64,000 nucleotides of DNA from Bradyrhizobium sp. ISRA464. GTDB lineage: Bacteria > Pseudomonadota > Alphaproteobacteria > Rhizobiales > Xanthobacteraceae. The position numbers and the translations under genes were made by a program. The notes beneath the pieces are model-generated. The model had not been told where the DNA came from. It saw only the letters and a program-made list of their open reading frames with translations, and did not search any database. Of the stretch, positions 1-64,000 are shown piece after piece. Location of the stretch: contig NZ_CP094526.1 of assembly GCF_029910095.1 (NCBI RefSeq), positions 620,001 through 684,000 on the forward strand. Reading direction: 5' to 3'. How positions within the stretch are numbered: the stretch's first letter is position 1; each line of letters opens with the position of its first letter.

Positions 1-674
1 ACGGTGGTACCGGCCTTCTTGGCGGCGTCCTCGGCGAACTGCCATTGCTGCGGCAGCGCCATCAGGCCCTGAGTCGACATCGAGCCAAGCGAAATGATGC
101 CGATGCCGTATTTGCCGGCGAGCGTCATGCCCGACGGAGAGATCTGCGAGGCCACCACGAACGGCATGTCCTCCTGCAGCGGCAGGATCTGCAGCGCGGC
201 GTCGTGCATCTCGAACCAGTCGCTCTTCGCCGTGACGCGCTCGCCGTTGAACAGGCGGCGGATCACCGCGATCGCCTCGTCCTGGCGGTCGCGCTGCGTC
301 ATCGGGTCGATGCCGAGCGTGTGGGCGTCGGAGGCGAGCGCGCCGGGGCCGGAGCCGAAGATGGCGCGGCCGCCGGTCATGTGGTCGAGCTGCACCATGC
401 GCTGCGCGACGTTGAATGGGTGGTGATAGGGCAGCGAGATCACGCCGGTGCCGAGCTTGATGCGCTTGGTCCGCTCGCCGGCGGCGGCCAGGAACATCTC
501 CGGCGACGCGATCGTCTCCCAGCCCGAGGAATGGTGCTCGCCGCACCAGAACTCGTCATAGCCGAGGTCGTCGAGCTGCTCGACAAAATCGAGGTCGCGG
601 CGGAATTGCAGCATCGGATGCTCGCCGATCGGGTGATGCGGGGCGAGGAAGGCTCCGAACTTGAGGCGCGCCAT
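1..674 (-). CDS. LLM-class flavin-dependent oxidoreductase (luciferase-like), 3' end cut off
   Basis: The gene starts at the ATG at 674 and runs leftward off the window, so only about 224 residues are visible. The N-terminus reads MARLKFGAFLAPHHPIGE, followed by an FDFVEQLDDLGYDEFW-like segment, GEHHSSGWE and a GTGVISLPYHHPF stretch. These are typical of the bacterial luciferase-like TIM barrel that uses reduced flavin (FMNH2) and O2 to oxidise small substrates. The substrate cannot be read from sequence. The gene is divergent from the MFS exporter at 911, so the two share a 236-bp control region. The family assignment is firm; the specific reaction is unknown. Confidence 0.85.
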   Translation of the reverse strand, partial: MARLKFGAFLAPHHPIGEHPMLQFRRDLDFVEQLDDLGYDEFWCGEHHSSGWETIASPEMFLAAAGERTKRIKLGTGVISLPYHHPFNVAQRMVQLDHMTGGRAIFGSGPGALASDAHTLGIDPMTQRDRQDEAIAVIRRLFNGERVTAKSDWFEMHDAALQILPLQEDMPFVVASQISPSGMTLAGKYGIGIISLGSMSTQGLMALPQQWQFAEDAAKKAGTT

Positions 675-910
675 AGGTCGTTCTCTCCGGCTTATTTGTT
701 ATCGGGGGCTTTCGGTCAACCTACGGGGTGGGCCGGGGCATGGCAATGCTTGGGGGCTGCAGCGCCCGCATGGTTGTTGCGCAAATCGGCGGCGCTTGCC
801 GCCGTCCGGAATGTTTCCCAGCGCGTCAACACAAGTTGGCCCCCGAGGCCGAACTCCCGTGATCCGTTTCTTACCTCGGAGGTAATCGAACGGATGACCG
901 GAATCTGCTG

Positions 911-2356
911 ATGTCAGGCGTCTCATTGTTTCGGGCAGGGCCACAGCGCATGCATCAGATCGTTTCGGCGCGAGCGGACACATCCCGCCGCTGGTGGGTG
1001 CTTGCGATCGTCGTCGCCGCGCAGTTCATGTTCGGCGTCGATGCCTTCATCGTGAACGTGGCGATCCCGACGATTGCAACGGAGCTGAAGGCGACGCCGG
1101 CGCAGATCGAGGCCGTGATCGCGATCTACCTGATCGCCTATGCGACGCTGGTGGTGACCGGCGGCCGGCTCGGCGATATCTACGGCACGAGGAACGTGTT
1201 CATCGCCGGCGTCGCCGGCTTTTCGCTGACCTCGCTGTGGTGCGGCCTCGCGCAATCCGGCCCCGAGCTGATCGCAGCAAGGCTGGCGCAGGGGGCGACC
1301 GCGGCGCTGATGGTGCCGCAGGTGCTGGCGACACTGCATCTGTTGTTCTCGGATGCCGCCCGCGCGCGGGCCTTCGGCATCTACGGCGTCGTGCTCGGGC
1401 TCGCGGGTGCCGCGGGCTTCATGCTCGGCGGCGTGCTGGTGACGCTCGATCTCGCCGGCCTCGGCTGGCGCGCGGTGTTCTTCGTCAACGTGCCCTGCGG
1501 CGTCATCATCATCGCCGCGGCGCTGAAGATCATGCCGACCGTGCCGCGCCGCGTCGGCACGCGGCTCGATATAGCAGGCGCGCTCGTGCTGTTCGCGGGC
1601 CTGCTGTGCCTGATCGGCCCGCTGCTGTTCGGCCACGATCTCGACTGGTCGGGTGAGGTGTGGCTGGTGATGGCGGCGGGCGTTGCGATCGTGGCCGGCT
1701 TCGTGCGGCTGGAGCGCATCGCGGCACGCCGTGGCGGCATGCCGCTGATCGATCTGGCGCTGCTGTCGGACGTCGCCTTCATGCGCGGATTGGTCGCCGT
1801 GTTCTTCTTCTTTTTCGCCAATCTGTCCTTCTACCTCGTCATGACCATCTTCATGCAGAAGGGCTTGCAGATACCGCCGCTGCAGGCGGGACTGGTGTTC
1901 GTGCCGCTGGCGTTGACCTTCGTGGCCGCCTCGCGCCACAGCGGCGTGCGCGCCCGGCATCGCGGCACGCTGGTGCTGATCGAGGGCTGCGCCTTGCAGA
2001 TCGTCGGTCTTGCCGCGCTCGTTGCCGCCGTCGAGATGATCGCGGCGCCGCCGGCGCTGATGCTTGCGCTGGTGCTGATGATTGTCGGCTATGGTCAGGG
2101 ACTGGTGATGGCGCCGCTGTCGAGCGCGGTGCTCTCGAGCGTGAAGCCTGCGAGCGCCGGTGCAGGCTCGGGCATGTATGGAACGACGACGCAAATCGGT
2201 AATGCGGCCGGTGTCGCCGCAATCGGCGCGGTTTTCTTCGCCGTCGAGACTGCGATTTCATCACGCGTGGCGCTGTTTGCGGCATGCGCATTGTTTGTGC
2301 TGTCGGTCGCGATTTCAGCCGCATTTCTGTCATGGATGCGTCGCGCCAGCGCATGA
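911..2356 (+). CDS. MFS drug/solute exporter, DHA2-like 14-TM type
   Basis: A 481-residue, very hydrophobic integral membrane protein. The motif around residues 85-95 (GGRLGDIYGTRNVF) is the MFS motif A between TM2 and TM3, and a glycine-rich motif C-like segment (GLAGAAGFMLGG) lies near 160-172. Length and motif pattern fit the proton-driven DHA2 (EmrB/QacA) exporters. The start could be 911 or the ATG at 950, which removes 13 hydrophilic residues; neither has a strong Shine-Dalgarno. The stop codon TGA lies inside a dispersed palindromic repeat (2351-2395). Substrate unknown. It is transcribed away from the flavin monooxygenase. Confidence 0.85.
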   Translation: MSGVSLFRAGPQRMHQIVSARADTSRRWWVLAIVVAAQFMFGVDAFIVNVAIPTIATELKATPAQIEAVIAIYLIAYATLVVTGGRLGDIYGTRNVFIAGVAGFSLTSLWCGLAQSGPELIAARLAQGATAALMVPQVLATLHLLFSDAARARAFGIYGVVLGLAGAAGFMLGGVLVTLDLAGLGWRAVFFVNVPCGVIIIAAALKIMPTVPRRVGTRLDIAGALVLFAGLLCLIGPLLFGHDLDWSGEVWLVMAAGVAIVAGFVRLERIAARRGGMPLIDLALLSDVAFMRGLVAVFFFFFANLSFYLVMTIFMQKGLQIPPLQAGLVFVPLALTFVAASRHSGVRARHRGTLVLIEGCALQIVGLAALVAAVEMIAAPPALMLALVLMIVGYGQGLVMAPLSSAVLSSVKPASAGAGSGMYGTTTQIGNAAGVAAIGAVFFAVETAISSRVALFAACALFVLSVAISAAFLSWMRRASA

Positions 2357-2395
2357 TCCGAAAAGGTAGAAGCCGTTTTCCGAAACATCATGCTC
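2351..2395. repeat. Dispersed palindromic repeat, family 1 (GCATGATC...CATGCTC), copy 1
   Basis: Inverted arms GCATGATCCGAAAA and TTTTCCGAAACATCATGC can fold into a hairpin. The same layout recurs at 16857-16905, 34194-34262 (diverged) and 48808-48880. The repeat begins within the last codons of the MFS gene and supplies its TGA stop. It could act as a 3' hairpin for that transcript. The rest of the gap to 2531 holds no gene that I can support. Confidence 0.7.
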
Positions 2396-2530
2396 AAATC
2401 AGGAGATGATCACGCGTTAACGCCGAATCTCACGATTCAGAGGGAATGACAGCACACGGCCTTTTCAGTTTGCAGTGCAGCAACTATCTGGTTTGGTACA
2501 CCAGAAGAAGAATCACCTCAGGAGTTGCTG

Positions 2531-3712
2531 TTGTCACTGGTCAACAACGTCGAATTTCTGCGTCATCTGCCCAAGATGAACGCGTTCAACGGCCTGGGCG
2601 CGCTCGCTCCCGCCGTGCCGACGCCGCTCGTCGAGACGACCGAATTCGGCGCCAATCCCGGCGCACTGAAGATGTTCTCGTTCGTGCCCGCGCAGCTTGC
2701 GCGGTCGCCGGCGCTCGTCGTCGTGCTGCATGGCTGCGGCCAGACGGCTGCGTCCTACGATCTTGGCACCGGCTGGTCGACGCTCGCCGGGCATTACGGT
2801 TTCGCGCTGCTGATGCCGGAGCAGCAGGCGATCAACAACGGCAATACCTGTTTCAACTGGTTCAATCCGGAGGACATCGCGCGCGGCCACGGCGAGGCTC
2901 GTTCGATCAGGCAGATGATCGCGCACATGGTCAGCACGCATCAGGTCGATCCGCGGCGCGTCTATGTGACGGGATTGTCCGCCGGCGGCGCGATGGCCTC
3001 CGTCATGCTCGCGACCTATCCCGATGTGTTCGCGGGTGGCGCGATCATCGCCGGCCTGCCGTACGGCGTCGCCAGCAATCTGCGCGAGGCGCTGCATGCG
3101 ATGATGCATGCGAGCGCGCTGTCCGCGCCTGAGCTCGGCGGTCTCGTCCGCAAGGCCTCGAAGCACAAGGGCGCGTGGCCGAAGATCTCGGTATGGCACG
3201 GCAGCGCCGACCGCACCGTGCATCCGGCCAATGCCGATGCGATCGTACGGCAATGGCTCGATGTCCACGGCCTGCCGCTTGCCGCGATGTCGAAGTCCGA
3301 TGTCGACGGTCATCCGCGCGAGGTCTGGTGGAATGCCGACGGCGAGACGCTGGTCGAGTCCTACAGCATCACCGACATGGCGCATGGCACGCCACTCGGC
3401 CTCGCCGACAATGACGAGCGCTATGGCGTGGAGGGCGCGTTCCTGATCGAGGCCGGAATCTCGTCATCCTATCACATCGCGAGCTTTTTCGGCCTGACCG
3501 ATCGAGCGCGTCAGCCGCATGTGGCGCCGACGGGTGTCCCGCGCGAGCGCGCCGACACGATCTCCATGACGATTCCGGTGACGGCGTCGGAGCCCGCCAC
3601 CGCAGCGGCATCCGGCCGCCGCAGCACGCGGCCGCGCAAGGCGCGGAGCCGCGGCGTCGATGTCAGCCGCGTCATCGCGCGGGCGCTGACGGCCGCAGGG
3701 TTGATGAAATAG
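2531..3712 (+). CDS. PHB depolymerase family esterase (short-chain PHA depolymerase type)
   Basis: An alpha/beta hydrolase of the secreted PHB depolymerase/LpqC family (393 residues from this start). The oxyanion stretch VVVLHGCGQTA is followed by the lipase box GLSAGG (Ser about 150), Asp in GSADRTV (about 227) and His in DMAHGTP (about 285), giving a complete catalytic triad. The TTG at 2531 is preferred because AGGAG at 2520-2524 lies 6 bases upstream; the in-frame TTG at 2525 would have no spacing. There is no signal peptide. The last 60 residues are rich in Arg, Ser and Thr, which is unusual for this family. It may hydrolyse hydroxyalkanoate oligomers or another ester. Convergent with the hydrolase at 3738. 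Confidence 0.8.
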   Translation: MSLVNNVEFLRHLPKMNAFNGLGALAPAVPTPLVETTEFGANPGALKMFSFVPAQLARSPALVVVLHGCGQTAASYDLGTGWSTLAGHYGFALLMPEQQAINNGNTCFNWFNPEDIARGHGEARSIRQMIAHMVSTHQVDPRRVYVTGLSAGGAMASVMLATYPDVFAGGAIIAGLPYGVASNLREALHAMMHASALSAPELGGLVRKASKHKGAWPKISVWHGSADRTVHPANADAIVRQWLDVHGLPLAAMSKSDVDGHPREVWWNADGETLVESYSITDMAHGTPLGLADNDERYGVEGAFLIEAGISSSYHIASFFGLTDRARQPHVAPTGVPRERADTISMTIPVTASEPATAAASGRRSTRPRKARSRGVDVSRVIARALTAAGLMK

Positions 3713-3737
3713 CAGGCGAGGTTGGCGCCTGAGCAGC

Positions 3738-4406
3738 TCACATCTCGCCGGTCAGGAACGGGTTCGTCATCCGCTCCTGGCCGATGCTCGAGCCCGCGCC
3801 GTGGCCGCAGACGAAGCCGACATCGTCACCGAGCGGCAGCAGCTTCTCCTTGATCGACTGGATCAGCGTCGCATGGCTGCCGCCGGGCAGGTCGGTGCGC
3901 CCGACCGAGCCCGCGAACAGGACGTCGCCGACATGCGCGAAGCGCAGCTCCCTGTTGATGAACACCACGCTGCCCGGCGAATGGCCGGGGCAGTGCAGGA
4001 TGTCGAAGGTGAGATCGCCGATCGAGACCTGGTCGCCCTCGTCGAGCCAGCGGTCCGGGCCGAAATTGCGCACCCCGGTCATGCCGAAGCGCTCGCCGCT
4101 CGAGACGACATTGTCGAGCAGATATTTGTCGGCGATGTGCGGTCCCTCGATCTTGACCTGCAGCGCGTCGCGCAGCTCCGCGGCGCCGCCGACATGGTCG
4201 ATATGACCGTGCGTCAGCCAGATCTTCTCCACCGTCACGCCGGTCTGCTTGATCGCGGCCTGGATCTTCGGCACGTCCCCGCCGGGGTCGATCACCACGG
4301 CCCTCTTGGTCGGCTCGTGCCAGATGATGGTGCAGTTCTGCTCGAACAGCGTCACCGGCACGATGATCGCGCCGGCCCTCGGTTTGGTTTCGGTTTTCTC
4401 GTCCAT
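3738..4406 (-). CDS. MBL-fold metallo-hydrolase (glyoxalase II-like)
   Basis: 222 residues. The metal motif THGHIDH supplies His66, His68, Asp70 and His71; His142 (CPGHSPGS), Asp161 (HVGDVLF) and His202 (CGHGAGSS) complete a binuclear zinc/iron site. This is the short glyoxalase II-like (YcbL-type) architecture lacking the C-terminal glutathione-binding extension, so the substrate is probably a small thioester or is unknown. The gene converges on the esterase ending at 3712, with 25 bases between them. Start ATG at 4406; no strong Shine-Dalgarno was seen. Confidence 0.85.
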   Translation of the reverse strand: MDEKTETKPRAGAIIVPVTLFEQNCTIIWHEPTKRAVVIDPGGDVPKIQAAIKQTGVTVEKIWLTHGHIDHVGGAAELRDALQVKIEGPHIADKYLLDNVVSSGERFGMTGVRNFGPDRWLDEGDQVSIGDLTFDILHCPGHSPGSVVFINRELRFAHVGDVLFAGSVGRTDLPGGSHATLIQSIKEKLLPLGDDVGFVCGHGAGSSIGQERMTNPFLTGEM

Positions 4407-4581
4407 GACGTCACCATAGGCTTCCAGGAAAAGCCGTCAACACGGACTGGAAATGCGCCTGACCCGGCGTGTGATCCCAAAACAGACCGTGATAAGGTCG
4501 TGCCTGGCAGAACAAATTCGTGAGCAGCCCGGTACGCCGCTGCTCTCAACCATGATCTAGGTCCTCGCAGTCCGGAACTCC

Positions 4582-5394
4582 ATGACCCAGGCCTCAAAAC
4601 CACCGCTCGGCGGACACCGGACCACTGCCCGCGCATTCTTCGTCGCGGACCGCATCAACACGTCCGGCCTGGAGCGCGGCGACGTGCTGGCCACGACGCC
4701 GCTTGCATTCCGCGTCAACGACACTGGCGTCGCCATTCTGTTCCGTTACGGCGTCGTCGTCCTGATCGGTCTCAACGCGCTGGAGGAGGATGAATTCCTC
4801 CGCAGCCTGCAGTCACGCATGACCGGCCATTTCACCCGGCGCGAAGAGGAGATCGCGATCATCGAGGTCGCCGCGGAGAAGGACGATCAGATTCCGCCCG
4901 GCGGTCCGATCTATCTGCAAGGCCTGTCGCCGGAACGCCTGATCATTGTCGGCGAGGCGCTGGCCAAGAGCGTGGTGCTGGCGCGGCACGAGCGCGAGGT
5001 CGCGGCCGTCTTCGACATGACCGAGCCGTTGGCGCGTGAACTTGCCAAGGGCGGGCGGATCTACGGCGGGCGCGCTGCGATCCTGAAGCACATCGGCAAT
5101 GCGCTGTTGGTCCGGCATCGCGTGTCCGGTCCGGTCGAGGTGTCGGAGAAGCCGGACATCCTGTGGGACAAGCCGCAGCTCGAGCGGCTCTACGCCCGGC
5201 TCGAGGATGAGTATGAGCTCAAGGAGCGTGCCGAGTCGCTGAATCGCAAGCTTGCCGTCATCGCCGAGACCGCCCAGGTCCTGACCGACATCATCGACAC
5301 CGGCCGCTCGCTGCGGCTGGAGCTGATCATCGTCTTCCTGATCCTGTTCGAGGTCCTGATCACCATCTTCCAGATTGTGACGGCCCGGCACTGA
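4582..5394 (+). CDS. RMD1/SIF2-like DUF155 family protein with C-terminal membrane anchor
   Basis: 270 residues. A soluble domain (about 15-240) resembles the DUF155 family known from yeast Rmd1, whose human relative RMND1 is mitochondrial. It has the characteristic FRYGVVVLIGL strand and the region ILWDKPQLERLYARLEDEYEL before a helical segment. A single hydrophobic helix (about 246-266) ends the protein, so it is probably tail-anchored in the inner membrane. Bacterial function is not established. It is followed after about 100 bases by the GH13 gene in the same direction; no functional link is evident. Confidence 0.75.
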   Translation: MTQASKPPLGGHRTTARAFFVADRINTSGLERGDVLATTPLAFRVNDTGVAILFRYGVVVLIGLNALEEDEFLRSLQSRMTGHFTRREEEIAIIEVAAEKDDQIPPGGPIYLQGLSPERLIIVGEALAKSVVLARHEREVAAVFDMTEPLARELAKGGRIYGGRAAILKHIGNALLVRHRVSGPVEVSEKPDILWDKPQLERLYARLEDEYELKERAESLNRKLAVIAETAQVLTDIIDTGRSLRLELIIVFLILFEVLITIFQIVTARH

Positions 5395-5498
5395 GCCCCG
5401 CCGTCATTTTTCCGTCCCGAATTGTGCGTCATCCGTGAACCCGGCGGTGGCACCGGGCGTTGCCCCGCTTGGGCCGGGCGGCGAGCTTGGGGTGCGGG

Positions 5499-7103
5499 AT
5501 GGATCAGGGCGACACGGACTGGTGGCGGCACGGAATCTTCTATCAGGTCTATCCGCGCTCGTTTCAGGATACTGACGGCGACGGCGTCGGCGACATCAGG
5601 GGGATCATCGAGCGGCTGCCTTATCTGATGGAGCTCGGCGTCGATGCGATCTGGCTGTCACCGATCTTTCCGTCGCCGATGGCCGATTTCGGCTACGACA
5701 TCTCGGACTACGCCGGCATCGATCCGCTGTTCGGGACGATGGAGGATTTCGACGAGCTTGTCGCGGCCGCACATGATTCCGGCCTCAAGCTGATCCTCGA
5801 TCTCGTCCCGAACCACACTTCCGAGCAGCATCCCTGGTTCATCGAGGCGAAGAGCTCACGCGAGAACCCCAAGCGCGAGTGGTACATCTGGCGCGATCCC
5901 GCGCCCGACGGCGGTCCGCCCAACAACTGGCTGTCCGAATTCGGCGGCAGCGCCTGGGCGTATGACGAGGCCTCGGGGCAATATTACTATCACGCCTTCC
6001 TCGCCCAGCAGCCCGATCTCAACTGGCGCAATCCCGAGGTGCGGGCGGCGATCTACGACGTGATGCGCTTCTGGCTGCGCAAGGGCGTCGACGGCTTCCG
6101 CGTCGATGTGATCTGGCACCTGATCAAGGACGCTGAATTCCGCGACAATCCGCCGAACCCGCACTATATCGAGGGCCGGCCGCCGTACGAGACATTCCTC
6201 ACGCAATACTCGACGGACCAGCCCGAGGTGCATGCGGTCATCACCGAGATGCGCCGCGTCACCGAGGAGTTCGACGATCGCGTGCTGATCGGCGAGGTCT
6301 ATCTGCCGCTGCACCGGCTGGTCGCCTACTACGGCAACGATCTGCGCGGCGCGCAGATGCCGTTCAATTTCGCGCTGCTGTCGACCATGTGGAGCGCGCG
6401 TTCGGTCGAAAAGATCATTGTCGACTACGAGAAGGCGCTGCCGCCGGGGGCATGGCCGAACTGGGTGCTCGGCAATCACGACCGGCCGCGGGTGGCGAGC
6501 CGGGTTGGGCTCGCACAGGCGCCGGTCGCCGCGATGCTGCTGCTGACGCTGCGCGGGACGCCGACGCTGTATTACGGCGACGAGATCGGGATGCGTCAGC
6601 TCGCGATGGCGCCGGACCAGGTGTGCGATCCCTTTGAGAAGAACGTGCCGGGCATCGGTGTCGGCCGCGACGGCTGCCGCACGCCGATGCAATGGAGCGC
6701 AGAGCGCCACGCCGGCTTCTCGACCGTGGAGCCATGGCTGCCGCTGGCGCGCGACTTCGCCAGCGACAACGTCGCCAGCCTGGAGGCGGACGGGGCGTCG
6801 ATCCTGAACCTCTACAAGGCGCTGATCGCGCTGCGGAGGCGGATGCCGCAGCTCGTCCGCGGCAACTATGAGCCGGTGGCGGCGCATGGCGACGTCCTGC
6901 TCTACCGGCGGCGCAGCGCGGAAGGCGCGGCGGTGATCGCGCTGAATCTTGGCACAGAGGCCGCGGCGATCACCTCCAGCGCCATCGGCTTCAGCAATGA
7001 GATATTGCTGTCGACGTTCATGGACCGGCAGGGCGAGAAGATCGAAGGCAAGCTCGAACTGCGTGGCAACGAGGGCGTGATCCTCGGCCTGCCGTTGTCG
7101 TGA
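5499..7103 (+). CDS. GH13 alpha-glucosidase (oligo-1,6-glucosidase/maltase type)
   Basis: 534 residues from the ATG at 5499. An upstream TTG at 5460 would add 13 residues that do not match the family start. The (beta/alpha)8 barrel begins at FYQVYPRSFQDTDGDG. Conserved region I is DLVPNHTS (101-108), the nucleophile is Asp203 in GFRVDVIWH, the acid/base is Glu266 in LIGEVYLP, and the third carboxylate is Asp328 in GNHDRPR. All catalytic residues are present, so it should be an active retaining alpha-glucosidase acting on short maltose, isomaltose or sucrose-type oligosaccharides. No signal peptide, so cytoplasmic. No sugar transporter is adjacent. Confidence 0.9.
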   Translation: MDQGDTDWWRHGIFYQVYPRSFQDTDGDGVGDIRGIIERLPYLMELGVDAIWLSPIFPSPMADFGYDISDYAGIDPLFGTMEDFDELVAAAHDSGLKLILDLVPNHTSEQHPWFIEAKSSRENPKREWYIWRDPAPDGGPPNNWLSEFGGSAWAYDEASGQYYYHAFLAQQPDLNWRNPEVRAAIYDVMRFWLRKGVDGFRVDVIWHLIKDAEFRDNPPNPHYIEGRPPYETFLTQYSTDQPEVHAVITEMRRVTEEFDDRVLIGEVYLPLHRLVAYYGNDLRGAQMPFNFALLSTMWSARSVEKIIVDYEKALPPGAWPNWVLGNHDRPRVASRVGLAQAPVAAMLLLTLRGTPTLYYGDEIGMRQLAMAPDQVCDPFEKNVPGIGVGRDGCRTPMQWSAERHAGFSTVEPWLPLARDFASDNVASLEADGASILNLYKALIALRRRMPQLVRGNYEPVAAHGDVLLYRRRSAEGAAVIALNLGTEAAAITSSAIGFSNEILLSTFMDRQGEKIEGKLELRGNEGVILGLPLS

Positions 7104-7140
7104 CGTGACGTGACGCCTTTCGTGATGTGAGCACAATCCT

Positions 7141-7181
7141 CGGGCTCCCCCTCCCGCTTGCGGGGGAGGGTTGGAGTGGGA
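7141..7181. repeat. Dispersed palindromic repeat, family 2 (CTCCC-GCTTGC-GGGGAG)
   Basis: The core CCCTCCCGCTTGCGGGGGAG is an inverted repeat with a TT centre. Related cores occur at 18940-19055, 32216-32264 (inside mutS), 43560-43678 and 46045-46070, with weaker relatives at 40175-40340 and 55199-55220. It sits between the GH13 gene and mmcB and may act as a transcript-end hairpin. Confidence 0.7.
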
Positions 7182-7307
7182 GTCTCTCCGCAGTGGGATT
7201 GGATGGTCGATCCTGACTATCCGACCTGCGGCAAGGCGGTTCCGTCGCGAATTCGCGGCCGAATCCGGCGCTGCCGCCACGCAACGGAATCGGCTAATCT
7301 GGCCGCG

Positions 7308-7793
7308 ATGGAATCGCCCGCCCGCCAGATCGCGCTTGCGCCCGCGCCCGACCGACGCCAGTCGGAGACCGCGCTTGCGATCGCGCGCGGCACGGCGAGG
7401 CTCCTGAGATCGCTGGGCTTTTCCTGCATCAGCGAATTGCCGCTGCCGTCCGGCCGCCGCGCCGACCTGGTCGCGCTCAATGAGCGCGGCGAGATCTGGA
7501 TCGTCGAGATCAAGTCGTCGGTGGAAGATCTGCGCGCCGACCAGAAATGGCAGGACTACCGGATGCATTGCGACCGGTTGTTCTTCGCCTTTACCCAGGA
7601 TCTGCCGTGCGAGATCTTTCCCGCCGATACCGGCCTGATCATCGCCGACGCCTATGGCGCGCATTTGCATTGCGAGGCGCCTGAGCATCGCCTGCCGGCG
7701 CCGACGCGCAAGGCGATGACGGTGCGCTTTGCCATGGCCGCGGCGCAGCGGATCAACCGGCTGGTCGACCCGCAGGGACATAGCGAGTTTTGA
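7308..7793 (+). CDS. mmcB: MmcB family DNA repair protein (DUF1052)
   Basis: 161 residues from the ATG at 7308. Upstream in-frame codons run through repeat sequence and are not credible coding. A PD-(D/E)xK-like core is visible: SGRRADLVAL (Asp), then IWIVEIKSS (Glu and Lys), followed by DQKWQDYRMHCDRLFFAF. This matches the DUF1052 family, whose Caulobacter member MmcB is a mitomycin-induced DNA repair factor. A nuclease-like role in repair is therefore known for the family but not shown here. The gene is followed by a long palindromic repeat and by regR on the other strand. Confidence 0.85.
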   Translation: MESPARQIALAPAPDRRQSETALAIARGTARLLRSLGFSCISELPLPSGRRADLVALNERGEIWIVEIKSSVEDLRADQKWQDYRMHCDRLFFAFTQDLPCEIFPADTGLIIADAYGAHLHCEAPEHRLPAPTRKAMTVRFAMAAAQRINRLVDPQGHSEF

Positions 7794-7803
7794 AGACGGT
7801 CAC

Positions 7804-7889
7804 GTAGCCCGGATGAAGCGCAGCGCAATCCGGGCGAGCGTTCCACGGGTGGGTCCGCCCCGGATTTCGCTGCGCTCCATCCGGGCTAC
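7804..7889. repeat. Dispersed inverted repeat, family 3 (GTAGCCCGGATG...CATCCGGGCTAC)
   Basis: Arms GTAGCCCGGATGAAGCGCAG and TGCGCTCCATCCGGGCTAC are separated by a loop of about 25 bases. A second compact copy lies at 50416-50503, and a split copy flanks the gene at 30308-31345. It lies between the convergent mmcB and regR genes and directly adjoins the regR terminator. Confidence 0.8.
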
Positions 7890-7951
7890 AAAAAAAGCAA
7901 ATGGCCGGGACGTCCAGCGCGAAGACGCGCTTCCCGCTTTTGCCCGGCCGT
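7889..7951 (-). terminator. Rho-independent terminator of regR
   Basis: Read on the minus strand, GGCCGGG pairs with CCCGGCC and an inner AGCGCG-TCTT-CGCGCT hairpin sits between the arms. The structure is followed by TTTGCTTTTTTT. It lies 23-86 bases downstream of the regR stop. Confidence 0.65.
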
Positions 7952-7974
7952 CACGAAGGAATGTAAAACGACGC

Positions 7975-8529
7975 TTACCGCGGCGCGCGCTTGGCGAGGA
8001 TGCGCTGCAGCGTGCGACGGTGCATGTTGAGCCGGCGCGCGGTCTCCGAGACGTTGCGGTTGCACATCTCGTAGATGCGCTGGATGTGCTCCCAGCGCAC
8101 GCGGTCGGCCGACATCGGGTTGGTCGGCAGCTCGGACTTCTCGGTGCCACTCGCCAACAGCGCGGCGACGACGTCATCGGCGTCGGCCGGCTTCGACAGA
8201 TAATCGACGGCGCCCATCTTCACCGCGGTGACGGCGGTGGCGATGTTGCCGTAGCCGGTGAGCACGATCGCACGCGCATCGGGACGCTTGCGCTTCAACG
8301 CCGAGACGACGTCGAGACCGTTGCCGTCGCCAAGCCGGAGGTCGACGACCGCGAAAGCGGGCGCGGCACGGCTGATCTCGGCGAGACCATCGGACACAGT
8401 ATCGCATGACGTCACCGAGAAGCCGCGTGTCTCCATGGCGCGCGACAGGCGCTCCAGGAACGGCTTGTCGTCCTCGACAATGAGGAGCGATCGGTCGGTG
8501 TGCTCATTCAGTTCAGCGATGGCGTTCAC
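7975..8529 (-). CDS. regR: Redox response regulator RegR/ActR (RegA family)
   Basis: 184 residues from the GTG at 8529, chosen because AGGGAA lies about 9 bases upstream and the length matches RegA orthologues; an upstream ATG at 8559 adds 10 unlikely residues. The receiver domain has the acidic pocket VEDDKPF and phospho-acceptor Asp63 in VVDLRLGDG. A proline-poor linker leads to a Fis-type helix-turn-helix (NVSETARRLNMHRRTLQRIL). In Bradyrhizobium the RegSR pair activates nifA/fixR and redox-responsive genes; other members control photosynthesis, CO2 fixation and respiration. Its sensor RegS is encoded just upstream on the same strand with a gap of about 120 bases. Confidence 0.93.
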   Translation of the reverse strand: MNAIAELNEHTDRSLLIVEDDKPFLERLSRAMETRGFSVTSCDTVSDGLAEISRAAPAFAVVDLRLGDGNGLDVVSALKRKRPDARAIVLTGYGNIATAVTAVKMGAVDYLSKPADADDVVAALLASGTEKSELPTNPMSADRVRWEHIQRIYEMCNRNVSETARRLNMHRRTLQRILAKRAPR

Positions 8530-8648
8530 TGTCGATTTTTCCCTGTGGCAGACCGCCACTATATGGGGGCGCAGTGCGGCGCTGCCAAGGCAGCCGAAAG
8601 TCGCGGCCGCTGCACCAGTAATGCCAGACGTGTGATTGAGAATTGTTC

Positions 8649-9971
8649 TTAAGATGCACTCTCGGCGTTCGGTGCAGTGCCCTCGAAGCGCTCGCGCGGC
8701 CAGACGATCTGAGCGACGGCGCCGTGATCGGGGAAGATGCGGTTGGTAAACGACACCTTGGCGCCGGTGCGCTCCAGCAGCGTCCTTGCGATGAAAACGC
8801 CGAGACCCAGGCCTCCGCGGGTATTTTGAGCCTCATCTGCGCCCCGGCGGCGCGACAGATAGGGTTCTCCGATCCGCTTCAGCATGTCCGGCGCGATGCC
8901 CGGACCGTCATCGGAGATCACAATCTCAACGGTTTCGGCATTCCACCACGCATTCACCTCGACCGTCTGGTGCGCGAAATCGACGGCATTTTCCAGAATA
9001 TTTCCGACGCCATAGAGAATCGCGGGGTTGCGGGCGCCGATCGGCTCGGGTGTCGCTGCGACAGCAAGCCGCACCTTGATATTGACGCCGAAGTCGCGAT
9101 GCGGCGCCACCGCCTCCTCGATCAGCGTCGACAGCTTCATGTTGTCGAACGGCGCGCCGCTCGATGACAACTGCGCGATCTTGCTCAGGATGTCGCGGCA
9201 GCGCTGCGCCTGCTCGCGCAGGGTCTTCAGGTCACCTGCGAGGCTCGGCTCCTGCACCGTCTTCTCGAGTTCGCGCGAGATCAGGAAGATCGTCGACAGC
9301 GGGGTGCCGAGCTCGTGCGCGGCGGCGGCGGCAAGGCCGTCGAGCTGGGTCAGATGCTGCTCCCGCGTCAGCACCAGTTCGGTGGCCGCGAGCGCGTCGG
9401 AGAGCTGACGCGCTTCCTCCGTCACCTGAAAGGCATAGAGGCTGGTGACACCGATCGCGAGCAGGATCGAAAACCAGACGCCGATCAAATAGATCGGCGG
9501 CAGCACCAGCGGATCGTCGGCGTCCCACGGCAGCGGAAGATGGTAGAAGAACAGCGCCGAGGCGCAGGCGACCGCTAGGCAACCAAGCGCGATGGTCAGC
9601 CGGACCGGCAGCACCGTGGCCGAGATCAGCACGGGTGCGAGGAACAGGAACGAGAACGGGTTCTGCAGGCCGCCGGTGAAATAGAGCAGCGCGGCAAGCT
9701 CCACAATGTTGAGCGCGAGCAGGGCAGCGGCGTGGGTCGGCTCCAGCCGCTGCATCGGATTGAAGGCGATCTGCAGTCCCAGATTGAGCAACGCCGAGAA
9801 CGCGATGATGCAGACGCAGGGCACGATCGGAACGTCGAATTCCAATCCCTGGGCGACGATGAAGATCGCCACCAGCTGGCCAAGCGCGGCCAGCCAGCGC
9901 AGCCGCAGGATCGTATCCAGGCGGACATAGCTGCGTGGCTGGCGGAAATCGGAGGCGGCGAGGTCGGTCAT
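8649..9971 (-). CDS. regS: Redox sensor histidine kinase RegS/ActS (RegB family)
   Basis: 440 residues with six predicted membrane helices (about 25-180), then a dimerisation/phosphotransfer domain with His219 in AAAHELGTPL. The ATPase domain has an N box near 326, G1 DDGPGI (354-359) and G2 GGLGLG (386-391). Two redox features known from Rhodobacter RegB are present: the quinone-binding heptapeptide GGLQNPF (100-106) and the redox-active cysteine in QRCRDIL (Cys258). The protein is therefore expected to sense the ubiquinone pool and cytosolic redox state, and to phosphorylate RegR. Transcribed divergently from the ABC exporter at 10066, with 94 bases between. Confidence 0.94.
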   Translation of the reverse strand: MTDLAASDFRQPRSYVRLDTILRLRWLAALGQLVAIFIVAQGLEFDVPIVPCVCIIAFSALLNLGLQIAFNPMQRLEPTHAAALLALNIVELAALLYFTGGLQNPFSFLFLAPVLISATVLPVRLTIALGCLAVACASALFFYHLPLPWDADDPLVLPPIYLIGVWFSILLAIGVTSLYAFQVTEEARQLSDALAATELVLTREQHLTQLDGLAAAAAHELGTPLSTIFLISRELEKTVQEPSLAGDLKTLREQAQRCRDILSKIAQLSSSGAPFDNMKLSTLIEEAVAPHRDFGVNIKVRLAVAATPEPIGARNPAILYGVGNILENAVDFAHQTVEVNAWWNAETVEIVISDDGPGIAPDMLKRIGEPYLSRRRGADEAQNTRGGLGLGVFIARTLLERTGAKVSFTNRIFPDHGAVAQIVWPRERFEGTAPNAESAS

Positions 9972-10065
9972 ATCTGGACCTTAGCTGTGCTATGGGCAGC
10001 GCACAAATTCGCGACTTACCGCAAGGAGGCGGTGCAAGCCTTGCGCTTATTGTCGCAATGGCTCA

Positions 10066-10872
10066 ATGAACGGCCATATGCAACAGAGCGAGACAGGTCA
10101 GGGGCAACCGCCGGCGGCCGATCTGAGCGGATCGGCGGCGATCGATGTTGCGCATCTGGTCAAGCTCTACAAGGCCACCCGCGCCGTCGACGATATCTCC
10201 TTCCGCATCGCGCGCGGCAGCATCACCGGACTGCTCGGCGGCAACGGCGCCGGCAAGACCACGACGATCGCGATGATCATGGGGCTGGTGCTGCCGACCT
10301 CGGGCCGAGTTCAGGTCTTGGGCGCCAAGATCCCCGAGCAGAGCTACGACGTGCTCGGCCGGATGAACTTCGAAAGCCCCTATGTCGATATGCCGATGCG
10401 GCTCACGGTGCGGCAGAACCTGACGATTTTCGGGCGCCTTTATGCGGTGACGCATTTGCGGGAGCGGATCGACCGGCTTGCCGCCGATCTCGACCTCAAG
10501 GATTTCCTCGATCGCGCCAATGGAAAGCTGTCCGCCGGGCAAAAGACGCGCGTCGCGCTCGCGAAGGCGCTGATCAACCAGCCGGAACTGCTGCTGCTGG
10601 ACGAGCCGACCGCGTCGCTCGATCCTGACACCGCCGATTGGGTGCGGCAGCATCTTGAAACCTATCGCAAGACCCACAACGCCACGATCCTGCTCGCATC
10701 GCACAACATGCTGGAGGTCGAGCGCCTGTGCGACCGCGTCATCATCATGAAGCGCGGCAAGATCGAGGACGACGACAGCCCCGACCGGATCATGGCGCGC
10801 TATAACCGTGACACGCTGGAAGAGGTGTTTCTCGACGTCGCGCGCGGCCGGATGCGGGAGGGCGTGACGTGA
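10066..10872 (+). CDS. ABC-2 type exporter, ATP-binding protein
   Basis: 268 residues. Walker A is GGNGAGKTTT (58-67), the signature is LSAGQKTR (usual LSGGQ slightly altered) and Walker B is LLLLDEPTASLDP, with the switch His in LASHNM. The closest general class is the NodI/CcmA/DrrA-like exporters. An alternative ATG lies at 10078. The stop overlaps the GTG start of the permease by three bases, so the two are translationally coupled and make one transporter. Substrate unknown. Confidence 0.88.
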   Translation: MNGHMQQSETGQGQPPAADLSGSAAIDVAHLVKLYKATRAVDDISFRIARGSITGLLGGNGAGKTTTIAMIMGLVLPTSGRVQVLGAKIPEQSYDVLGRMNFESPYVDMPMRLTVRQNLTIFGRLYAVTHLRERIDRLAADLDLKDFLDRANGKLSAGQKTRVALAKALINQPELLLLDEPTASLDPDTADWVRQHLETYRKTHNATILLASHNMLEVERLCDRVIIMKRGKIEDDDSPDRIMARYNRDTLEEVFLDVARGRMREGVT

Positions 10873-11693
10873 GCGAGGTCGTGAGCCGGCAGAATCACGG
10901 GATTTCCTTGCATCGCATCAATGCGATGGTGCTGCGCTATTGGTATCTGTTGATGTCGTCGTGGCCGCGGCTTCTGGAACTGGTCTATTGGCCGGCGCTG
11001 CAGATCATCACCTGGGGCTTTCTGCAGACCTACATCTCGCAAACCTCGGGTTTCTTCGCCAGGGCCGGCGGCTCGCTGATCGGCGCCGTCATCCTCTGGG
11101 ACATCCTGTTCCGCGGGCAGCTCGGCTTCTCGATCTCGTTTCTCGAGGAGATGTGGGCGCGCAATCTCGGCAACCTGATGATGAGCCCGCTGAAGCCGAT
11201 CGAGTTCCTGCTCTCGCTGATGATCATGAGCCTGATCCGGCTCGCCATCGGCATCACCCCGATGACGCTGATGGCGCTGTTCTTTTTCGGCTTCAACTTC
11301 TACGCCATCGGGGTGCCGCTGATCGCGTTCTTCTGCAATCTGATCTTCACGAGCTGGTCGGTTGGCGTGTTCGCCTCGGGCCTGGTGCTGCGCAACGGGC
11401 TCGGCGCCGAAAGCATCGTCTGGACGCTGATGTTCGCGGTGATGCCGCTCGCCTGCATCTACTATCCGGTCGATGTGCTGCCGGTCTGGCTGCAATATGT
11501 CGCCTGGACCTTGCCGCCGACCTATGTGTTCGAGGGCATGCGCGCGCTTCTGATCGACCACGTCTTCCGCGCCGACCTGATGATCGATGCGCTTCTGATC
11601 AACGCCGTCCTGTTCGCTGCATCTTTTGCAACCTTCCTTGCCCTGTTGCGCAGCGCCAAGCGTCACGGATCGCTGCTCAGCGCTGGTGAATAA
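10869..11693 (+). CDS. ABC-2 type exporter, permease
   Basis: 274 residues with about six membrane helices and the ABC-2 signature-like region LPPTYVFEGMRALL near the C-terminus. It begins at a GTG that overlaps the stop of the ATPase gene. Together they form a two-component ABC-2 exporter, the type used for polysaccharide, lipid or drug export. It is divergent from regS, so RegSR control of the pair is possible but not shown. Confidence 0.87.
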   Translation: MSEVVSRQNHGISLHRINAMVLRYWYLLMSSWPRLLELVYWPALQIITWGFLQTYISQTSGFFARAGGSLIGAVILWDILFRGQLGFSISFLEEMWARNLGNLMMSPLKPIEFLLSLMIMSLIRLAIGITPMTLMALFFFGFNFYAIGVPLIAFFCNLIFTSWSVGVFASGLVLRNGLGAESIVWTLMFAVMPLACIYYPVDVLPVWLQYVAWTLPPTYVFEGMRALLIDHVFRADLMIDALLINAVLFAASFATFLALLRSAKRHGSLLSAGE

Positions 11694-11760
11694 ATGTCAC
11701 TTTCCCAAGGAATTTCGCTGTTTTAGGCAGATATCGACCCTAAATGCACCTAGCGTCGCA

Positions 11761-11789
11761 TTGACGCATTATTGCGCATTCGGCAGTAT
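11761..11789 (+). promoter_or_regulatory. Candidate sigma-70-like promoter of phaZ
   Basis: TTGACG (11761-11766) and CAGTAT (11784-11789) are separated by 17 bases, 42 bases before the phaZ start codon. The -35 element is good and the -10 is mediocre. Confidence 0.4.
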
Positions 11790-11831
11790 GCTGCGGCGCA
11801 AAACAGGGGTATGACAGGGGTCTGAACGACG

Positions 11832-13160
11832 ATGCCGATTGGTGAATTTGGCGGTGCCCCGCCACTGGTGGCGGAAGGCAGGCCGGCACTCACGACGCCG
11901 CTTTACTGGATGTACGAGATGGCGCATGCGTCGCTCAATCCGGCGCGCGCGGTGACCGACGCCACCAAGATTCTGTTCCAGAATCCGCTCAATCCGTGGA
12001 CGCACACCGAGTTCGGCAAATCGGTCGCTGCCGCATGCGAATTGTTCGAGCGTACCACCCGCCGCTACGGCAAGCCCGAATGGAACCTGCCCACGACCGA
12101 GGTCAACGGCATCCGCACCGCGGTCGAAGTCCGTTCGATCTGGGAAAAGCCGTTCTGCCGCCTGCTGCATTTCGACCGCAAGCTGACGCGGCCGCTGCGC
12201 GCGCCGCAGCCGCGCGTGCTGATCGTGGCGCCGATGTCGGGCCACTATGCGACGCTGCTGCGCGGCACGGTCGAAGCATTCCTGCCGACGCATGAGGTTT
12301 ACATCACCGACTGGGCGGACGCGCGCATGGTGCCGCTCGCCGCCGGCCGCTTCGATCTCGATGACTATGTCGACTACGTCATCGAGATGCTGCACACGCT
12401 CGGCGGCAACATCCATGTCATCGCGGTGTGCCAGCCGTCGGTGCCGGTGGTCGCGGCCGTGTCCGTGATGGAAGCGAACAAAGATCCCTTCGTGCCGCTG
12501 TCGATGACGCTGATGGGCGGCCCGATCGATACAAGGCGCAATCCGACCGCGGTCAACAACCTGGCCGAAGAGCGCGGCATCGAATGGTTCCGCAACAACG
12601 TCATCACCAAGGTGCCGTTCCCTCATCCCGGCGTGATGCGCGACGTCTATCCGGGCTTCCTGCAGCTCAACGGCTTCATCAGCATGAACCTCGACAGGCA
12701 CATGGACGCGCACAAGGCGCTGTTCGCCAATCTGGTGAAGGGTGACGGCGATCTCGTCGACAAGCACCGCGAATTCTACGACGAGTACCTCGCGGTGATG
12801 GATCTCACGGCGGAGTATTACCTGCAGACCGTGGAGCTCGTGTTCGTCAAGCACGCGCTGCCCAAGGGCGAGATGACCCATCGCGGCAAGCCGGTCGACC
12901 CCTCGAAGATCCGCCGCGTTGCGCTGATGACGGTGGAAGGCGAGAAGGACGACATCTCCGGCCTCGGTCAGACCGAGGCGACGCACGCGCTCTGCACCGC
13001 GATTCCCAAGCATCGCCGCGTGCACTACGTGCAGAAGGGCGTTGGGCACTACGGCGTGTTCAACGGCTCGCGTTTCCGCTCCGAAATCGTGCCGCGCATC
13101 TCCGATTTCATGGTTTCGGCGGCCACTACGCGGCTTTCCCTGGTCGCAGCGGCCGAATAG
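11832..13160 (+). CDS. phaZ: Intracellular polyhydroxyalkanoate depolymerase
   Basis: 442 residues of the intracellular PhaZ (PHB_depo_C) family. The catalytic nucleophile is Cys200 in IAVCQPSVP, replacing the usual serine, with His406 in GVGHYGVF and Asp373 in EGEKDD. These correspond by spacing to Cys183, Asp355 and His388 of the Ralstonia enzyme. It degrades native PHB granules to hydroxybutyrate for carbon mobilisation. No signal peptide, consistent with granule association. ATG at 11832. Genes phaR and phaA-phaB lie about 48 kb away in this window. A hairpin about 70 bases downstream may end the transcript. Confidence 0.93.
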   Translation: MPIGEFGGAPPLVAEGRPALTTPLYWMYEMAHASLNPARAVTDATKILFQNPLNPWTHTEFGKSVAAACELFERTTRRYGKPEWNLPTTEVNGIRTAVEVRSIWEKPFCRLLHFDRKLTRPLRAPQPRVLIVAPMSGHYATLLRGTVEAFLPTHEVYITDWADARMVPLAAGRFDLDDYVDYVIEMLHTLGGNIHVIAVCQPSVPVVAAVSVMEANKDPFVPLSMTLMGGPIDTRRNPTAVNNLAEERGIEWFRNNVITKVPFPHPGVMRDVYPGFLQLNGFISMNLDRHMDAHKALFANLVKGDGDLVDKHREFYDEYLAVMDLTAEYYLQTVELVFVKHALPKGEMTHRGKPVDPSKIRRVALMTVEGEKDDISGLGQTEATHALCTAIPKHRRVHYVQKGVGHYGVFNGSRFRSEIVPRISDFMVSAATTRLSLVAAAE

Positions 13161-13231
13161 GTATCGTTTCGGCCGCGATTTCGGTCGCGGCACAAGCTGC
13201 TGAATTGACTAAAAGAATTTCGATTCCGGGA

Positions 13232-13269
13232 GCGCTCAAGGAATGATTATTTCTTCATTGTTTGAGCGT
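13232..13269 (+). terminator. Hairpin downstream of phaZ, possible terminator
   Basis: Arms 13232-13246 (GCGCTCAAGGAATGA) and 13255-13269 pair over 15 positions with one mismatch and two G-U pairs, around an 8-base loop. No long T-run follows, so it may be a stability or processing hairpin instead. The remaining bases up to 13443 hold no supportable gene. Confidence 0.4.
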
Positions 13270-13442
13270 TGCTTTCAATCGTGATTCATTCTAAAAATTC
13301 CGGTTCCAGCCCCAGCCCATAGGGGGCGAGAATCGGTCGACCCCTGTATATTGGGCAAATGATTTGTTTTTGCGCCGAGCCATTCCGCTGGCGGCGGATA
13401 TGGCAGAATTCGGGTGAACTCCTGCTCCCCGGACTCTCAAAC

Positions 13443-14198
13443 ATGGCTACTCGCGCGCTCCTCTATCGGCGGCCCGCCGAACCCGCGACCCTTTTGGTCA
13501 GGCACGGCTCTCAATTCTTCACCGTCAGGCTTCGCAGACACAGGCGCGCGCGCCGCTACACGTTGAGAATTCATCCGACAGACCGTGAAGCGATCCTGAC
13601 GATGCCACCGCGTGGCACGATCATAGAAGCCAAGGACTTCGCGAACCTCCACGGCGGCTGGATCGCCGCACGTCTCGGCCGTCTGCCGAAGGCCGCGCCC
13701 TTTCAGCCCGGCACGTTGGTGCCGTTGCGCGGCGTGCCACACCGCCTCGTTCACCGTGCCGGCGAACGCGGCACGGTCTGGACCGAGACCCGTGACAGCG
13801 GCGAGAAGGTGTTGTGTGTCGCCGGTGGCGTCGAGCACATGGATCGCCGCGTGCACGACTTCCTCAAGCGCGAGGCGCGCAAGGATCTGCAAAAGGCGGC
13901 GGAGCTTTACGCCGCGGAACTCGGCGTCCGGGTGCGGCGCATTTCGATCCGCGATCAATCCAGCCGCTGGGGCTCTTGCACCGCGGCCGGTTCGCTATCG
14001 TTCTCGTGGCGGCTGATCCTGGCGCCGCCCTTCGTGCTCGACTACCTCGCCGCCCATGAAGTGGCGCATCTCGTCGAGATGAACCACTCGCTGCGGTTCT
14101 GGAGGGTGGTCGGCAAGCTCTGTACGTCGGTCGACCGTGCCAAGAGCTGGCTCGACACCCACGGCAACGACCTGCATCGCTACGGGATCCTGGATTAG
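13443..14198 (+). CDS. YgjP-like M48-type metallopeptidase domain protein (DUF45)
   Basis: 251 residues from the ATG at 13443; an upstream ATG at 13359 adds 28 residues and cannot be excluded. The C-terminal half has the zinc motif HEVAH (205-209) with the downstream His in MNHSLRFW, preceded by the characteristic QSSRWGSCTAAGSLSFSWRL. This is the YgjP/SprT-like family, often linked to restriction or DNA repair loci, but the physiological substrate is unknown. It stands alone here. Confidence 0.85.
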   Translation: MATRALLYRRPAEPATLLVRHGSQFFTVRLRRHRRARRYTLRIHPTDREAILTMPPRGTIIEAKDFANLHGGWIAARLGRLPKAAPFQPGTLVPLRGVPHRLVHRAGERGTVWTETRDSGEKVLCVAGGVEHMDRRVHDFLKREARKDLQKAAELYAAELGVRVRRISIRDQSSRWGSCTAAGSLSFSWRLILAPPFVLDYLAAHEVAHLVEMNHSLRFWRVVGKLCTSVDRAKSWLDTHGNDLHRYGILD

Positions 14199-14227
14199 CC
14201 GGCGGTAGCGCCCCAAATCGAACGCTC

Positions 14228-14326
14228 GTCCCCCGCGAAAGCGGGCGTTCCAGTATTGCAGAGACGTCTGTCTTCAAACCGAGAGCCCGTGGTGTACTGG
14301 ATCCCCCGCATTCGCGGGGAATGACG
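14228..14326. repeat. Dispersed 100-bp repeat, family 4, copy 1
   Basis: The ends are inverted (CCCCGCGAAAGCGGG...CCCGCATTCGCGGGG), with inner landmarks CCAGTATTGCAGAGAC and GTGTACTGGAT. Other copies: 41825-41927 (same orientation) and 47749-47848 (inverted). It fills most of the 306-bp gap between the metallopeptidase and PBP1A genes. The rest of that gap holds a small perfect hairpin at 14443-14462 (ACCTCTCCC-AA-GGGAGAGGT), which could end the PBP1A transcript. Confidence 0.8.
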
Positions 14327-14505
14327 ATCTGTTGGCAATGGAAACGTTGCGCGTAGCCCCTTGGCTTCATCCGAGCGACGAGCCGAACACGCCTAAAGCA
14401 AGATGAGTTTGGATCGAATCGGTTCGGCGACGGACTCGCTTTACCTCTCCCAAGGGAGAGGTGAATCTCCGTTGCCGTTTCAGCTCAACCTAGTCTCATC
14501 ACGCC

Positions 14506-16746
14506 TTAGCGACGTCCGCCGAACAGGCGATCCACCAGCCAGCCATCCAACCCCGCGGCCGCTTCCGGACGCGCGTGCGGGTGGGGCGGCGCAGCCGAGG
14601 CGCGCACCGGCGCCGGCGGGCGGTAATAACCGCCGCCTGCTTGAGGCACGGGCGCAGGCGGCGGTTGCATCGGCGCCTGCATCTGGCCCGTCGGGGCCGA
14701 TGGCGGCGTGATCTGCGACGAGATCTGCACCAGGTTCGCCGGTCCCCAATTGCCTTGCGAGTTCGGGATGGCCGCGACCGGCACGCCTTGATGCGCGGCT
14801 CTCATGAAGCGCGTCCACACTTCCACAGGCAGGCCGCCGCCGGTCGCCTTCCGGGTCGGCGAATTGTCGTCATTGCCGAGCCAGACGCCGGTGACGAGAT
14901 TGGCGGTGTAGCCGATGAACCAGGCGTCGCGATAATCCTGACTGGTGCCGGTCTTGCCGGCGGCGGTCCAGCCGGGGATTTCGGCCTTGCGCGCGGTGCC
15001 GGAGATCAGCGTTTCGCGCATCATGCTGTTCATCATCGCGTCGTAGCGCGGCTCGATCACCTGGTTCGGCGGATCGGCCGGACGGTCGTAGAGAACCTTG
15101 CCCGAGCTGGTCTTGATCCTGGCCACAACATGCGGCGATACGGCGTACCCGCCATTGGCGAATGGCGCGTAGGCGCCGACCAGCTCGATGACGGACACTT
15201 CGGACGTACCGAGTGCGATCGAGACGTTGGGCTCGAGCTTCGAGGAGATGCCGAGCCGGTGCGCGGTGCGCACCACGTTCTTCGGGCCGACCTCGAGGCC
15301 GAGCCGCACCGCGACCGTGTTCAGGGACATCGCCAGCGCCTGGGTCAGCGTCACCGAACCGAAATATTCGTGGGTGTAGTTCTCGGGCTTCCAGCCCTTG
15401 ATGTCGAGTGGGGCATCCTGACGGATCGTATCAGGCGTCAGACCGGCCTCCACCGCGGTGAGATAGACGAACGGCTTGAAGGCCGAGCCGGGCTGCCGCT
15501 TCGCGGTCACCGCGCGATTGTACTGGCTTTCTGCGTAGTTCCGGCCGCCGACCATGGCGCGCACCGCGCCATCAGGCGACATCGCCACCAGCGCGCCCTG
15601 GCTGACATTGAACTTCACGCTCTTGGCCGCGAGCTCGTCGATCACGGCGGCTTCCGCGATGTTCTGCAGCCTCGGATCGATCGTGGTCTGCACCACGATG
15701 TCCTGATCGATCTGGCCGACGAGATCGTCGAGCACCTCGCCGATCCAGTCGGCGACATAGTTGACGGTGCCGGCGCCGGCGGGCTTCACGTTGAGCAGGG
15801 GCTGGCCCATGGCGGCCTTGGCCTGCGCGTCGGTGATGAACTTGGCGTCGGCCATTGCTGCCAGCACGACCTGCGCGCGCTGCTCGGCGCCTTTCGGATT
15901 GCGGTTCGGCGCCAGCCGCGACGGCGACTTGACGAGGCCCGCCAGCATCGCGGCTTCCGCCAGCGTCACGTTCTTCGCCGATTTGCCGAAATAGCGCTGC
16001 GCCGCGGCCTCGACGCCGTAGGCGCCGGAACCGAAATAGACGCGGTTGAGATAGAGCTCGAGAATCTCGCTCTTGGAATGCTTGCGCTCCAGCCACAGCG
16101 CGAGCTCTGCCTCCTGCAGCTTGCGCTGGATGGTGCGCTCCTGGGTCAGGAACAGGTTCTTGGCGAGCTGCTGCGTCAGCGTCGAGCCGCCCTGCGACAC
16201 GCCGCGATGCATCAGGTTGGCCACCGCCGCGCGCAGGATGCCGAACGGGTCGACGCCGAAATGCGAATAGAAGCGGCGGTCCTCGATCGCGATGAAGGCT
16301 TTCGGCAGATAGGGCGGCAGATCCTTCAAGGCGACATTGGCGCCGGCCATCTCGCCGCGCTGCGCCAGCACGCTGCCGTCGAGGCCGACGATCTGGATGG
16401 TCGGCGGGCGCTTCGGGATTTCCAGCGACTGAATCGGCGGCAGATGCGCGCCGACCCACACCACGACACCGATCACCGCGATGCACGCCCACAGGCCGAG
16501 CACCGCGCCCCAGTAGAGCAGGCGGCCGATGCCGAAGCCGCGCGACTTGCCGCGGCGCTTGCTGCCGCTGCGCGAGGCGCGCGGTTTCTCGCCGGAATCT
16601 GTTTTCTTGGGCTTGGATTTGGCCGGCTTGTCGTCGCCGCCGCCGGGAATGCGATCGTCGGGCGACAGCCGCAGGTCGGCAAGCGCGGCCGGAAGCCCGA
16701 ACAGCGGCTCCTTGCGCGCACCGCCTTTTTTCCGTCCCCACGCCAT
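14506..16746 (-). CDS. Penicillin-binding protein 1A (bifunctional transglycosylase/transpeptidase)
   Basis: 746 residues from the ATG at 16746. A Lys/Arg-rich cytoplasmic tail precedes one membrane helix (about 78-100). The GT51 domain contains the catalytic Glu in IEDRRFYSHFG (about 155) and QGGSTLTQQLAKN. The transpeptidase domain has SxxK in GSAFK (Ser about 421), SLN near 474 and KTGTS near 598. A Pro/Ala-rich low-complexity C-terminus follows. It polymerises and cross-links peptidoglycan in the periplasm. A TTG two codons upstream is an alternative start. Divergent from the DUF1330 gene across a repeat. Confidence 0.93.
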   Translation of the reverse strand: MAWGRKKGGARKEPLFGLPAALADLRLSPDDRIPGGGDDKPAKSKPKKTDSGEKPRASRSGSKRRGKSRGFGIGRLLYWGAVLGLWACIAVIGVVVWVGAHLPPIQSLEIPKRPPTIQIVGLDGSVLAQRGEMAGANVALKDLPPYLPKAFIAIEDRRFYSHFGVDPFGILRAAVANLMHRGVSQGGSTLTQQLAKNLFLTQERTIQRKLQEAELALWLERKHSKSEILELYLNRVYFGSGAYGVEAAAQRYFGKSAKNVTLAEAAMLAGLVKSPSRLAPNRNPKGAEQRAQVVLAAMADAKFITDAQAKAAMGQPLLNVKPAGAGTVNYVADWIGEVLDDLVGQIDQDIVVQTTIDPRLQNIAEAAVIDELAAKSVKFNVSQGALVAMSPDGAVRAMVGGRNYAESQYNRAVTAKRQPGSAFKPFVYLTAVEAGLTPDTIRQDAPLDIKGWKPENYTHEYFGSVTLTQALAMSLNTVAVRLGLEVGPKNVVRTAHRLGISSKLEPNVSIALGTSEVSVIELVGAYAPFANGGYAVSPHVVARIKTSSGKVLYDRPADPPNQVIEPRYDAMMNSMMRETLISGTARKAEIPGWTAAGKTGTSQDYRDAWFIGYTANLVTGVWLGNDDNSPTRKATGGGLPVEVWTRFMRAAHQGVPVAAIPNSQGNWGPANLVQISSQITPPSAPTGQMQAPMQPPPAPVPQAGGGYYRPPAPVRASAAPPHPHARPEAAAGLDGWLVDRLFGGRR

Positions 16747-16856
16747 AAGCAACGCTCACACTATTCCGGCGGGACACTAGCGCTCCCGGTTTAAGGGGCG
16801 GTTACGCAAAGCTTAACGGGGGATTAGGAGGTGAGGCAGCGCGTGCTAGATAGTGT

Positions 16857-16942
16857 GAGCATGATCCGGAGAAGTGGGCACCGGTTCTCCGAAAAGATCA
16901 TGCTCAAACAAGACGATGGAGCGCGATCAAGATCGCGCTCCA
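16857..16942. repeat. Dispersed palindromic repeat, family 1, copy 2, plus perfect 26-bp palindrome
   Basis: GAGCATGATCCGGAGAA pairs with TTCTCCGAAAAGATCATGCTC around the central GTGGGCACCGG. It is followed at 16917-16942 by a perfect palindrome with 12-base arms TGGAGCGCGATC and GATCGCGCTCCA and an AA centre. It lies directly upstream of the DUF1330 gene, so it must be transcribed with, or separate the promoter of, that gene. Confidence 0.8.
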
Positions 16943-16967
16943 GTGAACAACACATAAGGAGCGCCGC

Positions 16968-17393
16968 ATGGGCCACATCGATCCGACCAAGGAAGTCTTC
17001 GCGCAGTTCCGCGACAACAATCGGCCAGGTCCGATCCACATGCTCAACCTGGTGCGCTTGCGCGAATGGGCGGCCTATCCCGACGGCCGCAAGGCGACCG
17101 GCGCGGAAGCCTATGCGGCTTACGGTCGTGAAAGCGGTCCGGTATTCGAGCGGCTCGGCGGTCGCATCGTCTGGCAGGGCCGGTTCGAGCTGATGCTGAT
17201 CGGCCCGCAGGAGGAGCGCTGGGACCACTGCTTCATCGCGGAGTATCCGAGCGTCGGTGCCTTCGTCGAGATGATCCGCGACCCCGTCTATCGCGAGGCG
17301 GTCAAGCACCGCCAGGCCGCGGTGGAGGATTCGCGGTTGATCCGTCATGCTGTGCTGCCGGTGGGGAAGAACTTCGGCGAGATTCCGGAGTAG
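16968..17393 (+). CDS. DUF1330 domain-containing protein
   Basis: 141 residues; small dimeric ferredoxin-like fold family. The start is supported by AAGGAG 8 bases before the ATG. The segment GPIHMLNLVRLREWAAYPDG and the later FIAEYPSVGAFVEMIRDPVY are characteristic of DUF1330. Function unknown. Convergent with the solute-binding protein gene at 17509, with that gene's terminator in between. Confidence 0.8.
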   Translation: MGHIDPTKEVFAQFRDNNRPGPIHMLNLVRLREWAAYPDGRKATGAEAYAAYGRESGPVFERLGGRIVWQGRFELMLIGPQEERWDHCFIAEYPSVGAFVEMIRDPVYREAVKHRQAAVEDSRLIRHAVLPVGKNFGEIPE

Positions 17394-17448
17394 GTGCCTC
17401 AACGGTGCTCGCAATTACTATCCTCGTCGATAGATTGAGTCGGCCGCT

Positions 17449-17484
17449 CCAAAAACAAATCGGCGGCCTCTGGAGGCCGCCGAT
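17449..17484 (-). terminator. Rho-independent terminator of the first tandem solute-binding protein gene
   Basis: A perfect 11-bp stem (17459-17469 with 17474-17484; ATCGGCGGCCT/AGGCCGCCGAT) with loop CTGG. On the minus strand it is followed by TTTGTTTTTGG. It lies 25 bases past the stop of the gene at 17509. Confidence 0.85.
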
Positions 17485-17508
17485 CGCATCTCACATCTGC
17501 AAGGACGA

Positions 17509-18735
17509 CTAGCCCGCCGGAGCCTGGTCCTCGAGGATCGGTCCGAACAGCTCCCAGCGCTGGCCGTTGAAGCGCATCATCTGAAGCTGCTTGTTGACGC
17601 GGTAGTCGTTCGGCGTGGTGTTGCCCTTGATGCCGGGCAGCGCCATGTCGAGCTCGACGTTCTTCAGGTTGGTCGCCTGCTTCAGCACGTTCTCGCGCGT
17701 CAGGTTGTCGCCGCACTGCTTCAGCACGTGCACCATCAGCTGGGCCGTCGAGTAGCCGTAGGTGTTGAAGTTCGAGTTCTTGTCGCCGTCGGGATAATAC
17801 TTGGCCATGAAGTCGAAATAGCGCTTCATGCCGGGATCGTCCTTCCACTGCGGGTCGGCCGGATCCTTGCCGTAGTTGGTGCTGATCAGGCCCTTGGAGG
17901 CTTCGAGACCCGCCGGCTGCAGGACGGCACCGACCGAGGTGGCGTTGATGTCGACGATCTGGATCGGATGCCAGCCCATTTCGTAGATCTTCTTGATCGC
18001 CTGCGCGGCCTGCTTCGGCGTCGAGGCCGAGAAGAACAGGTCGGCGCCGGCATCCTTGATCTTGATGATCTGAGAATCGACGGTCGGATCGGAGACCTCG
18101 TAGGAGGCTTCGGCCACGATCATCTTGGCGGCCTTGGCGCCGAGGCCGGCCTTGATGCCGTTCAGATAGTCCTTGCCGAGGTCGTCGTTCTGATAGAGCA
18201 CGCCGACCTTAGCGTTCGGATGCTCCTTCAGGATGTACTGGCCGTAGATGCGGCCCTCGACGAAATAGTTCGGGTTGAAGCCGAGCGTCCAGGGGAAGTT
18301 CTTTGGATCGGTGAACTTCGACGCGCCGGTGGCCGCGAACAGCTGCGGCACCTTCTTAGCGTTGAGATATTTCTGCACGGCGGCGTTCGACGGCGTGCCG
18401 ACGATCTGGAAGGTCAACAGCACCTCGTCGCTCTCGACGAGCTTGCGCACCTGCTCGACCGCCTTGGGCGGCGAATAGGCGTCGTCATACTGGATCAGGT
18501 TGATCTTGCGGCCGTTCACGCCGCCCTGATCGTTGATCATCTTGAAATAGGCGGCCTGGGTCTTGCCGATGCTGGCATAGGCGGAGGCCGGACCGCTGAA
18601 GGGGACCGTCTGGCCGATCTTGATTTCGGTATCGCTTGCGCCGGGATCGTACTTCTTCTGCGCGAGGGCCGGCGAGGCCGCCAGCGCCATCGCCAGCGCC
18701 GTTCCCGTGACCAGGTGGAAAATCCCATTCCTCAT
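17509..18735 (-). CDS. ABC transporter substrate-binding protein, branched-chain amino acid (LivK) type, paralogue 1
   Basis: 408 residues from the ATG at 18735, set by GAGGAAAG upstream. A Sec signal peptide ends at ASPALA-QKKYD (about 26). The periplasmic type-I fold (Peripla_BP_6) starts at TEIKIGQTVPFSGPAS. It shares long identical stretches with the next gene (19076-20296), so they are a tandem duplication. No permease or ATPase gene is nearby, so it must use a transporter encoded elsewhere. The ligand is uncertain; members bind branched-chain amino acids, amides or aromatic acids. Confidence 0.9.
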   Translation of the reverse strand: MRNGIFHLVTGTALAMALAASPALAQKKYDPGASDTEIKIGQTVPFSGPASAYASIGKTQAAYFKMINDQGGVNGRKINLIQYDDAYSPPKAVEQVRKLVESDEVLLTFQIVGTPSNAAVQKYLNAKKVPQLFAATGASKFTDPKNFPWTLGFNPNYFVEGRIYGQYILKEHPNAKVGVLYQNDDLGKDYLNGIKAGLGAKAAKMIVAEASYEVSDPTVDSQIIKIKDAGADLFFSASTPKQAAQAIKKIYEMGWHPIQIVDINATSVGAVLQPAGLEASKGLISTNYGKDPADPQWKDDPGMKRYFDFMAKYYPDGDKNSNFNTYGYSTAQLMVHVLKQCGDNLTRENVLKQATNLKNVELDMALPGIKGNTTPNDYRVNKQLQMMRFNGQRWELFGPILEDQAPAG

Positions 18736-18939
18736 AATGCTGCTTTCCTCACGTGATTGATGGTTGGCCGATGATCTCGTCCGCGGGGCCAAATTCCCGC
18801 GGTTGCCATCGCTGGGCCGGGATACTGGAGGAACGCTTGTTGCAACGCAAGACGAGCGATGCCGAAAAGGTCAGCGATTTCAGTCAACCAAAGTAGGGGG
18901 CAATGCGAAAAAGAAACCGGGTTGGGGGTCGTGCTCCGC

Positions 18940-19055
18940 CTCACCTCGCCCCGCTTGCGGGGAGAGGTCGCATCGCATCGAAGATTCGATGCGGGTGAGG
19001 GGGAGTCTCCACGAGTGCAGCTACCCCCTCGCCCCGTAGGAACGGGGAGAGGGAG
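18940..19055. repeat. Dispersed palindromic repeat, family 2, between the tandem binding-protein genes
   Basis: Two GC-rich hairpins, CTCGCCCCGCTTGCGGGGAG and CTCGCCCCGTAGGAACGGGG-AG, surround CGCATCGAAGATTCGATGCG, itself palindromic. The element occupies most of the 340-bp gap 18736-19075. No gene is visible there. Confidence 0.75.
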
Positions 19056-19075
19056 CTTATCTGGCCCCGGAGCGA

Positions 19076-20296
19076 CTAACCCGCCGGTCCGGTATCCTCG
19101 ATGATCGGGCCGAACAGCTCCCAGCGCTCGCCGTTGAAGCGCATCATCTGCATCTGCTTGTTGATGCGATAGTCCTTCGGTCCCGTCGTGATCGACATGC
19201 CGGGCAGCGCGAGGCTCGGCACGAAGTTCTTCAGGCTGGTCACCTGCTTCATCAGATTCTCGCGGGTGAGGTCGTCGCCGCACTGCTTGAGCACCTGGAT
19301 CAGCAGTTCGGCGGTCGCATAGCCGTAGGTGTTGACTGTGTTGAGCTTGTCGCCCTCGGGATAATATTTGTCCATGAACGCGAAATAGGCTTTCACGCCG
19401 GGATCGTCCTTCCATTGCGGATCGGCGGGGTCCTTGCCGTAATTGGTCGAGATGATGCCCTTTGAGATGTCGAGGCCCGCGGGCTTCAGCGTCGCCGACA
19501 CCGGGCTCGCATTGATGTCGAGGATATGCACCGGATGCCAAGCGAGGTCGGCGATCTTGCGGATCGCCTGCGCTGCGAATTTCGGCGTCGAGGCGTCGTA
19601 GATCAGGTCGGCGCCCGCGGCCTTCAGCTTGACGATCTGGGAATCGACGGTCGGGTCGGTCAGCTCGTAAGAGGCTTCCGCGACGATCATGCTATCGGCC
19701 TTGGCGCCGAGACCGCTCCTCAGGCCGGTGATGTAGTCGCGGCCGAGATCGTCGTTCTGGTAGAAGATGCCGATCTTGGCGTTGGGATAATTGGCCAGGA
19801 TATATTTGGCGTAGATGCGTCCCTCGGACTGGTAGTTCGGATTGTACGCGATCGTCCACGGCGCGTTCTTGGGATCGGAGAAGCGCGATGCGCCGGTCGA
19901 AGCCAGCAGTTGCGGCACCTTCCTGGCATTCAAATATTTCTGCACGGCGGCATTCGATGGCGTGCCGATGATCTGGAAGGTGAACAGCACCTCGTCGCCC
20001 TCGACGAGCTTGCGCACCTGCTCGACCGCCTTCGGCGGCGAATAGGCGTCGTCATACTGGATCAGGTTCAGCTTGCGGCCGTTGATGCCGCCCTGATCGT
20101 TGATCATCTTGAGATAGGCGGCCTGGGTCTTGCCGATGCCGGCATAGGCCGATGCGGGGCCCGAGAACGGCACGGTCTGGCCGATCTTGATCTCGGTGTC
20201 GGTCGCCCCGATGTCGTATTTCTTCTGCGCGGCAGCTGACGTAACGGACAACGCGATCGCAAGCGAACTCGCAGCGAGCAATTGCACGCTTCTCAT
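19076..20296 (-). CDS. ABC transporter substrate-binding protein, branched-chain amino acid (LivK) type, paralogue 2
   Basis: 406 residues from the ATG at 20296, with GGGAGG 7 bases upstream. A signal peptide ends at SAAA-QKKYD. It is a close paralogue of the protein at 17509-18735, with matching N-terminal (EIKIGQTVPFSGPASAYA), middle (VAEASYE..DPTVDSQI) and C-terminal (RWELFGPI.ED..PAG) segments. Differences are spread along the protein, which suggests an old duplication followed by divergence of ligand preference. No cognate membrane components in the window. Confidence 0.9.
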   Translation of the reverse strand: MRSVQLLAASSLAIALSVTSAAAQKKYDIGATDTEIKIGQTVPFSGPASAYAGIGKTQAAYLKMINDQGGINGRKLNLIQYDDAYSPPKAVEQVRKLVEGDEVLFTFQIIGTPSNAAVQKYLNARKVPQLLASTGASRFSDPKNAPWTIAYNPNYQSEGRIYAKYILANYPNAKIGIFYQNDDLGRDYITGLRSGLGAKADSMIVAEASYELTDPTVDSQIVKLKAAGADLIYDASTPKFAAQAIRKIADLAWHPVHILDINASPVSATLKPAGLDISKGIISTNYGKDPADPQWKDDPGVKAYFAFMDKYYPEGDKLNTVNTYGYATAELLIQVLKQCGDDLTRENLMKQVTSLKNFVPSLALPGMSITTGPKDYRINKQMQMMRFNGERWELFGPIIEDTGPAG

Positions 20297-20493
20297 GTCG
20301 TGACCTCCCATGTTGCCGATGATCTTGTCCGCGGAGCTTCCCTCCGTCGGATGTCATCGTTGCAGCGATGATGGAGGAAGGGGTGCTCCATTGCAAGGAC
20401 GCCGCCCGCGCGCAGTGTCGCGGAATTCGGGTGGACGTCGGCGGCCGTCAGGTGAAAGTATCACCGAGCAAGATCGATTTCCGCGAGATCAGC

Positions 20494-21018
20494 ATGGCCG
20501 CACCGAAGACGCCGCAAGCCTTTAACCTCGATCGTCTCAAGACCCCGATCGGAACCGCGCTGCTGGTGACCGATGACGACGGCGTGTTGCGCGCGCTCGA
20601 TTGGGACGACTACGAAGGGCGGATGCTCGAGCTGCTGCGGCTTCACTATGGCGCGGTGACGCTGCGCGCCGGCCGCGCGCCGCGTGAGCTTCGCGACGCC
20701 TTGAGCGGCTATTTCAAGGGCGACCTCGATCGGCTCGCCGAGATCAAATGGCGCGTCGCCGGCACGCCGTTCCAGCAGAAGGTCTGGCACGCGCTGCCGA
20801 AGATTCCGCCCGGCACCACCATGAGCTACGGCGCACTGGCGGCGAAGCTGAAAGTGCCGAACGCGATGCGCGCCGTCGGCCACGCCAACGGCTCCAACCC
20901 GATCAGCGTCGTCGTGCCCTGCCACCGCCTGATCGGCGCCAATGGTTCGCTGGTCAAGTATGGCGGCGGACTGGAGCGCAAGCGCTGGCTGCTGCGCCAC
21001 GAGGGCGTGGAGGTTTAG
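20494..21018 (+). CDS. ogt: Methylated-DNA--protein-cysteine methyltransferase
   Basis: 174 residues from the ATG at 20494. The catalytic motif PCHRLIG has Cys143 as methyl acceptor. The helix-turn-helix with the arginine finger lies at VPNAMRAVGHANGSNP, and the segment TPFQQKVWHALPKIPPGTT begins the DNA-binding domain. It removes O6-alkyl groups from guanine in a suicide reaction. It lacks the Ada N-terminal zinc domain, so it is the constitutive Ogt type. Divergent from the second binding-protein gene. An in-frame ATG at 20368 would add an unlikely Cys-rich leader. Confidence 0.92.
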   Translation: MAAPKTPQAFNLDRLKTPIGTALLVTDDDGVLRALDWDDYEGRMLELLRLHYGAVTLRAGRAPRELRDALSGYFKGDLDRLAEIKWRVAGTPFQQKVWHALPKIPPGTTMSYGALAAKLKVPNAMRAVGHANGSNPISVVVPCHRLIGANGSLVKYGGGLERKRWLLRHEGVEV

Positions 21019-21069
21019 AGCGCTTGCGAAGCGCCGCCGGGCGATTGATCGACGATCAATCGATCTTCG

Positions 21070-21171
21070 CTAAGGCGCGTTTCGCAGGTCGCGCATGATA
21101 TAGAGGAATAAAATGAGCGAAGGCGCCCACGCGAGTATCGCTCCCACCAGCATCGCGTCTACTGTCGTCAT
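21070..21171 (-). CDS. Small single-span membrane protein, 33 residues
   Basis: ATG at 21171, stop TAG at 21070-21072. The product begins MTTVDAMLVGAILAWAPSL, continues ILFLYIM and ends RDLRNAP: one hydrophobic helix (about 7-26) with a short basic tail, so N-out/C-in topology is likely. Translation is well supported: AAAGGAG lies 5 bases before the ATG, among the best ribosome-binding sites in the window. I do not recognise the family. Genes for two small Cys4 proteins follow upstream on the same strand, 33 bases away, so an operon is plausible. Confidence 0.6.
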   Translation of the reverse strand: MTTVDAMLVGAILAWAPSLILFLYIMRDLRNAP

Positions 21172-21204
21172 GGCGGCTCCTTTGAGCGTTCCTCGCTCTC
21201 GTCG

Positions 21205-21396
21205 CTAGATCAATTTCTTCGATGGTTCACCGGTTCGGGGCAAAGGATAGAGCCATTTCCAATAGGCTCTGTTGCGCTCCAACTGCCGCTTATAGGCCTC
21301 GCGACACTTCGTCGAGCAAAACTGCTCGAAGTGCCAGCTGCGCCGGATCAGTCCAAAGGGGCGCCTGCACTCCGGATTGCCGCAACGGTTTGTCAT
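21205..21396 (-). CDS. Small Cys4 zinc-finger-like protein B, 63 residues
   Basis: Begins MTNRCGNPECRRPFG. Cysteines 5, 10, 27 and 31 are arranged as C-x4-C...FCS-x2-C, the treble-clef pattern seen in YacG-like and MYND/FCS-type zinc fingers. The C-terminal part is basic and Trp/Tyr-rich (REAYKRQLERNRAYWKWLYP). Its ATG overlaps the stop of protein A (ATGA), so it is translationally coupled, and GGAG lies about 9 bases upstream. Role unknown; nucleic-acid or protein binding is an inference from the fold. Confidence 0.6.
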   Translation of the reverse strand: MTNRCGNPECRRPFGLIRRSWHFEQFCSTKCREAYKRQLERNRAYWKWLYPLPRTGEPSKKLI

Positions 21397-21557
21397 GACG
21401 TGGTCTCCGCATTGGCTCGCTGTATCCAGCGAATGAAGTTCTCCTGACCTTTGTAGAGACACAGGCGCCCGCAGTAGCGTTCGCTCGCCGGATTTCGCAG
21501 GGAGATGACCTTGGGATCTTCCCTGTCACATTGAGAGCAGCGCGGTTCTGCACGCAT
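21393..21557 (-). CDS. Small Cys4 zinc-finger-like protein A, 54 residues
   Basis: Begins MRAEPRCSQCDREDPK; cysteines 7, 10, 29 and 33 form C-x2-C...YCGRLC. The stop TGA overlaps the ATG of protein B. The start is supported by a strong GGAGGGAGG ribosome-binding site 6 bases upstream. The two proteins share the Cys4 plan but little other sequence. Family not recognised. The gap to the receiver gene at 21738 is about 180 bases. Confidence 0.6.
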   Translation of the reverse strand: MRAEPRCSQCDREDPKVISLRNPASERYCGRLCLYKGQENFIRWIQRANAETTS

Positions 21558-21737
21558 GGCAACCTCCCTCCGAGGAATGGCCATCTTCCGATCACAATGT
21601 CTGATGCTGTCTTTGCCGTCGTCCTTGCAGAAGACGACGATGCCAAGTCTTGCGCCGCCACTGCTCACCTTCAACTTGTCTAGATGTTTGCGGGGATTAT
21701 CCTTGCGTATAGCCCGCCTGCCGCGTTCGATATGGCC

Positions 21738-22127
21738 TCATTCGATCGCGGGCGCGCCGACTTGGGCGAGGGCGGTATCGAGGCATCTGATCAGAGCTTC
21801 CCCGTCGAACGGCTTGATCAGAAAGCAGATCGCTCCCGCCCTCAGAGCGCGGACGCGATCGCTTTCGATCGAGAAAGCCGTGACGAAAATGAACGGAAAG
21901 CGCTGCCCGTTGGCAAGCAGGTGATCCTGCAGATCGAGGCCGCTCATGGCCGGCATTCTGACATCCGTGATCACGCACGATGTGTCGTTAAGGTGAGGCG
22001 AACGCAGGAATTCCTCAGCCGACGCGAATGTATGGACCATGTAGCCAAACGACCTGACGAGATTGTAGATCGCGGCGCGAACCGACCCATCATCGTCGAT
22101 GATTGATATTACCGGCGGGTTGGGCAA
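21738..22127 (-). CDS. Single-domain response regulator (receiver only)
   Basis: 129 residues from a TTG at 22127, chosen because AAGGA lies 6 bases upstream and the protein then begins directly at the first receiver strand (VISIIDDDGSVR). The phospho-acceptor is Asp55 in VITDVRMP, Thr is in FVTAF, and Lys is in FLIKPFDGE. No output domain follows, so it probably acts as a phosphate sink, phosphorelay intermediate or protein-binding switch for the adjacent kinase. Same strand and about 100 bases downstream of the FixJ-like regulator. Confidence 0.82.
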   Translation of the reverse strand: MPNPPVISIIDDDGSVRAAIYNLVRSFGYMVHTFASAEEFLRSPHLNDTSCVITDVRMPAMSGLDLQDHLLANGQRFPFIFVTAFSIESDRVRALRAGAICFLIKPFDGEALIRCLDTALAQVGAPAIE

Positions 22128-22225
22128 GGAGATCCTTCCTGGGGACAACCAAAGGAGTGTTTGCCGCGTCCTGTGCGGTCTTGCTATCGCACAGTGCGTC
22201 GCGAAGCCGGGTCGGAGAATCATAC

Positions 22226-22900
22226 TTAGGTTTGCGGCTTGCTGGATGCGGGCCCGATCCCGAGCATTTGCGCCATCCGCACTAGGTCCGGCAACGACTT
22301 CGCCGCCATTTTCCGCATGATGTGCCCGCGGTGTATCTTCACGGTGATCTCGGCCACCCCGATTTCGGCCGCGATCTGCTTGTTCATGAGCCCCGCCGTG
22401 ACGAGAGCCATCACCTGCCGCTCGCGAGGAGTCAGGTTGGCGAACGCAACACGCAGGTCTGATAGGACCTTTGCCTCATCGCGGCGGCTTCTGTCGCGCT
22501 CGATCGCCGTCGTGACCGCATCCAGCATGTCCTGATCGCGGAACGGCTTGGTCAGGAAGTCGATAGCCCCGGCCTTCATCGCCCTGACCGTCATCGGTAT
22601 ATCGCCATGACCCGTCATGAAGATGATCGGAATGTGAATGTCGGCCTTCACCAGCTCGGCCTGGAAGTCCAGGCCACTCAGGCGGGGCATCCGGATGTCA
22701 AGGATCAGGCAACTGGCGACGTTCGGAAGCTTGCTCTGCAGGAATTCGTGCGCCGAGGCGAACACCTCGGCCCTCAAGCCGACCGACCGGAAGAGATTTC
22801 TCAGTGCTTCACGCACCGATGCGTCGTCATCGACGACGAAGACGATCGGGTCCTCGGCGCTTGCGAGGGTGGGCGGCGGTGTCGGGCGCCTGATCACCAT
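22226..22900 (-). CDS. FixJ/NodW-type response regulator with LuxR helix-turn-helix
   Basis: 224 residues. The receiver domain has FVVDDDASVR and phospho-acceptor Asp68 in LILDIRMPRLSG, Thr in FMTGHGD and Lys in FLTKPFRD. The GerE/LuxR-type helix-turn-helix starts at LTPRERQVMALV and includes KQIAAEIGVAEITVKIHR. The arrangement matches FixJ, NodW and NwsB of Bradyrhizobium. Its ATG overlaps the end of the kinase gene by about 7 bases, so the two are coupled and form a cognate pair. Target genes cannot be read from this sequence. Confidence 0.88.
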   Translation of the reverse strand: MVIRRPTPPPTLASAEDPIVFVVDDDASVREALRNLFRSVGLRAEVFASAHEFLQSKLPNVASCLILDIRMPRLSGLDFQAELVKADIHIPIIFMTGHGDIPMTVRAMKAGAIDFLTKPFRDQDMLDAVTTAIERDRSRRDEAKVLSDLRVAFANLTPRERQVMALVTAGLMNKQIAAEIGVAEITVKIHRGHIMRKMAAKSLPDLVRMAQMLGIGPASSKPQT

Positions 22901-24669
22901 GCGTGATTCCCTTGATGCAACGGCAGGGTGAACTGGAATGTCGCACCAGGGCCGACGTTGCCGGCCGCAGAGAGGCGCCCGCCGTGAGCGGCGACGATCG
23001 AGCGGCAGATCGACAGCCCCATTCCCATGCCGCCCGATTTGGTGGTGAAGAAGGCGTCGAACAGCCGGCCGGCGTCTTCGCCGGCGACGCCGACGCCGGA
23101 GTCCCTGACCGTAACCAGGATTTGCCGGGCTTCGTCATGGTCTGTGCGGATCGTAAGTTCCCGCGGCCGGTCCGTGACCGGCTGCATCGCTTCGATGCCG
23201 TTGATGACCAAGTTGAGGATGACTTGCTGCAGCTGGATGCGGTCGGCGAGGACCAGCGGGAGAGCGGGAGCAAGTTCCAGCCGCAGCAACACCCGGTGGC
23301 TCGCCAGTTCGTGTTGCACCAGGCTGATCACCTCGTTGATGACGTCATTGACGTCGAGCGGTGTCTTCTGACCGGTCGTCTTGTTCACCAGGGCGCGGAC
23401 ACGCTGGAGGACATCGCCCGCCCGATTGCCGTCTTTGATGATAGACTTCACCGCTCCGCGCGCTTCATCCAGATCGGGGCTGGGCCGGTCGAGCCAGCGC
23501 AGACATGCCGCGGCGTTGGCGACGACGGCGGCGAGCGGCTGGTTCACTTCATGGGCGATCGACGCAGCGAGCTCCCCGAGCGCCGTCACGCGAGTGACAT
23601 GCGCGAGGTTAGCCTGCATCTCCTGCAAGTCCGCCTCGGCTTGCTTGCGGGCCGTCACGTCCGTCACCGCGCCGATGAATTCAGTCTCGCCCGAAGCATC
23701 CGTCACCGCATGCGCCCTGGCGTGGACATGTTTGATCGACCCGTCGGGCATCAGCAATCGGTATCCGTGCTCGAAGTCCTCGCCGTCGCGGGACGCGCAC
23801 TCGATGGTCCGTCGCACGCGCGTGCGATCATCCGGATGGATGCGTTGAAGCACCGTGTCGAGCTTGATGGAAGGAGCCTTGTCGAATTCGAATATTCTGA
23901 AGGTCTCTTCCGACCAGATGATCTCACCACTCTCAACGTGCCAGCTAAAGTTGCCCGTGTGGCTCAATCGCTGAGCCTCGGCCAGATACATTTCACTCTG
24001 CCGCAGCGCGTTTTCGGCCTGCTTGCGCTCAGTGATGTCCTCGCATGCAATCAGGACGATCAATTGATCGTCCAGCCGCCGCACGGCCTTGGCGTTTTCA
24101 CGAACCCAAAGCCGGGACCCGTCCTTGCGGACCTTCCGGATCTCCCAGCTGTGGGTTTGGCCGATCTTGTCGAGGCATGCTGCCACGTTGCTCTGGACCA
24201 TGTCCCGATCTTCGGGGGCAAAGACCCTTAGCACGGATTGCCCGAGCAATTCGTCGACGGAGTAGCCCAGTTGTGCCGCGCCGAACGTGTTGACGGACAG
24301 AACGGTGCCCGTTGCATCGACCATGAAGTACATGACCGGGTTGTGCTCGAACACCTCCTTCCATTGTGCCTCGCTGTTGCGCAGCGCCTCGATCGCGTGC
24401 TCCTCGCCCTTCGCCTGGCCGTGCAGCACATCCTCCATCTGCCTTTGGCGGGAGCCCACCAGGCGCATCACGATCAATGCAGCGCCAAGCGCGGCGACGA
24501 GCAGCACGACGGCAATCAGATATGCGGGGGTCGCCGGCGACGGACCAAGCACCAGCCAAATGCACGCCGCCGTCCCGAGCGCCAGCACCATGCAGCCGAG
24601 CAGCCATTGTTCGGCCGGCCACTTCATTTTCGGATTGCGCATCATCGGCAGCACGAAGCAATTGGCCAT
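22894..24669 (-). CDS. PAS-domain hybrid-free sensor histidine kinase (FixL/NodV class)
   Basis: 591 residues. Two membrane helices (about 22-42 and 48-70) are joined by a very short loop, so there is almost no periplasmic domain. Two PAS/PAC modules follow (about 105-220, ending DITERKQAE, and 235-345, ending DVTARKQAE). HisKA has His373 in IAHEVNQPLA, and the HATPase ends with GGMGMGLSICRSIVAAHGG. No heme-binding signature of FixL is obvious. The signal is likely cytoplasmic or membrane-linked. It overlaps the downstream response regulator gene. Confidence 0.88.
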   Translation of the reverse strand: MANCFVLPMMRNPKMKWPAEQWLLGCMVLALGTAACIWLVLGPSPATPAYLIAVVLLVAALGAALIVMRLVGSRQRQMEDVLHGQAKGEEHAIEALRNSEAQWKEVFEHNPVMYFMVDATGTVLSVNTFGAAQLGYSVDELLGQSVLRVFAPEDRDMVQSNVAACLDKIGQTHSWEIRKVRKDGSRLWVRENAKAVRRLDDQLIVLIACEDITERKQAENALRQSEMYLAEAQRLSHTGNFSWHVESGEIIWSEETFRIFEFDKAPSIKLDTVLQRIHPDDRTRVRRTIECASRDGEDFEHGYRLLMPDGSIKHVHARAHAVTDASGETEFIGAVTDVTARKQAEADLQEMQANLAHVTRVTALGELAASIAHEVNQPLAAVVANAAACLRWLDRPSPDLDEARGAVKSIIKDGNRAGDVLQRVRALVNKTTGQKTPLDVNDVINEVISLVQHELASHRVLLRLELAPALPLVLADRIQLQQVILNLVINGIEAMQPVTDRPRELTIRTDHDEARQILVTVRDSGVGVAGEDAGRLFDAFFTTKSGGMGMGLSICRSIVAAHGGRLSAAGNVGPGATFQFTLPLHQGNHAW

Positions 24670-24691
24670 TGCGGGCCGCGCTGCGTCGCTA

Positions 24692-24725
24692 GGTGACCAG
24701 TATCATCAGGTGACCAGTATCATCA
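24692..24725. repeat. Perfect 17-bp tandem direct repeat upstream of the histidine kinase gene
   Basis: GGTGACCAGTATCATCA occurs twice head-to-tail (24692-24708 and 24709-24725), beginning 22 bases upstream of the kinase start codon. Two exact copies one and a half helical turns apart suggest a regulator-binding site or a recent slippage duplication. Confidence 0.75.
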
Positions 24726-25035
24726 GCGGCGACAACGTCGCCCTCCTAACAGGCTGAATACTAGCAGCTTTTCGCCGTTCGAGCGACATTATGCGGGAGC
24801 TTTCGTGATCTTCCCGCATGCCGTCAGGTCGCCCGGGAAGCGAAACCATCGCGCTCACTCAGGCTCAGGTTGTGCCTAAACCTAGGTATGGTTCTCCCCC
24901 ACCACATGTAACGGCCCGATCAACCTCCGTTCAATGGCCGGTTCCAGCGCCTCGACTACGCTTGTTGGGTAACTCGATGACAATAGGCCGTCTGAAATTG
25001 CCATGCGATCGCCGATTACGAATCTGGGGATTGAT
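24726..25035. other. Intergenic region with no supported gene
   Basis: This stretch lies between the kinase gene and a small hypothetical gene on the other strand. It contains the palindrome ACCTAGGT (24880-24887), a possible operator half. Apart from that I see nothing coding; base composition is less GC-rich than the neighbours. Confidence 0.4.
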
Positions 25036-25308
25036 ATGTCGAAAACTCGCCTGCACTTGATCCTTTGCTCCGATGACATCGGGCCCGAAGCAAAGCACCT
25101 GGGGAGCGACCACCGCTTCCAACCTTCCGTTATCGACGGGGACGGACCAACGAGCAGCGAGTCGGCGAACGGCTCGTGGGGGAGCGCCTTGCTTGCACTG
25201 TTCGATCTGGGCCTTCTGTTGTCCCAGGCAACTTATCTTGCCTTCCTGGAGGCGAACCTGGCAGCGCTCGAACCCCAAGGCCGAGCCGACGCCGAACAAC
25301 CCGATTAG
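25036..25308 (+). CDS. Hypothetical protein, 90 residues
   Basis: Starts MSKTRLHLILCSDDIGPEA, with GGGGA about 6 bases before the ATG. A moderately hydrophobic stretch (ALLALFDLGLLLSQATYLAFL) lies around residues 54-74 and the C-terminus is acidic. I recognise no family, and an overlapping open frame exists on the other strand, so reality is uncertain. It converges on glnD. Confidence 0.35.
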   Translation: MSKTRLHLILCSDDIGPEAKHLGSDHRFQPSVIDGDGPTSSESANGSWGSALLALFDLGLLLSQATYLAFLEANLAALEPQGRADAEQPD

Positions 25309-25384
25309 ACCTGCGCGGTCGTGTGATCGCCTCTGTCGTCATTCCGGGGCGGCCCGCACGGAATGATGACGGCGGAGAGAGTCG

Positions 25385-28177
25385 TCAGGCAGCCGGTTTC
25401 GCCGCGGCGTCCTCGCTCGACAACAGGTGCAGGAGCGCGCTCTTGATCGCGGCCTGCCGGGTCGGCGCGGTGACCTGGGCGCCGAGCAGGTCGGTCACAT
25501 AGAACACGTCGCGGGCGCGCTCGCCGAAGGTCGCGACATGCGCGGAGGCGATGTTGAGGTTGAGCTTCGAGATCGCCGTGGTGAGCTGATAGAGCAGGCC
25601 GGGCCGGTCGAGGCCGGAGACCTCGATCACGGTGTAGCGATCCGACCACTGGTTGTTGATGGTGACCTCGGGCTCGACGATGAACGGCCGCGCCTTGCTG
25701 CGCACGGCGCGCCGCGCCACCGCCTCAGGCAGCCGCAGCTTGCCCTCCAAGACGTCCTCGATCATCTGGCCGATCCGGGTCGCGCGCCGGCCCTCATCCT
25801 CGTCGCGGTCGTATTCGCGCGAGATCGAGATGGTGTCGACGGCGCGGCCGTCGGTCGTGGTGTAGATCTGGGCGTCGACGATGTTGGCGCCGGCGGAGGC
25901 GCAGGCGCCCGCGATGATCGACAATAGCCAGGGGTGGTCGGTCGCGAGGATCGTGAGCTCGGTGACGCCGCGGACCTCGTCGAACCCGACATTGATCGCG
26001 AGCTTGTGACCGGCCTGTTCGCTCGCGCGGATGAAGCGCGCCTGGCGGATCTTGCGCGGCAGCTCGACCTTGAGCCAGTAGGCCGGATAGTGCCGGCCGA
26101 TATAGGCGTTGAGCTCGGCTTCCGGCCATTCGGTGAATTCGGCGCGGAATTCGGCCTGCGCCATTGCGATGCGCTGGGCGCGATTGACTTCGGAGAAGCC
26201 GCCGGTCAGCACCGGCTCGGTCTCGTAATACAGCGTGCGCAGGAGCTGCGCCTTCCAGCCGTTCCACACGCCCGGGCCGACGCCCCTGATATCGGCGGTG
26301 GTCAGGATGGTCAGCAGCTTCATCTGCTCCACCGACTGCACCACAGCGGCGAAGTTCTCGATCGTCTTGCGGTCCGACAGGTCGCGCGATTGCGCGACAG
26401 TGGACATCGTCAGATGATCCTCGATCAGCCAGGCCACCAGCTCGGTGTCGGCAGGGGAGAAGCCGAGCCGCGGGCACAGCCGCCGCGCCACCTTGGCGCC
26501 CGCGATCGAATGATCCTCGGGCCGCCCCTTGGCGATGTCGTGGAGCAGCGTCGCGATATAGATCACCGGGCGGTGCTCGGGACGGATCTTGCGGAACAGG
26601 TCGCTCGCGACCGTGAACTCCTCGTTGCCGCCGCGCTCGATCTCCTGCAGGAAGCCGATGCAACGGATCAGGTGCTCGTCCACCGTATAGTGGTGGTACA
26701 TGTTGAACTGCATCATCGACACGATCTTGCCGAAGGCGCGGATGAATTGCCCGAGCACGCCGGTCTCGTTCATCCGCCGCAGCACGATCTCTGCGTTGTC
26801 GGAGGTCAGGATCTCCATGAACAGGCGGTTGGCTTCCGGGTCCTCGCGGAGCTCGGTATTGACCAGCTTCAGCGAGCGGGTCACCGTGCGCATCGCGTCG
26901 GGATGGAAGGCGAGGTCGTTCTGCTGCGCGAGGCGGAAGATCCGGATGAGATTGACCGGGTCGTGCTTGAACACGTCGGGGGCGGCGAGGTTGATGCGGT
27001 TGTTGTCGACGATGAAGTCGTCGCTGCCCGTCACCCGCCGGCGCTTGGCACCGGGCCGGAAGCGCGCCACCATGCGGCTCAGCACCGGCGCGGGCTTGTT
27101 GTGCTCCTCCTCGAGCTTGGCGCACAGGATCGCGGTGAGGTCGCCGACATCCTTGGCGATCAGGAAGTAGTGCTTCATGAAGCGCTCGACGTCCTGCATG
27201 CCGGGATGCGAGGTGTAGCCGAGCCGAACCGCGATCTCGCGCTGCATGTCGAACGACAGCCGCTCTTCGGCGCGGCCGGCGAAGAAGTGCAGGTTGCAGC
27301 GCACCGACCAGAGGAAGTCGGCGCAGCGGCGGAAGGTGCGGTACTCCTGGGCGTCGAACACGCCGCGTTCCAGAAGCTCATCCGTCTCGCGCACGCGGTA
27401 GACGTATTTGGCGATCCAGAACAGCGTGTGCAGGTCGCGCAGCCCGCCCTTGCCGTCCTTCACATTGGGCTCGACCAGATAGCGCGACTGGCCGGCGCGG
27501 CGATGCCGCTCCTCGCGCTCGGCGAGCTTGGCGGTGACGAATTCCGATGCGGTGCCCTGCACCACCTCCTTGTCGAAGCGCTCGACCAGTTCGCCATAGA
27601 GCGGCTGGTCGCCGGTCAGGAACCGCGTCTCCAGGATCGCGGTGCGGATTGTCATGTCGCCGCGCGCCTGGCGAATCGATTCGTCGACCGAGCGCGTGGC
27701 GTGGCCGACCTTCAGCCCCATGTCCCAGAGGCAATAGAGGATCGCCTCCGCCACCTGCTCGCCCCAGGCGGTCTGCTTGTAGGGCAGGATGAACAACAGA
27801 TCGATGTCGGATTCCGGCGCCATCAGCCCGCGGCCATAGCCGCCGGTCGCGACCACGGCCATCCGCTCGGCGCCCGAGGGGATCGGCGAGGGATAGAGGT
27901 GTTTGGTCGCCGCCTCATAGAGGATGCGGATGATCTCGTCCTGCACGAAGCAGAGCCGCTCGGCGCAGCGGCGGCCGTGCCGGTCCTTCAGGAGCAGTGC
28001 CTGCGCCGTGGCGCGCGCCGCGAGCAGTTCGGCCTTGAGCAGCTGCGCCATCGCGGCGCGGAACTGGTCCTCCCGGCCGGCATGCTTTTCGGCGAGTGCA
28101 TTGACCGTCGCGGTGATCCGCGCAGTCTCGAAACGATCATCCGCTGCAGGGCGGACTTCGGCTACGACGCTGTCCAT
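25385..28177 (-). CDS. glnD: Bifunctional PII uridylyltransferase/uridylyl-removing enzyme
   Basis: 930 residues. The nucleotidyltransferase motif GGYGRGLMAPESDIDLLF has the metal aspartates at 124 and 126. An HD domain (LLHDIAKGRPEDHS, about 530-545) catalyses uridylyl removal. Two C-terminal ACT domains, beginning near LTILATDHPWLLSIIAG and VIEVSGLDRPGLLYQL, sense glutamine. It modifies GlnB/GlnK and so sets ammonium assimilation and nitrogen-fixation control. In many rhizobia glnD sits next to mutS; here a 3-kb block separates them, both on the minus strand. Confidence 0.96.
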   Translation of the reverse strand: MDSVVAEVRPAADDRFETARITATVNALAEKHAGREDQFRAAMAQLLKAELLAARATAQALLLKDRHGRRCAERLCFVQDEIIRILYEAATKHLYPSPIPSGAERMAVVATGGYGRGLMAPESDIDLLFILPYKQTAWGEQVAEAILYCLWDMGLKVGHATRSVDESIRQARGDMTIRTAILETRFLTGDQPLYGELVERFDKEVVQGTASEFVTAKLAEREERHRRAGQSRYLVEPNVKDGKGGLRDLHTLFWIAKYVYRVRETDELLERGVFDAQEYRTFRRCADFLWSVRCNLHFFAGRAEERLSFDMQREIAVRLGYTSHPGMQDVERFMKHYFLIAKDVGDLTAILCAKLEEEHNKPAPVLSRMVARFRPGAKRRRVTGSDDFIVDNNRINLAAPDVFKHDPVNLIRIFRLAQQNDLAFHPDAMRTVTRSLKLVNTELREDPEANRLFMEILTSDNAEIVLRRMNETGVLGQFIRAFGKIVSMMQFNMYHHYTVDEHLIRCIGFLQEIERGGNEEFTVASDLFRKIRPEHRPVIYIATLLHDIAKGRPEDHSIAGAKVARRLCPRLGFSPADTELVAWLIEDHLTMSTVAQSRDLSDRKTIENFAAVVQSVEQMKLLTILTTADIRGVGPGVWNGWKAQLLRTLYYETEPVLTGGFSEVNRAQRIAMAQAEFRAEFTEWPEAELNAYIGRHYPAYWLKVELPRKIRQARFIRASEQAGHKLAINVGFDEVRGVTELTILATDHPWLLSIIAGACASAGANIVDAQIYTTTDGRAVDTISISREYDRDEDEGRRATRIGQMIEDVLEGKLRLPEAVARRAVRSKARPFIVEPEVTINNQWSDRYTVIEVSGLDRPGLLYQLTTAISKLNLNIASAHVATFGERARDVFYVTDLLGAQVTAPTRQAAIKSALLHLLSSEDAAAKPAA

Positions 28178-28375
28178 GCTTGCATCCGATAACGGACGGA
28201 GCGTTTGCTGTCACTGACCAAAGCATAAGGACTGCTGCTCCATGCTGTTTCAGTGGCGCTTCGAACAAGGTCGTTCTCGCGCCGCCTCGCAAAGGGTAGG
28301 GATTTTCTTGTTGATCGCAAGATTAACTCATTGAAATAAAAGAGTGTTTCTTTATCAGGTCAAGCAGATCGTCGA

Positions 28376-28658
28376 ATGTCATCGTTGTCCCGGCGCACGC
28401 TGGCCGCGATGTTCGCGGTCTCGGCGCTGTTTCCCGGCGCGGCCTAACGGCATCAGCATCGTCTGGGTCCAGTCGGCCGGGTCCAACAAGGCGCTGGAAT
28501 TCCTCGATGCCGGCTCGATCGATTTCGGCTCGATCGCGGGCTCGGCGGCGCTGGTGGCGAGGATCAAGGGCAACCCGATCAGGTCGATCTATGTCTATTC
28601 GCGTCCCGAACGGACCGCGCTGGTGACAGCGGCGCTACAAGGCCTTACACCGGCATAA
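28376..28658 (+). pseudogene. Decayed aliphatic sulfonate/taurine-type ABC substrate-binding protein
   Basis: The ATG at 28376 opens a signal-peptide-like start (MSSLSRRTLAAMFAVSALFP) that stops at TAA (28445-28447). In another frame directly after, a piece of an SsuA/TauA-type mature domain reads VQSAGSNKALEFLDAGSIDF, then GSAALVARIKGNPI, then IYVYSRPE and stops at 28656-28658. A typical member is over 300 residues, so most of the domain is missing and the frames disagree. This is an internally deleted remnant, lying just upstream of osmC. Confidence 0.75.
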
Positions 28659-28683
28659 AGAAAAATATGCCGGGAGCAGAACC

Positions 28684-29193
28684 ATGGACTCCGCCGAACT
28701 CCGCGCAATGCAGGCCCCGATCAAGGAACGCTACAAGGCCGACCCGACGGCCGCCGTGATCACGCTGAAGGCCAAGGGCTCAATCGATAACGAGAGTATT
28801 TCCTGCAAGGTCGAAACCGGCCGCGCGCTCGCGGTCGCCGGCCTCCACCCCGCAACCGGCGGCTCCGGGCTCGAGCTCTGCTCCGGCGACATGCTGCTGG
28901 AGGCGCTGGTCGCCTGCGCCGGCGTCACGCTGAAGTCGGTCGCGACCGCCGTCGAGGTGCCGCTGAAAGTCGGCACCGTCTTCGCCGAGGGCGATCTCGA
29001 TTTTCGCGGCACGCTCGGCGTCGACAAGGAGGCGCCGGTCGGCTTCCGCGAGATCCGGCTCCGCTTCGATGTCGGCACCGACGCGCCGCAGGACAAGCTC
29101 GACCTGCTGCTGAAGCTCACCGAACGCTATTGCGTGGTCTACCAGACCATCAAGAACGGCCCGAAGGTCATCGTCTCGATGCAGCGGGTGTGA
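28684..29193 (+). CDS. OsmC family protein
   Basis: 169 residues, GGGAG 6 bases before the ATG. The two redox cysteines of the OsmC/Ohr fold are seen: Cys78 in ALVACAGVTLKS and the later Cys in ERYCVVYQTIK. These proteins reduce organic hydroperoxides using dithiol reductants, or act in stress resistance; this one belongs to the broader OsmC group, not clearly to Ohr. It stands alone after a pseudogene, perhaps using the remnant's promoter. Confidence 0.85.
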   Translation: MDSAELRAMQAPIKERYKADPTAAVITLKAKGSIDNESISCKVETGRALAVAGLHPATGGSGLELCSGDMLLEALVACAGVTLKSVATAVEVPLKVGTVFAEGDLDFRGTLGVDKEAPVGFREIRLRFDVGTDAPQDKLDLLLKLTERYCVVYQTIKNGPKVIVSMQRV

Positions 29194-29220
29194 TCGCTCG
29201 CATGGAGCAACGCGGAATGC

Positions 29221-29327
29221 GAGCCGGGGAGGGTCATCTCTCCGTTCCGGCAGCGTCTCCGCGGAGAGACCGTGACCCCTCCCCGCCGCTCATTGCATTC
29301 GCGTCGACCCTCCCCTTTCAAGGGAGG
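29221..29327. repeat. Palindromic repeat between osmC and a membrane protein gene
   Basis: Nested inverted arms: CGGGGAGGGTCA with TGACCCCTCCCCG, and inside them TCTCTCCG with CGGAGAGA (29225-29284). A trailing CCCTCCCCTTTCAAGGGAGG follows. It could terminate osmC. Confidence 0.65.
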
Positions 29328-29352
29328 ATAAGAAAAACAACAAAACAACAAA

Positions 29353-30153
29353 ATGTCCCCCGAGCTCCACTTCCTCCTGATCCTCGTGCTGCGCATGGCC
29401 GTCGCGGCGGCGTTCGTGGTCAGTGCGTCCATCGTCACGGAGCGATCGGGGCCGGTGATCGGCGCGCTGATCGCGACCTTGCCGATCTCGGCGGGGCCGT
29501 CCTACACCTTCCTTGCGCTCGACCATGACGCGGCCTTCATCGCCGAGGGCGCGCTGTCGAGCCTGCCGGTCAACGCCGCGACGATCTATATGGGGCTGAC
29601 CTACGCGGTGCTGGCGCAGCGCTGCAGCATGTGGATCAGCGCCGGCGCCGCGATCGCGCTGTGGCTCGTGCTCGCCACCATCATGCGCCAGTTCGAATGG
29701 TCGCTCGCCGGCGGGCTGATCGTCAACGCGATTACCTTTGCGATCTGCATTCCGCTGCTGAAACCCTACCGGCATGTCGCCAAGATGCCGCTGATCGCGC
29801 GGCGCTGGTACGACATCCCGCTGCGTGCCGCACTGGTCGCAAGCCTGGTCGGAACCGTGGTCACGGCGTCGAGCTGGGTCGGTCCGCGCGTCACCGGCGT
29901 GATGGCGCTGTTTCCGATCGTGTTCTCCTCGATGATGCTGATCCTGCATCCGCGCATCGGCGGCCCGGCCACCGCCGCCGTGCTCGCCAACAGCGCCTGG
30001 GGCCTGATGGGCTTCGGCCTGGGCGTTGCCGTGTTGCATGTCGCGGTGCTGCAATTCGGCTCCGCGATCGGCCTCTGCTGCGCGCTCGCCACCTGCATCG
30101 TGTGGAATCTGGCGCTGTGGTGGAATGGGCGGAGGAAAGCCGTGAAGGCGTAG
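29353..30153 (+). CDS. Conserved-looking integral membrane protein of unknown function
   Basis: 266 residues with about eight hydrophobic helices, and small-residue-rich helices such as GPVIGALIATLPISAGPSYTF and GPRVTGVMALFPIVFSSMMLI that look like two repeats of one module. The paired GPxxGALxxxLP-type motifs suggest an internally duplicated transporter-like fold. I do not recognise a named family. GGGAGG lies 22 bases upstream of the ATG, further than usual; the bases between are A-rich. Confidence 0.7.
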   Translation: MSPELHFLLILVLRMAVAAAFVVSASIVTERSGPVIGALIATLPISAGPSYTFLALDHDAAFIAEGALSSLPVNAATIYMGLTYAVLAQRCSMWISAGAAIALWLVLATIMRQFEWSLAGGLIVNAITFAICIPLLKPYRHVAKMPLIARRWYDIPLRAALVASLVGTVVTASSWVGPRVTGVMALFPIVFSSMMLILHPRIGGPATAAVLANSAWGLMGFGLGVAVLHVAVLQFGSAIGLCCALATCIVWNLALWWNGRRKAVKA

Positions 30154-30161
30154 AAAACGTA

Positions 30162-30243
30162 GGGGTAGGTTAGTAGCCGAAGGCGTAACCCACCATGGCG
30201 CCTTGGTGAAAGAAGCGGTGGGTTACGCTACGCTAACCCAACC
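30162..30243. repeat. Inverted repeat, family 5 (GTAACCCACC...GGTGGGTTAC)
   Basis: The arms GGCGTAACCCACC and GGTGGGTTACGCTACGC surround a short loop, extended outward by GTAGGTTAG / CTAACCCAACC. It directly precedes the left half of the family-3 repeat. Confidence 0.7.
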
Positions 30244-30254
30244 ATCGGTGCCTC

Positions 30255-30286
30255 GTAGCCCGGATGGAGCGCAGCGTGACCCGGGG
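30255..30286. repeat. Left arm of a split family-3 inverted repeat
   Basis: GTAGCCCGGATGGAGCGCAG continues as CGTGACCCGGGG. It matches the reverse complement of 31397-31428 at 27 of 32 positions by hand count. In intact copies the two arms are about 25 bases apart; here 1,110 bases holding one gene separate them. Confidence 0.75.
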
Positions 30287-30307
30287 TCAGTTGAGCCGCT
30301 GATCAGG

Positions 30308-31345
30308 CTAAGGGGGCTTCCGTGGCGGCGGATGCCTCAACATGAAGTCCGCTCGCGAGCGCACGGCAGGATTGGGATCATCTGCAAGCCGGGCGACCAG
30401 AGGGGCCTCATCGTCTATTTGCGACCGCACGCTAATCATGGCGTCGGCGACAGCCCTCCTCACAACAGGCGATTTGTCGCGGACGCCTCGGGCGATGAAG
30501 AAGACTCGATCATGCTCTCGCTTAATGTCGCGTGTGTCGAAGACTGGGACGCGCTTTTGCAATCCGTAGACCTTGTCGATCCAAATCCATTCGAAGCCTG
30601 CCAGCCACGTCGCCCTCCCCGAGATCAAGCATTGATACGCTACGGCGCGGATGGCGGGCTCGATCGCTATCTCTGCGACATGCGGCAAATAGCGATCGAG
30701 ACTGGAGAATCGCAGGGCGTTGCGCAAATGGGCTCCGCTCGCGCCGCTGGGCTGTTTCTCCAGCGTGGAGACGAATTCTGACAGGACATCGTCGCGACCG
30801 TATACCAGATCGAGACTTGCCGCCGTGTCGTGCCAGCGGCCCCAGATGAGGCGGCGACCAAGGAGGTACTTCGCGGTATCAGCCGCGACGGTTGCTGGAA
30901 TTTGAGAGGCCACGCGTTGGACACAGCGCTGTGCAGCAAGGCGGACCGGGCCGACCCAATCGTTTAGTCGCCACGCCAACGCGGCGAAAAAGAACTGAGA
31001 GCCGGGCGGGGTCTCGAGATGATCAAGAGCAAGCTCCCTCACGCGGCCATCGGGATGAAATAGAAAGAGCCACGCATAGTCTGGATTCCTGGCCATGAGT
31101 GTCTGCTCGGACGACAGCCAGCGCAGTAACGTTTCCCTGAGCGAAGGTTGCCGCCACCAGTCGAGGCCGGCGGCCCAAGCGATCTCGCGGCTCGCTCGCA
31201 CGACCTCGGTCGCTGGGAGCGTAGCAAGATCCGCCAGGGCCTCGCGAAGAGCTTGATCAGACCCGCTGCGGCCAAGCGCTTTCCCGACCGCCGATAACTT
31301 TGCATGGAGTGCGGGCGATAGGAGTGATCGATCACCGAATGCCAT
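30308..31345 (-). CDS. HEAT-like repeat protein of unknown function
   Basis: 345 residues, all helical in character, with repeated helix pairs such as GPVRLAAQRCVQRVA, SPVVRRAVADAMISV and NPAVRSRADFML that look like HEAT repeats. No catalytic motif or signal peptide. Translation start ATG at 31345 has GAGGA 6 bases upstream. Third positions look less G/C-biased than in the neighbouring mutS and glnD, consistent with transfer, though I could not compute this. The whole gene lies between the two arms of a split dispersed repeat. Confidence 0.7.
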   Translation of the reverse strand: MAFGDRSLLSPALHAKLSAVGKALGRSGSDQALREALADLATLPATEVVRASREIAWAAGLDWWRQPSLRETLLRWLSSEQTLMARNPDYAWLFLFHPDGRVRELALDHLETPPGSQFFFAALAWRLNDWVGPVRLAAQRCVQRVASQIPATVAADTAKYLLGRRLIWGRWHDTAASLDLVYGRDDVLSEFVSTLEKQPSGASGAHLRNALRFSSLDRYLPHVAEIAIEPAIRAVAYQCLISGRATWLAGFEWIWIDKVYGLQKRVPVFDTRDIKREHDRVFFIARGVRDKSPVVRRAVADAMISVRSQIDDEAPLVARLADDPNPAVRSRADFMLRHPPPRKPP

Positions 31346-31396
31346 CGCCTATCCTCGCAGCATTCGCCGGGTGATGGAAGGTACGTAACCAACCAA

Positions 31397-31428
31397 CCCC
31401 GGATTTCGCTTCGCTGCATCCGGGCTAC
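31397..31428. repeat. Right arm of a split family-3 inverted repeat
   Basis: CCCCGGATTTCGCTTCGCTG followed by CATCCGGGCTAC, four bases before the mutS stop codon. It pairs with 30255-30286 across the HEAT-like gene. Confidence 0.75.
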
Positions 31429-31432
31429 GGAA

Positions 31433-34192
31433 TTATTGCTTCGGCAGTTTTGCCTTCAGCGCATAGAGCGCCTCCAGCGCCTCGCGCGGCGACATCTCGT
31501 CGGGATGCAGCGCCTTCACTGCTTCCACCAGCAAATCCGCCTCGCTCGGCGGCGCGTCCTCAGTGGCGGCGCGGGAGGGCACGGCGAACAGCGGCAGGTC
31601 GTCGACCAGCGCACGCGCGGTCTGGCCGCGGTCCTGTGCTTCCAGTTTTGCCAGCACCGATTTGGCGCGCGCGATCACGGCGGGCGGCAATCCTGCAAGC
31701 TTCGCGACCTGGATGCCGTAGGAGCGGTCGGCCGAGCCCGGCAGCACCTCGTGCAGGAACACGACGTCGCCCTGCCATTCCTTCACGCGGACTGTGGCGT
31801 TGAACATCCGCGGCAGCTTGGCCGAGAGCGCGGTCAGCTCGTGATAATGCGTGGCGAACAGCGTGCGGCAGCGATTGCTCTCGTGCAGATGCTCGATCGC
31901 GGCCCAGGCGATCGAGAGCCCGTCGAAGGTCGCGGTGCCGCGGCCGATCTCGTCGAGGATCACCAGCGACCGCTCGCTCGCCTGGTTGAGGATCACGGCG
32001 GTCTCGACCATCTCGACCATGAACGTGGAGCGTCCGCGCGCCAGATCGTCGGCGGCGCCGACGCGCGAGAACAGGCGATCGACGATGCCGAGCCGCGCGC
32101 GCGACGCCGGAACGAACGAGCCGATCTGCGCCAAGAGCGCGATCAGCGCGTTCTGGCGCAGGAAGGTCGACTTACCGGCCATGTTCGGGCCAGTGATCAG
32201 CCAGAGCTGGCCGGCCCCCATCCTACCCTCCCCCGCTTGCGGGGGAGGGTAGGGTGGGGGTACCGGCGACAGATCGCAGGCATTGGCGATGAACGGCTGG
32301 CCGTCGCGCTTTAGCGCCTGCTCGACCACCGGATGACGTCCACCCTCGATGGCGAAGCCGAGCGAGCCGTCGACCTCGGGCCGCACGTAATTATCGTCAA
32401 CGGCGAGCTTGGCCAGCGCGGTCGCGACGTCGAGCATCGCAAAGGCATGCGCGGCGTTTCGCAGATCGTCGCTGGCGGCGAGCGCCATCGCGCTCAGCCG
32501 ATCGAAGATCTCCAGCTCGAGATTGAGCGCGCGCTCGCCGGCATTCGCGATCTTGGCCTCGGTCTCGCCGAGCTCCGATGTGGTGAAGCGGATCTGTCCG
32601 GCCAGCGTCTGGCGATGGATGAAGGTGGCGTTCAAGGGCGGCGCCAGCAGCTTGTCGCCGTGCTGGGCAGTGACCTCGACGAAATAGCCGAGCACATTGT
32701 TGTGCCGGATCTTCAGCGTCTTGATGCCGGTGTCCTCGGCGTAGCGCGCCTGCATCGCGGCGACCACGAGGCGCGAGGCATCGCGCAGGTTCCGGCTCTC
32801 GTCGAGCGCGGCTTCATAGCCCTCGCGGACGAAGCCGCCGTCGCGCTTGATCAGCGGCAGTTGCTCGCTCAATGCGCGGGAAAATTCCTGCGCGAGATCG
32901 CGCGAGGGCCGGCGCAGCGCCGCCATCACGGCGGCGATCTCGGCCGGCGGATTATCGAGCTGCGCCAGCAGCTCGAGCGCCTGGTCGGCGGCCAGGATGC
33001 CGTCGCGCAGGCTGGCAAGGTCGCGCGGGCCGCCGCGGCCGACCGAGAGCCGCGCCAGTGCGCGCGACATGTCGGGCGCCGCGCGCAGCACGGTTCTGAC
33101 GTCTTCGCGCGCGGCGCTGTCGGCGACGAAGGCCGAGACGGCGTCGAGCCGCCGCGCGATCACGGCAACGTCGGTCAGCGGTGCGGCAAGGCGCTGCGCC
33201 AGCAGGCGCGAGCCCGCCGCAGTGACAGTGCAGTCGATCGCATCGAGCAGTGAGCCGCGACGTTCGCCGGCGAGCGTGCGCGTCAGTTCGAGATTGGCGC
33301 GGGTCGCCGGGTCGATCGCCATCGTGGTGCCGGCGGCCTCGCGCGCCGGCGGCGACAGCGGCGGACGCTTCCCCACCTGGGTGCGGTCGATATAGGTCAC
33401 CGCGGCGGCCGCGGCGGTTGCCTCCAGTCGCGACATCGCCGAGAGGCCGTCCATGGTCGCGACCGCGAAATAGTCGCACAGCCGCCGCTCGGCGGTGGCG
33501 CTGTCGAACACGTCGCGGGTCAGCGGCGTCACCGACGGCAGCTCGCGCAAGGTCGGCGCAAGCTCCGTGTCGCTATAAAGCGCATCGGTGACGATCGCCT
33601 CGTTCGGGTTGATGCGCGCCAGCGTCGCCGCAAGTTCCGCGGTCGAGCACTCCGTCACCATGAATTCGGAGGTCGAGATGTCGATCCAGGCAAGCCCGAG
33701 CCGGTCGGCGCCGGCCGAACCGCGGGCACGGGCGATCGCGATCAGATAGTTGTTGGTGCGGGCGTCGAGCAGCGTGTCCTCGGTCAGGGTGCCCGGCGTC
33801 ACCAGCCGCACCACGCCGCGGCGGACCACGCTCTTGTTGCCGCGGGCGCGCGCCGCCGCCGGATCCTCGGTCTGCTCGCACACTGCGACGCGATGTCCGG
33901 CGCCGATCAGGCGATGTAGATAATCCTCGGCGCGTTCGACCGGCACGCCGCACATCGGGATGTCCATGCCCTGATGCTTGCCGCGCTTGGTCAGGACGAT
34001 GCCAAGCGCCTTCGAGGCGATCTCGGCATCCTCGAAGAACAGTTCGTAGAAGTCGCCCATCCGGTAGAACAGCAACAGCCCGGGATGGGCCGCCTTGATT
34101 TCCAGATACTGTTCCATCATCGGCGTGACGCGCGACGGCGCCTCGGCGGGAGCAGATTCGGGCGGAACGGGGATGGACTGCTGGATTGTCAT
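31433..34192 (-). CDS. mutS: DNA mismatch repair protein MutS
   Basis: 919 residues from the ATG at 34192; the in-frame extension to 34246 is repeat sequence. The mismatch-binding Phe-x-Glu motif is in [14 protein letters not shown] near the N-terminus. Walker [10 protein letters not shown] is near 664-672, Walker B and the signature follow in [17 protein letters not shown], and the helix-turn-helix is at the C-terminus. Just before the ATPase core (about residues 644-657) the protein carries [14 protein letters not shown], encoded by a palindromic intergenic-type repeat inserted in frame. All catalytic parts are intact, so it should still function in mismatch repair. Confidence 0.96.
32216..32264. 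repeat. Family-2 palindromic repeat inserted in frame inside mutS
   Basis: A perfect hairpin at 32224-32251: 13-base arms TACCCTCCCCCGC and GCGGGGGAGGGTA with a TT loop, flanked by CC..GGGGGTACC. The core equals the intergenic palindromes at 7145 and 43660. It encodes a Pro/Gly-rich insert of about 14 residues just upstream of Walker A. Confidence 0.85.
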
Positions 34193-34193
34193 C

Positions 34194-34290
34194 AGAGCGT
34201 TTTCGAGAGAAGTGGGCACCGGTTCGCGTGAAGAAAACGCGTCCAAACAAGAATCTGGTGCCCGGTTCTGATCTCATCAGAACCGACCGG
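34194..34290. repeat. Diverged family-1 repeat abutting the mutS start codon, plus hairpin
   Basis: The core AGTGGGCACCGGTTC matches family 1, here with arms AGAGCGTTTTC and GAAAACGCG. Next to it, GGTTCTGAT-CTC-ATCAGAACC (34264-34284) is a perfect 9-bp hairpin. It begins two bases upstream of the mutS ATG, so the mutS leader is made of repeat sequence. The rest of the gap to pcaF (34291-34506) should hold the divergent promoters; I see no gene. Confidence 0.65.
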
Positions 34291-34506
34291 GCTCCAGAAC
34301 GCGGAAGCTACAAAATTTCGCCGCGCGGTCCTATCCGAGAGAACGGGGTTTTCCACCCTCTCCACGGCCCAGATAGAATAGCCCTCACGGTAATGCGTGC
34401 ATGGCGCGCAGGCGCATCAATTGACCTGCCGCGGGCACACTCCTAAAACTCACCTCAAGTTCCGGCCTATCCAGCGCCTAAGCCACGGCATTCAGGGAGA
34501 GATTCA

Positions 34507-35715
<1,209 letters not shown>

Positions 35716-35726
35716 GCCAATGGCTT

Positions 35727-35750
35727 GGAAGGGCTGAAAACAGCCCTTCC
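35727..35750 (+). terminator. Intercistronic hairpin between pcaF and pcaH
   Basis: A perfect 10-bp stem GGAAGGGCTG-AAAA-CAGCCCTTCC starts 12 bases after the pcaF stop. No T-run follows, so it is more likely an mRNA-stability or attenuating hairpin than a full terminator. Confidence 0.5.
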
Positions 35751-35821
35751 CCGAATTGGTTATGTCCTATAATGATCTTCGGCAGGGCTCGCTGGCATGC
35801 GGGCCCACGGAGGAATTTGCC

Positions 35822-36523
35822 ATGACCCTTCAATATCCGCTGCAGTCGCTCGCAGCGCATCCGGCGCGGTTGTCACCGGCCTATCGCTCCACGATCAAGC
35901 GCGCGCCTTCGAAGCCGTTGATCCCGATGCGGCATACACTCTCGGAGTTGACCGGCCCGGTCTATGGTCATGAGACCGTGCGCGAGCACGACAACGATCT
36001 CACCATCCAGCACAAGGGCGAGCCGCTCGGCGAGCGCATCATCGTGCACGGCTATGTGCTCGACGAGGATGGCCGCGGCGTGCCCGACACGCTGGTCGAG
36101 CTGTGGCAGGCCAATGCCTGCGGCCGCTACATCCACGTCGTCGACCAGCATCCGGCGCCGCTCGATCCGAACTTCACCGGCGCCGGCCGCACCCAGAGCG
36201 ACGCCAAGGGCTACTACAAGTTCATCACCATCAAGCCCGGCGCCTATCCCTGGGGCAATCATCACAATGCCTGGCGGCCCGCGCATATCCACTTCTCGGT
36301 GTTCGGCCCCTCCTTCGTCTCGCGGCTGGTCACGCAGATGTATTTTCCGGGCGACCCGCTGTTTCCGTTCGATCCGATCTTCAATTCGGTGACCGATGAG
36401 AAGGCGCGGGCGCGGATGATCTCGTCGTTCGATCTCGAAAACACCAAGCCGGAATGGGCGCTCTGCTACCGCTTCGATATCGTGCTGCGCGGGCGCAACG
36501 CCACGCCGATGGAGACCAAGTAA
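35822..36523 (+). CDS. pcaH: Protocatechuate 3,4-dioxygenase beta subunit
   Basis: 233 residues from the ATG at 35822, with GGAGGAA 6 bases upstream; the in-frame ATG at 35756 lacks one. All four non-heme Fe(III) ligands are present: Tyr103 (GRYIHV), Tyr142 (GAYPWG), His155 and His157 (RPAHIHFSVFG). Their spacing matches the Pseudomonas enzyme exactly. It cleaves the ring of protocatechuate between the hydroxyls to form beta-carboxy-cis,cis-muconate. It is followed after one base by pcaG, with which it assembles. Confidence 0.96.
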   Translation: MTLQYPLQSLAAHPARLSPAYRSTIKRAPSKPLIPMRHTLSELTGPVYGHETVREHDNDLTIQHKGEPLGERIIVHGYVLDEDGRGVPDTLVELWQANACGRYIHVVDQHPAPLDPNFTGAGRTQSDAKGYYKFITIKPGAYPWGNHHNAWRPAHIHFSVFGPSFVSRLVTQMYFPGDPLFPFDPIFNSVTDEKARARMISSFDLENTKPEWALCYRFDIVLRGRNATPMETK

Positions 36524-36524
36524 C

Positions 36525-37127
36525 GTGTCGAACCAGCGTCCCGATGGCATCACGCCGTCGCAAACCGTCGGCCCTTATTTCAAGTACGGCCTGACGCCGA
36601 ACGGCGAATATGCGTGGAACGACGCCTTCACCAACAACCTGCTGACGCCCGACGTCTCCGGCGAGCGCATCCGCATCGAGGGCAAGGTCTATGACGGCGA
36701 CGGCGCCGTGATCCCGGACTGCATGCTGGAGATCTGGCAGGCCGATGCCCAGGGCCGCTTCTCCGATCCGCAGGACAAGCGCGCGCTGCCGAATTCTTCC
36801 TTCAAGGGCTTCGGCCGCTGCGGCACTGATGCGAGCGGCGCTTACGCCTTCGACACCATCAAGCCGGGTGTGGTGCCGGATCCCGACGGCAAGCCGCAGG
36901 CGCCGCACATCCTGCTCGCGGTCTACGCGCGCGGCATGCTGCTGCATCTCTACACGCGGATCTATTTCGACGACGAAGCCGGCAACGCCAGCGATCCGGT
37001 GCTGGCGCTGGTGCCAGAAGATCGTCGCACGACCCTGATCGCCAAGCGCAAGGCGGGTGCGGGCAACGTCTACACGCTCGACATCCACCTGCAGGGCGAC
37101 AACGAGACGGTGTTCTTCGACGTCTAG
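36525..37127 (+). CDS. pcaG: Protocatechuate 3,4-dioxygenase alpha subunit
   Basis: 200 residues from a GTG at 36525, one base after the pcaH stop, so translationally coupled. The N-terminus TPSQTVGPYFKYGLTP and core DCMLEIWQADAQGRF and HLYTRIYFDDE are typical of the alpha subunit, which shares the fold of PcaH but has lost the iron ligands. Together they form the (alpha-beta-Fe) oligomer. A 12-bp hairpin about 75 bases downstream probably ends the operon. Confidence 0.95.
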   Translation: MSNQRPDGITPSQTVGPYFKYGLTPNGEYAWNDAFTNNLLTPDVSGERIRIEGKVYDGDGAVIPDCMLEIWQADAQGRFSDPQDKRALPNSSFKGFGRCGTDASGAYAFDTIKPGVVPDPDGKPQAPHILLAVYARGMLLHLYTRIYFDDEAGNASDPVLALVPEDRRTTLIAKRKAGAGNVYTLDIHLQGDNETVFFDV

Positions 37128-37202
37128 CGACGCCGTCGCGAACTGCGCCTGCCACGGCGCGCCATCGGCCGCGCACACGAATCCAGCCCTAAGCGTCCCC
37201 CA

Positions 37203-37232
37203 AAATCCGCTGCGCGCCTTCGCAGCGGATTT
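37203..37232 (+). terminator. Terminator-like hairpin after pcaG
   Basis: A perfect 12-bp stem AAATCCGCTGCG/CGCAGCGGATTT with loop CGCCTT. T content after it is short, but A-rich sequence precedes it, so it might work in both directions. Confidence 0.55.
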
Positions 37233-37235
37233 CGC

Positions 37236-37278
37236 TTGACTATGCGTGATCAGTTATATAACGTATATGTTATATAAT
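37236..37278 (+). promoter_or_regulatory. Promoter/operator of the ArsR-type regulator gene: paired palindromes
   Basis: GTTATATAAC (37253-37262) and GTTATATAAT (37269-37278) lie 16 bases apart and together form the longer palindrome TTATATAAC-GTATAT-GTTATATAA. A TTGACT -35-like element (37236-37241) is just upstream, so the palindromes cover the probable -10/start region. ArsR-family repressors usually bind such AT-rich palindromes in their own promoters. Confidence 0.7.
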
Positions 37279-37294
37279 CGATATGGAACTAAGC

Positions 37295-37618
37295 ATGGCC
37301 GACCTCGACGCCGCCTTCTCCGCGCTCGCCGACCCGACCCGCCGCGCGATCCTGGCGCGCCTCGCTTTGGGCGAGGCGACGGTGATGGAGCTGGTCGAGC
37401 CGTTCGACATGACCCAGCCGGCGATCTCCCGTCATCTCAAGGTGCTCGAGCATGCCGGCCTGATCGTGCGGCGGATCGAGGGCACCAAGCGGCCATGCCG
37501 GCTCGCGCCAAAGGCGGTCGCCGAGATCGATCAATGGCTCGGAATGCTGCGGCGTGCGCTGGAAACCAATTACGACCGGCTGGACGGAGTGCTGGCCGCG
37601 ATGAAGCCTGAAAAGTGA
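37295..37618 (+). CDS. ArsR-family winged-helix transcriptional regulator
   Basis: 107 residues from the ATG at 37295 (MADLDAAFSALADPTRRAIL), with GGAA 8 bases upstream; the ATG at 37283 is an alternative. The winged-helix recognition region is MTQPAISRHLKVLEHAGLIV. The metal-binding CxC box of ArsR/SmtB is absent, so it is the SdpR/YgaV-like subtype that is often paired with an SRPBCC protein, as here. Likely self-repressing via the palindromes at 37253-37278. Coupled to the next gene, 10 bases on. Confidence 0.9.
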   Translation: MADLDAAFSALADPTRRAILARLALGEATVMELVEPFDMTQPAISRHLKVLEHAGLIVRRIEGTKRPCRLAPKAVAEIDQWLGMLRRALETNYDRLDGVLAAMKPEK

Positions 37619-37628
37619 AAGGTCCCAC

Positions 37629-38093
37629 ATGAGCAAGCTGGCGCTGAAGACTGAAGGCGACCGCCATGTCGTCGTTGTCAGACGTTTCAAAGCTCCGCCC
37701 GAGGCGGTGTACCGCGCGCACACCGAGCCCGAGCTGCTGCAGAAGTGGCTGCTCGGCCCGGAGGGCTGGACCATGCCGGTCTGCATCAGCGAAGCGCGTC
37801 CCGGCGGCAAGATCCGCTACGAGTGGACGGACGGCAAGGGCGGCGGATTTCACCTCACCGGCGAATATCTCGAGCTCGAGCCCTTCAGCCGCATCGTCCA
37901 TGTCGAGCGTATGCATCTGCCCGATCCGACGCCGGACAATCATGTCGAGACCCGCTTCGAGCCCGACGGCAGCGGCACCTTGATGACGATGCGGATGACG
38001 CTGCCCGATGCCGAGACGCGCGCAGCGATGCTCGCGACCGGTATGGAGCATGGCATGGAAGCGAGCTATGCTCGGCTCGACGGCATGAGCTGA
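37629..38093 (+). CDS. SRPBCC (AHSA1-like) domain protein
   Basis: 154 residues of the START/Bet v1-like AHSA1 subfamily: RRFKAPPEAVYRAHTEPELL, then the LGPEGWTMP and GGKIRYEWTD strands. Such proteins bind hydrophobic ligands in a deep cavity. They are very often encoded beside an ArsR-family repressor; the ligand is not known here. Same operon as the regulator at 37295, separated by 10 bases. Confidence 0.85.
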   Translation: MSKLALKTEGDRHVVVVRRFKAPPEAVYRAHTEPELLQKWLLGPEGWTMPVCISEARPGGKIRYEWTDGKGGGFHLTGEYLELEPFSRIVHVERMHLPDPTPDNHVETRFEPDGSGTLMTMRMTLPDAETRAAMLATGMEHGMEASYARLDGMS

Positions 38094-38115
38094 AAGCTTT
38101 CGCATTCGAGGGACG

Positions 38116-38961
38116 ATGCGCGACCGCTTCCTCACGGGTCTGATTGGATATCCGATCGCGCATTCGGCCGCGCCCGCGATGCATGAGCAGGCGGCTACCG
38201 TGCTCGGCGTTCACTGCCACTACCAGCTGATCGAAGTGGCGGCCGCCGGGCGCGACGATCTGCGCGCCATGCTCGACGGCGTCAGGCGCCTCGGCTTTGC
38301 CGGCGTCAACGTCACCTTTCCCTACAAGGAGGCCGTCGTCGAGCTGCTGGACGAGCTGACGCCGGACGCGCGCGCGATCGGCGCGGTCAACACCATCGTC
38401 GTCGACGGCCCGCGGCTGGTCGGGCACAACACCGACGCGACAGGCTTTGCACGCGCGATCGAACCGCTGCTCGCGACTACGCCACGCGGCGCGATCGCGC
38501 TGATCGGGGCCGGCGGCGTCGGCAAGGCGATTGGCTTCGCGCTCGCCGGCCTCGGCGTTGGCGACATCAGGATCTTCGATGCCGAACCCGCCAGAGCCGC
38601 GCAGCTTGCCCGCCAATTGCAGGGCGGCGTCGCGGTTCGCAGCATCGCGGCCGCGGTCGAAGGCGCCGCTGGGCTGATCAATGCGACGCCGGTCGGCATG
38701 CTGCCGAGCCTTGCGTCGCCGGTGCCGGATGAGTTGCTGCATCCATCGATGTGGGTCGCCGACGCGGTCTACACTCCGCTCTGGACGCCGCTGCTCACCG
38801 CGGCGAAGGCCACGGGCGCCGCCGTGCTGACCGGCCGCGATCTCGCGATCAACGCCGCCGCAGATGCGTTCGCCCTGTTCACGGGGATGACGCCGTCGCC
38901 GGATGTCATGGGAATTGCATTCGACGCGGTGATGGCGAAGCGCTACGCTTCGCCGGCGTGA
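38116..38961 (+). CDS. Shikimate/quinate dehydrogenase family protein (AroE-like)
   Basis: 281 residues. The catalytic Lys71 (NVTFPYKEAV) and Asp107 (GHNTDATGF) are present, and the dinucleotide loop is GAGGVGKA (about 127-134). The substrate motif normally reading HSxSP is HSAAP, so the second shikimate-binding serine is alanine. With the pca genes nearby this suggests a catabolic quinate/shikimate dehydrogenase feeding protocatechuate, not the biosynthetic AroE. GAGGG lies before the ATG. The gene is 22 bases after the SRPBCC gene and 15 before the next oxidoreductase. Confidence 0.85.
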   Translation: MRDRFLTGLIGYPIAHSAAPAMHEQAATVLGVHCHYQLIEVAAAGRDDLRAMLDGVRRLGFAGVNVTFPYKEAVVELLDELTPDARAIGAVNTIVVDGPRLVGHNTDATGFARAIEPLLATTPRGAIALIGAGGVGKAIGFALAGLGVGDIRIFDAEPARAAQLARQLQGGVAVRSIAAAVEGAAGLINATPVGMLPSLASPVPDELLHPSMWVADAVYTPLWTPLLTAAKATGAAVLTGRDLAINAAADAFALFTGMTPSPDVMGIAFDAVMAKRYASPA

Positions 38962-38976
38962 CGCAGAGGCGTTCCC

Positions 38977-40146
38977 ATGGCGAAAATCAGGATCGGTCTG
39001 ACCGGCTGCGGCTTCGTGTCGGAGCTGCATATGGTTGCCTACCGGCGCGTCTACGGCGTCGACGTCGAGGTGAGGGCGGTCGCGGCGCGTGGCGATCACG
39101 TCGTCGCGTTCGCGCGCAAGCATCAGATCCCGACCACCTATCGCAGCTTCGCCGAGCTCGCGGCCGACCGTGAGCTCGATGTCGTCGACATCTGCACGCC
39201 GCCCAATTTGCACGCCGCGATGATCGTCGCGGCGATGCAGGCCGGCAAGCACGTGATCTGCGAGAAGCCGTTCAGCGGCTATTTCGGCCGGGACGGCGAC
39301 AGAGAGCCGATCGGCAGGCATGTGCCGAAGGCGCTGATGTACCAGCGCGTGATGGAGGAGATGGAGAAAACCCGCCCCGCGATCGAGCGAACCGGGAAGC
39401 TCTTCATGTATGCCGAGGACTGGATCTATGCCCCGGCCGTGACCAAGACCGCGGAGATCATCCGCGCGACAGGCGACAAGATCCTGTTCATGAAGGGCGA
39501 GGAGAGCCATTCCGGCTCGCATGCGGCGCACGCCGCGCAATGGGCGATGACCGGTGGCGGCTCGCTGATCCGCATGGGCTGCCATCCGCTGTCGGCGGTG
39601 CTCTATCTCAAGCAGGTCGAGGCCCGCGCGCGCGGCGAAACGATCACGGTTGCGAGCGTCATCTGCGACGTCGGCAACGTCACCGCCGGCCTCAAGCCGG
39701 AGGAGCGCGCCTATATCAAGGCCAATCCGGTCGACGTCGAGGATTGGGGCACGCTGACCTTGACCTTCTCCGACGGCACCAAGGCGACGGTGTTCTCCGG
39801 CGACATGATCATGGGCGGCGTACGCAATCTGATCGAGACCTACACCTCCAGCGGCTCATTGTTCGCCAACATCACGCCGAACACGCAGCTAGTGAGCTAC
39901 CAGACCTCTGAGGAGAAGCTCGCGTCCGTCTACATCACCGAGAAGGTCGATCGCAAAACCGGCTGGCAATATGTCTGTCTCGAGGAGGAATGGACCCGCG
40001 GCTATTTGCAGGAGATCCAGGATTTCATGGAATGCGTCGCGACCGGCCGCCAGCCGCTCGCCGACCTCGCGCTGGCCTATGAGACGACGAAGGTGAACTA
40101 CGCCGGCTATTGGGCGGCGGATGAGGGCAGGCGGGTGATGTTGTGA
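38977..40146 (+). CDS. Gfo/Idh/MocA family NAD(P)-dependent oxidoreductase
   Basis: 389 residues. An N-terminal Rossmann fold with GLTGCGFVSELH and the family signature EKPF (about 96-99), in which the Lys is the usual catalytic residue. The C-terminal alpha/beta domain carries HAAQWAMTGGGSLIRMGCHP with the substrate-binding His. Substrates in the family are sugars, inositols or related cyclic polyols; a hydroxylated cyclic acid would suit the neighbouring shikimate dehydrogenase but is inference. Same direction, 15 bases after that gene. Confidence 0.87.
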   Translation: MAKIRIGLTGCGFVSELHMVAYRRVYGVDVEVRAVAARGDHVVAFARKHQIPTTYRSFAELAADRELDVVDICTPPNLHAAMIVAAMQAGKHVICEKPFSGYFGRDGDREPIGRHVPKALMYQRVMEEMEKTRPAIERTGKLFMYAEDWIYAPAVTKTAEIIRATGDKILFMKGEESHSGSHAAHAAQWAMTGGGSLIRMGCHPLSAVLYLKQVEARARGETITVASVICDVGNVTAGLKPEERAYIKANPVDVEDWGTLTLTFSDGTKATVFSGDMIMGGVRNLIETYTSSGSLFANITPNTQLVSYQTSEEKLASVYITEKVDRKTGWQYVCLEEEWTRGYLQEIQDFMECVATGRQPLADLALAYETTKVNYAGYWAADEGRRVML

Positions 40147-40174
40147 GATATCTCGAGAGAAGGCGTCGGTAGTG

Positions 40175-40340
40175 CCCCTCTTCCCTTCTCCCCTTGTGGG
40201 AGAAGGTGGCGCGCGTAAGCGCGTCGGATGAGGGGTTGTCACCGCAAGCGTAAATCGCGAGAGAGTCACGCGTGGAGAGAGACCCCTCACCCGGCTTCGA
40301 TGCGCTGCATCGAAGCCACCTCTCCCACAAGGGGAGAGGG
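40175..40340. repeat. Long inverted repeat between convergent genes, family-2 relative
   Basis: Outer arms CCCTTCTCCCCTTGTGGGAG and CTCCCACAAGGGGAGAGGG, with inner hairpins GCGCGTAAGCGCG and CTTCGATGCGCTGCATCGAAG. It fills the gap between the oxidoreductase and the convergent binding-protein gene and may terminate both. Confidence 0.75.
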
Positions 40341-40372
40341 TGCGACTGCCGATGCGGCCGCAATCTCCGACC

Positions 40373-41683
40373 CTACGCCGCGTAGATCGAGCTCTTCGGC
40401 AGCGGGAACACCGGATCCTGTGTCCTTATGTTGGTCGGCCACACCACCGAGATGTGCTCGCCGGCGTTCTGCATCACGACCGGCGTCGAGCGCTCGTTCT
40501 GGCCGGCCAACGGCGTGCCCGGCGGATAGAACTTCACGCCATAGCCCTGGATGGTGCCGCCGGGCGGGATGTCGACGTCGAGCGCCGCCTTGCGGATCGC
40601 TTCCGGATCGAAGCCGCCATATTTCTCCTTGGCGACCGGCAGCACGTTGTTGAGCAGGATCCAGGTTTGGTTGAAGCCCATCGAGCAGTGCGGCGGCACA
40701 TCGGTCGCGTTGGTCTTCGCCTTGTAACGCTCGACCATGATCTTGGTGAGATCGCCGACCCCCGGCGCCAGCTTGGCGGGATCGAGCAGCTGCGCCGGCA
40801 CCGGATCGATGTTGCAGAAATTGTCGATGTCGGCGCCGAAGGTCGCGCGCAGCTTGTCGAGCTGGCTGTAGCCCGCGCCGGCGCCGAACAGCATCTTGAA
40901 CTTCAGTCCGCTCTCGCGCGCCTGGCGCAGGAACAGGGTGATATCGGGGTTGTAGCCGGCGTGCGAGATGATGTCCGCTTTCGCGCGCTTCAACTTGGTC
41001 ACCAGCACGGAGAGATCGGGCGCTGAGGCCGAATAGCCTTCCTTGAGCACGATTTGCAGCCCGGCCTGCTTGGCAAACGTCTCGTCGGCGGCGGCGACGC
41101 CGACGCCATAGGGGCCGTCCTCGTGGATCAGCGCGACCTTGACGTCCTTCGGCTCCATGCCGAGCTTGGCCTTGGTGTGCTCGGCGAGGAAGCCCGCAAA
41201 GGCCTGGCCGTACTGATCGGAATGGATCTGCGCACGGAAGACATATCGCAGGTTCCGGTCCTTGAAGACCGCGGTCGAAACCGCTGTCGTGATCCAGAGA
41301 ATCTTCTTGTGCTGCTCGACCTTGGCGGCGAGGGGCACCGCGTGCGCGCTGGAGTACACGCCCGCGATGATGTCGAGCTTCTCCTGGTTGATCAGCCGCT
41401 CGACCTCGTTGATGGCGACGTCGGCCTTGCTCTGGGAATCGACCTTGAGGGTGGCGACCTTGTACTTGCCGCCGATGCCGCCGCGCTCGTTGCAGAGCTC
41501 GATCGCGATGTCGGTGCCAACAGATGAGGCGACCGAGCCTCCCGCCGCGAATGGGCCGGTCATGTCATAGACCGAGCCGATGCGCACCGTTTCGGCCTGA
41601 GCCTGCGCGCGTGTCCAATCGAAGCTGAAGGCAGCGGCGGCAGCCGCAGACGTCTTCAGCAGCGTCCTGCGTGAAGTCGGCAT
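40373..41683 (-). CDS. ABC transporter substrate-binding protein (amide/branched-chain type) with Tat signal
   Basis: 436 residues from the ATG at 41683, with GGGGAGGA 5 bases upstream. The signal peptide has the twin-arginine form SRRTLLKTS followed by an Ala-rich core and cleavage near AQA. The mature protein is a type-I periplasmic-binding fold (RIGSVYDMTGPFAAGG). It differs from the tandem pair at 17-20 kb. No transporter subunits are adjacent; the nearby aromatic-acid genes make an aromatic ligand possible, but this is inference. Confidence 0.88.
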   Translation of the reverse strand: MPTSRRTLLKTSAAAAAAFSFDWTRAQAQAETVRIGSVYDMTGPFAAGGSVASSVGTDIAIELCNERGGIGGKYKVATLKVDSQSKADVAINEVERLINQEKLDIIAGVYSSAHAVPLAAKVEQHKKILWITTAVSTAVFKDRNLRYVFRAQIHSDQYGQAFAGFLAEHTKAKLGMEPKDVKVALIHEDGPYGVGVAAADETFAKQAGLQIVLKEGYSASAPDLSVLVTKLKRAKADIISHAGYNPDITLFLRQARESGLKFKMLFGAGAGYSQLDKLRATFGADIDNFCNIDPVPAQLLDPAKLAPGVGDLTKIMVERYKAKTNATDVPPHCSMGFNQTWILLNNVLPVAKEKYGGFDPEAIRKAALDVDIPPGGTIQGYGVKFYPPGTPLAGQNERSTPVVMQNAGEHISVVWPTNIRTQDPVFPLPKSSIYAA

Positions 41684-41824
41684 AGTGTCCTCCCCTTGCA
41701 ATCGTCATTTTTGACGGATTTTTGCTTGTTTTTTGAGAAGTATTGGGAGCGCGCGGCGGAAAGTCAACGCGATTGCGGTGCGTCCCGTCTCGTTCGTTAG
41801 GAGGAGCGTTGGGCTTGCTAAGCT

Positions 41825-41927
41825 GTCATCGCCCGGCTTGACCGGGCGATCCAGTATTCCAGAGACAGTTGTGATTGAACCGATAAGCCGCGGCGTACTG
41901 GATCGCCCGCCTTCGCGGGCGATGACA
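41825..41927. repeat. Dispersed 100-bp repeat, family 4, copy 2
   Basis: GTCATCGCCCGGCTTGACCG opens it and CGCCCGCCTTCGCGGGCGAT closes it, with CCAGTATTCCAGAGAC and GGCGTACTGGAT inside. It sits between the binding-protein promoter and the end of the emrB-like gene. Confidence 0.8.
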
Positions 41928-41973
41928 CGGAAAAGGAGGTCTGGCCGTGCGATCGGGGCGCGGACGACGGCTT

Positions 41974-43530
41974 CTACTCCATCACCGCCGCATGGTCCGA
42001 CGGCCCGGACTGGTTGCGCAGCGTGGTCTTGGTCGAGCTGATCAGGATCGCCAGCGGCAGCGAAACCAGGATGAAGATCATCATCAGCTGGTAGTCGTGC
42101 GCGAAGGCGATGATCTCCGCCTGCAGCTTGAGCATTACGTCGGCCAGCGCGCGTCCGGTGTCGGTGTTCAGGTTGAGCTTGGCGGCGACGTCGGGCATCT
42201 GCAGCGCGTGGTTGAACGGATTGATGTGCTCCGACAGGATCGCGTAGGTGCGGCGGCTGCCCTGGGTCAATTCGGCGGTGACCAGCGAAATGCCGATCGA
42301 GCTCGCCATGTTGCGCACCAGCGTCAGCATCGAGGTGCCGTCGGTGCGCAGATAAGCGGGCAGCGTCAGGAACGAGGCGGTGGAGAGTGGCACGAAGACG
42401 AGGCCGAAGCCGAAGCCCTGCACGATGTTCCAGGTCACGATCTCTGGCACGCCGGTCTGGTCGGTCCAGCCGCTCATGTAGAACAGCGAGATCACGATCA
42501 GCGCGAGGCCGGCGATGATCAGCGTACGCGCCTCGATATACTTCATCAGGCGGCCGACCATCATCATCGCAACCAGGGTGCCGCTGCCGCGGGTCGCCAG
42601 CAGCAGTCCGGCGGTGATGATCGGATAGCCGATCACGTTCTGCAGGTAAGGCGAGGCCAGCGCCATGGTCGAATAGAGCGACAGCGAGATCACGATCATG
42701 AAGACGCTGCCGGTGACGAAGTTCTTGTCCTTGTACAGCGCGAACTGCACGAAGGGGCTCGACGTCGTCAGCGAATGCGCGAAGAAGTAATAGAAGCCGA
42801 CGCCGGAGATGATGAACTCGGCGATGATCTCGTTGGATTCGAACCAGTCGAGCTGCTCGCCGCGGTCGAGCGCGAGCTGCAACGCGCCGACGCCGACCGC
42901 GAGCGCGATGAAGCCGAACCAGTCGAACCGCCGCGTCCGGTCCTGCTTGGTCTCGTCCATGAAGATGATCTGGCCGAGCACCGTCAGCAGTCCGAACGGC
43001 AGGTTGACGAAGAACACCCAGTGCCAGGAATAGGTTTCGGTGAGCCAGGCGCCGAGCGAGGGGCCCATGATCGGGCCCAGCATCACCCCCATGCCCCAGA
43101 TCGCCATCGCGGTGGCGCGTTCGTGCAGCGAGTAGGAGTCGAGCATGACAGCCTGTGACAGCGGCACCAGCGCCGCGCCGAACACGCCCTGCAACAGGCG
43201 GAACAGCACCATCTGGTTGATGTCCTGTGCGAGCCCGCACAGCACGGAAGCGATGGTGAAGCCGGCCGAGCAGATGATGAAGATGCGCTTGCGTCCGAAG
43301 CGGTTGGCGATCCATCCCACCGGCGCGGTCATGATCGCGGCCGCGACGATGTAGGAGGTCAGCACCCAGTTGATCTGGTCCTGCGAGGCCGACAGCGAGC
43401 CCTGCATGTAGGGCAGGGCGACGTTGGCGATGGTGGTGTCCAGCGCCTGCATGATCGTCGCCGTCATGGCGCAGACCGTCACCATGTTCCGGCGCAGGCC
43501 GGGGACGGCGGATGGCAACGGCTCGGTCAT
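41974..43530 (-). CDS. DHA2-family MFS multidrug exporter (EmrB type)
   Basis: 518 residues with 14 predicted membrane helices. Motif A is WIANRFGRKRIF and motif C is GPIMGPSLGAWLTE. TM1 carries the DTTIANVALP stretch typical of EmrB/QacA exporters. With the HlyD-type protein encoded upstream (43719) and an outer-membrane factor from elsewhere it should form a tripartite pump. The marR gene at the head of the operon is the likely repressor. A palindromic repeat of about 120 bases lies between it and the adaptor gene. Confidence 0.92.
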   Translation of the reverse strand: MTEPLPSAVPGLRRNMVTVCAMTATIMQALDTTIANVALPYMQGSLSASQDQINWVLTSYIVAAAIMTAPVGWIANRFGRKRIFIICSAGFTIASVLCGLAQDINQMVLFRLLQGVFGAALVPLSQAVMLDSYSLHERATAMAIWGMGVMLGPIMGPSLGAWLTETYSWHWVFFVNLPFGLLTVLGQIIFMDETKQDRTRRFDWFGFIALAVGVGALQLALDRGEQLDWFESNEIIAEFIISGVGFYYFFAHSLTTSSPFVQFALYKDKNFVTGSVFMIVISLSLYSTMALASPYLQNVIGYPIITAGLLLATRGSGTLVAMMMVGRLMKYIEARTLIIAGLALIVISLFYMSGWTDQTGVPEIVTWNIVQGFGFGLVFVPLSTASFLTLPAYLRTDGTSMLTLVRNMASSIGISLVTAELTQGSRRTYAILSEHINPFNHALQMPDVAAKLNLNTDTGRALADVMLKLQAEIIAFAHDYQLMMIFILVSLPLAILISSTKTTLRNQSGPSDHAAVME

Positions 43531-43559
43531 TCAGTTCAGTCCTGTTCTTGCGATGAAGT

Positions 43560-43678
43560 CACCTCTCCCGCTCGCGGGGGAGGTCGGTGCGCGCGGCGCG
43601 CCGCGTGGGGGTTCTCTCCACAGTGTGACTCGTGGAGGGAGCCCCCACCCCAACCCTCCCCCGCAAGCGGGAGAGGGA
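43560..43678. repeat. Family-2 inverted repeat inside the efflux operon
   Basis: Arms CTCTCCCGCTCGCGGGGGAG and CCTCCCCCGCAAGCGGGAGAG flank GTGGGGGTTCTCTCCACAGT and its complement GTGGAGGGAGCCCCCAC. It lies between the emrA-like and emrB-like genes and could lower expression of the distal gene. Confidence 0.8.
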
Positions 43679-43718
43679 GCGCATTGTCTTCGCGGTCGCC
43701 GGTGCGACCCAATCAACC

Positions 43719-44882
43719 TTAGTCCTGCTGGGCGGACGCCGGCGCGAGGCCGAGCAGGCCGGCCAGCGTGCGGCGGTGGTTGGTGTCGATCGTGGCGTAG
43801 ACACTCATGCCCGCCTTCAGCTTTTTGACAAACGGATCGTCCTTGTCGAAATAGATGCGCACCGGCACGCGCTGCACCACCTTGACGAAGTTGCCGGTGG
43901 CGTTCTGCGGCGGCAGGATTGCGAACTGCGCGCCGGTGCCCGGCGAGAGCGAGCCGACCGTGCCCTTGAACACGTGGTTGGGGAAGGCGTCGACGTCGAG
44001 CGTGACCGGCTGGCCCACCGCGACATAGGTGAAGTCGCTTTCCTTCGGGTTGGCGTCGACCCAGGGATTATCGACGTCGATCACGGAAAACACCGGCGAG
44101 CCCGCGGCGACGAAGCGGCCGAGCTGGATCTGGTCGACCTGGGTCGCAACGCCGTCCATCGGCGCGCGCAGCACGGTGTGATCGAGGTTGCGCTGCGCGT
44201 CGTCGAGCTTCGCCTTGGCCTGGGCGTAGGGCGGGAATTGCTCGATCGGAAGGTCGACATTGCCGAGCAGCTGCGTCCTGGCGTTGGAGATCTGCTGCCG
44301 GATGTACTGCGCGAGGCTCTCGGCGGTGACTTGCGCGTTCGCCGCATTGTCGAGGTCGAGCTGGGAGCCAAAATTCTGCTTGGCCAGCGTCGACTTGCGT
44401 TCGACGTCGCGCTTCTTCAATTCGATGCTCTGCTGGGCGAATTCGAGCATCTTGGTGTTGATCTTGATGTTGTCGACCAGGTTGTCATAGGTGGTCCTGG
44501 TCTGGTCGAGCGCCGCCTTGGCCTGGGCGACCGCCAGGCGGAACGGCACCGGATCGATTTCGAACAGCTCGTCGCCCTTCTTGACGTGCTGGCCTTCCCT
44601 CACGACGATCTTGTCGATCTTGCCGGAGATCTCCGGCGTGATCAGCACCTTCTGTGCGCCGACATAGGCGTCGTCGGTGCCGACATAGCGGCCGCCATTG
44701 AGATAGAACACGACGCCGCCGATCACCGCTACGATCGGCAGCACCACCAGCAGCAGCGTGCGGCGACGGCGCCGCAGGCGGGTCATCAGGCTGCGGCGCG
44801 GCTTGCGGGTGATCTGTTCGGGCGCGGGCGTTTCCGGATTGCTCTTCTGCTCGGGTGCCAGCTTGAGGACGGTTTCAGCCAT
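43719..44882 (-). CDS. HlyD/EmrA-type membrane fusion protein
   Basis: 387 residues from the ATG at 44882, with AAAGGAA 8 bases upstream and an 8-base overlap with marR. An Arg-rich cytoplasmic segment (MTRLRRRRRTLLL) precedes one membrane helix. Then come the first lipoyl half (TDDAYVGAQKVLITPEISG), a long coiled-coil hairpin (about 100-215) and the second lipoyl half (LRAPMDGVATQVDQIQLG). It links the inner-membrane pump to an outer-membrane channel. Same operon as the EmrB-type gene. Confidence 0.92.
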   Translation of the reverse strand: MAETVLKLAPEQKSNPETPAPEQITRKPRRSLMTRLRRRRRTLLLVVLPIVAVIGGVVFYLNGGRYVGTDDAYVGAQKVLITPEISGKIDKIVVREGQHVKKGDELFEIDPVPFRLAVAQAKAALDQTRTTYDNLVDNIKINTKMLEFAQQSIELKKRDVERKSTLAKQNFGSQLDLDNAANAQVTAESLAQYIRQQISNARTQLLGNVDLPIEQFPPYAQAKAKLDDAQRNLDHTVLRAPMDGVATQVDQIQLGRFVAAGSPVFSVIDVDNPWVDANPKESDFTYVAVGQPVTLDVDAFPNHVFKGTVGSLSPGTGAQFAILPPQNATGNFVKVVQRVPVRIYFDKDDPFVKKLKAGMSVYATIDTNHRRTLAGLLGLAPASAQQD

Positions 44883-45354
44883 AGCGCTGTTCCTTTCGGG
44901 AGGAGTCGCTGGCTGGGCTTTGGATGGCATTGCGAACGTTTTCCTTGATCGATTCGAGTTGGCTGAGCAGGCGATGCGCATCAGTGGGATTGATGCCCTC
45001 GAGCGCAGTCGTCGTGAGTTCGGAGCGGAGGCCGGCGAGCTTGCCGAGCAGGGGGTGCGCGGCCTTCTTCAGATAGAGGCGGTTGACGCGGCGGTCGTTT
45101 TCGTCGCCGCGGCGCTCGATCCAGCCACTGTCGCAGAGCTTGTCGATCAGCCGGGTCAGCGTGATCGGCTGGATATCGAGCTGCTCGGCGAGCTCGGTCT
45201 GCTTCAGGCCCTCATTGCGCTCCACCTTGGTCAGGACGGCCCATTGCGCGCGGGTGATGCCATAGCGCGCGGCCTCCTTGTCGGCGTAGACGCGGATCAG
45301 CCGGAACACCTCGCCAAGCGTAAAAAGGAAATTGGTCTCCACGGACCCGGGCAT
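44875..45354 (-). CDS. MarR-family transcriptional regulator of the efflux operon
   Basis: 159 residues. The winged helix is LKQTELAEQLDIQPITLTRL followed by the wing ERRGDENDRRVNRLYL, a classic MarR pattern. The ATG at 45354 has GGAGG about 9 bases upstream. It is the first gene of marR-emrA-emrB and overlaps the second. The perfect 18-bp palindrome at 45382-45399 in its promoter is the probable operator, so the operon is likely induced when a toxic ligand binds the regulator. Confidence 0.92.
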   Translation of the reverse strand: MPGSVETNFLFTLGEVFRLIRVYADKEAARYGITRAQWAVLTKVERNEGLKQTELAEQLDIQPITLTRLIDKLCDSGWIERRGDENDRRVNRLYLKKAAHPLLGKLAGLRSELTTTALEGINPTDAHRLLSQLESIKENVRNAIQSPASDSSRKEQRYG

Positions 45355-45381
45355 GCTCCTGCCTCCATAAGCTTGGGATAT

Positions 45382-45399
45382 AATAAGCTTGCTTATTAA
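45382..45399 (-). promoter_or_regulatory. Probable MarR operator: perfect 18-bp palindrome
   Basis: TAATAAGCTTGCTTATTA: arms of 8 bases around TT, 28 bases upstream of the marR start codon. It overlaps an AT-rich -10-like stretch on the minus strand. MarR-family proteins typically bind palindromes of this size in their own promoters. Confidence 0.7.
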
Positions 45400-45512
45400 A
45401 TCTGCATGCTAGGTTAACGGAGGGCTGCTCCGCACTGCACACATGGCTGGAGGGGCGGGACGGCCGGCGCGGGCTTTGGGACCGGGCGCAAAAATGTTAC
45501 GTTTCGGATCAA

Positions 45513-46001
45513 ATGAGCCTGGCCAAGCCGACATTCCCCGCGCCCGATCACGATCACGGCCGTTGCGCCGCTGACGCGATGACCCATGCCGAGCAGGTGT
45601 GCGCCCGCCGGGGGCAGAAATTCACCCCGATCCGTCGCCAGGTGCTGGGGGCGCTGCTGGCCAGCCACCGCCCGCTCGGCGCCTATGAGGTGATCGACGA
45701 GCTCGCCAAGTCGATGCCGCGGCCGGCGCCGATCACCGTCTACCGCGCGCTCGACTTCCTGATGGAGAACGGCCTCGTCCACCGCATCGAGAGCCGCAAC
45801 GCCTTCCTCGCCTGCGCGCACGACCATGACGAGACCTCGATGGTGGCGTTCCTGATCTGCGACCATTGCGGCTCGGTCGGCGAAATCCCCGCCGCACCCG
45901 TCGCGCAAAGCCTCACCGCGGCGGCGCGGGCCTCGGGCTTCATCCCGAAACTGTCCGTCGTCGAGATCGCCGGCACCTGCGCGCATTGCCAGAAATCGTA
46001 G
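45513..46001 (+). CDS. zur: Fur-family zinc uptake regulator, Zur-like
   Basis: 162 residues. The winged helix is in RRQVLGALLASHRPLGAYEV with PAPITVYRALDFLMENGLVH. A structural zinc site of two CxxC pairs is seen: Cys116/Cys119 (CDHCG) and Cys156/Cys159 (CAHC). A His-rich sensory loop (CAHDHDETS) lies at 101-109. Pattern and length fit Zur better than Fur or Irr. It should repress zinc-uptake genes; none lie adjacent. Divergent from marR. Confidence 0.85.
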   Translation: MSLAKPTFPAPDHDHGRCAADAMTHAEQVCARRGQKFTPIRRQVLGALLASHRPLGAYEVIDELAKSMPRPAPITVYRALDFLMENGLVHRIESRNAFLACAHDHDETSMVAFLICDHCGSVGEIPAAPVAQSLTAAARASGFIPKLSVVEIAGTCAHCQKS

Positions 46002-46044
46002 TGGCTATGCGATTTGGGCCAACAATCACCGCGAAGACGCTGCG

Positions 46045-46070
46045 CCCCCTCTCCCGCAAGCGGGGGAGGT
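46045..46070. repeat. Family-2 palindrome between zur and the DMT permease gene
   Basis: CCCCTCTCCCGCAAGCGGGG followed by GAGG: a GC-rich hairpin, possibly ending the zur transcript. Confidence 0.65.
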
Positions 46071-46129
46071 GAGTCGGCGATCCCAATAAGTCACAGAACA
46101 ACACGGCATCAAGCCGGCCTCGAGGAAAC

Positions 46130-47086
46130 GTGTCGACGCAAGCGATCACCACCAACGCCGCAAGACCAGTCACCGCCGGGCACGGGCTGCCGCCCGGCGC
46201 CATCGCGATCATGCTGATGCTGTGCGTGAGCTGGGGCTTCAATCAGCTCGCGGTCAAGCTCGCGCTGCCCGATGTGCCGCCAATGCTGCAGGCGATGATC
46301 CGCTCCGCCGGCGCGCTGCCCGTGATGCTGATCGTCGGCTGGATGCGCGGCGTGAAATTTTTCGAACGTGACGGCACGCTGCTGCCCGGCCTTGTCGCCG
46401 GGCTGATGTTCGGGGTCGAGTTCGTGCTGATCTTCACCGGGCTGGTGTTCACCTCAGCCTCGCGGGCATCGGTCTTCCTCTACACCGCGCCGTTCTTCGT
46501 CGCGCTCGGCTCGCACCAGTTCCTCGGTGAGCGGCTCAGCGCTGTGCAGTGGAGCGGGCTGGCGTTGAGCTTTGCCGGCGTCGCGCTCGCGATCGGCGTG
46601 CCGCAGCCCAATGTCGACGCCAAGGTGCTGCTCGGCGACCTCCTGGTGGTCGGCGGCGGCGTGCTGTGGGCGGCGACCACGCTGGTCGCCAAGGGCACCA
46701 ACTTGCGCAAGGCCGCGCCGGAAAAGGCGCTCGGCTATCAGGCGGCGGTGTCGGTTCCGATCCTCGCGCTCGCCTCCTGGATCTCGGGCGAGCACATCAC
46801 GCACATGCCGAGCGCGTTGTCGATCTCGCTGCTCGTCTATCAGGCGATCTGGGTGGTGGGCTGCACCTTCGTGATCTGGTTCGCGATGGTGAAGACCTAT
46901 TCGGCGAGCAAGCTCTCGGCCTTCACCTTCATCACGCCGCTGTTCGGCGTGGTCGCGGCCTATTTCATCATGCACGACACGCTGACCGCCGTGTTCGGCG
47001 TCGCCGCGCTGCTGGTGATTGCCGGGCTCTATCTCGTCAACAAGCCCGATCCGAAGGTGACGCCGGATCCGAACGTCCCGGCGTGA
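46130..47086 (+). CDS. DMT-superfamily permease (EamA domain)
   Basis: 318 residues with ten predicted membrane helices in two EamA repeats (first from about 25, second from about 165). The first repeat holds FIFTGLVFTSASRASVFLYT-like sequence and the second begins GDLLVVGGGVLWAATTLVAKG. Start is a GTG at 46130 with GAGGAAA 3-4 bases upstream; spacing is short, so the start is uncertain by a few codons. Exports or imports an unknown metabolite. Followed by a repeat-only region of about 800 bases. Confidence 0.88.
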   Translation: MSTQAITTNAARPVTAGHGLPPGAIAIMLMLCVSWGFNQLAVKLALPDVPPMLQAMIRSAGALPVMLIVGWMRGVKFFERDGTLLPGLVAGLMFGVEFVLIFTGLVFTSASRASVFLYTAPFFVALGSHQFLGERLSAVQWSGLALSFAGVALAIGVPQPNVDAKVLLGDLLVVGGGVLWAATTLVAKGTNLRKAAPEKALGYQAAVSVPILALASWISGEHITHMPSALSISLLVYQAIWVVGCTFVIWFAMVKTYSASKLSAFTFITPLFGVVAAYFIMHDTLTAVFGVAALLVIAGLYLVNKPDPKVTPDPNVPA

Positions 47087-47112
47087 CTTGAGTGAGGCTG
47101 AGTTCTGTCCCC

Positions 47113-47240
47113 GTCATCCCCGCGCAAAGGCTACGCCTTTGTCGCTGGGAGGTGCTCGCGAAGCGAGCCTCGAAGGATGCACGGCCCGGCCGGTGGCCGT
47201 CGTGCTTCGAGACGCGCGTTCCGCGCTCCTCAGCATGACG
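47113..47240. repeat. Dispersed 130-bp repeat, family 6, copy 1
   Basis: Begins GTCATCCCCGCGCAAAGGCT and ends CTCCTCAGCATGACG. The inner block CTCGAAGGATGCACGGCCCG followed by GCCGGTGGCCGTCGTGCTTCGAGACG is identical in the copy at 61070-61199. Internal inverted arms (TCGAAGGATG.. / ..CTTCGAGACG) allow folding. Confidence 0.85.
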
Positions 47241-47329
47241 GGGAAGCAGCATGGCGCGGTGCGACAAATCAACCCGACGGACAATTTTTCGCTTCGCGTT
47301 TCACCCAACTCAGCGGTCTAATGCCTCCG

Positions 47330-47690
47330 TCTCACCCGCCTGAGGGGCGCTTCGCGATCGTCACGAGTGTTGCGGTGAGATGCGGTGGACGCCGAGCGTG
47401 TGACTGACGAGCATGCGTGAGGCGGACGGTGAAGTCGTGCAGGCCTGACGCCCTAGTGGCAGGTGTCTCATCAGTAAGGGACGAGCTCTCTCGCTGATGA
47501 CGGTGACAAACAAGCCCAGTCTCGCCGGGGAGAGCACGTATAAGCCGTAAACCATCGCGCAGGGAAAGCCGGAGTGTTTTCCGGTTTCACCTGTGGTCCT
47601 ACCTCCCGTGCTTTTTTCACTGCACGGGACCCATGGGTGCGATCGGCACCCGGCTTTCCCTGCGCCCTCTGATCAAGCGAGGGCGGAACG
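47330..47690. ncRNA. Highly structured intergenic element, possible RNA or dispersed repeat
   Basis: A perfect 16-bp closing stem, GCGCAGGGAAAGCCGG (47558-47573) with CCGGCTTTCCCTGCGC (47650-47665), encloses a 7-bp hairpin (CCCGTGC...GCACGGG) and a 6-bp hairpin (GGGTGC...GCACCC). Upstream, CTCATCAG and CTGATGAC also pair. No convincing gene fits. From memory, sequence of this look is multi-copy in Bradyrhizobium genomes, which I cannot verify here. It could be a mobile palindromic element or a structured transcript. It fills the centre of the 810-bp gene-free stretch 47087-47896. Confidence 0.45.
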
Positions 47691-47748
47691 AGAAGCAAAA
47701 CTCGGACAAATCATGTCGCGAGAACGCGGACGTACGTCATACACTATC

Positions 47749-47848
47749 GTCATGCCCCGCGAAGGCGGGGCATCCAGTACGCCGCGGCCCTTCAGATTGA
47801 ACTCAAACGTCTCTGGAATACTGGTCACCCTCCTTCGCGGGTGACGAC
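47749..47848. repeat. Dispersed 100-bp repeat, family 4, copy 3 (inverted)
   Basis: GTCATGCCCCGCGAAGGCGG, then ATCCAGTACGCCGCGG, then ACGTCTCTGGAATACTGG and a closing CCTTCGCGGGTGACGAC. This is the reverse orientation of the copies at 14228 and 41825. Confidence 0.8.
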
Positions 47849-47896
47849 ACCGGATGGATTCTGCGAATGACGACAGCCAACTGGGCTGATCACGTA

Positions 47897-48772
47897 CTAC
47901 CCCGTCTCGATCGGCAGCGACTCGTCCTTGGCCCATTCGCCCATCGAGCCGTCATAGAGCGTGAGGTTGTGATAGCCGAGCCGATGCAGTTGCAGCAGGT
48001 CGACGGTTGCGGAGATGCCGCCGCCGCAATAGGCGATGACGCGCTTGTCCTTGGTGATGCCCTGGGCTGCGAACACAGCCTCGGCCTCCTTCAGCGGCAC
48101 GAAGGTCTTGCTCTTGGGATCGACCAAGGTCGCCGCCGGCACGCTGACGCTGCCGGGGATGCGGCCGGGCCGGCCGTAGCGGCTCGGCTCCAGACCTCTG
48201 AAGAATTGCGGCCCGAGCGCGTTGACAATCACGGTGCCGTGGTCGGCTGTCGCGGCGAGCACGTCGTGCTTGCCGACGAACAGGTCCGGCTTCGGCCGGG
48301 CCGTGAAGGTCGCGGGCGGATAGCCGCCGGCGAGCCCGGTCTCGATGTCGCGCCCCTCGGCGGTCCATTTGTCGATGCCGCCGTCGAGCACCGAGGCACG
48401 CTCGAAACCCAGCGCGCGCAGCATCCACCAGAAGCGGGTCGCCCACATCGCGGTGCCGATGGAATACAGCACCACGCGGCTATTGGCCGAGATGCCGTGG
48501 CGGCCGAATGCGGCCTCGAGCTGCGCGACCGGCGGCATCATGAAGCGCAGCGCGGTATGCGCATCGGAGAATTCGGCCTGCAAATCGAGGAAATTCGCCC
48601 CCGGAATATGCCCGGCCTCGAAGGTCTGCCGGCCCGAGACGACGATATAGGGGACGCCGCTGCCCGCAGGGGCCGGCTCCAGATAGGTGGTGCAGTCGAA
48701 CAGGCGCAGCTCGGGGCGGGTGAGGATGTCGGCGAGTTCCGCCGTGGTGATCAGCTCGTTATGGTCGGCCAT
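47897..48772 (-). CDS. sseA: 3-mercaptopyruvate/thiosulfate sulfurtransferase (tandem rhodanese)
   Basis: 291 residues from the ATG at 48772, with GGGAGGA 7 bases upstream. Two rhodanese domains: the inactive N-terminal one (LRLFDCTTY...GHIPGANFLDL) and the catalytic C-terminal one with the active-site loop YCGGGISAT. The CGGGI loop resembles 3-mercaptopyruvate sulfurtransferases (CG-S/G-GV-T) more than thiosulfate rhodaneses. It transfers sulfur to cyanide or thiols in the cytoplasm. Divergent from ispG. Confidence 0.88.
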   Translation of the reverse strand: MADHNELITTAELADILTRPELRLFDCTTYLEPAPAGSGVPYIVVSGRQTFEAGHIPGANFLDLQAEFSDAHTALRFMMPPVAQLEAAFGRHGISANSRVVLYSIGTAMWATRFWWMLRALGFERASVLDGGIDKWTAEGRDIETGLAGGYPPATFTARPKPDLFVGKHDVLAATADHGTVIVNALGPQFFRGLEPSRYGRPGRIPGSVSVPAATLVDPKSKTFVPLKEAEAVFAAQGITKDKRVIAYCGGGISATVDLLQLHRLGYHNLTLYDGSMGEWAKDESLPIETG

Positions 48773-48807
48773 GTCACGTCCTCCCGGCATGTCTTAACGG
48801 GATGCTA

Positions 48808-48880
48808 GAGCATGATCCGAAAAAGTGGGTACCGGTTTTTCGCGCGACAGACGCCAGGCGTTTGCGCGAAGGTCATGCTC
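48808..48880. repeat. Dispersed palindromic repeat, family 1, copy 4, with extra inner stem
   Basis: Outer arms GAGCATGATCCGAAAAAG and ..GGTCATGCTC match family 1; the usual short centre is enlarged to include CGCGCGACAG...TTTGCGCG. It lies in the 340-bp gap between sseA and ispG (48773-49112). The rest of that gap holds the ispG leader; no other gene is seen. Confidence 0.75.
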
Positions 48881-49112
48881 GAAACCAAAAGATGCGCCGG
48901 ATCGCATGAAAAGCCGCGACTTTGCCCTTTGAATCACCCCAATCCGGCCCAATATAGCGGACCATGCCGGACTCCGCTGCATGGCTTGCCTTCAGCCCAA
49001 TCGGCGGCATAAGCTATTGAATTCACACCGGAAACATGATCTTCGGCTGCGCGATTGCGAAAGCCCACCGTCCCCTTGGTGAATGTCACCAAAACCTGAT
49101 ATTCGAGGCGCC

Positions 49113-50402
<1,290 letters not shown>

Positions 50403-50415
50403 ATTGCGGTGGCGG

Positions 50416-50503
50416 TAGCCCGGGTGGAGCGAAGCGAAACCCGGGGCACTGCTGCCATGCATGGGCTGATCCCGGATTGCGCTGCGCTCCATCCGGGCTA
50501 CGA
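50416..50503. repeat. Dispersed inverted repeat, family 3, compact copy
   Basis: GTAGCCCGGGTGGAGCGAAG at the left pairs with CTGCGCTCCATCCGGGCTAC at the right across a loop of about 25 bases. It sits between ispG and the dioxygenase gene and probably ends the ispG transcript. Confidence 0.8.
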
Positions 50504-50536
50504 TGTTTCGTAATCAAGAAACATCGGGAGACGCCC

Positions 50537-51430
50537 ATGAGCTCACTGTCCGGCAAGCAGGGCCCGCGTTACCGGCAACTCGCCGACCAATCCGAGCCCT
50601 ACGAGACCATCGGCGTCGAGAAATTGACGCCGATCATCGGCGCGGAGATCTCCGGCGTCGATATCGGCAAGCTCGTCGATGGCGATGCGCGCTCCAACCG
50701 CCAGATGGACGAGATCCATCGCGCGCTCGCCGAAAACCTCGTCATCTTCTTCCGCGACCAGCACATCACCCCGGCCCAGCATCTCGCCTTCGGCCGCAAG
50801 TTCGGCGAGCTGCATGTGCATCCGGCCGCGCCCAACGAGGGCGATCCGGCGCTGATGAAGATCTACGCCGACAAGGATTCGCCGCGCGCCAATGGCGAGG
50901 GCTGGCACACCGACGTGTCCTGCGATCTCGAGCCGCCGATGGGTTCGATCCTCTACATCAAGCAGTGTCCGCCGCGCGGCGGCGACACGCTGTTCGCCAA
51001 CATGTATGCCGCCTATGAGGCGCTGTCGGACCGCATGAAGGCCTATCTCGACGGGCTCACTGCGCTGCATGACGGCGAGCAGACCTATCGCGGGCTCTAC
51101 GCGAATTACGGCGTCGCCGACAAGCAGAGCTATCCGCGCGCCGAGCATCCGGTGGTCCGCACCCATCCGGTGACGGGCAAGAAGGCGCTCTATGTCAATC
51201 GCGGCTTCACCCGTCACATCATCGGCATCCCCCGCGACGAGAGCGACGCTGTTCTGGCCTATCTCTACCAGCATGCGGAGAATCCGCTGTTCCAGTGCCG
51301 CTTCCGCTGGACCGAGAACGCGATCGCGTTCTGGGACAACCGCTGTGCCCAGCACCGCGCGATGTGGGACTACTGGCCGCATACCCGCTCCGGCACGCGC
51401 GTGACCGTGAAGGGAGAACGGCCGGTGTGA
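50537..51430 (+). CDS. TauD/TfdA family alpha-ketoglutarate-dependent dioxygenase
   Basis: 297 residues from the ATG at 50537, with GGGAG 6-7 bases upstream. The facial triad is complete: His124 and Asp126 (GWHTDVS) and His273 (CAQHRAMWDYW), with the 2-oxoglutarate-binding Arg in the following RSGTRV. Members hydroxylate taurine, aryloxyacetates, alkyl sulfates or related acids. Substrate unknown. It is followed after 55 bases by a Rieske oxygenase gene in the same direction, so the two may share a degradation pathway. Confidence 0.9.
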   Translation: MSSLSGKQGPRYRQLADQSEPYETIGVEKLTPIIGAEISGVDIGKLVDGDARSNRQMDEIHRALAENLVIFFRDQHITPAQHLAFGRKFGELHVHPAAPNEGDPALMKIYADKDSPRANGEGWHTDVSCDLEPPMGSILYIKQCPPRGGDTLFANMYAAYEALSDRMKAYLDGLTALHDGEQTYRGLYANYGVADKQSYPRAEHPVVRTHPVTGKKALYVNRGFTRHIIGIPRDESDAVLAYLYQHAENPLFQCRFRWTENAIAFWDNRCAQHRAMWDYWPHTRSGTRVTVKGERPV

Positions 51431-51485
51431 GCCGTTGCGCCATCTACGAAGCCAGAAAAGCAACGAGACATCCGGGAGGTCGTCC

Positions 51486-52826
51486 ATGCTCCGCGCCGAA
51501 GACAACAAATTCCTCACCGAGTCAGGTGCGGGAACGGGGATGGGCGAGTTGCTGCGCCGGTTCTGGATTCCGGTGCTGCTCTCGGAGGAACTCCCGGAGC
51601 CTGACGGCGACCCGAAGAAGATCGTGGTGCTCGGCGAGGAATTGCTCGCCTTCCGCGACAGCCGCGGCGTGGTCGGCGTCATCGATCAGCACTGCCCGCA
51701 CCGCGGCGCCAATCTCTGGCTCGGCCGCAACGAGGAATGCGGCATCCGCTGCGTCTATCACGGCTGGAAGTTCGACACCGACGGCGCTTGCGTCGACATG
51801 CCGACGTCGTATCCGGACCTCAACGCCAAGGACCTGATCCGCATCAAGTCCTATCCGGTGCGCGAATGGGGCGACATGATCTGGGCCTATATGGGTCCCG
51901 CCGATCAAATGCCGGAACTGCCGGCGCTGGAGATGGCGCTGCTGCCGCCGTCGCACCGCTTCGTCAGCAAGAAGTGGCAGGACTGCAACTGGGTGCAGGC
52001 GCTGGAGGGTTCGATCGACACCGCGCATTTCACCTTCGCGCATCTCTCCTTCGAGAAGGAGGAGAACGAGATCCTCGACATCAAGCGTCATTTCGTGAAT
52101 CCGCTGATGCGGGTCGCGACCGACCACATGCGCTGGATCGCCGAGGACCCGCGCCCGGTGATCAAGATCAACCCGCACGATGCCGGCCTCACCGTCGCGG
52201 GCGGGCGGCTCACGGGAAGCGACAACATCTACTGGCGCATCGCCCAGTTCCTGATGCCGATCCATTCCTACGCGCCGAGCTCGATGCCGGGCGAGAATAT
52301 CTTCGGCCAGAGCTTCGTGCCGGTGACCGACACCAATTGCTGGATCTACACTTACGCATGGAATCCGCACCGGCCGCTGACCGAGGCGGAGCGCGACGGT
52401 TACCGCAACGGCAATGGCGTGATGGCGGTGGTCGACGAGAACTACGTGTCGCTGCGCAACAAGTCGAACGACTATCTGATAGACCGCACGCTGCAACGGA
52501 CCAAGAGCTACACCGGCATCAAGGGCGTGTCCGAGCAGGACGCCGCGGTGCAGGACAGCCAGGGACCGATCGCCGACCGTACCCGCGAGCATCTCGGGCC
52601 GACCGATCTCGGCATCATGCATTTCCGCAAGCTGGTGATGGATGCCGCCCGCGCGCTGCAGCAGGGCGAGGCGCCGCCGCACGTCAAGCGCCAGGACCGC
52701 TACACCGTGCGCTCCGGCGCCTGCGTCACCAGCAAGACCAAGGATCTCACCGCCGTCATGATCGAACGCTTCGGCGATCCCGCAGGCTTCGTCGGAGGCC
52801 CCGGCCAGAACGCAGCAGCGGAGTAG
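51486..52826 (+). CDS. Rieske-type aromatic ring-hydroxylating oxygenase, alpha subunit
   Basis: 446 residues from the ATG at 51486, with GGGAGG 6 bases upstream. The Rieske [2Fe-2S] ligands are Cys70, His72, Cys89 and His92 (CPHRG and CVYHGW). The mononuclear iron site has bridging Asp178 and His181/His186 in GSIDTAHFTFAH. Long insertions after residue 350 and overall layout resemble phthalate 4,5-dioxygenase-type oxygenases, which have only alpha subunits. No reductase gene is adjacent, so electrons must come from elsewhere. Convergent with the antiporter gene, 9 bases apart. Confidence 0.9.
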   Translation: MLRAEDNKFLTESGAGTGMGELLRRFWIPVLLSEELPEPDGDPKKIVVLGEELLAFRDSRGVVGVIDQHCPHRGANLWLGRNEECGIRCVYHGWKFDTDGACVDMPTSYPDLNAKDLIRIKSYPVREWGDMIWAYMGPADQMPELPALEMALLPPSHRFVSKKWQDCNWVQALEGSIDTAHFTFAHLSFEKEENEILDIKRHFVNPLMRVATDHMRWIAEDPRPVIKINPHDAGLTVAGGRLTGSDNIYWRIAQFLMPIHSYAPSSMPGENIFGQSFVPVTDTNCWIYTYAWNPHRPLTEAERDGYRNGNGVMAVVDENYVSLRNKSNDYLIDRTLQRTKSYTGIKGVSEQDAAVQDSQGPIADRTREHLGPTDLGIMHFRKLVMDAARALQQGEAPPHVKRQDRYTVRSGACVTSKTKDLTAVMIERFGDPAGFVGGPGQNAAAE

Positions 52827-52835
52827 GCGCGGGCA

Positions 52836-54443
52836 CTACAGCGGAATCCGCCGATACTCGCGGTTGGCGAGGCTCGCTTCCTCGAGGTCGAGGTCGCGCT
52901 CGATCCGGCGGCGCGTTTCGTCGGTGATCTTGCCGTCGCGCAGCAGCGCATGGATGAACTTGCGTTCGGAGGAGATCAGTTCGCGCGTCAGCTCGGTGCC
53001 GGTCGCGGAGACGTCGTGCTTGTCCGGGTCGAGGGAGTCGGGCAACTGGCTGAGGCGGATCTCGTGCCGCGAACGCAACAGCTTCACCACCTCGTCCGAC
53101 AATTCGCGGTCGTCGGTGATGGCGTCGAGCGACTTCAGCGCAGCCGCCAGCGCGTCGCGCCGCGCCGCGATCTCCTGTTCGTGCTCGGCAAGATGCTCGC
53201 TGCGGCCGTCCCTGGCGAGGCCGAGCCAGCGCACCACCGGCGGCAAGCCGAGGCCGAGCCCGACCAGCGTCACGAAGATCACGCCGAAAGCGACGAACAG
53301 GATCAGGTCGCGGTAGGGGAAGGGATCGCCATTCGGAAGCGCCAGGGGCAGAGCCAGCGCCGCGGCGAGCGACACCGCGCCGCGCACGCCGGTGAAGGCG
53401 ACCACGAACACCGCCCGCCAGGACGGCAGCGGATCGCGCTCGCGCACGCGCCGGCTGATCCAGCGTGGCAGGTAGGTGCCGGGGAACACCCAGAGGAAGC
53501 GCGCGACGATCACGATGACGGCGACCAGCGCGGTGGCCGCGAGGATGTCGTGCAGCGGAAACGCCTTCGATCGCTCGAACAGCGAGCGCATCTGGAAACC
53601 GGTCAGCAGGAACAGCAGGCCCTCGATCAGGTAGATGACGAGGTCCCAGAAGAAGATGCCTTGCAGACGCGTCGCGGCCGAGATCAGCAGCGGCCCGTTC
53701 CAGCTCATATAGAGCCCGCAGGCGACGGTGGCGATCACGCCGGAGCCGCCGAAATGCTCCGGAATCCAATAGGCGATGTAGGGCGTGATCAGCGACAGCG
53801 TGATCTCGACCTGGGGATCGCGGGCCCGGCGGCGTGCGCGCAGGCTGAGCCAGCCGACGGCCGCGCCGAACAGGATCTCGCCGGCGACGATGACCAAGAA
53901 CGTGCCGGTCGCCTTCGGCAGCGAGAACAGCCCGGTCGAGATCGCCGCCACCGCGAAGCGATAGAGGATCAGCGCGGTCGCGTCATTGGCGAGACCTTCG
54001 CCCTCGAGCACGACCAGGATGCGGCGCGGCATGCCGAGCTTGCGGGCGATCGCGAGCGGCGCGACCACGTCCGGCGGCGCGACGATGGCGCCGAGCAGGA
54101 AGCCGACGCTCCAGGGCAGGCCGATCAGATAATGCGTTGCGGCCGCGACCATGAAAGCCGTGAAAATCACGCAGCCGACCGACAGCAGGATGATCGGGCG
54201 CAGATTGGCCTTGAACTCGCGCCAGCTCATCGCGACGCTCGCCGAATAGATCAGCGGCGGCAGCACGACCAGCAGCACCAGCTCCGGCGGCAGTTCCACC
54301 GACGGCATGCCCGGCACGAAGGCGAGCATCACGCCGACCAGCAGCAGCAGGATCGCCGGGGCAACATTGACCCGGCGCGCCAGCAGCGCGGTTCCCGCCA
54401 GCAGGCCCAGCAGGGTGAGAAAGATCTGAAACTTGGCTTCCAT
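52836..54443 (-). CDS. CPA1-family Na+/H+ antiporter
   Basis: 535 residues. About 12 membrane helices are followed by a C-terminal cytoplasmic region (about 410-535) with coiled-coil character. The ion-binding stretch reads GAIVAPPDVVAPLAIARKLG, and the later EGEGLANDATALILYR and GVRGAVSLAAALALP are typical of NhaP/NHE-type exchangers. It exchanges cytoplasmic Na+ or K+ for protons. The usual family motif has TDPV where this has PPDV, a mild variation. Confidence 0.9.
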   Translation of the reverse strand: MEAKFQIFLTLLGLLAGTALLARRVNVAPAILLLLVGVMLAFVPGMPSVELPPELVLLVVLPPLIYSASVAMSWREFKANLRPIILLSVGCVIFTAFMVAAATHYLIGLPWSVGFLLGAIVAPPDVVAPLAIARKLGMPRRILVVLEGEGLANDATALILYRFAVAAISTGLFSLPKATGTFLVIVAGEILFGAAVGWLSLRARRRARDPQVEITLSLITPYIAYWIPEHFGGSGVIATVACGLYMSWNGPLLISAATRLQGIFFWDLVIYLIEGLLFLLTGFQMRSLFERSKAFPLHDILAATALVAVIVIVARFLWVFPGTYLPRWISRRVRERDPLPSWRAVFVVAFTGVRGAVSLAAALALPLALPNGDPFPYRDLILFVAFGVIFVTLVGLGLGLPPVVRWLGLARDGRSEHLAEHEQEIAARRDALAAALKSLDAITDDRELSDEVVKLLRSRHEIRLSQLPDSLDPDKHDVSATGTELTRELISSERKFIHALLRDGKITDETRRRIERDLDLEEASLANREYRRIPL

Positions 54444-54598
54444 AAGAGGCTCAATTCGCCCGGAAACCTGCGTCAGTCAATGCAGATCGGCCGGCCTCGG
54501 GCCGCCCGAGCCGTCACAAAGTCGTCGTCCAACAGCCGCCGAAGGGGACGCCGCACGGCGATACGGGCGATCCGAAGTGGTGCGCGAAACGCCGGCGA

Positions 54599-54973
54599 TC
54601 ACTCCCGGAGGTCGTAGCGATAGGATTTCGAGACGATCTGCCAGCCATCGGCGAGCTTCATCGCCACCAGATAGTCGGTGAAGTAGCGCGGCGGCAGCTG
54701 GCAGCGAACCTTGATGAAGGCGGTCTTCTCGTCGGAGCGATCGATGGTGACGATGAAGTCCTCGCGCGGCTTGCCTTCCGCCTTCGCCGACGGCCGCTTG
54801 CGCACACGCTCGAGCCAGTCCGGCACGGTCAGCACCTGCAGCTCGCCCTTTTCGACCCAGCGGAGGTCGGCGGACGGATGGAAAATCGTGCCGAGCTTGT
54901 CGGCGCTGCCCTCGTAGAGGCCGTCGAAATAGGTCTGCACGACAGCCTCGACGCTCGATCGATCATGGCTCAT
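54599..54973 (-). CDS. NTF2-like (SnoaL/lumazine-binding) small protein
   Basis: 124 residues, GGGAGGA 8 bases before the ATG. An N-terminal helix pair (VEAVVQTYFDGLYEGSADKLG) is followed by FHPSADLRWVEKGEL and C-terminal strands ending DGWQIVSKSYRYDLRE: the cone-shaped NTF2 fold. It is likely to bind or isomerise a small hydrophobic ligand; no specific role. Positions 54444-54598 and 54974-55242 around it hold no gene I can support. Confidence 0.8.
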   Translation of the reverse strand: MSHDRSSVEAVVQTYFDGLYEGSADKLGTIFHPSADLRWVEKGELQVLTVPDWLERVRKRPSAKAEGKPREDFIVTIDRSDEKTAFIKVRCQLPPRYFTDYLVAMKLADGWQIVSKSYRYDLRE

Positions 54974-55242
54974 GGGTTAGTCCTCCCGGCAGGAATTGGT
55001 GCTGACAGGATTTAGCCATGAACCGCTGGATTGCACCATCACCATCACCGCCGGCAGATGCAGATCATGTGCGACGCCTATCTGTGTCGTCTTGTCAGGC
55101 CCGGCTGCCATCTCGAGTATCGCAGCGGCGGCCCGGGTCTCGGCGTCGGCAATGCCGAGGTCTGCAACTAGAGCGCGCTCGCCGCGAAGGAACTGTGCTC
55201 ACTCCCCGCAAGCGGGAGAGGTGCACCGAATCTGCCGCTGGA

Positions 55243-55923
55243 CTAGATCGCGCTCGCCGCGATGTTCACCATCAAGGCCAGCAGCGCGGTGTTGAACACG
55301 AACGAGATGATGCCGTGCACGGTCGCGGTGCGGCGGATGATTCTGTCGGTGATGCAGACATCGGAGACTTGCGCGGTCATTCCGATCACGAACGAGAAGT
55401 AGACGAAGTCCCAGTAGTCGGCCTCGACATGCTCGCCGGCGCTCGGGAATTGCAGGCCGCCGGGTGTCTTGCCGCGATAGAAGTCGTGGGCGTAGTGCAG
55501 CGCGAATGCGGTGTGAACCACCGTCCATGACAGCGCGATGGTGACGACCGCAACCGCCAGCGCCGCCGGATTGTCCTTCGCCGCGCCGAGCTCGGAGACG
55601 ATGGCGGCCAGGCTGGCAAACGCGCCAAGGGCCGTCAGCAGCAGGATCAGGAATCGCCCGTCGTCCTGCACGATCGCATTGCGCTTGATGTGGCCGACGT
55701 CACAGCGCAGCATCATGACATAGGCGAGCACGAGATAGAGCGCGGCGAAGGCGTCCCAGCCGGCGAGCAGGCGCGTGACGGTGCGCGCCGATTCCGGCAC
55801 CAGCAGCGCCACCAGGATGCCGAAGGCGACCGAGACGAAGGTGCGCGGCCGGCCCACGATAACGCGGACCGGCATGGGCAGCTTGCGGAAACGAACAAGG
55901 CGGGCCTCGAACTCCCTGCTCAT
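55243..55923 (-). CDS. DUF1345 domain membrane protein
   Basis: 226 residues with about five to six membrane helices. The conserved stretch ALHYAHDFYRG and then DYWDFVYFSFVIGMTAQVSD are hallmarks of DUF1345. Function unknown. It lies 17 bases downstream of ispA on the same strand, so the two are probably co-transcribed. Confidence 0.85.
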   Translation of the reverse strand: MSREFEARLVRFRKLPMPVRVIVGRPRTFVSVAFGILVALLVPESARTVTRLLAGWDAFAALYLVLAYVMMLRCDVGHIKRNAIVQDDGRFLILLLTALGAFASLAAIVSELGAAKDNPAALAVAVVTIALSWTVVHTAFALHYAHDFYRGKTPGGLQFPSAGEHVEADYWDFVYFSFVIGMTAQVSDVCITDRIIRRTATVHGIISFVFNTALLALMVNIAASAI

Positions 55924-55940
55924 TTCGCTGATGCCGTCGG

Positions 55941-56861
55941 CTAGTTCTTGCGCTCGGCGACGAAGCGCGACGTCGCCCGCAGCACGTCGCCCCTGGCGCC
56001 GAACACCGACAGTGCGGCATCGGCACGTGCAACGAGGTCGCGCACGCGCTGTTTCGCGCCATCGATGCCGAGCTGGGTGACGAAGGTGGTCTTGCCGAGC
56101 GCCGCATCCGCGCCGGCCGGCTTGCCGAGCGCCGCCGAGTCGCCCTCGACGTCGAGCAGGTCGTCGGCGATCTGGAAGGCCTCGCCGAGCGCTTTGCCGT
56201 AATCGTCGAGCGCCTGGTATTCCTTCTGCGAGGACTGGCCGAGGATCGCCCCGGCGATGCAGCCGAAGCGCAACAGCGCGCCGGTCTTCATCTGCTGCAG
56301 GCGGGCGACGTCGACCGGCTCGCGGTCGCCGAAGCGGCCTTCGCCGGCGAGATCGAGGATCTGGCCGCCGGCCATGCCGCCGACGCCGGAGGCGCGCGCC
56401 AGCGCGCGGGTCAGGAGCAGGCGGACCGTGGCGTCCTTGTGGATCGCGTCGCGGGTGATGATGTCGAAGGCGATCGTGAGCAGCGCGTCGCCGGCGAGGA
56501 TCGCGGTCGCGTCGTCATAGGCCTTGTGCAGGGTGGGACGGCCGCGGCGCAGGTCGGAATTGTCCATTGCCGGCAGATCGTCGTGGATCAGCGAATAGCA
56601 ATGGATGCATTCGAGCGCCGCGCCGGCCATCAGGGCCGACTCCCGGGGCACGCCGAACACCGCCGCGCTCTCGACCACCAGGAACGGCCGGAGCCGCTTG
56701 CCGCCGCCAAGGCTGGAATAACGCATCGCCTCGATCAGCCGCTTCGGACGCTCGATCTCGTCGGTCTCCGTCGCATCAGACAGCAATTTCGCGAGCAGGG
56801 CTTCGGTGTCCTCCGCGGTCTGATCCAGCCGCTTGGCAAACTCTGCAGTACCGGTCGTCAT
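55941..56861 (-). CDS. ispA: Farnesyl diphosphate synthase (polyprenyl synthetase)
   Basis: 306 residues from the ATG at 56861, GGAG about 9 bases upstream; the in-frame start at 56927 is less supported. The first aspartate-rich motif is DDLPAMD (94-100) and the second is DDLLDVEGD (232-240), with GGKRLRP (53-59) binding isopentenyl diphosphate. The YSLIHDD context is that of short-chain bacterial FPP/GPP synthases. It condenses IPP with DMAPP and GPP for quinones, hopanoids and undecaprenol. Divergent from mtgA, about 80 bases apart. Confidence 0.93.
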
Positions 56862-56938
56862 TAAGAATTGCTCCAGATCGATTTTCGGGCGGACAATCGT
56901 TGATGGCACCGGCTTCGTCAATTCCACCCTGCGACGGA

Positions 56939-57712
56939 ATGCGCCTTAAAAGTGCTGGAAAAACCGTGAATTATCATGCGGACGTCGGGTGCCCGGCCTT
57001 GTTCTGGCGGGTGGACCGCGTCCCCGCCGGGACCTTCGTTTTGCGCATCGTCCGAATTTTATTGCTGCTTTTGCTGGCCCTGCTGTTGCTGCCGTACCTG
57101 GTGACGCCGTTTTACCGGACCGGCCACCCGGTCTCGGCCCTAATGGTGTGGCGGACGCTGAAGGGCGCGCCGGTCACGCGGCATTGGATCGATCTCGGTG
57201 CAATTTCACCGTATCTGCCGCGTTCCGTGGTCGGCTCGGAGGACGCCCATTTCTGCACCCACCGCGGCGTCGACTGGGGCGCGCTGCGCGAGGTGATCGA
57301 CGACGCCGAGGACGGCGACGTGGCGCGCGGCGGATCGACCATCACCCAGCAGGTTGCCAAGAACCTGTTCCTGTGGTCCGGGCGTAGCGTGATCCGCAAA
57401 GGCCTGGAATTACCGCTGGCGCTCTGGATCGATTTCGTGCTGCCCAAGCAGCGGATCCTGGAAATCTACCTCAACATCGCCGAAATGGGGCCGTCCGGGC
57501 AGTTCGGCGCCGAAGCCGGTGCCCAATACGCCTTCGGGAGGTCGGCGGCGGCCCTGTCGCCGCGCGAGGCGGCGCTTTTGGCGGCAATCCTGCCGAATCC
57601 GGTTAAAAGAAGTGCCCGGAACCCGGGCCCCGGGGTACGCCGGCTGTCCGGCACCTATATGGCGCGGGCCAACAAGGTTGGGCGCTGCTGGCGCGAAAAT
57701 CGCGGCACTTAA
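56939..57712 (+). CDS. mtgA: Monofunctional biosynthetic peptidoglycan transglycosylase
   Basis: 257 residues from the ATG at 56939; upstream in-frame codons overlap ispA antisense and are not credible. One membrane anchor (about 33-56) precedes the GT51 domain with catalytic Glu101 in [13 protein letters not shown] and the motifs [16 protein letters not shown] and [13 protein letters not shown]. No transpeptidase domain. It polymerises lipid II in the periplasm and complements PBP1A (14506-16746). Confidence 0.94.
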
Positions 57713-57866
57713 GCCGATTTCGGGCGCATTTTGCGTTATCCCACCCTAGATTTACGTGATCCCTTCCTCTATAAGCGCGGCCTTACCGGCATCGCAGCTT
57801 GCGCTCTCAGCGCTGTGCCGTCCGCATTTCGGACGATGCCTCCGCAACACCCTAGAGGACACCGCT

Positions 57867-58052
57867 ATGGCCGTTCCCAGAAGAAAAACCTCGCCGTCGC
57901 GCCGTGGCATGCGCCGTTCGGCCGACGCGCTCAAGACCCCGACCTATGTCGAGGACAAGGACTCCGGCGAGCTGCGTCGTCCGCACCACCTCGACCTGAA
58001 GACCGGCATGTACAAGGGCCGCCAGGTCTTGAAGGCCAAGAAAGAGTCCTGA
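57867..58052 (+). CDS. rpmF: 50S ribosomal protein L32
   Basis: 61 residues from the ATG at 57867, AGAGGA 6 bases upstream. The sequence [20 protein letters not shown] is the standard L32 start. It lacks the four zinc-binding cysteines found in some L32 proteins, as is usual in alphaproteobacteria. Same direction as mtgA, 154 bases after it. Confidence 0.97.
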
Positions 58053-58192
58053 TCGGACGTCCGGCCTGCGCTGCAAGGCTTGCGGCGCTGCGCCTGAATT
58101 CGGCCAACGAGTGCGGTCAAGACGGGCGCGTCTGCGACGAGGCTGATGCATCGCCGCATTGCTTGGTTCTCCCTGAATAAGGCGCAAGCCCG

Positions 58193-58840
58193 ATGGTCGG
58201 TTTTCCGCTGCTCCTGATTCCGCTCGCGGTTTACAACATCATCGTTTTCCTGATGCCCGGCGTGTCCTTCACGGATCCGCTGATCAGGCTGACGCTGATG
58301 TCGGGCGAGGAATGGCAGATCACGCTGAGCGACATGCTGCTCGCCGTCGGCGTGCTGCTGTTGCTGCTCGAGGTCATCAAGGCCGCCCGCCCCGGCGCGA
58401 AATATCTCACCGATCATCTGCTCTCGCTGATCGTGTGCGGCGCCGCGGCCGCCGAATTCGTGCTCTGGCCGAAATTCGGCACCTCGACCTACTTGCTGCT
58501 CGCGCTGCTTGCGCTGGTCGATTTCATCTCGGGAATCGCGCTGCGCACGCGCCGCCGCGCGCAGGCCGTGCCTGCGGCGACGAGCGCCCGTGCCAGCAGG
58601 TCCGAGCCGATGGCGAGCGACACGCTGCTGCAACCCCAGCCGACACCGGCGCCGGCCGCTGCGCCCGCACCTACCGCTGCACCCGCGCCGGCTGCGCCAC
58701 CGCCGCCCGCCGCGCCGATTCCGCCGGCGGCATCGGTCGCGGAATCCGTGCTGCTCGATCAGGCCGCGCCAAAGCCCTCGGTCGCCTCACCGGATCTGCA
58801 GCCCAGCAACCAGCCGCCGTCAGATACGCCGAAGCCCTGA
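58193..58840 (+). CDS. Membrane protein with Pro/Ala-rich C-terminal tail, unknown function
   Basis: 215 residues. Three to four hydrophobic helices in the first 118 residues (PLLLIPLAVYNIIVFLMPG, MLLAVGVLLLLLEVIKAA, LLLALLALVDFISGI) are followed by a low-complexity tail rich in Pro and Ala (about 130-215). GTG/ATG usage is clear (ATG at 58193). Located after rpmF in the same direction. No family recognised. Confidence 0.75.
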   Translation: MVGFPLLLIPLAVYNIIVFLMPGVSFTDPLIRLTLMSGEEWQITLSDMLLAVGVLLLLLEVIKAARPGAKYLTDHLLSLIVCGAAAAEFVLWPKFGTSTYLLLALLALVDFISGIALRTRRRAQAVPAATSARASRSEPMASDTLLQPQPTPAPAAAPAPTAAPAPAAPPPPAAPIPPAASVAESVLLDQAAPKPSVASPDLQPSNQPPSDTPKP

Positions 58841-58850
58841 CGGTTAATCG

Positions 58851-59174
58851 CTAGATTATCTGCCGGGTCCGCCGCGCGACGCTGCGGCGTTCGCGCAGAT
58901 GCGGATCGTACGCACTCTGTGCGTCGGCCAGTGATCCCCGCCGGAGCCTGCGGGTCTGCGGTTCGCGTTCGGCGGTCGCGAGCAACTGGGCGACGAAGGA
59001 GGGATCGGCATTGATGAGCGGCACCTTGGGCGCCCAATGGGTCGTCGCGGTCAGCGGGACCAACGCCGTGCAGGCCACCTTGCGATCGCTCGCGACCTCA
59101 TCCTCCTCGACATCAGATTGATCGATATCGAACATTGCGAACAGGCCCCGGTTAACCGTCACATTTTGGGACAT
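58851..59174 (-). CDS. Hypothetical protein, 107 residues
   Basis: Starts MSQNVTVNRGLFAMFDIDQS, with AAGGA 5 bases before the ATG at 59174. An acidic patch (DVEEDEVASDRK) is followed by a soluble region with LVPLTATTHWAPKVPLINAD and an Arg-rich C-terminus. I recall similar proteins as conserved hypotheticals in Bradyrhizobium but know no function. Convergent with the membrane protein gene, 10 bases apart. Confidence 0.65.
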   Translation of the reverse strand: MSQNVTVNRGLFAMFDIDQSDVEEDEVASDRKVACTALVPLTATTHWAPKVPLINADPSFVAQLLATAEREPQTRRLRRGSLADAQSAYDPHLRERRSVARRTRQII

Positions 59175-59354
59175 TGCGTCCTTCAGCAACCTTGTCACGG
59201 CAAGGGCCATGCCGAATATGCCGCATCCGTTCCGGGGCGCCGTCAAATGTGGTTTCCGGATTATTTATCAACTTCACCTAGCGTTGGATTTGCCGGAACC
59301 ACTATCTTTGGGACGTAGAATCACCGCGTGCTGTTCCGAATCGAGGCAAGCCCG

Positions 59355-61046
59355 ATGCCCTCTGTCCCGCCAGCTGCCAGCATCCTCGCCTCGCTCGGCC
59401 AGGCAACATTCGCTTGGGATTTGGCGACCGACGCGCTCGCGTGGAGCGACAATGTCGCGGCGCTCTTCCCTGACATCCCCGAGGCGGCATTCGCCAGCGG
59501 CGCGGAGTTCGCCAGACTGATCGAGCCGTCGCCCTCTGTGCGCCGCGAGGCGCTCGGCTTGGCCGCGCCGGCACCAAGCGGCGAAGCGATTCCCTATCGG
59601 ATCGAATACGGCGTGCGCGCGGTAACCTCCGCGCCCGTGATCTGGATCGAGGAAACCGGCGTCTGGTTTGCGGGCGCCGACGGCCGGCCGGAGCGCGCGC
59701 AGGGCATCGTTCGCATCAACAACGAGCGCCACGCCCGCGACGAGCAGCTTCTCAAATTGTCGCGTCACGATCCGCTGACCAACGAGCTCAACCGCACTCA
59801 TCTGATCGCCTCGCTCGCCGAGACGATCGAGGAGTGCGCGCGCTTCCGCACCTCCTGCGCCTTCATGCTGATCGGCATCGATCATCTGGCGCGGGTCAAT
59901 GACGCCTTCGGCTTCGACGTCGCGGATGCTGTCATCGCCGAGGTCGCGAAGCGGATTCGCGCACGGCTGCGCAGCGGCGACATGCTCGGCCGTTTCTCCG
60001 GCAACAAGGTCGGTCTGATCCTGCGCAACTGCACGGTCGACGACACCAATGTGGCCGCCGAACGGTTCCTGGCCGCGGTGCGCGACGACGTGGTGCCGAC
60101 CAAGTCCGGCCCGGTGTCGGTGACGGCCTCGATCGGCGTCGTCACCATCCCGCGGCATGCGAGGTCGGCGGAGGAGGCGGTCAACCGCGCCCAGGAGACG
60201 CTGGAGTCCGCCAAGAGCCGCCGCGCCGGATCGTTCGCGATGTGGAAGCCGAACGTCGAGCGCGACGCCCAGCGTCGCGTCAACATCCGCGTCACCGATG
60301 AGATCGTCACCGCGCTGAACGAGCGGCGGATCGTGATCGGGTTCGAGCCCGTGGTCGAGGCGCGCTCGCGGCAGCCCGCGTTCTATGAATGCCTGGTCCG
60401 CATGGAGCAGGAGGACGGCCAGGCGCTGCTCGCGCCTGATATCGTGCCGGTTGCCGAGCGGCTCGGCCTGATCCGGCTGGTCGATCACCGCGTGCTGGAG
60501 CTGGCGATTGCCGAACTCGCCGCCGCGCCTGGCGTGCAGCTCAGCCTCAACATCTCGCCCGACACCACGATGGATCCGGACTGGTGGACCACGATCGAAT
60601 CGCTGATGCGTGCGCATCCCGGCGTCGGCGAGCGGCTGATCGTCGAGATCACCGAGACGGTCGCGATCCAGGACATCGACCACGTCCGCGGCTTCGTCAC
60701 GCGGCTGAAGAATTTCGGCAGCCGGATCGCGATCGACGATTTCGGCGCGGGCTACACCTCATTCCGCAACCTGCGCAAGCTCGGTGTCGATCTCGTGAAG
60801 ATCGACGGCGCCTTCGTGCAGAACATCGTGCACTCGGCCGACGATCGCGCCTTTGTGCAGACGCTGATCGACCTGGCGCGGCGGCTTCAGATCAAGACGG
60901 TCGCCGAGTGGGTGCAGGACGAAGAAGCCGCCGTGATGCTGCGCGAGTGGGGCTGCGACTTCATCCAGGGCCGCCTGATCGGGCTTGCGTCACCGGATCG
61001 GCCGTGGAGCGCAGGGGCCGAGAAGGCAGTGCCGGCGGCGGGGTAG
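59355..61046 (+). CDS. EAL-domain cyclic-di-GMP phosphodiesterase with degenerate GGDEF domain
   Basis: 563 residues from the ATG at 59355 (a GTG at 59328 is possible). A PAS-like N-terminus (about 1-125) precedes a GGDEF domain whose active site reads SGNKV, so cyclase activity is not expected. The EAL domain has ECLVR for EALxR, then NISPD, EITETV, IDDFGAGYTS and KIDGAFVQN, which retain the metal and general-base residues. It should hydrolyse c-di-GMP, with the GGDEF part perhaps binding GTP. It stands alone. Confidence 0.9.
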   Translation: MPSVPPAASILASLGQATFAWDLATDALAWSDNVAALFPDIPEAAFASGAEFARLIEPSPSVRREALGLAAPAPSGEAIPYRIEYGVRAVTSAPVIWIEETGVWFAGADGRPERAQGIVRINNERHARDEQLLKLSRHDPLTNELNRTHLIASLAETIEECARFRTSCAFMLIGIDHLARVNDAFGFDVADAVIAEVAKRIRARLRSGDMLGRFSGNKVGLILRNCTVDDTNVAAERFLAAVRDDVVPTKSGPVSVTASIGVVTIPRHARSAEEAVNRAQETLESAKSRRAGSFAMWKPNVERDAQRRVNIRVTDEIVTALNERRIVIGFEPVVEARSRQPAFYECLVRMEQEDGQALLAPDIVPVAERLGLIRLVDHRVLELAIAELAAAPGVQLSLNISPDTTMDPDWWTTIESLMRAHPGVGERLIVEITETVAIQDIDHVRGFVTRLKNFGSRIAIDDFGAGYTSFRNLRKLGVDLVKIDGAFVQNIVHSADDRAFVQTLIDLARRLQIKTVAEWVQDEEAAVMLREWGCDFIQGRLIGLASPDRPWSAGAEKAVPAAG

Positions 61047-61069
61047 TTCGAAGCGCCGCTACAAGACCC

Positions 61070-61199
61070 GTCATCCCCGCGCAACGGCTTCGCCGTTGTC
61101 GCTGGAGTGGCCGCGCAGCGGCGTCTCGAAGGATGCACGGCCCGGCCGGTGGCCGTCGTGCTTCGAGACGGCTGCTTCGCAGCCTCCTCAGCATGACGG
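61070..61199. repeat. Dispersed 130-bp repeat, family 6, copy 2
   Basis: Same sequence as 47113-47240, with a long identical central block and small changes at the edges. It fills the gap between the EAL gene and the convergent phaR gene. Confidence 0.85.
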
Positions 61200-61230
61200 A
61201 CCACAACGCGCGGAATGCGCGACGAAACGC

Positions 61231-61818
61231 CTACTCGTCCTTCTTCGGCTGCGACATGCGCTCGAGACGTTCCTGCATGTCCTTCATCTGACGGCGCAGG
61301 TCGTCGATGTTGTTGTTCTCCGGCGCGGGCTCCGGCACCTTCTCAGACCCGGTGCTGGGACGCTGCGGCACGAACGGCTTGAACATCGAGAAGGTCTGCT
61401 GGAACAGCTCCATGTTGCGGCGGACCTGTTCCTCCAGCGGCGCAAACGGCGTTCCGCTCAAGGCGCCGGCGATCTGCTTGCGGAACTTTTCCTGTTCCTT
61501 GGTCAGCGTCTCCAGCGATTGCTCGAGATATTTCGGCACCACCATCTGCATGCTGTCGCCGTAGAAGCGGATCAGCTGGCGCAGGAACGTGGTCGGCAGC
61601 AGGTTCTGCCCGGCCTTGTTTTCCTGCTCGAAGATGATTTGTGCGAGCACGGAGCGGGTGATGTCGTCGCCTGTCTTGGCGTCGTAGACGAGGAAATCCT
61701 CGCCTTCCTTCACCATCGCGGCGAGATCCTCAAGTGTCACGTAAGTGCTCGTACCGGTATTATAGAGCCTCCGGTTCGCGTACTTCTTGATCGTAGTCGG
61801 TTGTTCAGATTTTGCCAT
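61231..61818 (-). CDS. phaR: Polyhydroxyalkanoate synthesis repressor PhaR
   Basis: 195 residues from the ATG at 61818. The N-terminal DNA-binding PHB/PHA accumulation regulator domain begins TIKKYANRRLYNTGTSTYVT, and the granule-binding region contains FYGDSMQMVVPKYLEQSLET. The C-terminus is a Gln/Arg/Lys coiled coil (DDLRRQMKDMQERLERM). PhaR binds both PHB granules and phasin promoters, so it links stored polymer to phasin synthesis. Divergent from phaA, with 314 bases between. Confidence 0.93.
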   Translation of the reverse strand: MAKSEQPTTIKKYANRRLYNTGTSTYVTLEDLAAMVKEGEDFLVYDAKTGDDITRSVLAQIIFEQENKAGQNLLPTTFLRQLIRFYGDSMQMVVPKYLEQSLETLTKEQEKFRKQIAGALSGTPFAPLEEQVRRNMELFQQTFSMFKPFVPQRPSTGSEKVPEPAPENNNIDDLRRQMKDMQERLERMSQPKKDE

Positions 61819-62028
61819 GGGCTCACACTTCAAACACCGAAGGATCCGGAACCCGGCAGCACCGCCGCAGGGCTAAATGCAACGCATCGCAGCAAAGGTA
61901 AGCATTTTCAAAGCGCTTCGGCTACCGTTTTGTGCGGCACGGTTAATCTCAAAGCATAGGGATTGCTCAGGAAACTGCCAAGGGCGTCAATTTGAGTGCG
62001 TCGCGGCGCGAATTCGGCCACACTCCGA
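61819..62028. other. phaR-phaA divergent control region, upstream part
   Basis: No gene is visible. Together with the promoter at 62029-62057 and the phaA leader, this forms the 314-bp region between the divergent phaR and phaA starts. PhaR-binding sites could lie here, but I cannot point to a specific one. Confidence 0.4.
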
Positions 62029-62057
62029 TTGACATGCCTCAACGAGGTTTACAGGAT
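62029..62057 (+). promoter_or_regulatory. Candidate promoter of phaA
   Basis: A consensus -35 TTGACA (62029-62034), then 17 bases, then CAGGAT (62052-62057). The start codon is about 75 bases downstream. Confidence 0.4.
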
Positions 62058-62063
62058 GGGTAG

Positions 62064-63311
<1,248 letters not shown>

Positions 63312-63382
63312 ACAAAAGGCAGCGGGGCGGGTTAGGTGATGAAAAGATCATCTGTCAACCGCGGCGCGAGCTGATAAATAAG

Positions 63383-63414
63383 ATGCCCGGCCACGCGCCG
63401 GGCATTTTTGTTTT
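63383..63414 (+). terminator. Rho-independent terminator between phaA and phaB
   Basis: A perfect 9-bp stem ATGCCCGGC-CACGC-GCCGGGCAT followed by TTTTGTTTTG. It lies 72 bases after the phaA stop. Confidence 0.88.
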
Positions 63415-63435
63415 GTACGTGAGTGAGTGCAAAAA

Positions 63436-63454
63436 AGCCGGAGTCATTCCGGCT
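63436..63454 (+). promoter_or_regulatory. Hairpin in the phaB leader
   Basis: A 7-bp stem AGCCGGA-GTCAT-TCCGGCT preceded by AAAAAA and followed by GTAAAA, ending 29 bases before the phaB start. It could be a second terminator/attenuator or a leader structure. Confidence 0.5.
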
Positions 63455-63482
63455 GTAAAAGACGGCCAAGGAGGAATCGGAC

Positions 63483-64000
63483 ATGGCACGTGTTGCATTG
63501 GTGACGGGCGGAACGCGGGGCATCGGAGCTGCGATCAGCAAGGCTCTGAAGGCGGCGGGCTACAAGGTGGCGGCGACTTACGGCGGCAATGATGCGGCTG
63601 CCGAGAAGTTCAAGGCCGAAACCGGCATCCCCGTGTTCAAATGGGATGTTGCCTCGTTCGACGCCTGCGCGGATGGCGTGAAGAAGGTCGAGGCCGAGCT
63701 CGGGCCGGTCGACGTGCTGGTCAACAATGCCGGCATCACTCGCGACACTGCCTTCCACAAGATGACGCTCGAGCAGTGGAATGCCGTGATCAACACCAAT
63801 CTCGGCTCGCTGTTCAACATGACGCGCCAGGTGATCGAGGGCATGCGCGCCCGCAAGTTCGGCCGCATCATCTCGATCTCCTCGATCAACGGCCAGAAGG
63901 GCCAGTTCGGCCAGGTCAATTATTCGGCGGCGAAGGCCGGCGACATCGGCTTCACCAAGGCGCTCGCGATCGAAAACGCCAAGGGCGGCATCACGGTCAA
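63483..64000 (+). CDS. phaB: Acetoacetyl-CoA reductase, 3' end cut off
   Basis: About 172 residues visible from the ATG at 63483, with AAGGAGGAA 6 bases upstream. A short-chain dehydrogenase: TGGTRGIG (8-15) binds NADPH, NNAG follows, and the catalytic Ser lies in SISSIN and Tyr/Lys in YSAAK. The PhaB-type stretch is LVNNAGITRDTAFHKMTLEQ. It reduces acetoacetyl-CoA to (R)-3-hydroxybutyryl-CoA for PHB synthesis. The remaining C-terminal third lies beyond the right edge. Confidence 0.95.
   Translation, partial: MARVALVTGGTRGIGAAISKALKAAGYKVAATYGGNDAAAEKFKAETGIPVFKWDVASFDACADGVKKVEAELGPVDVLVNNAGITRDTAFHKMTLEQWNAVINTNLGSLFNMTRQVIEGMRARKFGRIISISSINGQKGQFGQVNYSAAKAGDIGFTKALAIENAKGGITV

Follow-up and report, generated by a model that had tools for sequence, protein, structure and literature searches.

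A palindromic repeat in frame ahead of Walker A in Bradyrhizobium mutS, and its scattered occurrence among relatives

The DNA analysed, here called the window, is a stretch of 64,000 nucleotides from the single-contig, 8.46 Mb genome of Bradyrhizobium sp. ISRA464 (hereafter G000). Positions 31433-34246, on the minus strand, hold mutS, encoding the DNA mismatch repair protein MutS, as one open frame of 937 codons from TTG. Note that an alternative ATG start, at 34192, corresponds to residue 19. The product is a MutS1 protein; Pfam domains MutS_I to V are all present and the NCBIfam models NF003810 and TIGR01070 score above cut-off. Inside the gene lies a near-perfect palindrome (32215-32260, no strand assigned). 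Its 22-nt arms, at 32215-32236 and 32239-32260, pair at 21 of 22 positions, with one mismatch, around a TT centre. In 1000 codon-shuffled versions of mutS, the perfect arm with a 2-nt loop was never longer than 12. RNA folding of 121 nt spanning the palindrome gave -72.1 kcal/mol (z -6.05 against shuffles). The original prediction, made from the letters of the window, was of a palindromic repeat in frame within an intact mutS. The arms, the core, the open frame and the chance test bear this out. The TT centre was also correctly placed, but the arms, given as 13 bp, are longer; the perfect core is 15 bp.

In the MutS of most Bradyrhizobium, the corresponding loop reads SPxPxQKSGQ; we call this loop empty, and one that carries a repeat filled. 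In G000, a 51-nt segment (32213-32263, minus strand), encoding the 17 residues V662-A678, replaces the 18-nt loop xPxQKS of the empty proteins. Six usual loop residues are thus swapped for 17, in frame, directly ahead of the Walker A strand. The Walker A region itself (GPNMAGKST, residues 686-694; 32165-32191, minus strand) is unchanged, 7 residues past the segment, and residues 686-689 and 691-694 are invariant among 74 sequences. An extra Pro/Gly-rich segment ahead of Walker A had been foreseen and is present as residues 662-678. The event, proposed as an insertion, did place a repeat in frame; it was not a pure insertion, rather six codons were replaced by seventeen.

We then considered the protein. 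In an AlphaFold model of MutS (mean pLDDT 87.3; 74 sequences), the stretch 661-680 is modelled as coil (block means of pLDDT 63) and is bordered by confident strands at 655-658 and 681-685. The best-matching solved MutS, 7ou2, which we take to be the E. coli protein, has a short turn at this position. The model suggests that the segment is a tolerated surface linker. Substitution patterns indicate purifying selection. Among genus pairs, the five that include one or more filled genes gave dN/dS of 0.02-0.10 and two empty ones gave 0.05-0.06, and filled genes G657 and G785, from another genus, gave 0.14 against each other. Given the five domains, these dN/dS values and the low-confidence coil, MutS looks functional, and the lasting repair defect raised in the original prediction finds no support.

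Our next question was how widely the loop is filled. A search of the genus with the filled fragment matched 259 of 265 genomes, of which nine are filled (132-145 bits). The remaining listed matches score no more than 88 bits, and unlisted matches, below 84.4 bits, are counted as empty by score alone. Nearly all of the empty Bradyrhizobium loops read share xPxQKS. The nine filled genes have a common junction and no stop within the matched stretch. Across the order, 380 of 397 genomes matched and, among the matches listed, G000 and G103 alone gave filled scores. Comparison with related strains, as proposed, shows the segment to be absent from most, and its presence in nine genus genomes means that it is not strain-specific. 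The same nine of 259, with the order-wide result, rule out an insert common to rhizobial MutS. The best-matching proteins include those of Bradyrhizobium sp. ORS 86 and ORS 111, the closest filled relatives, 98% identical over the searched region. Among the best 120 protein matches, a list skewed toward filled MutS because the query contains the insert, 118 have the searched Walker A motif and, by eye, a repeat-like filling; two were left unscored. An assembly artefact is unlikely, since the same codons are filled in three other single-contig genomes (G208, G249 and G053) and in many protein records.

Four lineages whose mutS genes are 83-89% identical in the body have exactly the same 46-nt palindrome, even at synonymous sites. 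Conservation is higher in the insert than in the flanks. This long symmetric form, allowing up to 3 mismatches, was found in nine of 257 genus genomes, as a single copy in each and in mutS in seven; the pattern passes over the diverged inserts of two filled genomes, G053 and G227. One related copy, in G208, lies in another gene. Separately, a MutS-loop fragment match in G142 (C1:1298111-1298302) falls in a 393-aa frame, its 192-nt span lying between the filled and empty lengths.

The filled genes are scattered in the mutS phylogeny. In a loop-free tree of 61 mutS genes, hand-chosen as the nine filled plus 52 empty, the filled genes need seven changes, six of them forced by starred branches, and a single clade for all nine is rejected (p-AU 1e-23). 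Since 31 of 500 label shuffles were as low as observed, part of this distribution may be descent; the filled label is weakly clustered at most. A wider tree used 130 of 135 rows, five duplicates being dropped, and needs 14 changes, compared with a shuffled mean of 17.9 and a minimum of 14.

Flank comparisons were made with sister empty genes and with the best filled gene. Upstream of the insert, at 150-300 nt, the sisters are closer for both G000 (0.95 against 0.87) and G103 (0.98 against 0.91). Over the same distance downstream, the sister is closer for G000 (0.95 against 0.91), and for G103 the filled gene scores 0.94 against 0.92 for the best chosen sister. Within 75 nt, flank similarity does not tell filled genes and sisters apart. 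For G227, G228 and G053, filled genes are marginally the better match over the nearest 30 nt, and in several carriers besides G000 and G103 the closest flanks resemble filled and empty genes equally. In G103, the 30 nt immediately downstream match a sister exactly. At 75-150 nt upstream, G000 is less like its sisters (0.85), a dip that would fit a tract but proves none. No donor tract for a loop exchange emerged from these flank comparisons.

Filled loops also occur beyond Bradyrhizobium. A family-wide search matched 374 of 391 genomes, and among the loci read, filled loops occur in at least five other genera: g152 (G785 and G657), g171 (G730 and G908), g143 (G648, G826 and G716), g153 (G658) and g162 (G667, with a longer filling). 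Three further fillings are doubtful, being shortened in G711, in another register in G792 and, in G777, near a contig start. Some of these palindromes are perfect but have other arms (ACCCTTCCC in G785, TCCCTTCCC in G657 and TCGCTACCTT in G826), and others are decayed, for example in G648, G716 and G908. The mutS of G826 (L370) carries two palindromic inserts: one lies 45 codons before Walker A and the other, a palindrome that is perfect over its 48 bp, 17 codons before it. A pattern closely related to the long symmetric form is dispersed in some of these genomes, with 25 copies in G667, 18 in G826, 7 in G658 and 5 in G716. A different pattern search, across genome contigs, gave mostly chance hits among the matches listed. 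Repeat-like fillings of the same loop were seen in two distant MutS, L112 (a Verrucomicrobiales MAG) and L179. The L179 loop peptide is presumably a sphingomonad repeat.

Of 19 filled genes checked, 18 translate the palindrome in the same register. The arms also show compensatory changes: across 12 inserts, both partners have changed in five of the 22 pairs. These 12 rows represent 15 of 18 inserts, four identical ones being merged; the omitted L156, L367 and L369 are imperfect palindromes, and leaving them out favours the pairing count. The covariation score was higher than in any of 500 shuffles or any slid version; these controls do not remove the relatedness of the inserts. As a side observation, in L162 (Rhodopseudomonas pseudopalustris DSM 123) and in L243 (G777), the contig begins near the mutS palindrome, with dissimilar sequence ahead of it; the assembly may have broken at the repeat.

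We turned to the repeat family within G000. The genome has 86 strict-core copies, a survey confined to strict rather than degenerate cores, and in 77 of these one arm is GCGGGAGAGG. In the window, besides mutS, strict cores start at 43562, 43655 and 46048. The first two form a paired copy of this related, mostly asymmetric family (43562-43676, cores about 93 bp apart) and the third spans 46048-46069. Degenerate copies lie at 7148-7170 and near 55200. No strand is assigned to any of these. The mutS copy is symmetric and longer, and the longer symmetric form was found in G000 solely in mutS. It had been proposed that the mutS palindrome belongs to the same family as the intergenic palindromes of the window. 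The copies are indeed related, but the arms differ, which rules out a recent copy of the strain's own intergenic family.

Comparison with elements found inside Rickettsia genes was also part of the original prediction and is apt. Like Rickettsia palindromic elements, as described in part of PMC3733652, the mutS copy is a palindromic repeat in frame in a coding gene. Here, relatives have the gene without the repeat and the genome has further copies, the 86 above. The host differs, and the likeness is one of description.

Are other genes entered in the same way? The suggested search for the palindrome inside other genes of G000 yielded three, so that four genes in all, among the 86 strict-core sites, are judged to be entered in frame. 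Besides mutS, these are dnaE2 (C1:5466613, L418; NF004225, 952.7 bits, above cut-off), an adjoining imuB-like gene (C1:5470965, L419; Pfam IMS and IMS_C, the name ImuB being our assignment) and a cisplatin damage response ATP-dependent DNA ligase (C1:1258721, L400; TIGR04120, 700.4 bits). The four were called from codon-position G+C filtering, searches against protein families and a reading of 17 candidate rows. In most other coding frames the palindrome is 46-91 codons from the frame start, taken by eye as upstream of the true start, and two long frames with no Pfam match (L011 and L420) were taken as non-coding. The translated palindromes of dnaE2 and the imuB-like gene are paired or clustered. 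That of the ligase is a paired palindrome of about 60 codons, at a site where relatives differ widely. Among the 26 dnaE2 loci printed from the best 30, 15 have a paired palindrome peptide and one a related peptide with a stop; among 29 ligase loci, likewise from the best 30, 24 appear by eye to carry repeat-type inserts and three have a short linker. Both lists are skewed, as the queries contain the insert.

In other genomes, the gene set is different. The 18 loci with the best matches to the long symmetric pattern, a form other than the strict core, comprise six in mutS, four where the filter used gave no spanning coding frame and eight in six other genes. None of the six is a repair gene: B12-dependent ribonucleotide reductase (scanned in G159; twice in G010, the same protein by eye), indolepyruvate ferredoxin oxidoreductase, an RND permease, BoxC, LeuS, and TsaC, where the palindrome lies between the two domains. 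These six genes tell against a general bias to repair genes. Four repair or mutagenesis genes out of four in G000 may be chance or a local effect; note that dnaE2 and imuB, as neighbours, are not independent cases.

How did mutS acquire its insert? On balance, we favour a dispersed palindrome that was inserted elsewhere, followed by short-tract spread of the filled loop as a tolerated linker. The repeat, a kind frequent in certain GTDB relatives from this family, sits in a loop between two strands before Walker A, and its translation would form a flexible, Pro/Gly-rich surface linker. First insertion may have occurred in a lineage with a dispersed long symmetric palindrome, such as that of G667, G826 or G658. 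The filled loop could then have passed between mutS genes by short-tract homologous exchange; each Bradyrhizobium recipient would then keep largely native flanks and gain a single copy of the form. Hairpin-templated correction may keep the palindrome near perfect. As the loop tolerates length, MutS function would be essentially unchanged. Spread of a filled allele is suggested because the long form occurs once per genome, mostly in mutS, with largely native flanks. Similarly, one copy per genus genome, set against dispersal in other genera, favours allele spread over fresh insertion from local copies. In Helicobacter, short imports are described, with a mean of 28 bp (PMC9426483, consulted in part).

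Independent insertions are a lesser possibility, which we doubt but take seriously. Here, a transposition-like process would strike the MutS position, as a preferred and tolerated target, separately in each lineage. At least six changes within the genus are in keeping with this, and the different arms in other genera would also fit independent insertions. So would the palindrome 45 codons before Walker A in G826, similar palindromes read in frame within other genes and the fillings of the distant L112 and L179. Conversely, in those Bradyrhizobium carriers that were searched, hardly any copy of the long symmetric form lies outside mutS, leaving no obvious local source. Moreover, one register in nearly all carriers and one junction in nine genus genes are unexpected if insertion is random. 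We think it very unlikely that the insert entered once, in an ancestor, and was then lost many times in Bradyrhizobium. Several genera of the family are filled at the same loop and the filled label clusters weakly, which speaks for such descent, but repeated loss would not restore the near-uniform xPxQKS of empty loops, except through exchange, and the insert is more conserved than its flanks. Least probable of all is that the insert alters MutS or makes mutS switchable (for instance if the palindrome is deleted and the frame shifts) and persists because it raises or modulates mutation rate: a general proposal for repeats in repair genes (PMC3733652), hypermutation driven by mobile-element excision in a Vibrio mutS (PMC5296598; both sources seen in part) and the four repair or mutagenesis genes of G000 speak for it, but dN/dS as low as in empty genes, intact domains, a loop modelled as disordered and the six non-repair genes do not.

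These data bear on earlier work. A 2013 study described palindromic repeats in frame in genes, suggested a preference for replication and repair genes, and proposed that they might act as mutators; its survey included Bradyrhizobium strains (Di Nocera et al. 2013; PMC3733652, from the parts available). The GTAG and CGTC REPs described there resemble the mutS palindrome family in being short, in forming many head-to-head intergenic pairs and in lying, in some cases, in frame in genes. Repair and replication genes with such repeats include UvrABCD, RecBCD, Pol I, DnaE2 and a DNA ligase; the word mutS is absent from the main text. Unlike those REPs, the family here has longer arms, a 2-nt centre and no end tags that we could see. 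By eye, the ends of the mutS copies and of the printed intergenic copies have no unpaired GTAG tag, and the stem is longer than the 8-9 bp of the CGTC family, which has AT at the start and a 4-5 nt loop (PMC3733652). Br-REP1 and Br-REP2 of Bradyrhizobium japonicum are palindromic repeats of the same genus, but have other consensus sequences and, in the portion of PMC5082802 seen, are placed in intergenic regions and 3'-UTRs. In Vibrio and other Beta- and Gammaproteobacteria, mutS is likewise a recurrent target, there of mobile elements whose trees disagree with those of their hosts. Those elements are 4 to >150 kb, encode integrases and are associated with an HTPMMQQ motif (PMC5296598, in part), whereas ours is a geneless, 46-bp palindrome before Walker A. 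Among titles and the beginnings of abstracts, in a literature set of partial coverage without supplements, we found no report of a palindromic repeat in mutS, of this MutS site and its recurrence in scattered relatives, or of the four-gene set in one genome.

Close relatives with and without the same translated palindrome form a natural MutS series, and this would allow direct measurement of how well a conserved ATPase core tolerates repeat insertion. The old suggestion that palindromic repeats favour repair genes can now be tested through named genes in one genome. The distribution of the mutS loop, for its part, suggests exchange of very short tracts between species. A bolder proposal joins these threads: repeats would favour repair and mutagenesis genes, the Walker A loop would be a privileged site whose filled allele crosses species in very short DNA, and inserts may tune mutation or recombination. 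We regard this as speculative and rather improbable.

Lastly, we looked for a tyrosine transposase gene flanked by the palindrome, as expected of a RAYT-associated REP. No core lies within 5 kb around a 275-aa Y1_Tnp frame at C1:4573380, nor in 3 kb around the one frame read among 14 others. The fourteen Y1_Tnp frames, at C1:590815 and 13 other places in G000, have identical scores and are, by our reading, an IS200-like element. Closer to mutS, GTAGCCCGGATG and its reverse complement, at 30252-30290 and 31396-31431, flank the gene beside it; we take these to be a GTAG-type REP-like sequence.
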